From positions 1 to 35,898 of IMG/VR virus record IMGVR_UViG_3300037165_000009: 35,898 nt of DNA; one strand, written 5' to 3'. The position numbers and the translations under genes were made by a program. Source of the stretch: a virus. Below, piece by piece: positions 1-35,898 of the stretch; the first letter of the stretch is position 1, and each line of letters begins with the position of its first letter. The notes under the pieces are model-generated. The model was given only the letters and a program-made list of their open reading frames with translations. It had not been told where the DNA came from and ran no database searches.

Positions 1-25
1 ACGAGTGTAGTGACAATAAAATGCG

Positions 26-65
26 GCCCGCCTAGTGTCCTAAACTTTGTAGACACTAGGCGGGC
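26..65 (-). terminator. Strong stem-loop ending the leftward gene pair (terminator or RNA-processing hairpin)
   Basis: Bases 26-39 and 52-65 form a perfect 14-bp GC-rich stem around a 12-nt loop. It starts about 18 bases past the stop of the leftward gene at 84-599. Reading leftward, the stem is followed by CGCATTTTATTG, a modest U-rich run displaced by four bases; reading rightward it is followed by CTTTGTC. It may be an intrinsic terminator, or a third member of the family of intergenic stem-loops at 626-669 and 840-878. Confidence 0.6.
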
Positions 66-83
66 TTTGTCGCTTGGTGCGAG

Positions 84-599
84 TTACTGCAGGGTAGCAG
101 CCACTGCGTCGCGGTAGCTGCGGACCATCTTCGCGGCGACCAGCCGCGCGGACGGTTCCACCTTGGGTGTGCCGTCCTCGTTCAGCTCCGTGTTGTTGGC
201 TTTGGCTTCCAGTTGCTTTATCAACTGGTCCACGGTGAACGTGCGTGGCTTCGCTTCCTTGGTAAAGCTGCCATAGTCCGTGACAATGGCGTCGTCGATC
301 AGGAAGTGTGCCGGGACACGGTCCTTGGCCAGCTTGAGTGTCGTCTCGGAAGTGTCCTTGTCCTTGCCGAACGTCAGCTTGTTGCTCGACATGGCCGTGT
401 ACCAGACTTTGAGAGCTTCCACACGCTGGCCATTCGGCAGTGCCTGCACGAGCTGCAGTGCGCCGCGCACGTCGCCCGTGTCGCGGATGTGCACGAGTGT
501 TGACACGGCAACCAGATGGATTCGCGTCTGCAAATCCTTCGCGCTGCCGCGAATTTCGGTGATCGCCTTGCTGCACTCTTCGATTGAAAGAAATTTCAT
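84..599 (-). CDS. Conserved-looking phage early protein of unknown function (171 aa)
   Basis: I do not recognise a function. The ATG at 599 is chosen over an upstream in-frame ATG at 665 because the bases before it contain a good ribosome site, AACGGAG, about 9 bases upstream, and because the longer start would lie inside a stem-loop. The protein starts MKFLSIEECSK and is soluble and mostly helical, with segments such as DTGDVRGALQLVQALP and GQRVEALKVWYTAMSSNKL, a pattern I associate with unnamed proteins of podophage early regions. There is no signal peptide or membrane segment. It follows the 51-aa gene at 666-821 in the same direction with a stem-loop between them, and ends just before the 26-65 hairpin. 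Its orientation, opposite to the structural genes, suggests early expression. Confidence 0.8.
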   Translation of the reverse strand: MKFLSIEECSKAITEIRGSAKDLQTRIHLVAVSTLVHIRDTGDVRGALQLVQALPNGQRVEALKVWYTAMSSNKLTFGKDKDTSETTLKLAKDRVPAHFLIDDAIVTDYGSFTKEAKPRTFTVDQLIKQLEAKANNTELNEDGTPKVEPSARLVAAKMVRSYRDAVAATLQ

Positions 600-625
600 G
601 GTATAGGCTCCGTTGTGTTGGGAAA

Positions 626-669
626 GTAATTCCTGTCTGCGGCTGGTTAGAGCCGCAGTGAGCAATTAC
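626..669 (-). promoter_or_regulatory. Intergenic stem-loop 5' of the 84-599 gene
   Basis: GTAATT (626-631) pairs with AATTAC (664-669), and CTGCGGCT (637-644) pairs with AGCCGCAG (651-658), separated by a symmetrical 5/5-nt internal loop and closed by a 6-nt loop. On the leftward transcript it overlaps the stop codon of the 666-821 gene and lies just before the AACGGAG ribosome site of the next gene. There is no U-run after it, so an RNA-processing or stabilising hairpin (as at T7 RNase III sites) fits better than a terminator. That role is inference. Confidence 0.55.
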
Positions 670-821
670 CTTGTGTTGCACATGACGCGCGCAGTCTTGT
701 GATGCGTCATCACCTCCTGCCAGTTGCCACGGATATTGGACCGTGACGCGATTCGGTCGGCGCGGCCTAGGTCTTTCTTGACCGCGAAGTACCGGTTACC
801 GATTTTGACTACGATCTGCAT
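666..821 (-). CDS. Small basic protein of unknown function (51 aa)
   Basis: The ATG at 821 has GGAGA seven bases upstream, within the same AACGGAG motif used by the next gene; the longer in-frame start at 881 is rejected because it would place coding sequence across the 840-878 stem-loop. The product begins MQIVVKIGNRYFAVKK, an alternating beta-strand pattern, and continues with basic residues (R, K, H) and one cysteine near the C-terminus. No family is recognised. It is the first gene of the leftward pair and lies next to the control region, a typical place for small early host-takeover proteins, but the sequence itself shows no activity. Confidence 0.7.
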   Translation of the reverse strand: MQIVVKIGNRYFAVKKDLGRADRIASRSNIRGNWQEVMTHHKTARVMCNTR

Positions 822-839
822 TTGACATTCTCCGTTATG

Positions 840-878
840 TTGTTCCTGCAACGTCTGCGGCAGACGTTCTAGGAACAA
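840..878 (-). promoter_or_regulatory. 39-bp dyad / stem-loop 5' of the 666-821 gene
   Basis: TTGTTCCT (840-847) pairs with AGGAACAA (871-878), and AACGTCTGC (850-858) pairs with GCAGACGTT (860-868), with a 2/2 internal loop and a single central base. In leftward RNA it sits about five bases before the AACGGAG ribosome site of the 51-aa gene. It resembles the 626-669 hairpin in layout and shares the string GCCGCAGAC, followed by AACAYAACGGAG, on the leftward strand. As DNA it could also be a repressor operator. Confidence 0.65.
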
Positions 879-900
879 CACAACAAAGCCCGTTTAGCTT

Positions 901-962
901 TCTCACGTGGTCCTGTGAAGGATACCTGACCGGCACTGGCTACTCTCAGGCATGGCGTGAGA
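901..962. other. Possible three-way-junction RNA
   Basis: A 7-bp outer stem (TCTCACG at 901-907 with CGTGAGA at 956-962) encloses two smaller hairpins: TCCT/AGGA (911-914, 919-922, loop GTGA) and CCTGA/TCAGG (925-929, 946-950). The fold is possible on either strand. It lacks a T-arm and the GTTCRA motif, so it is not a tRNA. Covariation in related phages would be needed to call it a structured RNA. Confidence 0.3.
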
Positions 963-1206
963 GCACGGGCTGCGGCTAACAACAGTAACCCTGAAGCGAA
1001 CTATCCGGTTGTCGAGCGTAGCTGGAGCAATCCTATTCCTAGGCGCATTCCGGCCGGCTTAGAGCGTGGCGGCATCGCGGTACAATCAGGTGACTGGCGA
1101 ACTAGCAGGATGAACCTGTCCTAGCATTTGCGCTTGCTCCGGGCAGTGCATGCGGTAGCAGCGGCAAAGCTAGGGATAAAAAACTCATTATGTGAAATCG
1201 AAGGCC

Positions 1207-1244
1207 GGGGGGGGATGGGTAGGACGGACAGGGGGGAGGGGGGG
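1207..1244 (+). repeat. G-rich tract (G8, G3, G6, G7)
   Basis: Runs of 8, 3, 6 and 7 guanines (1207-1214, 1217-1219, 1231-1236, 1238-1244) lie on the plus strand, with the longest gap (11 bases) between the second and third. A G-quadruplex is possible but would need that long loop or a split G8 or G7 run. It is immediately followed by GCCGCGGGCC and then by the AT-rich promoter. Confidence 0.5.
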
Positions 1245-1288
1245 CCGCGGGCCGCCTCACGTGTCGCCCGCATAGTTTCTAAAATTTT

Positions 1289-1317
1289 TTGACTCATATA
1301 GACATCACCTATATATT
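1289..1317 (+). promoter_or_regulatory. Sigma70-type promoter, apparently driving a leaderless message
   Basis: TTGACT at 1289-1294 and TATATT at 1312-1317 are separated by exactly 17 bases, close to the host consensus. The usual start point, about seven bases past the -10 box, falls at 1324, which is the A of the first rightward ATG. No ribosome site fits between the -10 box and that ATG. This is the best promoter in the window and is probably the entry to the rightward arm. Confidence 0.75.
1296..1314. promoter_or_regulatory. Putative operator dyad inside the promoter
   Basis: ATATAG (1296-1301) and CTATAT (1309-1314) form a perfect 6-bp inverted repeat with a 7-bp spacer that fills the gap between the -35 and -10 boxes and covers half of the -10. 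A dimeric repressor bound here would block RNA polymerase. The site ACATCACC in it is echoed as ACGTCACC at 4526-4533, next to the ribbon-helix-helix gene. The regulator is unknown. Confidence 0.45.
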
Positions 1318-1323
1318 ATCTTC

Positions 1324-1596
1324 ATGAGCTACGTCCTATCCCGCCAAGCCCGCGACTTGCTTCTTCTCGCAGAAGCGACGTGCTTCAGATCGCCGCCACG
1401 CCAGGACATGGAGAAGTACACATACTGGGTCGTGGAACTGAAGCACCCGAAGCACTTTCCGCGCCGGCCCGATAGTCACGCGGCCATCGTTTGCAATCCA
1501 GGGAAGGTTCCAACTAGGATTCAAATCGCGAATGCGATCCATGAGGTCCAGATCAAGGACATGGATCCGAGGCAGTTCCCAGGAACTACGAGGTAG
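1324..1596 (+). CDS. Small protein of unknown function, first gene of the rightward arm (90 aa)
   Basis: The ATG at 1324 coincides with the predicted transcription start of the promoter at 1289-1317, so translation would be leaderless, as for the lambda cI message from PRM. The product is basic (many R, K, H), with a central segment YTYWVVELKHPKHF of alternating hydrophobic residues and a helix-like stretch RIQIANAIHEVQIKDMD near the C-terminus. No domain, signal peptide or membrane segment is recognised. The stop is six bases before the next ATG. If the ATG were not used, no other good start is visible before 1410, where the in-frame ATG of DMEKY lacks a clear ribosome site. Confidence 0.6.
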   Translation: MSYVLSRQARDLLLLAEATCFRSPPRQDMEKYTYWVVELKHPKHFPRRPDSHAAIVCNPGKVPTRIQIANAIHEVQIKDMDPRQFPGTTR

Positions 1597-1602
1597 AGAA
1601 CA

Positions 1603-1758
1603 ATGAGCAAGTTCAAACAGCTCCAGGCTAAACTGGAACGCAAGGGCAAATCCCCGGAACAGGCCGCGGGCATCGCGGCAAAGGTCGGTCGTGAAAAATA
1701 TGGGAAAGCAGGCATGGCGAAAAAAGCAGCAGCGGGTCGAGCCCGCGCCCGCGGTTGA
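1603..1758 (+). CDS. Small lysine/alanine-rich phage protein (51 aa)
   Basis: This gene is read from ATG at 1603, with GAGGTAGAG about seven bases upstream, to TGA at 1756-1758. The product begins MSKFKQLQAKLERKGKSPEQ and carries AAGIAAKVGREKYGKAGMAKK followed by a basic RARARG tail. The pattern 'K-x-G-K-S ... AAxIAAxxGRxKYG-x-x-GM-x-K-x-A-A-x-G' is familiar from short unnamed proteins in many phage genomes, whose role I do not know. The strong positive charge and amphipathic helix would suit nucleic-acid or membrane contact, but this is inference. Its 3' end overlaps the next gene by 68 bases in another frame. Confidence 0.7.
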   Translation: MSKFKQLQAKLERKGKSPEQAAGIAAKVGREKYGKAGMAKKAAAGRARARG

Positions 1759-2005
1759 CCTCGGACCCGTAAGTTCAATTCCACTTAAGGTCCATGACCA
1801 GCTGCCCGAGGATGTGCGGGGGGTCCTGAAGCTGGCGAACGTCGAGTGGCGGTACTCCCGCAGCAGCTTTGCGTGGCTTCTGAGGCTGCGTTCGGGTAGC
1901 TACGAGATCATAAATATGGTGGATGACTCGCAGATGCACGACCTGGAGCGCGTCCAGATGATCGTCGCGGGCATGTGGCGACAACTCCGGGCCAACATGG
2001 TATAA
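1691..2005 (+). CDS. Small protein of unknown function (104 aa, start uncertain)
   Basis: The reading frame opens at a GTG at 1691 with AAGG about eight bases upstream; an ATG at 1700 (MGKQAW) is the alternative. Both place the 5' end inside the 1603-1758 gene. The first 25 residues are basic and proline-rich, after which SSIPLKVHDQLPEDVRGVLKLANVEWRYSR is followed by a probable beta-rich and helical C-terminal part (FAWLLRLRSGSYEIINMV, MHDLERVQMIVAGMWRQL) that looks like a compact domain. No family is recognised. The stop at 2003-2005 lies directly before the hairpin that covers the ribosome site of the next gene, which suggests translational coupling. Confidence 0.6.
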   Translation: MKNMGKQAWRKKQQRVEPAPAVDLGPVSSIPLKVHDQLPEDVRGVLKLANVEWRYSRSSFAWLLRLRSGSYEIINMVDDSQMHDLERVQMIVAGMWRQLRANMV

Positions 2006-2028
2006 GGGGGCCTCCTCATTGGAGCCCC
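2006..2028 (+). promoter_or_regulatory. Hairpin covering the ribosome site of the 2032 gene
   Basis: GGGGCCTCC (2007-2015) pairs with GGAGCCCC (2021-2028) with one bulged C and a 5-nt loop. The GGAG ribosome site of the gene at 2032 lies in the 3' arm, and the stop codon of the upstream gene (2003-2005) abuts the 5' arm. A ribosome finishing the upstream gene would open the stem. Confidence 0.45.
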
Positions 2029-2031
2029 GCC

Positions 2032-2322
2032 ATGCCCGCCAAAACCCGCGTAGTCGTCTCCCGACATTGGCATCAGCCGCACGTGGAGGTCAAGCTCGTT
2101 CAGGGGGAGAACCATGCTAACCGCCTGGAGTTGTCGATCTCCCTGGAAGACTTCATCCGTGCGATCGCACATGACCTGGAACTGCGTCCAGATACTTTCA
2201 AAGAACGGGTGCTCGCGGTATTTTCCACCCCCGACGCGCTGAGCGTGGAGGACATGCTCCTGGCGAGCGCCAAGGTCCTGGAGCGGATCAAGCACCACGG
2301 GGCTGAGGCGCACAAACCGTGA
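2032..2322 (+). CDS. Small protein of unknown function (96 aa)
   Basis: The ATG at 2032 with GGAG seven bases upstream is preferred to an in-frame start at 1975 that would overlap the previous gene. The product begins MPAKTRVVVSRHWHQPHVEV, a beta-hairpin-like start with several histidines, followed by an acidic/helical part (LEDFIRAIAHDLELRPDTFKERV) and a C-terminal helix (VEDMLLASAKVLERIKHHGA). It has no signal peptide or membrane segment and no recognised family. Its last four bases overlap the GTG of the repeat protein at 2319, so the two are probably translationally coupled. Confidence 0.65.
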   Translation: MPAKTRVVVSRHWHQPHVEVKLVQGENHANRLELSISLEDFIRAIAHDLELRPDTFKERVLAVFSTPDALSVEDMLLASAKVLERIKHHGAEAHKP

Positions 2323-3746
2323 TCTCACAGCCGCAGGTTCCATCGACCCAGGTCGGGTACTACTACAACTACCTTACGGGCCAGTTCGAGGCACAGGGCG
2401 GTTCGGGTGGGGCCGCGGCGGTGCAGCTGTTCGGCTATCAGGCAAGCACCCTTGGCGTCACGCCACTGAACACAGACGCGAGTGGAAACCTGAACGTCAA
2501 CGTCCAGGCGGGCGGTGGCGGCGGTGGCGGCGGGAGCAATGCCGCGGCGGGCCAGACGGGCTCGGCGGTGCCGGTGTACGCGGACTACCTGGGGTTCAAC
2601 TCAGGGGGAAACCTGGTCGGGGTAAGCGTGGGGAACCCGCTGCCGATCACTGGCAGCATCTCGGCCACGAACCCTTCCGTGAGTTCAACGGGTGCGGCAG
2701 CGCCGGGCTCGGCCACGTACATTGGGTTCCTTAGTGGAACGAATCTGGTAGGAGCCTCCGCGGCGACTCCGCTGCCGGTGACCCTCCCGGGGTCGGTGGC
2801 AGTGACGGGAACGTTCTGGCAGGCGACCCAGCCGGTGTCGGGCACGGTGACTGTTGCCCAGCCCACAGCTGCGAATCTGAACGCGACGGTGACGGGGACG
2901 GTGGGGATCTCAGGGACGGTGCCGGTGTCGGGAACGTTCTGGCAGGCGACCCAGCCGGTGTCGGGCACGGTGACTGTTGCCCAGCCCACAGCTGCGAATT
3001 TGAACGCGACGGTGACCGGTTCCGTGGCGGTGTCGAACTTCCCCGCCTCCCAGGCAGTGACGGGCACGTTCTGGCAGGCGACCCAGCCGGTGAGTATCGC
3101 TGCGATGCCCAGCACGCCCGTGACGGGTACGTTCTGGCAGGCGACCCAGCCCGTGTCAGCCGCTAGCCTGCCGCTGCCGAGCGGGGCTGCCACCGCGGCA
3201 CTGCAGACGACGATCAACACGACCCTGGGCTCACCCATGCAGCAGACGGGTGGGTCGGTGTCGGTCACGAATTTCCCGGCGACCCAGCCGGTGTCGGGCA
3301 CGGTCAACGCCACGGTCTCAGGCACGGTGGGGATCTCAGGGACGGTGCCGGTGTCGGGAACGTTCTGGCAGGCGACCCAGCCAGTGTCGGGCACGGTGAC
3401 CGTCACGCCGAGTCCGACTGCGGCGGCGACCCCCCTGACCGTCCGGCTCTCGGATGGCACGAACTTCTATACGGGAGGTGGCGGCGGGACCAGCAGCACC
3501 GTGCAGGCGGCAGCCCCAACGACCGCGACCCAGATCGGCATGACCGATGGGAATTTGATGCAGGCGGTTCCAGGACAGTCGAACCGGGGGTTGTTCGTCG
3601 CGGATGTCCCTGCCCTGGAACTCCTGGCTGCGATTCTGGTAGAGTTGCGCACTATGAATGTCGTCCTGCACTCCACGCTGAACTCGCGGGATGACCTGGA
3701 CGCCCTTCGGAACGACCCGTCAATCCAAGTCACGCTGAATTCTTGA
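2319..3746 (+). CDS. Repetitive GTFWQATQPVSG protein, probable virion surface or tail protein (475 aa)
   Basis: It begins with GTG at 2319, overlapping the upstream TGA by four bases. An N-terminal part (MISQPQVPSTQVGYYYNYL, then a glycine-rich run) is followed from about residue 165 by five copies of a GTFWQATQPVS unit, mixed with SGTVTV, NATVTG and SVAVSNFPA units rich in T, V, S and G. The pattern predicts short beta strands in a solenoid or fibrous stalk. The C-terminal 60 residues (VADVPALELLAAILVELRTMN) look helical and may cap or trimerise it. Proteins with these repeats are common in phage genomes near alanine-rich proteins like the next gene; I infer an exposed virion component, not proven. 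The repeats are nearly identical at the DNA level, so copy number may vary. Confidence 0.75.
   Translation: MISQPQVPSTQVGYYYNYLTGQFEAQGGSGGAAAVQLFGYQASTLGVTPLNTDASGNLNVNVQAGGGGGGGGSNAAAGQTGSAVPVYADYLGFNSGGNLVGVSVGNPLPITGSISATNPSVSSTGAAAPGSATYIGFLSGTNLVGASAATPLPVTLPGSVAVTGTFWQATQPVSGTVTVAQPTAANLNATVTGTVGISGTVPVSGTFWQATQPVSGTVTVAQPTAANLNATVTGSVAVSNFPASQAVTGTFWQATQPVSIAAMPSTPVTGTFWQATQPVSAASLPLPSGAATAALQTTINTTLGSPMQQTGGSVSVTNFPATQPVSGTVNATVSGTVGISGTVPVSGTFWQATQPVSGTVTVTPSPTAAATPLTVRLSDGTNFYTGGGGGTSSTVQAAAPTTATQIGMTDGNLMQAVPGQSNRGLFVADVPALELLAAILVELRTMNVVLHSTLNSRDDLDALRNDPSIQVTLNS
2808..3400 (+). repeat. Long direct repeats inside the GTFWQATQPVSG gene
   Basis: An 86-bp unit at 2808-2893 recurs at 2931-3016 with one difference visible by eye. 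A 77-bp unit at 2898-2974 recurs at 3324-3400, also with one difference. Shorter copies of the core ACGTTCTGGCAGGCGACCCA occur at 3067 and 3129. Such near-identity points to recent duplication or gene conversion and to a locus prone to recombination and assembly error. Confidence 0.85.
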
Positions 3747-3756
3747 GGATCACCCC

Positions 3757-4446
3757 ATGCCCATCGCACAAGGTCAAGTAGGCCCCCAGTCCAACGCGGA
3801 CGGCGCATCGCCCATCCAGGGGTTTCGACAGGGCAAGCAGGGTGATCTGATGGTCAGTGAGCTGCATGGCCGCTTCTACGAAGGTGCCTACCGCGGTGCC
3901 CGCTACCGGGCGGGGCTCGCGGCGCTGACCGCGATCACTGCCGCGACGTTCACGGTCGCGACGCTGGGTGCGACGGCTACCCCGATTCTAGGGTTGTACA
4001 ACCCTCCGACCTCGGGCGTGAACGCAGTGCTGGAGCAGGCGTCCTTGAACGCGGCGATTACGGCGGCGACGAATACGGGTGTCGGCGGGCTATTCTGGGC
4101 GGTCTCGTCCAATAACCCGGCCGTGAGCACGGGGTCGGCTCCCTGGAACATGAAGACGCTGCTGCAGGCGGGTTCAGCGGTGAAGAACGTCTCCGGCGTC
4201 GCCCTCACCGGTCTGACCAACAACCTCGTGGTGGCCTTCGGATCCGCGCTGATCACCGGCCCGAACTCGAACTACTCGTTCGTGGGTACCGCGGCCTCGG
4301 AAGTCCCCAGCGCCACCCAGGCGATCGAGAACTTCGACGGCGGCCTGATCATCCCACCCGGTAGCGTCCTTGCCCTCCTGGCTGCCACCACGCCCGTCGC
4401 GGTAAGTGCCTGCGGATTCCTGTCCTGGGAAGAAGTGGGGGTCTAA
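3757..4446 (+). CDS. Alanine/threonine-rich probable virion protein (229 aa)
   Basis: The ATG at 3757 is preceded by GAGGATCACCCC, giving a GAGG ribosome site, ten bases after the repeat gene stops. After a polar N-terminus (MPIAQGQVGPQSNADGA) and the motif SELHGRFYEGAYRGARYRAG, the protein is a run of small residues forming a probable beta sandwich (TLGATATPILGLYNPPTSGVN, NLVVAFGSALITGPNSNYS). It ends in FDGGLIIPPGSVLALLAATTPVAV and SWEEVGV, a signature I know from unnamed phage proteins usually encoded beside GTFWQATQPVSG repeat proteins. There is no signal peptide. I infer a virion decoration or tail component. A terminator follows 27 bases after the stop. Confidence 0.7.
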   Translation: MPIAQGQVGPQSNADGASPIQGFRQGKQGDLMVSELHGRFYEGAYRGARYRAGLAALTAITAATFTVATLGATATPILGLYNPPTSGVNAVLEQASLNAAITAATNTGVGGLFWAVSSNNPAVSTGSAPWNMKTLLQAGSAVKNVSGVALTGLTNNLVVAFGSALITGPNSNYSFVGTAASEVPSATQAIENFDGGLIIPPGSVLALLAATTPVAVSACGFLSWEEVGV

Positions 4447-4473
4447 GTGGAAGTGCTCACGTCGTGAGCCTGG

Positions 4474-4506
4474 AGCCCCCGCCTGAAAACGGGGGCTTTT
4501 CTTTTT
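4474..4506 (+). terminator. Rho-independent terminator
   Basis: AGCCCCCG (4474-4481) pairs perfectly with CGGGGGCT (4490-4497), with an 8-nt loop CCTGAAAA and a following TTTTCTTTTT. It closes the 1324-4446 gene group. Confidence 0.9.
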
Positions 4507-4528
4507 GGGGGCATCGTGTATATTCACG
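4497..4528 (+). promoter_or_regulatory. Weak promoter/operator candidate upstream of the ribbon-helix-helix gene
   Basis: A TATATT at 4519-4524 matches the -10 box of the 1289 promoter, but only a poor -35 (TTTTCT at 4497-4502, 16-bp spacing) is present, overlapping the terminator U-run. TATATT is flanked by CGTG and CACG (4515-4528), an inverted repeat. The adjacent ACGTCACC resembles ACATCACC in the 1296-1314 dyad. Autoregulation by the downstream DNA-binding protein is possible. Confidence 0.3.
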
Positions 4529-4552
4529 TCACCATACTGTCTAGCTAAAAAC

Positions 4553-4750
4553 ATGACAAGAACGACGGCAGGCAATTCCAAGATCAACATCTACTTCAAC
4601 GATGGGGTGCTGAAAGCCCTGAAGGTGATGGCGCGTGCGAAAGGCACGACCTACTCGGAGCTGATCCGGGAAGCCAGTCGGCAGTTTGTCCTGAAGAACG
4701 CAGCTGAGATGGTGGGGGCCGCTGAGTCGATCAAGAAGGTGGCGAAATGA
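4553..4750 (+). CDS. Ribbon-helix-helix DNA-binding protein (65 aa)
   Basis: The ATG at 4553 is preferred to an in-frame TTG at 4505 that would start in the terminator. No good ribosome site precedes it, and the leader may be short. The fold is read from the sequence: a strand SKINIYF (residues 9-15), helix 1 DGVLKALKVMARAKG (17-31), the turn TTY, and helix 2 SELIREASRQFVLKNA (35-50). This is the usual order and length of the Arc/MetJ/CopG ribbon-helix-helix family, which bind DNA as dimers through the paired strand. It is the first gene after a terminator and possible weak promoter and overlaps the next by four bases. A repressor role, perhaps on its own promoter or the one at 1289, is inferred. 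Confidence 0.75.
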   Translation: MTRTTAGNSKINIYFNDGVLKALKVMARAKGTTYSELIREASRQFVLKNAAEMVGAAESIKKVAK

Positions 4751-4929
4751 CTGACCCGATTCTCCCTGAAACCATTGTGCAGCTCGACCAGTTCCGGCCC
4801 AAGAAGCCCGATCTGGTCTGGGAGTGCAACTGCGGCGGGCAGCGGTTTTATCTGAACATGGACAAAAGCTGTACCTGCGTGGCTTGCGGCACCGTGCGCA
4901 CCTCGCTGATCTGGGGGATGTGCGACTAA
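4747..4929 (+). CDS. Small cysteine-rich, zinc-ribbon-like protein (60 aa)
   Basis: The start ATGA overlaps the stop of the ribbon-helix-helix gene by four bases. The protein has six cysteines: C27 and C29 in the motif ECNCGGQRFY, C42, C44 and C47 in SCTCVACGTV, and C59. The C27-x-C29 ... C44-x-x-C47 pairs, set on two predicted beta hairpins, resemble a zinc ribbon or rubredoxin-like knuckle. Zinc binding is inferred from this layout only. The last base of its stop codon is the first base of the next ATG (4929). Co-translation with the upstream DNA-binding protein suggests a shared process, though direct partnership is not shown. Confidence 0.7.
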   Translation: MTDPILPETIVQLDQFRPKKPDLVWECNCGGQRFYLNMDKSCTCVACGTVRTSLIWGMCD

Positions 4930-5408
4930 TGCACCCGATGGAGATCCACATCGCCAGCGTGGGCGCGATGTCGCAATCGGACCAGACGCTGATTTGGGAG
5001 CTGGTGGCGAACATCAACCCGGCGGCCGACATCCTCAAGCGGCATGGGCTCACGGTTGCGGACTTGCGCGCCAAGCAGCGCGATAAGCTGTGGGCCGCCG
5101 CCTACAGGGAAGCCAAGGTCTTCTGGGAGTCGAACGCGGGTGTGCGCGAGCGCATCAAGCAGAAGGCCGGGATGCTGCTGGAGGATGCCCTGATGGATAT
5201 CCAGCTGATCATCAAGGACCCGATGATCCCGACCGTGCATAAGCTCGAAGCGACCAAGCAGCTGGGGCAGCTCTCGCAGACATCGAACCCGAAGACGCAG
5301 CCCGGTGAGGTTGGCGCGGGGTTCAAGCTCACGATCAACATCAGCGATTCGAAGAAGCGGGTGATCGAGGGTACCGTGGTCGAACAGCAGGCAATCGAGG
5401 CAGAATGA
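4929..5408 (+). CDS. Candidate small terminase subunit (159 aa)
   Basis: The start at 4929 shares one base with the preceding TAA; an ATG at 4938 (MEIHIASVG) is an alternative. The product is largely helical: ANINPAADILKRHGLTVADLRAK (about residues 29-51) looks like a helix-turn-helix, followed by helices RDKLWAAAYREAKVFW, RERIKQKAGMLLEDALMD and TVHKLEATKQLGQLSQ. The C-terminus FKLTINISDSKKRVIEGTV is a beta segment. Size, helix-turn-helix, helical core and position shortly before the large terminase fit a small terminase that recognises the packaging start on phage DNA, but I see no diagnostic motif, so this is an inference from context and shape. Confidence 0.55.
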   Translation: MHPMEIHIASVGAMSQSDQTLIWELVANINPAADILKRHGLTVADLRAKQRDKLWAAAYREAKVFWESNAGVRERIKQKAGMLLEDALMDIQLIIKDPMIPTVHKLEATKQLGQLSQTSNPKTQPGEVGAGFKLTINISDSKKRVIEGTVVEQQAIEAE

Positions 5409-5752
5409 TGGACATGATGGCACCCCCGAAGAACTGGCCCAGCGCGCCCGCGAAGCCCGGTGTGGCCTACAGCGTTCCGGACCCGGTGTTCAAACAGGAC
5501 AAACTGGCAGTGATGCTGCTGGATACCTGGGTGGACTTCGGGACTAAATACGAAGAGCAGCGTCGGATGATCGAGCAGCAGAACAAGACGCTGCTGCAGT
5601 TGAAAGCGATGAACGATGTCCTCGTCGCGCAGATGGCGGCGCTGCAGGAGAAGCATGACAACCTGCGTGAAGCCACCCGCAAAGAGCGGACAGACAAGAT
5701 CCTGGGCAACAAGCCCGTGCCCCCCACTCCTCCACCCATGAAGGTGATTTGA
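5405..5752 (+). CDS. Coiled-coil protein of unknown function (115 aa)
   Basis: The start at 5405 overlaps the upstream TGA by four bases (ATGATGG; a second ATG at 5408 is in the same frame) and has GAGG about six bases before it. A proline-rich N-terminus (MAPPKNWPSAPAKPG) leads into a continuous helix with heptad-like spacing (WVDFGTKYEEQRRMIEQQNK, LLQLKAMNDVLVAQMAALQE, KHDNLREATRKER), ending in a proline tail (PVPPTPPPMKVI). It probably forms a coiled-coil oligomer. It sits between the candidate small and the large terminase and is followed three bases later by another coiled-coil gene. No enzymatic motif is seen. Confidence 0.75.
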   Translation: MMDMMAPPKNWPSAPAKPGVAYSVPDPVFKQDKLAVMLLDTWVDFGTKYEEQRRMIEQQNKTLLQLKAMNDVLVAQMAALQEKHDNLREATRKERTDKILGNKPVPPTPPPMKVI

Positions 5753-5753
5753 A

Positions 5754-6098
5754 ATGACCGTTAACGTGAAAGAGCATCTAACCAAGATCATCAACGACGT
5801 GGTCGCCAACCGCGCCAACCTGGCGAATCAGGTCGAAGCCCAGAAGCAGCAGCTGGATGTGAACCAGTCGCAGCTGGAGTACTTCGACACGATCATCGCC
5901 GGGATGAAGGTGCAGCTCGCGGACCAGACCGACGAGACCGTACAGAAAATCCTGGCCGTGCGCAGCGCCCCTGGCCTGACCGACAAAGTGGGAGTCGAAG
6001 TGCCCCCTCTTGCTGCCGCCGGAGCTGCTGACGCAGTTGCCGGCGCGGCTGCGAACGAAGGTGTCCCGGGAACAGACGCAAACGGGTCGCCTGTCTAA
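5754..6098 (+). CDS. Second coiled-coil protein of unknown function (114 aa)
   Basis: The ATG at 5754 has AAGGTGAT about seven bases upstream and begins one base after the previous stop. Residues 5-60 (KEHLTKIINDVVANRANLAN, QVEAQKQQLDVNQSQLEYFD, TIIAGMKVQLADQ) form a probable long helix with coiled-coil character. The C-terminal third is alanine/glycine rich (PPLAAAGAADAVAGAAANEG) and probably disordered. It may pair with the coiled-coil product just upstream, given the matching architecture and adjacency. Its disordered tail is read in another frame by a possible small gene at 6010-6147, which may explain the unusual composition. Confidence 0.75.
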   Translation: MTVNVKEHLTKIINDVVANRANLANQVEAQKQQLDVNQSQLEYFDTIIAGMKVQLADQTDETVQKILAVRSAPGLTDKVGVEVPPLAAAGAADAVAGAAANEGVPGTDANGSPV

Positions 6099-6147
6099 CG
6101 CCACCCAGTTGCTCCTGCGCAAGCAAGGGCTGCTGGTCAAGGCGTGA
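6010..6147 (+). CDS. Possible overlapping small gene, +1 frame (45 aa)
   Basis: A frame that opens after a TGA near 5980 reads, from TTG at 6010, a leucine-rich basic peptide: LPPELLTQLPARLRTKVSRE, then QTQTGRLSNATQLLLRKQ and GLLVKA. It has no stop to 6145 and extends 49 bases past the end of the upstream gene. The peptide has a clear amphipathic character, while the overlapped gene's own reading is low-complexity alanine. Against it: no ATG, and the nearest GGAG lies about 16 bases upstream. A GTG at 6061 would give a 28-aa version. Confidence 0.35.
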   Translation: MLPPELLTQLPARLRTKVSREQTQTGRLSNATQLLLRKQGLLVKA

Positions 6148-6171
6148 TACCCTAGCAGTGGTTTGACCTGC

Positions 6172-6197
6172 CGGCCCCGGGGTGACACTCGGGGCCG
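6172..6197 (+). promoter_or_regulatory. Stem-loop before the 6212 gene
   Basis: CGGCCCCG (6172-6179) pairs perfectly with CGGGGCCG (6190-6197) around a 10-nt loop. Only TT follows, so it is a poor terminator; it lies 15 bases before the ATG at 6212 and may instead pause transcription or protect the message. Confidence 0.45.
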
Positions 6198-6211
6198 TTA
6201 CGAGAATAATA

Positions 6212-6481
6212 ATGATCGTCAACGACGAAACCACTGAGCATTTGAACCGGGATAAACCCACATGGCCGCTGGGCAAGCCCCCCGGGCGCTTTCAGATCGC
6301 GGCTATTCCGAATTCGCCTGAGATCATCTCTCTGCTGACGCAGAACTACTGCACCAGCGTGAAGGGTGACAACTGCTACGAAGTGGTCAACAAGAAGGGC
6401 GATGTGATCCAGTTGCCCTTCGGTTCGACGCTTGAAGATTGGACCGCGGCGGTTCATCAGGTGGCGTCGTACTGTGACTGA
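6212..6481 (+). CDS. Small protein of unknown function preceding the large terminase (89 aa)
   Basis: The ATG at 6212 is preferred to the in-frame GTG at 6182, which lies in the stem-loop; the ribosome site is weak (GAGAAT about seven bases upstream). The product has a polar start (MIVNDETTEHLNRDKPTWPLG), then an alternating beta/helix core (GRFQIAAIPNSPEIISLLTQ, GDNCYEVVNKKGDVIQLPF) and a terminal helix LEDWTAAVHQVASYCD with a C-terminal cysteine. No family is recognised. The stop overlaps the GTG of the large terminase by eight bases, so the two are likely co-translated. Confidence 0.65.
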   Translation: MIVNDETTEHLNRDKPTWPLGKPPGRFQIAAIPNSPEIISLLTQNYCTSVKGDNCYEVVNKKGDVIQLPFGSTLEDWTAAVHQVASYCD

Positions 6482-7880
6482 GCTGATCTATAACCCGCCC
6501 CCGACCATCCGTGAGTTCATGGAGTCCGACCAGCGCGTGCGCATCGTGCGCGGCCCGGTAGGCTCTGGCAAGTCCTCCGGCATGGTGATGGAGCTGCTGC
6601 GGCGCGCGTCCGAGCAGGCCCCGGATCCGAAAGACGGCATCCGCCGCACTCGTGCGGTGATCGTGCGTAACACGATGCCGCAGTTGAAGAGCACATCCCT
6701 CAAAACAGTATTGGAGCTATTGCGACCCATCGTGCACTGGGAAGCGCAGAATCACACCATATGGATAAAGCAAGGCGATATCGAGGCCGAGTGGATCCTA
6801 ATGCCCCTCGACACCCCCGACAACGTGCAACGACTCCTATCTCTGGACCTGACCTTTGCCTGGCTGAGCGAATGCAGAGAGCTGCCGCCGCGTATATTGC
6901 AGGATGTCCTTTCGAGGTGCGGTCGTTTCCCATCCGTGATGCACGGTGGTCCTACGTGGCGTGGCGTGATAGCCGAGACCAACAGCTTCGACGAGGACTC
7001 GGAGTGGAACAAAATCCTGGAGGAGAAGGAGCTGGACGGGAAGCCGCTCCCCGCGTCGTGGGGATACTTTGTTCAACCCGGCGCAAGGGACGCCAACGCC
7101 GAGAACAAGTCAAACCTCGTACCGGGATACTACGAGGATCTGATCACAAATAACTCCGCGAGCTGGGTCGAGCAGTACGTGGACAACATCATCGCGCCAT
7201 CGCTGTCTGGTGAAGCGGTGTTCAGGGCCAGTTTCAAGCGCACGTTCCATGTGGCGAAGTCGATCATCGAGCCAATCCCTTCGACCATGATCGTGATCGG
7301 CATGGACTTCGGCCGCCACCCCGCGGCGATCCTGACCCAGATGGACCAGCGCGGCCGGCTTATCTGTCTCGATGAAGCCTATGGTGACAACATGGGTGTG
7401 GAACAGTTCATCGGCACGATCCTGCGGCCACTGCTTTCTCAGCCGAAATACAACCGCAACCCCATTGGGGTAGTCGGTGACCCGTCAGGCGTCGCCCGCG
7501 GGCAGGTGGGGGAGGAGTCGGTCTTCGCCGCCATCAAGCGCCTGGGGATGTCAAGCCAGCCCGCTCTGACGAACAATATCGAACCAAGGCTACGGGGTGT
7601 CGAGAAGTGGTTCATGCAGCAGCGGGATGGTACTGCAGCCCTCCTCATAAGCCCAACCTGTGAGCTGCTGATCAAGGCGCTCGGGTCCAAGTACCGGTAC
7701 GCCAAGAAGAAAGACGGCGAGCTGCAGCCGACCCCCGACAAGACCCACCCCTGGTCGGACATCGCGGACGCCCTCCAGTACGGCGTGATGGGACACTCTG
7801 GACATGTTCTTGCACGGCTTGTCAAGACACGACATAATGCGACGGCACGACCCCGGGGATCCTGGGGTGGCTGTACATGA
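6474..7880 (+). CDS. terL: Terminase large subunit
   Basis: This is the packaging motor: an ATPase that pumps DNA through the portal and a nuclease that cuts it. The start is taken as GTG at 6474 (AGGTGG about eight bases upstream), overlapping the previous stop by eight bases; the frame opens further upstream at a TTG at 6432 without support. From the GTG the protein is 468 aa. Walker A is G27-S34 (GPVGSGKS). Walker B is LTFAWLSE with the catalytic Glu at 133; the residue before it is Ser rather than the usual Asp. The C-terminal RNase H-like nuclease has D278 (IGMDFGRHPAA), D336 (VGDPSG) and D429/D432 (HPWSDIADALQY). It acts with the portal at 8470. Confidence 0.93.
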   Translation: MTELIYNPPPTIREFMESDQRVRIVRGPVGSGKSSGMVMELLRRASEQAPDPKDGIRRTRAVIVRNTMPQLKSTSLKTVLELLRPIVHWEAQNHTIWIKQGDIEAEWILMPLDTPDNVQRLLSLDLTFAWLSECRELPPRILQDVLSRCGRFPSVMHGGPTWRGVIAETNSFDEDSEWNKILEEKELDGKPLPASWGYFVQPGARDANAENKSNLVPGYYEDLITNNSASWVEQYVDNIIAPSLSGEAVFRASFKRTFHVAKSIIEPIPSTMIVIGMDFGRHPAAILTQMDQRGRLICLDEAYGDNMGVEQFIGTILRPLLSQPKYNRNPIGVVGDPSGVARGQVGEESVFAAIKRLGMSSQPALTNNIEPRLRGVEKWFMQQRDGTAALLISPTCELLIKALGSKYRYAKKKDGELQPTPDKTHPWSDIADALQYGVMGHSGHVLARLVKTRHNATARPRGSWGGCT

Positions 7881-7906
7881 CACTCACCACATATAGGTAC
7901 CCCAAC

Positions 7907-8392
7907 ATGAATTTCCTGAAAAAGACCCTTGCGTTTGTCCTCGGTGCTGCGGCTGCGGTCGGCTTGGGTTTCGGCGTTGCTGCGCTGGCCCAGGTCTCCA
8001 ACGTCCCTGGTGCCGGTTCCTCCCTCTACAGCGGCCTGAATCTCGCCACCAACCAGAACGGCGTGATCGGTATTCCGGTCGCGATGGGCACGGTTCCGAC
8101 CCTCTCGGGCGCGGGCTGCGGCACTCTGGCAACCGTTCAGGCCTCTCAGATCGGTGGTACGTCGCTCACGCAGTTCGCTGCGAATGCGACCACCTGCACC
8201 ATTACCCTGACCCTCCCGGCGGTCAATGGTGTGATCACGGCGGCCCCGCACGGCCTGTTCTGTGTGGCGGTTGACGAGACCCACGTGGCGACTGCGGCTT
8301 CGCAGACGGCCCACACCACCACGAGCTGCACCGTGTCTTTGACCGGCGTGACCTCCGCTGACCTGATCCTCGTCGAACTCAACGCCTTCTAA
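7907..8392 (+). CDS. Exported four-cysteine protein of unknown function (161 aa)
   Basis: The frame opens at ATG 7877, overlapping the terL stop, but the ATG at 7907 gives a textbook signal peptide: MNFLKKTLAF, a hydrophobic core VLGAAAAVGLGFGVA, and the cleavage site ALA|Q after residue 28. Mature protein is 133 aa, beta-rich (T, V, A, G, S), with four cysteines (C71, C97, C119, C141) that could form two disulfides in the periplasm. The C-terminal part, GLFCVAV...TTTSCTVSLTGVTSADLILVEL, resembles unnamed phage proteins I have seen. It is co-transcribed with terL and followed by a terminator. A phage product sent out of the cytoplasm may change the host envelope, for example receptor masking or superinfection exclusion. 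A signal-anchored virion protein is also possible. Confidence 0.75.
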   Translation: MNFLKKTLAFVLGAAAAVGLGFGVAALAQVSNVPGAGSSLYSGLNLATNQNGVIGIPVAMGTVPTLSGAGCGTLATVQASQIGGTSLTQFAANATTCTITLTLPAVNGVITAAPHGLFCVAVDETHVATAASQTAHTTTSCTVSLTGVTSADLILVELNAF

Positions 8393-8405
8393 GACCCGCC
8401 CTTGG

Positions 8406-8460
8406 CCGGGGGGACTGCACCAAAGCTATTCACACAGCGCAGTCTCCCCGGTCCTTTTTT
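8406..8460 (+). terminator. Rho-independent terminator before the portal gene
   Basis: A 13-bp stem (8406-8418 with 8439-8451, one G-U pair) and a 20-nt loop are followed by TCCTTTTTT. The portal ribosome site begins at 8461, one base after the U-run, with no promoter between, so readthrough must occur. Confidence 0.85.
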
Positions 8461-8469
8461 GAGGTCCAT

Positions 8470-10842
8470 ATGGCTTCCGGTACCCTACCGCCCCTGTCCA
8501 CGATGGACACGAACTCGAACTCGACCGGCCCTACGCCGGCCTATTCCGGCGGTGCACTCCCGATGCCGCAGGCCCCGGCCGTAGGCATGGGCGCTCCCGG
8601 CAACCACGCCCGCGCCGCCCGCACCACCACCGAGCCCATGAAGCACCAGGGTCGCGGCTTCCTCCGGGTGATCGGCAACGACGAACTCGCGGCCAGCGAG
8701 CGTGAGAAGAGCAAAGACCTGTCCGACTCCAAGCCCGAGGTTATGACCCGGCTTGCGAACCATATTCGATCCCGCTTCGAGAAGGCTGTGCGCAACCGCC
8801 GCACCATCGGAGTGGATGACGAGCTGATCCGCGACATGCGCGCCTACAACGGCCAGTACGACCCCTCCAAGCTGCAAGAGATCCGGCAGTTCGGCGGCTC
8901 CGAGGTCTACTCGCGCATGATGGCAATGAAGTGCCGCGGCGCGACGGCGCTGCTGCGCAACGTGTACATGAACTCTGACCGCGCCTGGAGCCTGGAGCCC
9001 ACCGCGGACCCGACCATCCCGGACTCGATCGACGCGAAGATCAAGCGTCTCGTCCAGATGGAAGTCGCCCACGTGAACCAGTCCGGGGTGAAGCTGCCCC
9101 AGGCTGCCATCCAGGCCCGGCTGAAGGAACTCTACGAGGCGACCAAGCTGGCCGAGCGCCGCAAGGCGATCAAGGAAGCCAAGGACGCCGAGCGCAAGAT
9201 CGACGAGATCCTGGAGATCGGCCAGTTCTACCACGCCCTCAGTGACTTCCTGAGTGACCTCCCGGTCTACAAGTACGGGGTCATCAAGGGGCCAGTCACT
9301 CGCCGCGCCACGACGATCCAGTGGGGCCGCGGTGGCAAGCTGGACGAGAAGGACTCCACCCATCCGTATTGGGAGCGCGTCAGCCCCTGGGACGTGTGGT
9401 TCAGCCCTGGCGCGACTGACATCACGAACACTGAGGTCTTCGAGCGCCAGCGTCTGAGCGTCATGGACCTATACAACATGATCGGGATGCCCGGCTACCG
9501 TGATGACGACATTCGGGACATCATCACAGCCTACGAAGGCCGCGGCTTCCGCGAGTGGATCCAGGTCTTCGAGTACGAGCGCGCCTACATGGAAGGCCGC
9601 AACAACACGCTCGATGACAGCTTCATCAACGCGATCGAGTTCCATGGCTACATCCTCGGGTCCTACCTCCAGGAATACGGCGTCAAGGGTCCGGACGGGA
9701 AGATCGACCCCCAGCGCCCGTACTTCATCACCGCCTGGATGGTGGATAAGCGCGTGTTCAAGGTCATGATCAACCCGTCGCCCCGCAAGCGGGTGCCGTA
9801 CTACATCACGAGCTTCGACAAGCAGCCCGGCAGCCTGTATGGCAACGGCATCCCCGCGATGGCCAACGACATCACCGATGTGATCAACGCCACGCTGCGC
9901 GCTCTGGTGAACAACCTCTCCTTGTCGAGCGGTCCGCAGGTGGTCTATGACGACGACCTCGTGGACGTGTCTGCCGATGACTCGATCTACCCGTGGAAGC
10001 GGTGGCGCTACACAGGCGACCCGGCGAACCCGAACCGCAAGCCGGTGGACTTCTTCCAGCCCCAGGACAACTCGCAGAGCCTGATGGCTGTTGTGGACAA
10101 GTTCAGCGTGATGCTGGACGACGTGAGCACCATCCCGCGGTATCTGACCGGCGGCGGTGCAAACTCAGGCGCGGGGCGCACGGCCTCGGGCTTGTCCATG
10201 CTGATCAACAACGCGAACAAGACCCTCCAGAACGTTGCGGACAACATCGACAAAGAGATCATGGAGCCGCTGCTTCAGATGCTCTATGACTACGTGATGA
10301 TGACCGACAAGACCGGGATGCTGCGGGGCGACGAGAACATCGTGATCGACGGTGTGCGCCAGGCCGCGAAGCAGGAACAGGACATGACCCGGCAGCTGGA
10401 GTTCCTGAACACGATCAACAACCCCAACTATCAGGCGATGGTTGGCGGCGGGGAAGTCGCGAAGATCCTGCAGAAGATCGCGGACAACCTCGGCATGGAG
10501 ATCAAGATCAAGGATCCCGACGACGCGCCGGACGCGCCGCCTCCTGGCTTGCCGCCGGGCGTTGCGCCGGGAGCCAACGGCGATACGTTCGGGCCGCAGC
10601 CGCCCCCGCCGCCGCCCCCGCCGCCGCCCCCGCCCCCGCCGCCAAAGGTCATCGAGCAGCTGAAGGGAACTCTGTCCCCGCAGCAGACCGCGGCTGCATC
10701 AGGGCAGCCGATGCCGGCCGGCGGTGGTCCGAACCCCACGGGCAACCAGACGCCTATGCCGAATCCCGCGCAGGCCGCGCCGGGCGCAGGGGGTATCCCT
10801 GGCTTGCGCGGTGGCCCGCAAGTTGGAAACCAAGGGCGATAG
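8470..10842 (+). CDS. Portal protein (790 aa)
   Basis: The portal is the dodecameric ring at the head vertex through which DNA is packaged and ejected. The ATG at 8470 has GAGG five bases upstream. After a disordered N-terminus (to about residue 60) the protein follows the large portals of N4-like and related podophages: a helical region with a long charged helix (LAERRKAIKEAKDAERKIDE), the body with YWERVSPWDVWFSPGATD, the stem-forming GSLYGNGIPAMANDITDVIN (residues about 455-475) and the motif GRTASGLSMLINNANKTLQN (about 575-595). The C-terminus is disordered, with 15 consecutive prolines at residues 711-725, then glycine/proline/glutamine. It lies between terL and the scaffold/coat genes. 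Confidence 0.9.
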   Translation: MASGTLPPLSTMDTNSNSTGPTPAYSGGALPMPQAPAVGMGAPGNHARAARTTTEPMKHQGRGFLRVIGNDELAASEREKSKDLSDSKPEVMTRLANHIRSRFEKAVRNRRTIGVDDELIRDMRAYNGQYDPSKLQEIRQFGGSEVYSRMMAMKCRGATALLRNVYMNSDRAWSLEPTADPTIPDSIDAKIKRLVQMEVAHVNQSGVKLPQAAIQARLKELYEATKLAERRKAIKEAKDAERKIDEILEIGQFYHALSDFLSDLPVYKYGVIKGPVTRRATTIQWGRGGKLDEKDSTHPYWERVSPWDVWFSPGATDITNTEVFERQRLSVMDLYNMIGMPGYRDDDIRDIITAYEGRGFREWIQVFEYERAYMEGRNNTLDDSFINAIEFHGYILGSYLQEYGVKGPDGKIDPQRPYFITAWMVDKRVFKVMINPSPRKRVPYYITSFDKQPGSLYGNGIPAMANDITDVINATLRALVNNLSLSSGPQVVYDDDLVDVSADDSIYPWKRWRYTGDPANPNRKPVDFFQPQDNSQSLMAVVDKFSVMLDDVSTIPRYLTGGGANSGAGRTASGLSMLINNANKTLQNVADNIDKEIMEPLLQMLYDYVMMTDKTGMLRGDENIVIDGVRQAAKQEQDMTRQLEFLNTINNPNYQAMVGGGEVAKILQKIADNLGMEIKIKDPDDAPDAPPPGLPPGVAPGANGDTFGPQPPPPPPPPPPPPPPPKVIEQLKGTLSPQQTAAASGQPMPAGGGPNPTGNQTPMPNPAQAAPGAGGIPGLRGGPQVGNQGR
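10600..10644 (+). repeat. Run of 15 proline codons in the portal gene
   Basis: CCG and CCC codons alternate in a CCGCCC-type low-complexity tract encoding 15 prolines. Such a run stalls ribosomes unless EF-P is present, and the DNA may slip during replication. Confidence 0.95.
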
Positions 10843-10913
10843 TTGCACGCGGAGCATCGCCTGAGTAATATGTCAACTGGCCTCCGGCCAACGAATCTAC
10901 AAGGAACTTTTCC

Positions 10914-11258
10914 ATGAGCAAGATCAAAGCCGGTGGCGTCTATGCAGACGAGCCGGGTGGCACGACCTTCGAAACCCCGGGCACCCATGCTCCGTCCCTT
11001 CGTGGTGGCAACACCAAAGAGAAGAGCAAGATCAAGGTGAATGGCGTCGAGGATAGCGCCCCCAAGGGCAGCGGCACCCAGTTCGGTAGCACCAAGCGCG
11101 ACCCCTTGTCGGCCTCAAGCACGCCCGCTCCGATGGACAAGTCGAAGATCAAGTCCAACGGCCCCGCCGACCACTTCATCCCGAAGGGAAAGGGTCTGCA
11201 GTACGGCGGCGCTGGCACCGAGAAGCCCTCCGTCAAGAACCCGCCGGTCAAGAAGTAA
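10914..11258 (+). CDS. Small repeat protein with SKIK motifs (114 aa)
   Basis: The ATG at 10914 has AAGGAA about eight bases upstream. Three SKIK-containing repeats are visible: MSKIKAGGVYADE at the start, KSKIKVNGVEDSAPKGSGTQ in the middle and KSKIKSNGPADHFIPKGKGL near the end, each followed by a PKG-x-G-x-QFG/YGG element in copies two and three. The protein is lysine, glycine and proline rich and probably disordered. It lies in the head-gene cluster between portal and scaffold. It may be a small virion or capsid-associated protein, but no family is recognised. The stop is three bases before the next ATG. Confidence 0.7.
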   Translation: MSKIKAGGVYADEPGGTTFETPGTHAPSLRGGNTKEKSKIKVNGVEDSAPKGSGTQFGSTKRDPLSASSTPAPMDKSKIKSNGPADHFIPKGKGLQYGGAGTEKPSVKNPPVKK

Positions 11259-11261
11259 GTC

Positions 11262-11486
11262 ATGACCGAGAAAACCCACCCCAAGAATGGGCGACTGACA
11301 CAAGAAGAGCAGACGCCCGGGTCGAAGCAACTCACCTCTGAGGACCTTCGATTCGGGCAAGCTGCCAATGTCGGCCCAGCCCCCACCGCCCGTGTCTACT
11401 CTCGCGACTACAGCAAGGTGGACCTGGACGGTGACCAGCACGACGATACCCTGTCGGGATATCTGGGCAACCCCCTGGGGCTCTGA
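11262..11486 (+). CDS. Small acidic/polar protein of unknown function (74 aa)
   Basis: It starts at ATG 11262, three bases after the SKIK-repeat gene stops, without a strong ribosome site of its own beyond a possible AAG/AAGT near 11253-11258, so it may depend on coupling. The product is hydrophilic (MTEKTHPKNGRLTQEEQTPG, then SEDLRFGQAANVG, VYSRDYSKVDLDGDQHDD) with no long hydrophobic stretch, predicted mostly disordered. Its stop shares its last base with the ATG of the next gene (TGATGG). No function is recognised; location in the head cluster is the only hint. Confidence 0.6.
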   Translation: MTEKTHPKNGRLTQEEQTPGSKQLTSEDLRFGQAANVGPAPTARVYSRDYSKVDLDGDQHDDTLSGYLGNPLGL

Positions 11487-11698
11487 TGGCGCGCCATGAC
11501 GTACGTGCCGCGCTTGAAAAGTTGCGCGGAGGCATCGGGTTCGGTCAATATGTCAATACGTTGGAGAGTTCTAAGGCCGACGTTATCGCCCTACTACTCT
11601 CTCGCAACACCCCGCCCGACAAATGGGCGGACCTGATCGCTGAGGCGCGCGTCTACGACGACATCCTCAGTGACATACACAAGTTCGCAACAAGGTAA
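11486..11698 (+). CDS. Small helical protein of unknown function (70 aa)
   Basis: The ATG at 11486 overlaps the upstream TGA by one base. The predicted protein is helical: RHDVRAALEKLRGGIGFGQYVNTLESSKADVIALLLSR, then DKWADLIAEARVYDDILSDIHKFATR. It carries a charged amphipathic pattern and no membrane segment. It sits directly before the scaffold gene, four bases from its ATG. Small helical proteins here in podophages may be scaffold or capsid accessory proteins, but this one is not recognisable. Confidence 0.65.
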   Translation: MARHDVRAALEKLRGGIGFGQYVNTLESSKADVIALLLSRNTPPDKWADLIAEARVYDDILSDIHKFATR

Positions 11699-11702
11699 CC
11701 TC

Positions 11703-12863
11703 ATGAGCAACGTACCCCAGGCCGCTCGCCGTCAAGTTGAAGAAGCCAACCGCATGGCCCAGGCCCTGAAGGCCGGCCAGGACCCGAACGCCCTGCCGGG
11801 TGCGACTCCGCTGAATGCCAACACCCCGCCGCAGCCCGCCGCGGTTGCCCCGCTGCCGGAGTTCCCGAGTATCGGTGCGGCAGTTCCTCCGGATGCCAAG
11901 CCCGTGGCTCCTGGGCAGATCCCGAAGGTGAAGGTCGCTGCCCCGAACCAGCCGCGCGCCGCCGCCCCCGCCCCCGCCCCGAGCGCGCCGCCCGCCGATG
12001 CGACCCCAGCCCCAGCCGTAGATCACGAGCACCGGTTCAAAGTACTGCAGGGCAAGTACAACGCCGAGAAGCGCGCCGCCCAGGCGGAGATCGCCCGGCT
12101 GCAGGAACAGAACGCCCGAATCATCGCGAGCCTGGGCACCGCGCCGGCTGCCCCCGCTGCCCACGCCCCCGCCCCCGCTGCGCCGCTGACCCTGGAGCAG
12201 CGCGCCGAGCGCGTCGGCATCACCAGGACCCAGATCGCGGAGTTCGGTCCCGAGCTGGTCGAGATGATGCTGACGACTGCCGAGCGCATCGCGGGACCGC
12301 GCATCGCGCAGCTCGAACGCGAGCACCAGCGCCTTGCCGGTGCGGTCCAGACGACCGTCGCCAACGTGAACCGCACTGCGCGGGAACTGGTGTACGACGC
12401 TCTGGAGAGCCAGGTCACGGACTGGGCCACCGTCAATGATTCGCAAGAGTTCCTTGACTGGCTCGACACAGTTGACGTAATCTCAGGCCAGACCCGCCGT
12501 ACGGGTCTCATGAGAGCCTTCGAACTGAATGACGCGACCCGAGTCGTGGGCATTTTCAGGGCTTTCCTCGCGGAAGACGAACGTACGCGATCAACTTCAC
12601 GGACACAGCGTGTGGACCCTGAAACACTGATCGCCCCCGGCCAACCGGCCGGCGGTGGTACGCCAGCTCCGTTGGATGGCAATCAGAGTGGAAGGATCTG
12701 GCTGGAAAGCGAGATTGAAAACTTCTACTCCCTCGTGAGGCAGAATCATTTCAAGCACAAGCCCGACGAAAGGAAGGCGCTGGAAGCTGAGATCATGTCT
12801 GCGCTGGCTGAGGGCCGGATCCGTCCGACCATCAATGACCAGAGTCTAGCGAACGCGCGGTAA
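11703..12863 (+). CDS. Probable capsid scaffolding protein (386 aa)
   Basis: The ATG at 11703 has AAGG about eight bases upstream and follows the previous stop by four bases. The N-terminal 100 residues are a low-complexity proline/alanine linker (for example RAAAPAPAPSAPPADATPAP). Then a charged coiled coil (HEHRFKVLQGKYNAEKRAAQ, AEIARLQEQNARIIASLG) leads to a helical C-terminal half with a basic, charged tail. The coiled coil, low complexity, absence of membrane segment and position directly between portal and coat fit a scaffold that guides coat assembly and is lost on maturation. This is a family-shape and context call; no diagnostic motif is seen. The coat gene starts 56 bases after its stop. 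Confidence 0.7.
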   Translation: MSNVPQAARRQVEEANRMAQALKAGQDPNALPGATPLNANTPPQPAAVAPLPEFPSIGAAVPPDAKPVAPGQIPKVKVAAPNQPRAAAPAPAPSAPPADATPAPAVDHEHRFKVLQGKYNAEKRAAQAEIARLQEQNARIIASLGTAPAAPAAHAPAPAAPLTLEQRAERVGITRTQIAEFGPELVEMMLTTAERIAGPRIAQLEREHQRLAGAVQTTVANVNRTARELVYDALESQVTDWATVNDSQEFLDWLDTVDVISGQTRRTGLMRAFELNDATRVVGIFRAFLAEDERTRSTSRTQRVDPETLIAPGQPAGGGTPAPLDGNQSGRIWLESEIENFYSLVRQNHFKHKPDERKALEAEIMSALAEGRIRPTINDQSLANAR

Positions 12864-12891
12864 CACCGCGCTGACCCAACAACGAAGAAGA

Positions 12892-12905
12892 GCGGCTTAA
12901 GCCGC
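12892..12905. promoter_or_regulatory. 14-bp palindrome before the coat gene
   Basis: GCGGCTTAAGCCGC is a perfect palindrome between the scaffold stop (12863) and the coat ribosome site (GGAG near 12909-12912). It could be a protein site or short stem; it holds no loop, so a stable RNA hairpin is less likely. Confidence 0.35.
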
Positions 12906-12919
12906 CATTGGAGCCTTAC

Positions 12920-14095
12920 GTGAGCACTGTTTTTCCGGTCGGCGTCCCCTATTTGGGCGCATCCCCTTCGCCGTCGTACAGCGGCATCTACATCCCGGCC
13001 ATCTGGTCGGGCAAGTTCATCGAGAAGTTCTACGATGCGACGGTGCTCGGTGCCATTGCCTCGACGGACTACGAAGGTGAGATCCGCAACTTCGGTGATA
13101 CGGTCAACATCCGTACCCATCCGACGATCAACATCCTGCCGTACACCACGGACCAGGCGCTGACCGTTCAGCGTCCGTCGAGCCCGCTGGTGACTCTGCA
13201 GATCAACCAGGGCGCGTACTTCAATACCGTGCTGGATGATGTGATGCAGATCCAGGCCGACGTGGATCTTCTGAGCAACTGGGCGGACAACGCCTCGGAG
13301 CAGATGAAGGTTTACGTGGACACCCTGATCCTGGCCGTGACCTCGATCGGCAACCTCGTGACCGGTGCAACCACCGTGATCACCTCCGGCGGCGGCACGC
13401 AGAACATGGCCTACCCGGCCGGTCGCGTCTCGCAGTCGGTGAACCTGGGTGCCTCCGCGAACAGCACGATCTACGTGAACGGTGCCAAGTACTACGGCGA
13501 ACCGCTGTGGCTGGCCCGCGCTGCGCAGACCGGCACGGACGCGACGACCTACTACAACGTCGCGGGCACGACCTGGGGCGGTGGCAGCGGGTTCGGCAAG
13601 ATCAACAGCCGCGGTATCCTGGACTTCATCATCGACGCCGGCCTGGTGCTCGACGAACAGCGCGTCCCGGAGACTGGCCGTTGGATCGTGCTGCCCAGCT
13701 GGGCGGCTGCGATGATCAAGCGGTCTGCCTTCCAGCAGGCTTACCTGACCGGTGATGCGGTTTCGATCGCACGCAATGGCCGGCTCGGCATGATCGACCG
13801 CTTCACGGTCTACGTGTCGAACCTGCTGCCGGTTGGTGCGGGTGCGGCTGCCGGTACCGGCGGTGCGACCTCGGCGGCGGCTGCGGCCCTGGGTACGTCC
13901 CTGGCGACTGGCGAGTACGGCGTGTACTTCGGCCATAACCTGGGCCTGACCTTCGCGTCCCAGATGACGAAGATGGAGACCCTGCGGTCCGAGTCCACCT
14001 TCGGCACCCTGATGCGCGGCCTGCAGATCTGGGGGTTCCAGGTCGTGAATCCGACCCTGATCGGCTTCGCGGTCGTCTCGAACTCTGGTCTGTAA
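12920..14095 (+). CDS. Major capsid (coat) protein, HK97-fold P22/N4-like (391 aa)
   Basis: The start is GTG at 12920 with GGAG seven bases upstream, preferred to a TTG at 12908. The protein begins MSTVFPVGVPYLG and carries IYIPAIWSGKFIEKFYDATV, GDTVNIRTHPTINILPY (a beta segment of the E-loop and P-domain type), ALTVQRPSSPLVTLQINQGAYF and DVDLLSNWADNASEQM (spine-helix like), then a glycine/alanine insertion (GAGAAAGTGGATSAAAAALG) and C-terminal GLQIWGFQVVNPTLIGFAVV. This is the coat family of N4-like and P22-like podophages: HK97 fold, a homopolymer forming the icosahedral head around the scaffold. It is followed by a terminator that shares a strand with an alternative hairpin. Confidence 0.88.
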   Translation: MSTVFPVGVPYLGASPSPSYSGIYIPAIWSGKFIEKFYDATVLGAIASTDYEGEIRNFGDTVNIRTHPTINILPYTTDQALTVQRPSSPLVTLQINQGAYFNTVLDDVMQIQADVDLLSNWADNASEQMKVYVDTLILAVTSIGNLVTGATTVITSGGGTQNMAYPAGRVSQSVNLGASANSTIYVNGAKYYGEPLWLARAAQTGTDATTYYNVAGTTWGGGSGFGKINSRGILDFIIDAGLVLDEQRVPETGRWIVLPSWAAAMIKRSAFQQAYLTGDAVSIARNGRLGMIDRFTVYVSNLLPVGAGAAAGTGGATSAAAAALGTSLATGEYGVYFGHNLGLTFASQMTKMETLRSESTFGTLMRGLQIWGFQVVNPTLIGFAVVSNSGL

Positions 14096-14103
14096 TCGTC
14101 CTT

Positions 14104-14155
14104 CCCCCTGACGGGGAAACTCAGGGGGCTGGTGTAACAACCGGCCCCCTTTTTT
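14104..14155 (+). terminator. Terminator with a competing upstream hairpin
   Basis: The terminator is GGGGGCTGG (14124-14132) with CCGGCCCCC (14141-14149), one G-U pair, an 8-nt loop and TTTTTT. The strand GGGGG (14124-14128) can also pair, as TCAGGGGG (14121-14128), with CCCCCTGA (14104-14111), 9-nt loop. The two hairpins are mutually exclusive, as in an attenuator. The upstream one begins nine bases after the coat stop. Confidence 0.8.
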
Positions 14156-14168
14156 GTTTGGGGTACCC

Positions 14169-14570
14169 ATGAGCACCGTACTGACCAAGACACTCGATGA
14201 TGCCGTCACGGAGATCCGGGCGATCGTCAATGACTCGAACACGAACTTCCAGCGGTTCTCGAACCAGCTGGTGGTCCAGAAGATCAACACGGCGCTGCGT
14301 GAGGTGTACCGCTACCGGCCCGACGCCTTCATTGGGAACTTCACCCAGGGCGTGTTCGGGAACAACTCCCCGCTCGTCACCTACTCGATCACGGACCTGG
14401 GGCTGACCCCGGCGACGCCGTGGCCGATCGACGACCGGCTTTTCTTCACCTGCGTCGTCTTCTATGTGGCGGGCATCCTTGACCTGTCCGACGACGAGTT
14501 CTCTGATGACAACCGGGCAATGACCCTACTCGCCGCGTTCCGCACCGAACTCGTTGGCCCGGGAGGCTAA
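14169..14570 (+). CDS. Head-tail adaptor-like protein (133 aa)
   Basis: The ATG at 14169 is preferred to an in-frame TTG at 14154 inside the U-run. The helical N-terminal part (TLDDAVTEIRAIVNDSNTNF, then VVQKINTALREVYRYRPDA) looks like the helical bundle of head-tail connector adaptors; the motif 'INxAxREVYRYRPDA' and the tail DLSDDEFSDDNRAMTLL fit proteins classed as phage adaptors (the DUF6682 type, by recollection). It would bind below the portal as the first ring of the neck. Its start codon is 13 bases after the terminator U-run, so it is reached only by readthrough. Confidence 0.7.
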   Translation: MSTVLTKTLDDAVTEIRAIVNDSNTNFQRFSNQLVVQKINTALREVYRYRPDAFIGNFTQGVFGNNSPLVTYSITDLGLTPATPWPIDDRLFFTCVVFYVAGILDLSDDEFSDDNRAMTLLAAFRTELVGPGG

Positions 14571-14573
14571 CCC

Positions 14574-15308
14574 ATGGCAATCCTTACCCCAGACGGCGGC
14601 CAAAGTTCGGTAGTGCTGAATGGCGCTGCCACGAGCTTCCTGGTCAACAAGATCATCCTGGAGATGCCCGCCGCGCCCGATACTCTGGTCGCGAGCAAGC
14701 TCGATGATACGCTGCGCGAGTTCTACACGAACTCCGGCGCATGGCGCGAAGTGATCGGCCCGTACAACCTCGTGGCGAACCGTGAGGACGTGTGGGTGAA
14801 TCCGGTGGACCAGTTCTCCCAGGCGCAGTACGTCCTGGATGTGTGGATCTATCCCTCAACGCCTGGTGGCAACCAGCAGCAGCGCCTGGGCGTGAGCAAC
14901 ACCAAGCTCTACGGCGTCACCCCCGCCCCGTACCCGCTGTGGTACTGGATGGAAACCCCGGACCACATGCACCTCTACCCGAGCCCGCCGACGAATCTTG
15001 GGCAGGTGTTGTACATGCTCGCGATCATGCTACCGCTCACGAACACCACGCGGCTGCCGAACATGGCCATCACGCACCACCAGGATGCACTGATCTGGGG
15101 CACGCTCGCCCGCCTGATGATGATGCCGAAGAAGCCCTGGACTGATGTCGATGCGGCCCGCGAGTACGGCAAGATGTACAAGCGCGAGACGCTTCGGTGG
15201 CGCGATGTGGCCAACCGGTCGTACAGCAAGTCCACCCCGCCGTGGAAGTTCCCCGGCTTCGCTGGGCGCAACAACCATGGAACCTCTGTCTGGGGGGTCC
15301 GTGGGTGA
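14574..15308 (+). CDS. Probable head-tail connector / tail structural protein (244 aa)
   Basis: The ATG at 14574, with GGGAGG about six bases upstream, follows the adaptor stop by three bases. Beginning MAILTPDGGQSSVVLNGAAT, it has a helical part (NKIILEMPAAPDTLVASKLD, DTLREFYTNSGAWREVIGPY), a beta domain (YVLDVWIYPSTPGG, LWYWMETPDHMHLYPSPP) and a C-terminal helical domain (HHQDALIWGTLARLMMMPKK, AAREYGKMYKRETLRWRDV). The pairing with the adaptor gene and the DTLREFYTNSGAW pattern suggest a second neck or tail adaptor protein, as seen in podophages. The exact ring it forms cannot be told from sequence. It overlaps the next gene by four bases. Confidence 0.65.
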   Translation: MAILTPDGGQSSVVLNGAATSFLVNKIILEMPAAPDTLVASKLDDTLREFYTNSGAWREVIGPYNLVANREDVWVNPVDQFSQAQYVLDVWIYPSTPGGNQQQRLGVSNTKLYGVTPAPYPLWYWMETPDHMHLYPSPPTNLGQVLYMLAIMLPLTNTTRLPNMAITHHQDALIWGTLARLMMMPKKPWTDVDAAREYGKMYKRETLRWRDVANRSYSKSTPPWKFPGFAGRNNHGTSVWGVRG

Positions 15309-15712
15309 GCACCTTCAAGTACGCATATGGCGCGCAGCTGATCGGGACCGCCCAGCTGAACCTGACCACGGCTGTGATCAACGCCCTGCTGGTGTCGGGC
15401 GTCTATGCGCCCAAGCCCTACACTGACCAGCACGTCGCGGACATCCCACCCGCGGCGATCCTGGTGCGCACCGGCTACCTGACCGGGCAGGCGCTGAACA
15501 ACGGGGTCTTCTCGGGGAACATCCCGACGCAGAATGCGTTCCTCAGCGCGACTATCTGCGTGGGGCTGGTCCTATTTAATGACACCGGCAACGATGCGCT
15601 CTCGCCGCTGCTGTACTACTCCAGCGACGGCCCGGGCTTCCCCTTCAAGCCTGCCGGGTTCAACTACTCATTTGGTTACGACCAATCAAATGGTGGCTTC
15701 TTCCAGGTATGA
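15305..15712 (+). CDS. Small virion protein candidate (135 aa)
   Basis: The GTG at 15305 overlaps the upstream TGA by four bases (GTGA) and has GGGGTCCG upstream as a weak ribosome site. It is rich in beta pattern: STFKYAYGAQLIGTAQLNLT, VINALLVSGVYAPKPYTDQH, TGYLTGQALNNGVFSGN, LVLFNDTGNDALSPLLYY. The segment 'NALLVSGVYAPKPYTDQHVADI' is familiar from unnamed phage structural proteins near tail fibres, where it may form part of the tail or a fibre base. There is no signal peptide. The last four bases overlap the glycine-rich protein gene. Confidence 0.65.
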   Translation: MSTFKYAYGAQLIGTAQLNLTTAVINALLVSGVYAPKPYTDQHVADIPPAAILVRTGYLTGQALNNGVFSGNIPTQNAFLSATICVGLVLFNDTGNDALSPLLYYSSDGPGFPFKPAGFNYSFGYDQSNGGFFQV

Positions 15713-16956
15713 GCATCCAATACCAAGCCCCGACTGGCCTCTTCGGGTCCTACGACCCGGTGCTCATGCAAGTGAACCTTGCATGGACCGCCAGCGTGGA
15801 TGGGACATTCCAGCTCTTCACCGCGAGTGGCACCTACACTCCTGACACCAGCTCTGACCATGTGATCGTCACCTGTGTGGGCGGCGGTGGCGGTGGCCAG
15901 GGCGGCGGTATCATCTCCGCGGTGCTGTCCTCGGGTGGAAACGCGGGGGCCGCAGGGGGCCTCTCCACTGCTACCATCACCCAAGCGACTATTGGTGCGA
16001 CGCCCGTCACTGTGACAGTCGGCCCCGGTGGCGCTGGTGGCGGGTCGAATACTACGAGCGCCAACCAACTCACGGGGCAGACCAGCGGTACGGCCGGTGG
16101 AACGAGTTCGTTCGGTGGCTTCCTATCCGCTGGCGGCGGTGATCACTTCGATGCCAGCGGCGGTACAGGCTACGGTGGCTCGGGCACTACGCAGCAGGGT
16201 GCCGGTGCCCAGACCAACGGGCACGGCTTCGGTGCCAATGTCGGCAATGGTGTTACGCTCAATGGTAGCCCCGGGAATGCTGCGACCCTCGCGCCTGGAC
16301 AGGGTGGCGGCGGCGGAGCCCCCGCGTTCGACTTCTGTGCGGCTGGCACGCCCGCCTCCGGTGGCATCGGCCAGTCTTCCCTTACCCCCTCCGCGGGGGG
16401 CACCGCGGGGGGCAACGGCGCGAACGCGGACATGGTTACAGGCTACTGCGGCGGCGGTGGCGGCGGCGGGGTCGGCAACAGCTCGGCCGGCGTCGGGCAG
16501 AATGGCGGCAATGGTGGCCTGTACGGCGGCGGGGGCGGCGGGGGCGGCTGTGGCTACAGCTCAAGTCTCCCCCAGACCGAGGGCCTTGGCGGCAACGGTG
16601 CGCAGGGCTGCGTGGCGGTCTGGACCTACTGGGCGCACAGCCACGCCCCGTACTACATCATCTACCGGAACGGGGTCCAGATCGGGGTCACCGCGGCCGG
16701 TGTGACGACTTTCGCAGATACGTCGCCTATCCCTGGTGCGAACATCTATACTGTCTACGCATCGTACGATGGGACGACGCTGATGTCTGCGGCGTCCGCA
16801 CCCACGACGGTGACTGTATCGCTGGGCAGCTCGTTTGCGTCCGGTGCTTTCGCGCCGGCTCTGGCTTTCAAGCCGCTCATGCTGATCAACGCGGCTGGGA
16901 TAAAGCCGAAGATCTACACGGGGATCAACAACCCGACACTGAGGTCACGAAGATGA
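15709..16956 (+). CDS. Glycine-rich tail fibre-like protein (415 aa)
   Basis: The ATG at 15709 overlaps the previous stop by four bases. Residues 1-45 (MSIQYQAPTGLFGSYDP, then WTASVDGTFQLFTASGTYTP) form a short beta domain of the 'F-x-A-S-G-T-Y-T-P' type that starts many phage glycine-rich proteins. Residues about 55-305 are glycine-rich, with long runs of G (VGGGGGGQGGGI, GGGGGGGVGN, GGGGGGGCGYSS), resembling polyglycine-II brushes in receptor-binding domains. The end (YIIYRNGVQIGVTAAGVTTF, then YTVYASYDGTTLMSAASAP) looks like a fibronectin type III domain. It probably contacts the host surface. It overlaps the next gene by four bases. Confidence 0.75.
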   Translation: MSIQYQAPTGLFGSYDPVLMQVNLAWTASVDGTFQLFTASGTYTPDTSSDHVIVTCVGGGGGGQGGGIISAVLSSGGNAGAAGGLSTATITQATIGATPVTVTVGPGGAGGGSNTTSANQLTGQTSGTAGGTSSFGGFLSAGGGDHFDASGGTGYGGSGTTQQGAGAQTNGHGFGANVGNGVTLNGSPGNAATLAPGQGGGGGAPAFDFCAAGTPASGGIGQSSLTPSAGGTAGGNGANADMVTGYCGGGGGGGVGNSSAGVGQNGGNGGLYGGGGGGGGCGYSSSLPQTEGLGGNGAQGCVAVWTYWAHSHAPYYIIYRNGVQIGVTAAGVTTFADTSPIPGANIYTVYASYDGTTLMSAASAPTTVTVSLGSSFASGAFAPALAFKPLMLINAAGIKPKIYTGINNPTLRSRR

Positions 16957-17270
16957 CTGTACTGACTGGACGAGTCCGCCAAGCCCCCTCGGAGGTGCGG
17001 CGTTACATGCTTGACTGGACATCCCAGCTCAACCCCGGCGAGACCATCGCCAGCGTGGTTGCCGTCGTCACTCCCATCCAGACCCCGCCTGTGGGGGCGG
17101 TTGCCGTCACGGTAACGGGGATCACGCTCGCGCCCAGTGGGACCCAGGCGGTCTTTTTCGTGCAGGGCGGCGCGGATGGCATCAGCTACGAAGTGCAGTT
17201 CCTGGGAACTAGCAGCATCGGGCAGATCTTCGAAGACGTGGTTGAAGTGGACATTCAGGAGAAACTGTAA
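16953..17270 (+). CDS. Fibre-tail adaptor-like protein (105 aa)
   Basis: The ATG at 16953 overlaps the upstream stop by four bases. The opening SEVRRYMLDWTSQLNPGETI, with the beta strands IASVVAVVTPIQ, AVAVTVTGITLAPSG and QAVFFVQGGADGISYEVQFL, then EDVVEVDIQEKL, matches the pattern of phage fibre-tail adaptor proteins ('x-E-V-x-x-Y-x-x-D-W-x-x-x-L-x-x-G-E-T-I'), which have an immunoglobulin-like fold and join side fibres to the tail. That identification is from memory of the family. It sits directly before two fibre genes and shares one base with the next start (TAATGAG). Confidence 0.65.
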   Translation: MTVLTGRVRQAPSEVRRYMLDWTSQLNPGETIASVVAVVTPIQTPPVGAVAVTVTGITLAPSGTQAVFFVQGGADGISYEVQFLGTSSIGQIFEDVVEVDIQEKL

Positions 17271-18319
17271 TGAGCAGCCTTGTTTTGTGGACCAATAACG
17301 CCTCCTCGCTGCTTGCCTCCGGCATCACGAACACGGCGACCGCGTGCACGGTGACCGCGGGGCAAGGCGCGCTGTTCCCTTCGCCCGGTGCCAGCCAGTA
17401 CTGCGTCGCGACCCTGGAAGACACTAGTGGAAACATCGAGGTAGTGTGGTTCACCAACCGCACTACCGATACGTTCACGATCGTCCGCGCCCAGGAAGGC
17501 ACGACGGCCCTGACCTTTGCTTCGGGTTCGCGCTTCGAACTGCGGGTCACTGCCGGCATCCTGAACCTGTTCCTGCAGAAGACTGGCGGTGACACGATCT
17601 CCGGCACGACGAATATGACCGGGGTCATGGCGCTGGGCTCGGGCGGCTCGATCCAGGGCGGTGAGTATGCTGGCGGCCATATCCGTGGCAACCCGGGTGA
17701 AACGGACAACCAGCTCACGGTTCCGACTGGCGGTGGTGCGCCGACGATCGGCACGAGCCCGATTCTGACCACGGCGAATATCGCCAGCAACATGCCCTCC
17801 GGCACGAGCCTCGCGCTCACCAACATGATCGTCATGTGGGCGGGCACCAGCGGGTCTATCCCCAGCGGGTGGCACCTGTGCGATGGCACGAATGGCACGC
17901 CGGATCTGCGTGACCAGTTCATCGTGGGTGGTGGTGGCGCGCTCGCGACTTCCGGTGGCTCCAACCCAGGCTCGACCGGATCTTCGACGGTGCCGATCAC
18001 CATCGGCGGCTACGCCCTGGTCGCAGGTGATCTGCCTACCCTGGAATACGACCTCTGGGGTATTTCGGGGCAGAGCCAGCAGGCATCCAACTGGACCCTG
18101 GGTTCCAGCTCCGCTACGGTCGCCGGCTACCAGGCGGCGGGTGGGTCGTTCCTCAAGCAGAACGGCGGTGGCCAAACGCTAGTGCAGACGCCGAACACGG
18201 GTGGTGCTGGCGGTGGCGTGGCCAACGCGCACACGCACTCTGTGGGCGGGTCGTCGAGCCATTCTCACTCGATCACGTTGCCCCCATACAAGGCTGTATT
18301 CCTGATCATGAAGCTCTAA
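17270..18319 (+). CDS. Tail fibre with phage tail-collar domain (349 aa)
   Basis: The ATG at 17270 has AGGAGAAAC upstream and overlaps the previous stop by one base. The N-terminal part (LVLWTNNASSLLASGITNTA, then EVVWFTNRTTDTFTIVRAQE) is a virion-attachment beta domain. From about residue 190 the sequence has the collar-domain signature: GSIPSGWHLCDGTNGTPDLR, DQFIVGGGG, then HTHS and HSHS repeats (near residues 321-335) and LPPYKAVFLIMKL at the end. In T4-type short fibres the paired HxH motifs bind a metal in a trimer core. It is probably a trimeric receptor-binding or base fibre. The next gene begins one base after its stop. Confidence 0.85.
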   Translation: MSSLVLWTNNASSLLASGITNTATACTVTAGQGALFPSPGASQYCVATLEDTSGNIEVVWFTNRTTDTFTIVRAQEGTTALTFASGSRFELRVTAGILNLFLQKTGGDTISGTTNMTGVMALGSGGSIQGGEYAGGHIRGNPGETDNQLTVPTGGGAPTIGTSPILTTANIASNMPSGTSLALTNMIVMWAGTSGSIPSGWHLCDGTNGTPDLRDQFIVGGGGALATSGGSNPGSTGSSTVPITIGGYALVAGDLPTLEYDLWGISGQSQQASNWTLGSSSATVAGYQAAGGSFLKQNGGGQTLVQTPNTGGAGGGVANAHTHSVGGSSSHSHSITLPPYKAVFLIMKL

Positions 18320-18320
18320 T

Positions 18321-19373
18321 ATGACGGCACCACAGCCCGTTAAGACAGGCACGACAGCGATCCAGGCGGTCACGGATACGAATACCACGACCGTCCTGCG
18401 GCAGCTGAAGGAAGTAGTGGAGGTCGGCCAGCGGCTGCGCGGCGACCCTACCACCAGCTTCGTGCGCGTGTCTGAACTGGTGGCGGCCGGCGTCATCACC
18501 TACACCAGCGGGAACATCGGCGCGGCGTCCAGCAGCTCGGGCGGCAGTGGCAGCTACACCGGCTCAGCCAACCAGATCGTCGCCACCCCGAACGGTTCCA
18601 GCGGTGCTGCCACCGTGCGCGCTATGGTCGCAGCTGACCTCCCCACCACCGCGGTGACACCCGGGTCCTATACCAGTGCAAACATCACGGTAGATGCGAA
18701 CGGGCGGCTGACTTCCGCGGCGAACGGCACTGGCGGTGGCTCGACTGCAAATGTGACGCCGGATACGCACCCATCGAGCCCGACCGCCTGGGACGACGAG
18801 TTCGAGGGCGGGTCGATCTCTGGTGCCTGGACCCACGTCGTCAGTGGTAGTGCGTCGTATTCTCTGAGTCAAGGTAGTCTGGTGTGCACCGCGACTGGTG
18901 CAGGTACGGTTTTGCTCTATCAGGCGGTTCCCGGTGGATCCCCCTGGGAGTTCACATGCAAAACCGCTGGACAGTGGGGGGACAGTACCCATTTTGGTAC
19001 CGGCATTGGGGTTTGCAATTCCACGGGCACCCTCACGTTCGCGTTCTTGTATGGCGGGGCCAGCCTCTACGCGCAGCAAGGATCGGTGGTCCTGGGCAGT
19101 GGGGTGTATACCTTCGGGTCCAATGCGTATGGACCGGCCGCTCTGACTATGCAGCCCGGTGACTCGGTGTATCTCAGCGTTAAGTACGACGGGACGAATC
19201 TGATCTTCGGGATCTCTGCAACCGGTGTGGTCGGGTCTTTCAATTATTTTTACAGCGAAACTGCGGCATCGCACGTTGGGACGCCTGCTAAGGTTTTCTT
19301 GTTCAATGAAGCGCCTTATCCCACTGCGAACACTGGTGCATCTGTGACTGACTGGTTCCGGAGGACCGTATGA
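18321..19373 (+). CDS. Tail fibre with C-terminal lectin-like domain (350 aa)
   Basis: The ATG at 18321 follows the collar fibre stop by one base. The N-terminal helix (QPVKTGTTAIQAVTDTNTTT, then VLRQLKEVVEVGQRL) may trimerise. A serine/glycine linker is followed by TVRAMVAADLPTTAVTPGSY and ITVDANGRLTSAANGTGG, repeat elements known from tail fibres. The C-terminal 200 residues, beginning AWDDEFEGGSISGAWTHV, form a jelly-roll/concanavalin-like beta domain with aromatic residues (W, Y, F) typical of carbohydrate binding. It is the best receptor-binding candidate of the window, probably for a cell-surface glycan. It overlaps the next gene by four bases. Confidence 0.75.
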   Translation: MTAPQPVKTGTTAIQAVTDTNTTTVLRQLKEVVEVGQRLRGDPTTSFVRVSELVAAGVITYTSGNIGAASSSSGGSGSYTGSANQIVATPNGSSGAATVRAMVAADLPTTAVTPGSYTSANITVDANGRLTSAANGTGGGSTANVTPDTHPSSPTAWDDEFEGGSISGAWTHVVSGSASYSLSQGSLVCTATGAGTVLLYQAVPGGSPWEFTCKTAGQWGDSTHFGTGIGVCNSTGTLTFAFLYGGASLYAQQGSVVLGSGVYTFGSNAYGPAALTMQPGDSVYLSVKYDGTNLIFGISATGVVGSFNYFYSETAASHVGTPAKVFLFNEAPYPTANTGASVTDWFRRTV

Positions 19374-21238
19374 CGATCCTTAAGATCGACAACTTCGCCG
19401 GCATCCAGCCTCGGTACTCGCCGCGGTTGCTGCCAAATAATGCAGCGGTCATCGCCTCGAACGTGAAGCTCACCTCCGGCGAGTTACGCGGCCTGCACGA
19501 GACACAGTTGCTGTACGACTTCACTCAGTTCGCCTATGCGAATCCGGTGGCCCGCGCCTATCGGTTGCCGTCCACCGTGGGCGCGCCGATCCCCATCAGC
19601 AACGCTGACACCTGGGTGCCGTTCTTCGATCCGAACGTGGACTTCGTGCGCACTCCCGTGTTGGAAGATTCGTTCGAGCGGTACTACTGGACCGGCGATA
19701 GCTTCACCAACAGTGGCGCACCGAACTACAACACACGCGCCCGAATCCAGGCTGGGAACTCTGCGTTCCTCTTGGGTGTGCCCACTCCCGTGAACGCCCC
19801 CACGGTCACGCCCGCGACCGGCGTGACCAGCGTGCGCGCCTATGTGTACACCTTCGTCAGCGCCTATGGAGAGGAAGGGCCGCCCTCACCCCCCACGGTG
19901 GCTACGGGTACGGCTGGCACGTGGACGATCGCAGGCTTCGATACCACGGTGCCGAATTCAAGCCAGCGCAACATCACCACCAAGCGGATCTACCGCACGG
20001 TGACTGGCACGAACTCGACCTCGTACTTCTGGGTCGCGGACATCACCCTAGCGACTACGACGTACTCCGACACGGCGACGGACACCTCGGTGGCGCAGAA
20101 CTTCACGATGCCCTCGCTGACCTACACCCAGCCACCAGCTACCTTGCAGGGCCTAGCGTCGCACCCGGGTGGATTCCTCGTGGGCTTCTCGGGGCGCGAC
20201 TTGTGGATGTCGCAGCCCTACCAGCCGCACGCCTGGCCCGTGCAGAACATTCAGACGATGCAGACCGAGATCGTCGGCGTGGCTATCTACAACAACGTGA
20301 TTGTAGTGACGACCACCAGCCACCCGTACATCGGTGAGGGTATGACCCCCATCGGCATCACGATGCAGAAAATCGACTCGATCGACCCGTGCCTTAACCG
20401 GCGCTCGATGGCGACGACGATCAACGGCGTCTACTACTCCAGTCCACAAGGGATCATGGCGTGCACGGGCGGCATCACCCAGCTGGCGACCCTGAACCTG
20501 TTCACCCGGGAAGAGTGGCAGAACTACTTCAGCCCGACGACGGTCCAGGCTGTGCCGTACGGCGTGCAGTACATCGCCTTCGACACCACGAACGGCGGGT
20601 TCATCTTCTCCCCCATGGATCCTAACTCGCCACTGACCCAGCTGGACCGGTTCAGCAACGTCGCGGCGATCCAACAGGACCAGTACTCGGGGGACGTGTA
20701 TCTGATCCAGGGTTCCCAGGTCCGCCTGTGGGACCCCCCGGCCAGCATCCCCTATTCCTTCACGTGGCAGAGCAAGGACTTCGACCTGCCGAACCCCGTG
20801 AACATGGGCGCTTTTCGTATCAAATTCAACGCAGTACCGATCACGGTGCCGCTGAGTCAGCTGAATGACTACACGACGTTCGACACTGCCCGGATCGCGA
20901 AGCCTTTGAACTGCACGAACCTTGCGGTGATCAATGGCGTGCGGACCATGAATATCGTAGGATATTCCTCACCACAGATTCGTAATCCGATCGGTGGCAG
21001 CCCGCTGTTCCCGATGTCACAGTTCACCAATGCCGCGGCGTCGGTGCAGCTGACGATCTCGGCCCGCTCTGAAGGGTCGCAGTGGATCCAGGTGTTCTCC
21101 CAGTCCATCTCGGACGAGCGGATCTACCGGATGCCCACGGGGTTCAAGTCGGATGCTTGGCGCATCGCGTTCATCAGCAATTCCAACATCTACTCTTTTG
21201 CGCTCGCTGAGACGGCGCTCGAACTAAAGAAGGTCTGA
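19370..21238 (+). CDS. Tail or virion structural protein of podophage type (622 aa)
   Basis: The ATG at 19370 has GGAGG about seven bases upstream and overlaps the fibre stop by four bases. The opening IDNFAGIQPRYSPRLLPNNA, AVIASNVKLTSGELRGL is a signature I know from podophage structural proteins that carry a tail-tube or nozzle-like beta propeller. The body has many beta strands (TSVRAYVYTFVSAYGEEGPP, GFLVGFSGRDLWMSQPYQPH, PQGIMACTGGITQLATLNLF) and a C-terminal region EGSQWIQVFSQSISDERIYRM. It ends the fibre/tail cluster before the lysis genes. An exact role (tail tube B, nozzle or stopper) cannot be fixed from sequence. Confidence 0.7.
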   Translation: MTILKIDNFAGIQPRYSPRLLPNNAAVIASNVKLTSGELRGLHETQLLYDFTQFAYANPVARAYRLPSTVGAPIPISNADTWVPFFDPNVDFVRTPVLEDSFERYYWTGDSFTNSGAPNYNTRARIQAGNSAFLLGVPTPVNAPTVTPATGVTSVRAYVYTFVSAYGEEGPPSPPTVATGTAGTWTIAGFDTTVPNSSQRNITTKRIYRTVTGTNSTSYFWVADITLATTTYSDTATDTSVAQNFTMPSLTYTQPPATLQGLASHPGGFLVGFSGRDLWMSQPYQPHAWPVQNIQTMQTEIVGVAIYNNVIVVTTTSHPYIGEGMTPIGITMQKIDSIDPCLNRRSMATTINGVYYSSPQGIMACTGGITQLATLNLFTREEWQNYFSPTTVQAVPYGVQYIAFDTTNGGFIFSPMDPNSPLTQLDRFSNVAAIQQDQYSGDVYLIQGSQVRLWDPPASIPYSFTWQSKDFDLPNPVNMGAFRIKFNAVPITVPLSQLNDYTTFDTARIAKPLNCTNLAVINGVRTMNIVGYSSPQIRNPIGGSPLFPMSQFTNAAASVQLTISARSEGSQWIQVFSQSISDERIYRMPTGFKSDAWRIAFISNSNIYSFALAETALELKKV

Positions 21239-21241
21239 GCC

Positions 21242-21517
21242 ATGGCCGAGAAAAGTAATGACGACCTGTACCAAGTCCTCATGGCGATGTCTCGGGATAT
21301 CGGTTCCATCAAGGCTACGGGGGATGCAACAGCTGAGACCTTGACCAAGCATATTCTCGACGACCAGGCTCTGGGTCAGCGTATCGTAGCCCTTGAGCTG
21401 ACGGGAGCCACGCAGCGTGGTGCCGCGACGGTATGGTCTTTGGTGACCGGCGCGCTCGGCGGCTCATTGGGTGTTGCTGCGACGTTCATCACGACCTACT
21501 GGCTGAGGCACAAATGA
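21242..21517 (+). CDS. Single-membrane-segment protein, holin candidate (91 aa)
   Basis: The ATG at 21242 follows the tail gene by three bases. Residues 1-60 are polar and helical (MAEKSNDDLYQVLMAMSRDI and later ALGQRIVALELTGATQRG); residues 61-87 (AATVWSLVTGALGGSLGVAA, TFITTYW) form one glycine-rich hydrophobic segment, followed by the basic end LRHK. This is the layout of class III-type holins and pinholin-like or antiholin proteins. The gene directly precedes and overlaps the endolysin gene by four bases. It probably forms, or regulates, the inner-membrane hole that times lysis. Confidence 0.7.
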   Translation: MAEKSNDDLYQVLMAMSRDIGSIKATGDATAETLTKHILDDQALGQRIVALELTGATQRGAATVWSLVTGALGGSLGVAATFITTYWLRHK

Positions 21518-22038
21518 GCTACACCTGGGATGCGGTATTCGGGATCGTGTTGCCGATCGAGGGTAAGCTCTCGCTCGACCCCAAGGATCAGGGCAACTAC
21601 ACCCCAGCCGGTGTGCTGAAGGGCACGAAGTACGGCATCAGCGCCCATGCGTTCCCGGACGAGGACATCGCTAACCTGACGCTCGACCGGGCCAAGGCCC
21701 TGGCCAAGCTGCGGTACTGGGACGTGATCCGCGGCGACGAGCTGCACCCCTGGCTGGCGCTCCTGCTATTCGACTCGTCCTACAACGAGGGGGACGCGGC
21801 AGCGGTCAAGCACCTGCAGCGGGCCTTGGGGATCGCCCCGGATGGGGTGTTCGGGGGCCAGACCCTCCTGGCCTGTGAGATGGCCATCCACCGGTCGAAC
21901 CTGCTGTGGCTCATGGCCGAGTACACCACCCAGCGGAACCTGAGCTACACTCGGGATGCCGGGTTCGCGGAGTACGGCCACAGCTGGTTCGCCCGCACCG
22001 CCCTGGTGCTCGCTCAAGCAACGCAGGTACATTCATGA
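21514..22038 (+). CDS. Endolysin, GH108-type muramidase (174 aa)
   Basis: The endolysin cuts the glycan strand of peptidoglycan. The ATG at 21514 overlaps the upstream stop by four bases. The N-terminal catalytic domain matches glycosyl hydrolase family 108: E16 in LPIEGKLSLDPKDQGNYTPA is the expected catalytic glutamate, followed by TKYGISAHAFPDEDI. The C-terminal region (LALLLFDSSYNEGDAAAVKH, LQRALGIAPDGVFGGQTL) fits the helical peptidoglycan-binding partner (PG_binding_3). There is no signal peptide, so it needs a holin to reach the wall. It overlaps the next gene by four bases. Confidence 0.88.
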   Translation: MSYTWDAVFGIVLPIEGKLSLDPKDQGNYTPAGVLKGTKYGISAHAFPDEDIANLTLDRAKALAKLRYWDVIRGDELHPWLALLLFDSSYNEGDAAAVKHLQRALGIAPDGVFGGQTLLACEMAIHRSNLLWLMAEYTTQRNLSYTRDAGFAEYGHSWFARTALVLAQATQVHS

Positions 22039-22214
22039 GCACCCTCAAAGGTCACCGCAAGTGGATCATCACCTTCGTGCTGGTGCTGGCCGCGTTCTAT
22101 CTCGCGCTCAAGGGTATCCTTGACGGTAAGACGTGGGCGTGGTTCTGTGGAAGTCTCGCGACCGGACATGGCACGGCCAACGTCCTGGATAAGCGCGGTG
22201 GTGGCGAAGGATGA
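22035..22214 (+). CDS. Small membrane protein, second holin candidate (59 aa)
   Basis: The ATG at 22035 overlaps the endolysin stop by four bases. After a basic start (MSTLKGHRKW) residues 11-29 (IITFVLVLAAFYLALKGIL) form a strong membrane segment; a second, weaker one may be TWAWFCGSLATGHGTANVL (33-51). The end is polar (DKRGGGEG). Size, charge and place between endolysin and spanin suggest a second holin or antiholin, partner to the 91-aa protein at 21242. Which of the two is the hole-former cannot be told from sequence. It overlaps the i-spanin start by four bases. Confidence 0.65.
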   Translation: MSTLKGHRKWIITFVLVLAAFYLALKGILDGKTWAWFCGSLATGHGTANVLDKRGGGEG

Positions 22215-22705
22215 TCCCGATCCCAGCAGCCTGGAAGACTTACCTGGACATCGCAGGGTTCGTCGCTTTCATCGTCCTGGTCACGATCATTGTGCACCAT
22301 CTCGAAGCGGTGGGCGCGGCGCGGATCCAGGCGCAGGACGCAGCGGTCCTGGCGGCTGATCATGCGAAGATGATCGAGCAGGAACAGCAGTGGCAGGCGA
22401 AGGCCGAAGCCGCACAGGAGCAGCGTGATGCGACTCAGAAGCAGCTGGAGGCTTACATGGCTTCCAACCCTATTGGCCATGTGTTCCTGTGCAACCCGGG
22501 CCGTCCCAAGCCAGCAGTGCCCAGTACCGCCGCCACGAACCCTGGAGATGCGAGTCCCAGCTCCGGACCCGCTGCTGTTCCCGATGTGCCTGAAGGAACT
22601 GATATCGGGGCTGGACTCGCAACCATCGTGCGTGCAGCTGCAACGCTGGACGGACTCTATCGACAGTATCAGCAGCAGCCCCAAGCTGCAGCAGTGAGTC
22701 AGTAA
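22211..22705 (+). CDS. i-spanin (Rz-like), 164 aa
   Basis: The start at 22211 overlaps the previous stop by four bases. The N-terminus is MIPIPAAWKTYLDIAG, with a membrane segment FVAFIVLVTIIVH at about residues 17-29, then a long periplasmic coiled coil (residues about 33-85: QAQDAAVLAADHAKMIEQEQ, QWQAKAEAAQEQRDATQKQL) and a proline/serine/alanine-rich tail. This is the architecture of the Rz inner-membrane spanin subunit, which fuses the inner and outer membranes in the last step of lysis. The o-spanin partner is embedded in the +1 frame (22428-22697). Confidence 0.8.
   Translation: MIPIPAAWKTYLDIAGFVAFIVLVTIIVHHLEAVGAARIQAQDAAVLAADHAKMIEQEQQWQAKAEAAQEQRDATQKQLEAYMASNPIGHVFLCNPGRPKPAVPSTAATNPGDASPSSGPAAVPDVPEGTDIGAGLATIVRAAATLDGLYRQYQQQPQAAAVSQ
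22428..22697 (+). CDS. Embedded o-spanin (Rz1-like lipoprotein), 89 aa
   Basis: Read in the +1 frame within the i-spanin gene, this frame opens at ATG 22428 with AGGAG seven bases upstream, better than many start sites in the window. It encodes a basic start (MRLRSSWRLTW), a short hydrophobic core (LPTLLAM) and cysteines at 19 and 21 (C19-S-C21-A-T-R), then a proline-rich region (CPVPPPRTLEMRVPAPDP). That is the layout of Rz1, an outer-membrane lipoprotein pairing with Rz. The lipobox is not canonical (L-A-M-C or M-C-S-C). Five cysteines in all could also form disulfides. An embedded +1 frame gene is the typical Rz1 arrangement. Confidence 0.7.
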   Translation: MRLRSSWRLTWLPTLLAMCSCATRAVPSQQCPVPPPRTLEMRVPAPDPLLFPMCLKELISGLDSQPSCVQLQRWTDSIDSISSSPKLQQ

Positions 22706-22890
22706 TGGCCAAGAAGCAACTGGGCAGCGCCCGCGCAATGATCGGCTATGGCGATGGCCGTGTGGACCCGATCGGCCCGAAGATGCGCAATGTCGGGCAG
22801 CTGCGTGCCTACTACCGGGATGACAACGGCGTGCGCACCCAGGCGGTCCCGCAGCAGCGGCCGGCCTTCATGAAACCCCGGTATGGATAG
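22705..22890 (+). CDS. Small basic protein of unknown function (61 aa)
   Basis: The ATG at 22705 overlaps the i-spanin stop (TAATGG) by one base. The protein is basic and glycine/arginine rich: MAKKQLGSARAMIGYGDGRV, DPIGPKMRNVGQLRAYYRDD, QRPAFMKPRYG, with no hydrophobic segment. No family is recognised. It lies between the lysis cassette and the GNAT-like gene, whose start it overlaps by eight bases, so it may be co-translated with that. It is possibly a minor virion protein, but this rests on position alone. Confidence 0.6.
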   Translation: MAKKQLGSARAMIGYGDGRVDPIGPKMRNVGQLRAYYRDDNGVRTQAVPQQRPAFMKPRYG

Positions 22891-23341
22891 GCTGATCCAT
22901 GACGACGATCGGGTCTATGATTACATCGCTGGCAAGTCGGGCCTTGTCCATGTACGAGACTTCATCGGGATTGCCCGTGAAGTTGACGGCCAGCTGGTTG
23001 CAGCTGTGGGCTACGATCACCATCAGGACTGGTCGTGCTCGTTTCACATCGCCGCCGAGCCCCGAGGCATAGACCGCCTGCTGCTGCGGATGATGTTCGA
23101 GGTGCCCTTCAAACAGTGGGACTACCGGCTTCTCCTGGGGATCATCCAGGCCGGCAACGCGAAGTCACTTAACATAGCGTCTCGACTCGGCTTTTCGACA
23201 GTGCTATCCTTGGCCGACGCCCATCCGTCTGGCTCCCTGGAGTTCTGGACGCTCCGGCGCGAAGACTGCAAGTGGCTGGCACTAAACGAGAAAAACAACC
23301 ATGTCCGGCGGCGGCTCAGCTCCCAAGGCTCCAGACCTTAG
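22883..23341 (+). CDS. GNAT-fold acetyltransferase-like protein (152 aa)
   Basis: The ATG at 22883 overlaps the previous stop by eight bases. The fold is read from REVDGQLVAAVGYDHHQDWS (strand pair), then LLRMMFEVPFKQWDYRLLLG and the C-terminal motif IIQAGNAKSLNIASRLGFST (88-106), where 'N-x-K-S-x-x-I-A-S-R-L-G-F' matches the final helix of GNAT N-acetyltransferases. The acetyl-CoA loop (R/Q-x-x-G-x-G/A) is not obvious: EPRGIDRLLLRMM lies where it is expected, so catalysis is unsure. Such genes are found among podophage virion genes and may modify a virion or host protein. The last 41 bases overlap the next gene in another frame. Confidence 0.75.
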   Translation: MDRLIHDDDRVYDYIAGKSGLVHVRDFIGIAREVDGQLVAAVGYDHHQDWSCSFHIAAEPRGIDRLLLRMMFEVPFKQWDYRLLLGIIQAGNAKSLNIASRLGFSTVLSLADAHPSGSLEFWTLRREDCKWLALNEKNNHVRRRLSSQGSRP

Positions 23342-24449
23342 CGGTCAGACCAGTCAGGCGAATCAGACTTTCGGCACGGCGACCTCTGACGCTGCCCAGA
23401 CCAACGCGACCGCGCAGGCGTACAACGCCAACTCCCAGGCCACGGTGAACAATATCACCGGCCAGGAGACCCCCATGGTGGGGGCGGTGAACAACACCAC
23501 GAACCAGAACCTCAGCACCTACGGCAGCACCTTCGTGCCGTTGCAGCAGCAGCAGGCGCAGGCGGCGCAGGCATGGGGGTCCGATGCGAATATCCAGGCT
23601 CAGCAAGGCAAGGCCGAAGCTGATGCGAATTCCGCCGGCCAGGCCTCCCTGGCTAACCAGCGCGCCGCTCTGGCGTCTGAAGGCGTGGATCCGGCGTCGG
23701 TTCATGGCGACGCCCTGACCTCCCAGGCTGCTGTGCAGAACGCAGCCACTGTGGCTGGCGCTGGCACCCAGGCGGCGCAGAACACCACGCTGCAGAGCCA
23801 GCAGCTCGTCAACCAGGCGAACCAACTCGGTACCCAGATCAACGCCGCGGGCAACCAGGGCGCGGCGACCGCTTCGCAGATCGGCAACTCGACCGCGGCC
23901 ACCCAGTCGAGCGTCAATGCCCAGGATGTGAACAACACCACAGCGGCGAACTCCTACCTGAACACTGGCATCAATGCCAATAACAGCGCCCTGTCTGCGC
24001 AGCAGGATCAGTTCCAGGACCAGAACACGGCCTTCCAGGACCAGCAGCAGGCGGCGTCCGGAGCCATGTCTGCGATCGGTGGACTAGTTGGTTCCGCTGC
24101 CAAAGCCTACACCGGGGGCCTTCAGGAAGGTGGCCCAGTGCCCCACAGCTCCGGCATCCCCCCGCGGTTCATGAGCGCCAAGGGCGCAGCTGGCGTGATG
24201 CGGGAGTTCTACGAACGCGGCGGTCCCGTCTCGAACCATGGCGCGCTCCCAACGTCTCCCATCCCGGGGTCTACGGATACCAAGCCAGCATTGCTCACCC
24301 CCGACGAGTTCGTCATCCCCCGGGATGCCGCGACGTGGAAGGGTCACGAGCACTGGTATAAGCAGATCGACAAGGCGCGTGAGGACAAGGCTGCCCGCAT
24401 GGGTCTGCCCCCGCGTCCCACCAGCGCCCTCACGGCCCGCGGAGTGTAA
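23301..24449 (+). CDS. Alanine/glutamine-rich internal virion protein candidate (382 aa)
   Basis: It starts at ATG 23301, inside the GNAT gene. From residue 15 to about 250 it is low-complexity A, Q, N, T, G and S (LQQQQAQAAQAWGSDANIQA, QQDQFQDQNTAFQDQQQAAS), predicted helical or coiled, then a hydrophobic glycine patch MSAIGGLVGSAAKAY. The end has the block LTPDEFVIPRDAATWKGHEH, a motif I associate with virion proteins of podophages. Composition and position, after lysis and next to two larger internal proteins, suggest an ejection protein loaded in the head core that crosses the envelope on infection. No enzyme motif is visible. Confidence 0.65.
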   Translation: MSGGGSAPKAPDLSGQTSQANQTFGTATSDAAQTNATAQAYNANSQATVNNITGQETPMVGAVNNTTNQNLSTYGSTFVPLQQQQAQAAQAWGSDANIQAQQGKAEADANSAGQASLANQRAALASEGVDPASVHGDALTSQAAVQNAATVAGAGTQAAQNTTLQSQQLVNQANQLGTQINAAGNQGAATASQIGNSTAATQSSVNAQDVNNTTAANSYLNTGINANNSALSAQQDQFQDQNTAFQDQQQAASGAMSAIGGLVGSAAKAYTGGLQEGGPVPHSSGIPPRFMSAKGAAGVMREFYERGGPVSNHGALPTSPIPGSTDTKPALLTPDEFVIPRDAATWKGHEHWYKQIDKAREDKAARMGLPPRPTSALTARGV

Positions 24450-24451
24450 TC

Positions 24452-26884
24452 ATGGCAGCAACCCCCGGTGCAGCATTTTGGCAGGGCGCTCAGGCTGGTT
24501 CCGATCTGGTCGGTGGTCTTACCCAGTCTTCGCGTGATACACAGCAATACAACGAAGACCAAACTGCCCACGTTAAGGCGCAGAACGAGTCATACGTGGC
24601 TGCGGGGGGAGACCCGAACTCACCCAATGCTCCGACGACGCAAGATGCGAACGCGCACCAATCGTTCCTTCAATCCCTGGGGGCGAGCCTGAAGGCGGCC
24701 GGTACCGGGATCGAAGGGTACTTTGGTGCCCGACCCGCATCTGCGGCTGGTGCCGCTCCCGGTGGCGCTTTGCCCCCGCCCGCTTCGGCCTCCCCAGGCG
24801 GCGCGCTGCCTGCCCCCGCTCCGGCTCAGACCTTCCCTGCCGGTACCCCGGCCCAGGCAGTTGCAGCCCCCAGCGGCGTCCCTGGCGCGCCCACGGCCAA
24901 CGCCGCAGGTGGCGTGGCCATGATGGCCGAGGGTGGCCCGGTGCCGACCCCCGGTGCGGCCTTTTGGCAAGGGGCGCAGTCTGGCTCCAATCTGGTCGGC
25001 GGCCTTACGCAATCCTTGCGTGATACCCAGCGGTACAACCTAGATCAAACCGCACATGCCAAAGATGAGTCAGCCGCGTATCAAGTTGCGGGTGGTGCGA
25101 GCCCTGGCGACCGTGCAGCTGTAGCGCAGTACGTGGCGGGGGCCACTGCGGCACCGGCCGCCAGCCCGCAGCCTGGTGCCCAGCCTGGCCAACCCCCCAT
25201 CCCGCCTGCACCGAGCAACGCCCAGGCTCCGAACGGCCCCGTGGCGTCCGCCCAGGCCGTGGCGAACCCGGGCGGCGGGGCGCTGCCGCCCACGGCCGAT
25301 GCCCACGTGGCACACATCGAAGCATTCGCCGGCCACCTTCAGGCAGGCGCGCTGTCCGATGATGGTGTACAGGGTGGCACGGCACCGATCCCGCCCCCTG
25401 GTGGCCCGCAGACTGCGCTTGCTGCCAGCGCCCAGAACCCGGCTGCGGCCAAGGGTATCCCGGAGCGCAGTGACTCGGACTCGACCAAGGTCTCTGGCTC
25501 GGCCACCGCGAGCGGTGCCCCGGTGCACTCGTTGACCCCTGACTACTGGGATAAATCGGATCAGCTCATGGCTGAGGCTGTGGCCGCGGCGGCTCGTGCC
25601 GGCCACGACCCAGACCAGACTTACGCCGCGCTGAACCACATGCGCACGAGCTTCATCCAGGGCCACATGCTCCGGAACCTATCCGCTGCCAACGTCGCCC
25701 TCCAGAACAGGGACCAGGCCGGCGTCGAGACGGCGCTCAAGGCCATGAACTACTACCTGCCGAACGGGCAGAACCTGAATATCCAGAAGGATGCCAACGG
25801 CCAGCTGGTCTATCAGAATGCGCTGCAGCCATACCTCGACGCGCAGGGGAACCCGACTGACTCGAAGCGTATTCCCGGCCCGGATGGGAAGATGGTGGAC
25901 GCGCAGCCGAACATGATCCCCGTGGATGCCGCGCACCTGCAGATGCTGGGGCAGGCCGTGCTCGACCCGATGAAGGTCAACGACGTGTTGATCGCCGCCC
26001 GCTCCGGCGCTGCGAAGATCCAGCTCGAACAAGCGCAGGCTCACGGCGCGCTGATGACTGGTCAGGGCAACGAGCTGCGCGGCGAAGCAGCGGTCCAGCG
26101 CGCACACGTGCAGGACTTCCTCTCACACTCGCAGGCATACAAGAACACGGCCGAGGCGCAGTGGTGGGCGAACCGTATCACCGCCGCTGCCCAGCAGGGT
26201 GGCGCGAAGGGTGACGAACTGGCGTACAAAGCCGGGGCTGACTCTGCGAAAGCCGTCATGGACTTGCAGCAGGGCCTGCCCACGACCGCCCCCGCGATGG
26301 AGCCGCGGATGGATCCAAAGACGGGGCAGCCGCTCCTGGGGCCGGACGGCAAGCCGATCATGGTTGCGAGCATGGCACCCAATGCCGGCCGCACGATGCG
26401 CGATCCGACCAAGGTTCCGGTGTGGCTTCAGGGCAAGACCCCAGACCAGATCGGGCAGATCGCCTCCCTGGCTAGTGAGATCGGCGCGGCCAACCGCGGC
26501 GCGCTGCCCGCGCCGAAGGCCGCGGAGATCGCCGGGCAGATCTACTCTCACACGGGGACCAAGCACCCCGGTCCTGATGGCAAGCCCGAAGCGGACATCA
26601 AGTACTCGAAGGACCGGACGCAGGGCTGGATCTGGAACGGCAGAGGCTGGGACAACTTCAAGGCCAGCAAGCGCACCATCTCCAGCCTGGCCGGCGGGAA
26701 CGTGGACATTCAGGACACGCCCCCGACCGCGGGTGCGCCTTCGGGTGGCCCGCAGAACACGGCAGCCACCCCGGGTGAACCTTCGGGTGGCGCGGCGACT
26801 CCGGACAATCCTCTGGACAGCCATGAGCCTGCCGACACTGAGACGGACGAAGACAAAGCGGACGACAATCGCGAGGCGCAGTAA
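24452..26884 (+). CDS. Internal virion protein candidate with duplicated N-terminal module (810 aa)
   Basis: The ATG at 24452 follows the preceding stop by two bases. Residues 4-53 (TPGAAFWQGAQAGSDLVGGL and so on) are repeated at about 166-215 (TPGAAFWQGAQSGSNLVGGL). Both modules carry the signature TPGAAFWQGAQ-x-GS-x-LVGGLTQS-x-RDTQ-x-YN, and the second is preceded by MMAEGGPVP. The intervening and following parts are proline/alanine/glycine rich, then a helical middle (TYAALNHMRTSFIQGHMLRN) and a C-terminal globular segment (DRTQGWIWNGRGWDNFKASK) before an acidic end. It shares EGGPVP with the upstream protein. It probably belongs to the internal/ejection protein group. Confidence 0.7.
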   Translation: MAATPGAAFWQGAQAGSDLVGGLTQSSRDTQQYNEDQTAHVKAQNESYVAAGGDPNSPNAPTTQDANAHQSFLQSLGASLKAAGTGIEGYFGARPASAAGAAPGGALPPPASASPGGALPAPAPAQTFPAGTPAQAVAAPSGVPGAPTANAAGGVAMMAEGGPVPTPGAAFWQGAQSGSNLVGGLTQSLRDTQRYNLDQTAHAKDESAAYQVAGGASPGDRAAVAQYVAGATAAPAASPQPGAQPGQPPIPPAPSNAQAPNGPVASAQAVANPGGGALPPTADAHVAHIEAFAGHLQAGALSDDGVQGGTAPIPPPGGPQTALAASAQNPAAAKGIPERSDSDSTKVSGSATASGAPVHSLTPDYWDKSDQLMAEAVAAAARAGHDPDQTYAALNHMRTSFIQGHMLRNLSAANVALQNRDQAGVETALKAMNYYLPNGQNLNIQKDANGQLVYQNALQPYLDAQGNPTDSKRIPGPDGKMVDAQPNMIPVDAAHLQMLGQAVLDPMKVNDVLIAARSGAAKIQLEQAQAHGALMTGQGNELRGEAAVQRAHVQDFLSHSQAYKNTAEAQWWANRITAAAQQGGAKGDELAYKAGADSAKAVMDLQQGLPTTAPAMEPRMDPKTGQPLLGPDGKPIMVASMAPNAGRTMRDPTKVPVWLQGKTPDQIGQIASLASEIGAANRGALPAPKAAEIAGQIYSHTGTKHPGPDGKPEADIKYSKDRTQGWIWNGRGWDNFKASKRTISSLAGGNVDIQDTPPTAGAPSGGPQNTAATPGEPSGGAATPDNPLDSHEPADTETDEDKADDNREAQ
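24461..25096 (+). repeat. Duplicated module in the 810-aa gene
   Basis: Two protein-level copies about 50 residues long, encoded by 24461-24610 and 24947-25096, are offset by 486 bases. The amino-acid match is strong (TPGAAFWQGAQ, LVGGLTQS, RDTQ, DQTAH) but the DNA differs at many third positions, so the duplication is old. Confidence 0.8.
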
Positions 26885-26886
26885 CC

Positions 26887-29800
26887 ATGGGTGCTATCCC
26901 GCTCCCCGACCAGGGATCGCAGTCGGTCCTGGACTCGGCGCGACAGGATGCGGAGGCATCGCTGCGTACGGCTTATCCGGGTAAGGATATCGGCTCGATG
27001 CTGGGGCAGAACAAAGCCCCGGCACCGGTCAATGACAACTCGGTCACGCCCGACACGGACTTCCAGGCAAGCCCGCCGCCGGATGCCACGGACGCGCCGC
27101 CATCCCCTGGCGCGGTGCCCCCCAAAGATGCGACCCCCGCGCCGCCCTCCAAGTCTCATGGCAACGGGGATATCTGGTCCGCCTCGAACCTGGCTGACTT
27201 CCTGCGCGACGAGTCCCAGGGCTCGACCAAAGAGATCGGCTTTGGCGTCATGCGCGGACTCGCTCGCGTTGGGAATGCTGGCTATACCTTGGCCGCGGGC
27301 ACGCTCGCAGCTGCCGCTGATCACGTTGCTGGTGCGTTACTCGGGACAGATGGCCAGAAGAAGACCGTCACGGGTGCCGAAGATGCGGTCTTCGATTTCA
27401 AGAAGAAGTACATCGACCCCGCCATCGACTCCTGGACGCCCGATCGCAATGCCGTCACGGGTCAAGGCGACGGCAGTGGTGGGCTCGCGCAGGCTCTAGG
27501 GTCCGCCGCAGAGATCATCCCCATCCTGGCAACCGGCGGGGTGGGCCAGGGCGCACTGATCGCGAGCACTGGCGTCAACAGCGCCACGGACGAGCTGGCC
27601 AAGGGCCACTCGATGCGTGAGTCCGTGGCGGCCGCCGCGGTGGACACGATTGCCACGGCCCTCCAGGCGGAGCTGGGCAAAGTCGTCCGACCTCTGACGA
27701 ACGCCATCCCAGCAAAGGTCCCCGAGCTGGTGAAGCAGATGGTCGCCCAGGTGCCGGTGGGCGATACGATCGCTGTGGCCCAGGACCTGATCAAGAAGCA
27801 GATCCTGGCCCGCAACGGGCACCCCGACGAAGCAGCCCAGATCGACCCCCTGGCGAACCTGGGAACTGACTCGCTGCAGAATGCAGTGTTCGCGGTCCTT
27901 GGTGGTCATGGGGAAAAAGCCGAGAAGCCCCCCGCTGGGCCGTCTATGGAACCCGGGCGGCCCATCGAGAGCGCCGACCAGACCACTGGCATCACGGTAG
28001 GGCCGAACCCGCCTGGTGGTGTGCAGAACCCCGCACCAGTCGCGCCCGGTGCCGTGCCCCCCGTTCCCCCGGTCGCGCCCAAGGCCCCGGAAGCCGCGCC
28101 CAATGCCCCGGAAGCCGCGCCCAATGCCCCGGAAGCCGCGCCGCCGCCCGCCGCCGCCCCTACACCGCCGCCGCCCGTGGAAGCCGCTCCGGCCCCCACG
28201 GTCCCGGATCACCCGACTCCCGAGCCGGCAAAGGACATCCGTGCCCAGCTGAAGGACATGAACGACTCCACGACCCCCCGGGTCGGCGTGTTCATTACCA
28301 CCGAGAACCAGCAGCAGATCTTCGGCCCCGACGCTCCCAAGTCCGAGAGTGCAGCGACTATCCAGCGCCAGATGGAACAGGCGCGCAAGACCGGCCGCGT
28401 GATCGACACGCCCCAGGGCACACTGATCCTCAAGGACAAGGCGACTGCGCTCAAGGCGCAGATGCTGCTGAAGAACGGCACCGACCCGCAGCTCGTGCTG
28501 GGGAAGTTCACCGGAGCTGGTGACGGGAAGCAGGTGGGTGACACCGCCGTGGTGCAGGGCCAGACCCCCGATGGCGCAGTTGCGACCGAGACCAGCGTGC
28601 GCCCCGACGAGGTTCCCGCCGCGGTGCAGGCCGCCAAGGACCAGGGCAAGACCCCCGTGGTCACAACGCCGGAGGCTGCGATCCAGCGCCGGGCCGAGGG
28701 TGTGCAGGCCGAGCAGAGCGCCCCGCCGCCGGATGCCACTGACATGCGCGCCGCCGTCCAGCAGGATGACAAGGATGGTCCGGCCAAGGACCTCCTGGCC
28801 CAGTCGTTGGAGTCGGATAAGACCAAGCCCGGCGATGACCTGACGACCATGCGCTCCAAGATAGAGGAGATGCAGGAGCCGAGGACCAAAGAGGCTTCCG
28901 AGAAGGATGACGAAGCCCCCACCGCGCAGCGCGGCATCATCAAGACCAAGGCGGGTGACCGTGCCGTGATCGTGCACGACGCCACGCCGGATGCTGAAGG
29001 CAAGATCCGCGTGAGCCCGATCGACGAGGAAGGCGAAGCCGGCCCCGAGATCCGCGTGCCCGCCGACTCGCTCGCCAGCAAGACAGACGCATCGCCGCCG
29101 GCTGAAACTGCCGGCGCTACAACCGAGCCAGAAGCCAAGCCCGAGACCGCTAAGCCGGCGGCGATGCCCGAAGACAAGGTAACGACCCTGGCCGATGGCA
29201 AGCCCAGCACCAAGCCCATCGACCAGCTGGCCGACGCGACCCGCGACTTCCTGATGCAAGACACCCCTTCCGGCAAGCGCAAGCTCGGTGGGCTGCCCGA
29301 GCGCGTGAGCCGCGTCGCGGAGTACGCCCGCACCCTGAAGTCGATCGCCGCCACCATGGACGGCGATGACGCCTCCCATGCGTACAAGGTCGCGGACAAG
29401 TACGACGAAATTGATATGAAGTCGGCGGAGGACATCGCGCACAACAAGGGCGTGGGTCACACCGAGATGGATGTCGCCCGCGAAAACATGGTGAACGCGG
29501 CGCGCAAGCTGATCGAGCCGGACTTCGAGCGCCCGCCTCTGAAGAAGGCCCGCGAGGTGAAGTTCGCCAAGAAGGTTGCCGATGGTAAGACCGATGCGGC
29601 TGCGGCGAAGCGGCAGGCTGAGATCGACGCCCTGGCCAAAGAGCAGGCGGCTGAGGATGCCCCTCCGCCGAAAAAGCTATCGCGTGCTGACCGTGAGAAA
29701 GCTGAAGCGGCTAAGACCAAAGTCATCGCGGATGTCGAGGACGAGACCAAGCCCAAGGTGCTGAGCAAGGCCGAGGAGCTAAAGCTGCGCAACGCTGGCA

Positions 29801-32800
29801 ATCGGTTCCGCCTTGCCGAAGACGACGAGGTGGACGCCCGCCGCAGCGATGTGGACAAGATTCTCAAAGAGATCTACGGCAAGCGCATGTCCGACAAAGA
29901 ACGCACGGACTTCATGAAAGTCCTGGACCAAATGCGCGAGGACGAGCGCACCCCGAAGACCCGCGACCAGGAGATCGAGGACGAGTTCGCGGACCAGCGG
30001 CGCATGGACACGGGCGAGGACGCCGACGACCTGGGGCACCGGGTGCTCGGGTTCGACGAGGTGGACCCCAAGGTCACGCAGCTGCACCTGGCGCTTGAGA
30101 AGGCCGGTGTATACAACAAGCTACGCGAAGGCGCGGCGCTCAAGCGCGAGTGGGATGCCAAGCACGTTCTGCAGGTAATGGCGGGGCAGACGGATGACGC
30201 GGACCTGAAGAGCTTCATTCAGAAGATTGCCCTGCACACCCCGGAGCAGACCAAGATCCGTCCGGTAGACGTGGTGCGCAACACCACCACGGGCAAGGAA
30301 ATGTCGGAGCGGGCGGGGCAGTTCGAGCTGAGCCATAACCTGATCCAGTTGGGTGTGAAGGGCTACAACGAAGCGCGCATGACCCACACGCTGCTGCACG
30401 AAGCCACGCACGCGGCGACGTACCATCTGATCGTGGGTAACCGGGATCACCCCTACGTGCGCGAGGCGAAGAACCTGCGCCAGATCTTGATCGACCGGCT
30501 GAAGGCCCAGTACGGTCATGACCTGATCCAGTCACACATCGACTACTTCAACAAGAAAGGCCCCAAGCCTGAGAAGTACGCGCAGGCCCTGTACGGCCTG
30601 ATGAACCCGGCTGAGATGCACGCCGAGGCGGCATCGAACCCGAAGTTCCGCGAGCTGATCGCCCGCTCGGAGAAGTACAAGCAGCCCGGTGAAGGGTTCT
30701 TGAACGGTGCCCACACACTGGCCAAGGCGATGTTCGAGAACCTGAAGCGCCTGCTGGGGATGCAGACCCCCGGCGAGGGCACGCTCCTGGGCTCGATCAT
30801 GCGCAACACCGAAAATCTCATGGAGGCGCAGTCGCACTTCCTGGCCGAGAAGGCGGACGCTGCAGTGCATGATCTGCACTCACTGGCCAGCTTGAACGAT
30901 GACCCGCGCCCGCTGAAGAACGAAGCCCGCCTGCGGGACGCCTATGGTCACTCCGTGGCGGTCAACGCCCGGCAGTGGTACCGCGCCGTGCGCACCGGTT
31001 CGATCCACGCGCTGCGCCGGCTGGTTCTGGCCGACGAAAAGCCCGACCAGATGGTGCGCTCGAACGCCCACTGGTTCGGCCGCGATGACGAGACCAACCC
31101 GCTGCGCCAGTGGGACGAGACCAAGAAGGACGCCGTGCAGGCCCAGAACAAGATCCTGGAGCACGCCCGAAAGCTGGTGCTGGATCGCCAGGCGCTCCCG
31201 AAGGATGTGGACAAGAAGCTCGGGCAGCTGCAGATCGACTCCCAGCAGTGGGGGTTCGACCCGACCAAGGACGCCACTGAACAGACCAAGGCTGCTCAGA
31301 AACTGCCGAACTTCAAGAACCGGTTCGCGGATTTCCAGAACCGGTGGCACGCGCTCGACCCCCGTGCCCAGGCAGTATTCCTGGGGGAGTCAGCGCACAA
31401 CGCATGGGAAGCGCGGCTGATGCGCAAGACTGGCGTGGACGCGAGTCTTGACTCGTTCACTGACAAGGACATCCCGCAAGCCCAGCGTGCATTGCTGTAC
31501 AGCGCCCGCACCAAGGGTGACTTCGACTCCCTGATCGGCACCGGCAAGCAGATCGATGTGGGGGACCGCAACGAGGCATTGAAGTCGGCGCTGCAGGACC
31601 TGGCAGCCTTCAATCAAGTCAAGGGCCACTACTTCCACCTGGGGCGCACGGGCGACTACGTTGTCTCAGTCAACCCTGAAGTTGATAAGAACTTCGACAC
31701 CCAGCAAGAAGCGGAAGCCCACGCGGATCTGGTGCGCTCGACCGGCCCGAATGCCAAGGCGACCGTCGCGGAGCTGGGGGGCAAGTGGAACGTCTCGGGC
31801 AAGAGCACGTACCTGTCGCGCCATACCAGCTGGGAAAGCGCCAAGATGGAACAGCAGCGATTGCTGGTGCAGGGCCACGACGTGGACCCTGTGACGACGC
31901 TGTTGGAATCCCAGACGGCTGGCTCTCTGCCACACAGTATGCAGTCGCTGGTCGCCGCGGCGCAGACGAAGCTGGAGCGGCGGGGGTCTGGGCCTGAGAC
32001 ACAGGCGCTGACCGACGCCCTGCGCAACACGTTCGTGCAGATGGTCGCCCACCGCTCCGAGTACGCCGCATCGAAGCTCGCCCGCCAGGGGTTCGGTGGC
32101 GTGAAGCCCGAGGAGATGGGCCGCAACTTCGCTGCGCACGTTCAGTCCAGTGCATGGAACATCGCCAATCTCGCCACGACTTTCAAGCAGGGTGAGGCGC
32201 TTGGCAAGCTGCGGGCCTCCACGAAAGACCGGGGGGCGGACGAGACGACGCTGTACAAGCGCGGCGCGGTCATGCAGGAGATCGGCAAGCGCACGGCGCA
32301 GGAAGTCAGCCAGTCGGGCCTTAAGAATCCGGTGAACGCGGTCATGGCGAAGATGGGGTACGCCAACTACCTGGCGAGCCCCGCACACACGATCGTCAAT
32401 CTGACGCAGAACTTCACGACGGCACTCCCCGTTGCGGGTGCGAAGTTCGGCTACGGCCGGGCGCTGGACTCGTTCGGCCGGGCGACCGCGGCGCTGATCA
32501 AGCCAACGCTGGGTGCCGCTGGGCGTGCATGGAATCCGAAGCTCCACGACTTCAATGTCGAGGATATGGTTCAGCACGGCATCGACTCCCTGAAGGGCCA
32601 CAAGGACTTCGGTAAGTACGTGCCACACCTGAAGACGATGCTTGACCGCGGAGTGTTGAACTCCACGTTCGCCGCGGAGCTGGGCCACCAGGCGCAGGGC
32701 GGCAATCGCACTGTCCAACGAGTGTTCGATGCCGCCCGTGTCATGCCGCAGATGGCCGAGGTGTACAACCGTATCTCCACTGCGCTGGTTGGTCTGGAGA

Positions 32801-33855
32801 ACACCAACGGGAACATCCAGAAGGCGAGCGACCTCGTGCTGGCAACTCACTTGGACTACAGCCAGCAGAGCAAGACTCGTGTCGGCAAGATGCTGGCGAA
32901 GGTTCCCGGTGCGAACACCGTCACGATGTTCCGCACTTACGTCCAGGGGATGCGCCACCTGCTGTACTCGAACGTCAAGAACATGGTGTTTGCGGAGAGC
33001 AAGTCGCGAGCCGAGGCTGCCAAGACTGTGGCGGGCCTGCTGGTCGGGCAGGGGATCTTCGCAGGTGTCATCGGCGGGGCCATGATCGAACCGGTGCGCG
33101 CTACCGCGTATCTGTGGCACCAGTTGTTCGGAGACAAGGACGACTACTATGACTTCGACAACACCGTGCGGCACTTCCTGTCCGATGCTATGGGCAGCAA
33201 AGCCGCCGACGTGGTGGGCGGCGGCCTTCCTCACCTACTCGGGTTCGACTTGTCCGGGCGCATGGGGCTGAGTGATTTGTTCCTCCATAACCCACCGGAT
33301 CTGCTGCACTCGGACACCAAGACCAAGATGGCATTCCTGGGCGAACAGCTGGGTGGCCCCATGGGTCAGATGGTTGCCGAGAACATCGACGGCTTCAGCA
33401 AGGCCATCGACCGTGGCGATGCGTTCGGGGCACTGGCGCAGATCATCCCGATCAAGCAGCTGCGCAATCTCCAGGAAGCCTACGCTTACGGCACCGAGGG
33501 CAAGCGCGCAGGCAATGGCGGGCAGCTGACGCCTGCCAGCGGGCTCGATGCGGCATACCAGGCGATCGGCCTTAAGCCCTCGGACGTGGCCGACGCGCAG
33601 CAGCGCCAGGGCGCAGTGATCAATTACAAGAACTTCACCAGCGATCGCAAGCAGCGGCTGCTGCGGGCGTGGGACAACACGAGTGATCCGCAGTCAGTGA
33701 TGTCCGCGATCCAGGACTACAACGCAAAAAATCCCGGGGATCGGATCAAGCCCACGGATCTTCGGCGGCAGGGTCAGGCGGCGATGCGGACGCAGGAAGA
33801 GATCGAAGATGGGCGGTCCAAGGACCCTGATGTGGACGAACTACTGAGGTACTGA
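26887..33855 (+). CDS. Giant large-polyvalent-type virion protein with zinc-peptidase motif (2322 aa)
   Basis: It starts at ATG 26887, two bases after the previous stop, and is by far the largest product. Visible parts: a glycine/alanine-rich hydrophobic region near residues 130-260 (LAQALGSAAEIIPILATGG, GQGALIASTGVNSATDEL); a proline/alanine linker with three APEAAPN-type repeats (about 395-445); a charged central part with an AEDAPPPKKLSRADREKAEA-type helix; a HEXXH zinc-peptidase motif, H1171-E1172-A-T-H1175 (LLHEATHAATYHL), with NPAEMHAEAASNPKF at 1240-1254 as the likely third-ligand segment; and a C-terminal half (from about 1800) with ASPAHTIVNLTQNFTTALP and a membrane-like segment near 2048-2078. 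This fits the 'large polyvalent protein' class, probably an ejected virion protein; no RNA polymerase motifs are visible. Confidence 0.8.
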   Translation: MGAIPLPDQGSQSVLDSARQDAEASLRTAYPGKDIGSMLGQNKAPAPVNDNSVTPDTDFQASPPPDATDAPPSPGAVPPKDATPAPPSKSHGNGDIWSASNLADFLRDESQGSTKEIGFGVMRGLARVGNAGYTLAAGTLAAAADHVAGALLGTDGQKKTVTGAEDAVFDFKKKYIDPAIDSWTPDRNAVTGQGDGSGGLAQALGSAAEIIPILATGGVGQGALIASTGVNSATDELAKGHSMRESVAAAAVDTIATALQAELGKVVRPLTNAIPAKVPELVKQMVAQVPVGDTIAVAQDLIKKQILARNGHPDEAAQIDPLANLGTDSLQNAVFAVLGGHGEKAEKPPAGPSMEPGRPIESADQTTGITVGPNPPGGVQNPAPVAPGAVPPVPPVAPKAPEAAPNAPEAAPNAPEAAPPPAAAPTPPPPVEAAPAPTVPDHPTPEPAKDIRAQLKDMNDSTTPRVGVFITTENQQQIFGPDAPKSESAATIQRQMEQARKTGRVIDTPQGTLILKDKATALKAQMLLKNGTDPQLVLGKFTGAGDGKQVGDTAVVQGQTPDGAVATETSVRPDEVPAAVQAAKDQGKTPVVTTPEAAIQRRAEGVQAEQSAPPPDATDMRAAVQQDDKDGPAKDLLAQSLESDKTKPGDDLTTMRSKIEEMQEPRTKEASEKDDEAPTAQRGIIKTKAGDRAVIVHDATPDAEGKIRVSPIDEEGEAGPEIRVPADSLASKTDASPPAETAGATTEPEAKPETAKPAAMPEDKVTTLADGKPSTKPIDQLADATRDFLMQDTPSGKRKLGGLPERVSRVAEYARTLKSIAATMDGDDASHAYKVADKYDEIDMKSAEDIAHNKGVGHTEMDVARENMVNAARKLIEPDFERPPLKKAREVKFAKKVADGKTDAAAAKRQAEIDALAKEQAAEDAPPPKKLSRADREKAEAAKTKVIADVEDETKPKVLSKAEELKLRNAGNRFRLAEDDEVDARRSDVDKILKEIYGKRMSDKERTDFMKVLDQMREDERTPKTRDQEIEDEFADQRRMDTGEDADDLGHRVLGFDEVDPKVTQLHLALEKAGVYNKLREGAALKREWDAKHVLQVMAGQTDDADLKSFIQKIALHTPEQTKIRPVDVVRNTTTGKEMSERAGQFELSHNLIQLGVKGYNEARMTHTLLHEATHAATYHLIVGNRDHPYVREAKNLRQILIDRLKAQYGHDLIQSHIDYFNKKGPKPEKYAQALYGLMNPAEMHAEAASNPKFRELIARSEKYKQPGEGFLNGAHTLAKAMFENLKRLLGMQTPGEGTLLGSIMRNTENLMEAQSHFLAEKADAAVHDLHSLASLNDDPRPLKNEARLRDAYGHSVAVNARQWYRAVRTGSIHALRRLVLADEKPDQMVRSNAHWFGRDDETNPLRQWDETKKDAVQAQNKILEHARKLVLDRQALPKDVDKKLGQLQIDSQQWGFDPTKDATEQTKAAQKLPNFKNRFADFQNRWHALDPRAQAVFLGESAHNAWEARLMRKTGVDASLDSFTDKDIPQAQRALLYSARTKGDFDSLIGTGKQIDVGDRNEALKSALQDLAAFNQVKGHYFHLGRTGDYVVSVNPEVDKNFDTQQEAEAHADLVRSTGPNAKATVAELGGKWNVSGKSTYLSRHTSWESAKMEQQRLLVQGHDVDPVTTLLESQTAGSLPHSMQSLVAAAQTKLERRGSGPETQALTDALRNTFVQMVAHRSEYAASKLARQGFGGVKPEEMGRNFAAHVQSSAWNIANLATTFKQGEALGKLRASTKDRGADETTLYKRGAVMQEIGKRTAQEVSQSGLKNPVNAVMAKMGYANYLASPAHTIVNLTQNFTTALPVAGAKFGYGRALDSFGRATAALIKPTLGAAGRAWNPKLHDFNVEDMVQHGIDSLKGHKDFGKYVPHLKTMLDRGVLNSTFAAELGHQAQGGNRTVQRVFDAARVMPQMAEVYNRISTALVGLENTNGNIQKASDLVLATHLDYSQQSKTRVGKMLAKVPGANTVTMFRTYVQGMRHLLYSNVKNMVFAESKSRAEAAKTVAGLLVGQGIFAGVIGGAMIEPVRATAYLWHQLFGDKDDYYDFDNTVRHFLSDAMGSKAADVVGGGLPHLLGFDLSGRMGLSDLFLHNPPDLLHSDTKTKMAFLGEQLGGPMGQMVAENIDGFSKAIDRGDAFGALAQIIPIKQLRNLQEAYAYGTEGKRAGNGGQLTPASGLDAAYQAIGLKPSDVADAQQRQGAVINYKNFTSDRKQRLLRAWDNTSDPQSVMSAIQDYNAKNPGDRIKPTDLRRQGQAAMRTQEEIEDGRSKDPDVDELLRY
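28084..28140 (+). repeat. 21-bp tandem repeat in the giant gene
   Basis: GCCCCGGAAGCCGCGCCCAAT occurs twice in full (28084-28104, 28105-28125) and once truncated (28126-28140), encoding the APEAAPN repeats of a proline-rich linker. Confidence 0.85.
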
Positions 33856-33857
33856 GT

Positions 33858-34157
33858 ATGTCTTGGGGCAACACGTATAGTCACAACTTTCTGATTGCGT
33901 TGGACTCGTTCGCGGCTGCGGTGTTCTTCAACCGGCCGGACCTTACGGTTTCAACCATGTGTTGGATGGTGTGCACCGGTAACGACGCTTCCCTGAAGCT
34001 GATGGCTTTCCAGCGTGCGTTCTTGAAATGGTTGGGTCCTGTCCTGAACTGGATCCAGGCGGACCATATGGCACTGGCGCGTCAGGGTGACCTGGACCGC
34101 GCCGCGAAGACGATCGCTGTCCTTGAGGATGCGATCACAGAGATGTCGAAAGGGTAA
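33858..34157 (+). CDS. Small conserved-looking phage protein, last gene of the rightward arm (99 aa)
   Basis: The ATG at 33858 follows the giant gene by two bases (GAGTATG). The N-terminal part MSWGNTYSHNFLIALDSFAA, AVFFNRPDLTVSTMCWMV, then a helical C-terminus (LARQGDLDRAAKTIAVLEDA) fit a short phage protein common after the structural genes of podophages, in which 'IALDxFxxAxFxxxPDxTxS' is familiar. Its role is unknown. It has three membrane-compatible hydrophobic stretches but they are short. The gene ends 60 bases before the converging primase/helicase gene, with no clear terminator between. Confidence 0.65.
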   Translation: MSWGNTYSHNFLIALDSFAAAVFFNRPDLTVSTMCWMVCTGNDASLKLMAFQRAFLKWLGPVLNWIQADHMALARQGDLDRAAKTIAVLEDAITEMSKG

Positions 34158-34217
34158 TGCACTCGATGTCGTCTTCGACCCAGGTGGTGACGATATCACC
34201 CAAGCGGGTACGCCGGC

Positions 34218-35898
34218 TTACTTGGCCAGCTCCGCGAGGATCGCGCTGGTAGGAGCCCCGATCCACTGCGGCAGATTTCGCGCTGCCATCACGCGACCCT
34301 TCGCACCGCGGACCAGGGGGAGCCTTTGCACGTCGGGGATTGCTTTGTGAATCCATTTGGCTGCCTTCTGTGATGAAGCTGTCTTGCCGGTCTCATTGTG
34401 GATCAAGGTCCGCACCTCGTCCATGTAGAACAGGTCGCGGTGGAACGGGCGCTCCTGGGCATTAAAGGCGTCTGTGATCAGCTGCTCTTCCTCGGCCAGT
34501 GATTGGAACGCCATGCGCTCTTTGGCGAGGGTCATCGGGGGTGGGTTATGCGGCTCGAAGCCCGCCAAGTCCACCCTGGCGAACAGGTATCGCAGCACGC
34601 CCGCGGCGCGGCTGCCACCCAGGAAGTGATGGATCTTGTTGAAATAGGTACGGTGTTCCTCGGGGGTGTAACCCCGCGCCGGCACCAGCTCGAAGACCCC
34701 CCAGCGTCGGTCCTGCCGGCTGGTGATGTACATGGCGTCGGTGTAGTTGGAAGTCGCTGTCACCAGCAGGCGGTTGGGGATGTCGTAATCATCCTTGCCC
34801 TTGCAGTGCACGTTGACCACTGAGTCAGTCACGATGCCTTTGAGCTGGTTGGCGATTGCGCTCGCGTTCCAGTGGCCGTTGACGTGCACTTCCTGAAGAT
34901 GAATCAGGTGGGCGTTCCCCAGGTAGCCGGTGAACGGGCGCTCCAGGATCTTGTTGGTTACCAGGTGGGCGTTATCCACACCCACCAGCAGCCGCGGGAT
35001 CTCGTAGGCCGCGGTGGACTTGCCGATGCCGTACTTCTCGGAGATGAACAGCAGTGCCGTGGCGATCTTCACGCCGGGCTTCTGGACTGCGTGGGCCAGG
35101 AACTGCAGCCAGTACTTCTTAAACGTCTGGTCTTCGGGGCGGGGGAACAGGTAGTCCACGAAGTCCGCGAACAGCCGCGCCTCCTGGATCGTCGGCACCA
35201 GCTCCGGCGCGGGCTGGACGTACTTGTTCACGTAGTCCTTGCCGCCCTCGGTGTAGGTGGTGCCAGCGCCAGGATGGAACCCCAGGGAATCTACGACGAC
35301 TTTCTTCGGGGACCGGCGCAAGACATCGCACGGGTCCAGCGGCACGCCGCTCTTGTTGCGTGGCATGTCCGGGGTGAAGATGTCCCGGATGCTTTCCTTG
35401 GTGTACAGGTCTCGGGACAGGTGCGAGTAGTAGGTGTCCTGGTTCTTCACATAGACGAACTGGTCGGTGAGGATCTTCTCCATGTCCTTCGTGCCAGCGC
35501 GGTTCTTGCCCGCTGCCTGGGCTGCCTCGACCGCGGCCTTGCGCACGCTGTTGATGGAGTTGGCAACCCGGGTTGAATAGGGCGTGTCCTCGTCCACGAC
35601 CCCCGCGTCAACATCCTCGGGCATCTGCCGGCCGGTCGGGGCTGGCTGCTCGGGCTCGGGTTCCTCGGGGTGCCTCCAGCCTCCGGCCTTGGCATGGAAG
35701 ATCACCGTAGCGATTGTCTTGCCGACCCTGCCCGTGGTGCCCTTGAATGACAGCCAGCGTTTGCGGACATCACCCTCGGACTCGTAGCCAGGCTCGTTCT
35801 GGCTCCACTCATGCGCGATCTGGAATCCTTCCTCACTGCCTTCGCTCCAGTCGTGCAGCCCAAGCAGGACCTCCAGCCACACGTCCCGGCGCTTGCCC
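34218..35898 (-). CDS. Primase/helicase-type replication protein, 5' end beyond the window (at least 559 aa)
   Basis: Read leftward and open at the right edge: no stop or certain start precedes codon 35895-35897, so the N-terminus is missing. The first part (WLEVLLGLHDWSEGSEEGFQ, IAHEWSQNEP) matches the PriCT_2 domain of primase-helicases. Further on, LFISEKYGIGKSTAAYEIPR (about 35005-35052) is a Walker A motif, followed by LGNAHLIHLQEVHVNGHWNA and NRLLVTATSNYTDAMYITSR, as in the SF3/D5-type DUF5906 helicases. The product unwinds DNA at the replication fork and may link to a primase domain. It converges with the late arm at 34157-34218. The start is unknown, so the true length is larger. Confidence 0.85.
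   Translation of the reverse strand, partial: GKRRDVWLEVLLGLHDWSEGSEEGFQIAHEWSQNEPGYESEGDVRKRWLSFKGTTGRVGKTIATVIFHAKAGGWRHPEEPEPEQPAPTGRQMPEDVDAGVVDEDTPYSTRVANSINSVRKAAVEAAQAAGKNRAGTKDMEKILTDQFVYVKNQDTYYSHLSRDLYTKESIRDIFTPDMPRNKSGVPLDPCDVLRRSPKKVVVDSLGFHPGAGTTYTEGGKDYVNKYVQPAPELVPTIQEARLFADFVDYLFPRPEDQTFKKYWLQFLAHAVQKPGVKIATALLFISEKYGIGKSTAAYEIPRLLVGVDNAHLVTNKILERPFTGYLGNAHLIHLQEVHVNGHWNASAIANQLKGIVTDSVVNVHCKGKDDYDIPNRLLVTATSNYTDAMYITSRQDRRWGVFELVPARGYTPEEHRTYFNKIHHFLGGSRAAGVLRYLFARVDLAGFEPHNPPPMTLAKERMAFQSLAEEEQLITDAFNAQERPFHRDLFYMDEVRTLIHNETGKTASSQKAAKWIHKAIPDVQRLPLVRGAKGRVMAARNLPQWIGAPTSAILAELAK

Follow-up and report, generated by a model that had tools for sequence, protein, structure and literature searches.

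A putatively exported four-cysteine protein with a fibre-tip-like domain, encoded between the terminase and portal genes of an uncultured podovirus-like phage

The locus and its surroundings

We analyzed a 35,898-nt stretch of viral DNA (IMG/VR record IMGVR_UViG_3300037165_000009, positions 1 to 35,898; hereafter the window) from a podovirus-like source record, whose portal protein has its closest isolate relative in Rhizobium phage RHph_TM3_14A (44% identity). Between the gene for the terminase large subunit (terL) and the portal gene lies a gene for a 161-residue protein with cysteines at residues 71, 97, 119, and 141 (Table 1). The original prediction, made from the sequence alone, had given coordinates, cysteine content, and location correctly. 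A second in-frame ATG at 7877, overlapping the terL stop codon (ATGA), would extend the protein by 10 residues; the starts of the homologues align with the ATG at 7907. We consider the gene real because homologues with 44–50% identity keep all four cysteines and the N-terminal signal.

Table 1 Features of the locus and of related genes in the window
Feature	Coordinates	Strand	Basis
Target gene, 161 aa, exported four-cysteine protein (predicted)	7907..8392	+	ORF (ATG at 7907, stop codon ending at 8392); homologues in ~12 related contigs
Sec-type signal peptide, residues 1–28 (ALA↓Q)	7907..7990	+	n-region KK, hydrophobic core, A-x-A; conserved family-wide
C-terminal fibre-tip-like beta domain, ~residues 58–161	8078..8389	+	HMM homology, AlphaFold beta-sandwich, cysteine co-variation
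Terminase large subunit (terL), upstream flank	~6474..7880	+	PHROG 2, E 3e-24
Portal protein, downstream flank	8470..10842	+	PHROG 332, E 4e-59; SU10_portal, E 1e-15
Gene-attached palindrome ACATATAGGT (relatives: ACCTATAGGT), 10 bp	7889..7898	+	just upstream of the start of family genes in six genomes
Strong intrinsic terminator (hairpin 8404–8454, T6 tract)	8404..8460	+	folding: −32 kcal/mol, z −5.15
Ribbon-helix-helix (RHH) gene, candidate regulator	4553..4750	+	weak RHH/antitoxin-type NCBIfam matches below cut-off
Rz-like spanin gene	22211–22705	+
Rz1-like lipoprotein ORF (LLAMCSCA)	22425–22697	+	nested in other frame of Rz-like gene

The target gene is followed by a strong terminator of its own, as expected of a moron. 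The window has two hairpins of −20 kcal/mol or lower that precede a tract of at least five Ts, compared to 0.2 in shuffles (maximum 2), and terminator-like hairpins also lie 3′ of the family gene in four relatives (L040, L041, L043, L052). Another strong terminator (14124–14155, +) follows the major capsid gene, with similar post-capsid hairpins in L007, L023, L024, and L034.

The palindrome upstream of the gene has one other match in 15 phage records at ≤1 mismatch, versus 27 for the reversed control pattern. A collection-wide scan yielded chance matches, none of them at family genes, so that the element is informative within this phage group alone. It may be an operator or part of a promoter or ribosome-binding site, and its AGGT (7895–7898) may serve as a Shine-Dalgarno sequence; no sigma-70 promoter match was found upstream of the target. 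The RHH gene, which encodes a candidate regulator, adjoins the family gene in several relatives. The earlier proposal that the protein is made in amount from a late operon is not borne out, given that the gene has its own terminator and that its counterparts in some relatives are divergent from the packaging genes.

Two further observations concern late and packaging genes of this phage group. The window encodes a giant late protein of 2,322 aa (26887–33855, +), for whose 2,270-aa counterpart in phage StenR_269 a role as virion RNA polymerase has been proposed (PMC10747016). The 769-aa terL product of L024 (2700–5009) contains an apparent intein right after the start of its P-loop (GPVGC followed by LSGDTEYLSPRGW...).

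A signal peptide, paired cysteines, and a fibre-tip-like domain

IMG/VR scans and profile searches of related phage records yielded a close family of ~13 members on ~12 related contigs, and several paralogues can occur inside one genome. Common to its members are a signal peptide, followed by a short Y-x-G-x-N-P-x-T-G segment that the window protein conserves less well, and a C-terminal domain, in most cases with four cysteines. Defined by the signal peptide and a C-terminal domain with co-varying cysteine pairs, the family includes the target, which has both. The family is absent from Pfam, PHROGs, NCBIfam, and PADLOC, and the target has no match in these, among PDB sequences, or in isolate phages. 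Searches with tblastn of 50,697 phage records, using the target, L002, L040, L052, L059, L064, and the L081 tip domain as queries, gave no credible match, two tblastn scans of bacterial and archaeal genomes likewise yielded no relatives, and we did not find the family described in the literature on exported phage fibres or on DUF3494 in phages. One apparent relative, L054, was discarded as a spurious match.

The N-terminus of the target (MNFLKKTLAFVLGAAAAVGLGFGVAALA↓QVSN...) has lysines in its n-region, a hydrophobic core, and an A-x-A motif. Among the 36 predicted genes of the window, only the target passes our signal-peptide heuristic (0 of the other 35). The heuristic is simple, and ~5% of whole-protein shuffles of the target pass it as well; one protein alone is therefore no proof, and the evidence from the family, in which all 14 proteins tested are positive, weighs more. 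By heuristic score the cleavage site is ambiguous, with residue 17 scoring best, and cleavage after residue 28 (ALA↓Q) agrees better with the homologues. This is the signal peptide that had originally been read from the sequence, and both the family and its uniqueness in the window bear it out. The target has no lipobox, its first cysteine being residue 71.

The cysteines follow a strict pairing rule across 27 dereplicated domain proteins. The first two (C1 and C2) are either both there or both missing, and the third (C3) is accompanied by one partner only, C4 or C4′ (near the C-terminus), unless all three are missing. The rule fits 27/27 proteins, compared to a mean of 10.7 and a maximum of 19 in 20,000 permutations, a test that disregards kinship among the 27 sequences; each pair was lost in separate lineages (L058, L090, L076). 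Such co-variation is the pattern expected from two disulfide bonds, which we infer from the alignment, and paired cysteines are compatible with an oxidising, extracytoplasmic location. The gain and loss of cysteines in pairs, together with the family-wide signal peptides, supports disulfides as well as the earlier expectation of an exported product with an extracytoplasmic role, and we hold with high confidence that the target is exported and carries disulfides. Its location between terL and portal, and the rate at which shuffles of a single protein pass, would also suit a cytoplasmic head protein whose hydrophobic N-terminus arose by chance, but signal peptide and paired cysteines are kept across the family and its long relatives, which makes this reading very improbable.

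These long relatives emerged through a second subfamily (L059, L064), which led to 30 loci where the domain forms the C-terminus of proteins of ~170 to 1,400 residues. An HMM built on the target family alone recovers most of these C-termini, with E 1e-9 to 1e-23 when the fibre set is searched; run against all 4,024 ORFs, it finds fibre-like C-termini of 500–1400-aa proteins at E 1e-6 to 1e-20. Several of the long proteins have tail-fibre-type repeats, one (L080) matches PHROG tail-fibre families, and several are encoded at tail-fibre loci, with genes for collar-type fibres and for lysis next to them. The heuristic detects a signal peptide in 18 of the 21 complete long proteins, and in the remaining three (L070, L071, L073) it is obvious by eye; among neighbouring ORFs 26/130 pass, some of which are tandem exported neighbours. 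We conclude, with considerable confidence, that the C-terminal domain of the target is homologous to the tips of fibre-like proteins.

Signal-peptide-bearing fibre-like genes occur as tandem pairs at the border of tail-fibre and lysis genes in L077, L081, L090, and L096. In the Bradyrhizobium phage ppBdUSDA122-1 (OP596612.1; L097 2053–6134), a signal-peptide-like sequence begins both the annotated tail fibre WAX24263.1 and its neighbour on the upstream side.

AlphaFold predicts an antiparallel beta-sandwich both for the window protein (pLDDT 63 overall, ~80–90 in the domain) and for its relative in L040 (pLDDT 72 overall, 80–92 in the domain). The top structural neighbours of the L040 model are the fibre heads of R1 and R2 pyocins (Z 6.0, rmsd 3.6, 82 residues, 23% identity), a value to be read with the fact that Z 5–6 over 70–82 residues is in the range of common arrangements and that no Foldseek E-value fell below 0.001. 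Further neighbours include C-termini of phage tailspikes and H-type lectins, with AP22 gp53 ranking lower. Two family members match PF21882 (Gp53-like_C, a tail-fibre C-terminus) at 12.0 and 12.8 bits, below the curated cut-off of 24.9, and these are the sole such matches in ten phage records; the window protein has no PF21882 match. The models thus weakly suggest a fold like that of R-pyocin fibre heads and H-type lectins, a likeness in line with both the sequence relationship to fibre-like proteins and the sub-threshold PF21882 matches.

A moron-like cargo gene in changing slots

In the window, terL and portal lie 589 nt apart, whereas the gap ranges from −10 to 59 nt across eight relatives; L030, with a portal 79% identical to that of the window, has only 38 nt there. 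The target thus sits, as a moron would, between neighbours that adjoin in close relatives. Across otherwise collinear genomes the family occupies at least six different slots: members directly follow the portal gene (L034), separate the spanin-like gene from the GNAT gene (L002, L027/L058), precede the RHH-terS genes in the same orientation (L040, L052, L044), run divergently from RHH-terS or packaging genes (L041, L043), or close the late module (L045). In other relatives (L005, L015, L016, L017, L023), the slot between terL and portal holds unrelated inserts, among them a cysteine-rich 188-aa protein, HNH-like proteins (one of them fused to a further domain), and a beta-rich protein.

Because the junction is empty in relatives, and because the gene has its own terminator and a gene-specific palindrome upstream, we interpret the target as moron-like cargo and not as a head gene, and we regard its nature as mobile cargo as well supported. 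Foreign base composition, considered as a further sign of a moron, gave no support, the G+C content at codon positions being like that of the neighbours. The original prediction had found it unexpected that an exported protein is embedded in packaging genes. The location stands, and its significance does not: with a family that moves among at least six slots and closest relatives that have no gene here, the placement is incidental. In three near-60-kb relatives that carry the family (G018, G032, G033), neither a tyrosine nor a serine integrase was found; the window itself is incomplete. Lysogenic conversion accordingly seems less probable than an effect during a lytic infection.

A role in lysis timing, also raised originally, would make the target a periplasmic antiholin or spanin partner, in keeping with the members of L002 and L027 that lie between spanin-like and GNAT genes. 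The position of the family is not conserved, however, and the window already carries genes for a GH108 endolysin and an Rz-like protein, the latter with an Rz1-like lipoprotein ORF nested inside it. T4 RI is helical, and the predicted beta-sandwich of the target differs from it. With a complete lysis set elsewhere in the window, we rejected a spanin or antiholin role and consider lysis timing improbable.

Proposed role and comparison with known systems

The explanation we favour, at a probability of roughly 0.45, is that the target is a moron-type exported free fibre tip that binds an envelope glycan, most likely to mask a receptor. The cargo gene inserted between terL and portal would yield a Sec-exported product, of which ~133 residues would be left after cleavage of the signal peptide and would fold outside the cytoplasm into a beta-sandwich with two disulfides. 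The resulting free tip, the same domain as the C-terminus of long fibre-like phage proteins, would bind an envelope glycan or other receptor through its tip face, occluding the receptor late in infection and later on lysis debris. Such occlusion would keep secondary and progeny phages from unproductive adsorption.

Within this proposal, the odds that the target binds a glycan or receptor appear about even. Receptor masking as its benefit is more tentative; we favour occlusion because a free tip able to bind the receptor would be in competition with progeny phages and with newly arriving ones. For the receptor-related role of the original prediction, the mature domain supplies an independent argument, as it is the domain found at the tip of fibre-like phage proteins; the masking itself we infer. 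In a diderm host, a Sec-exported protein would remain periplasmic, and receptors on the outside would therefore be reachable only via a further route or after lysis.

The long relatives also allow for a virion appendage that matures in the periplasm: the protein would be exported to form its disulfides and would join virions at or after lysis as a fibre tip or adhesin. The domain does end long, signal-peptide-bearing fibre-like proteins with tail-fibre repeats at tail-fibre loci, and a signal peptide likewise opens the tail fibre of ppBdUSDA122-1. The target, however, has no obvious virion-attachment region, and its gene is missing from close relatives that share the virion genes of the window. 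Moreover, we know of no tailed phage that assembles exported fibres, and we consider such an appendage unlikely.

Slightly less likely still is a host-surface or extracellular adhesin or stress protein, its exported domain being a scaffold that alters the cohesion, matrix binding, or environmental survival of infected cells or debris, in the way that ice-binding-like proteins might. This reading draws on a paralogue in L027/G033 with a complete ice-binding-like domain (PF11999; L058 694–1749, −, contig IMGVR_UViG_3300033829_000001, 352 aa, E 5e-47), which is inserted in the loop of the beta domain where C2 would be and whose gene, in the 60-kb relative G033, stands in tandem with that of a 138-aa family member. 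Viral PF11999 genes found in Arctic viromes have been reported as candidates for a role in cryoprotection (PMC11515562); we did not find viral PF11999 inside such a protein reported in the literature. Against an adhesin or stress protein, the insert is present in just 1 of ~13 members and is lacking in the target, and PF11999 has no match within the window.

Returning to the free exported tip, its wider meaning lies in where the domain occurs. Tail-fibre modules are usually regarded as virion parts assembled in the cytoplasm. Here, the domain is found solely behind a signal peptide and with paired cysteines, both as a fibre-like end and as a free mini-protein, which suggests that phages bring receptor-binding modules into play outside the cell, either at lysis or ahead of it; this could reveal widespread superinfection control, debris avoidance, or extracellular assembly of fibres in uncultured phages. 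It is conceivable, though rather doubtful, that many uncultured tailed phages make Sec-exported fibre-type proteins that are oxidised outside the cytoplasm and function there, be they free receptor-blocking tips or appendages added to virions at lysis; in that case, tail-fibre modules would not be assembled or used in the cytoplasm alone.

Among known systems, the long fibre-like proteins of uncultured phages (L072–L096) share with the target the signal peptide and the C-terminal cysteine domain and differ from it in their size (200–1400 aa) and fibre repeats, whereas WAX24263.1 has a signal peptide like that of the target and a different C-terminus. The C-terminal domains of Gp53-like_C (PF21882), R-pyocin fibre heads, and H-type lectins are antiparallel beta-sandwiches of similar size, with weak likeness in sequence and structure; unlike them, the target is a free exported domain with two conserved (predicted) disulfides. 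Ice-binding-like proteins (PF11999/DUF3494) are exported, as the target is predicted to be, but the target is without that domain. Superinfection-exclusion lipoproteins (Cor, Llp, Ltp) have a lipobox cysteine after the signal peptide, in contrast to the target. Lambda-type morons encode exported proteins such as Lom and Bor, or Cor of phi80 and N15. Like the target, they combine a small exported product encoded in the late region with an own terminator and absence from close relatives; the target differs in having no sequence similarity to them in the libraries searched, in not being a lipoprotein, and in that the three near-60-kb relatives examined give no hint of lysogeny. Taken as a moron whose product is exported, the target is a variant on a known theme, and the surprising part is the systematic coupling of a signal peptide and disulfides to a fibre-tip domain.
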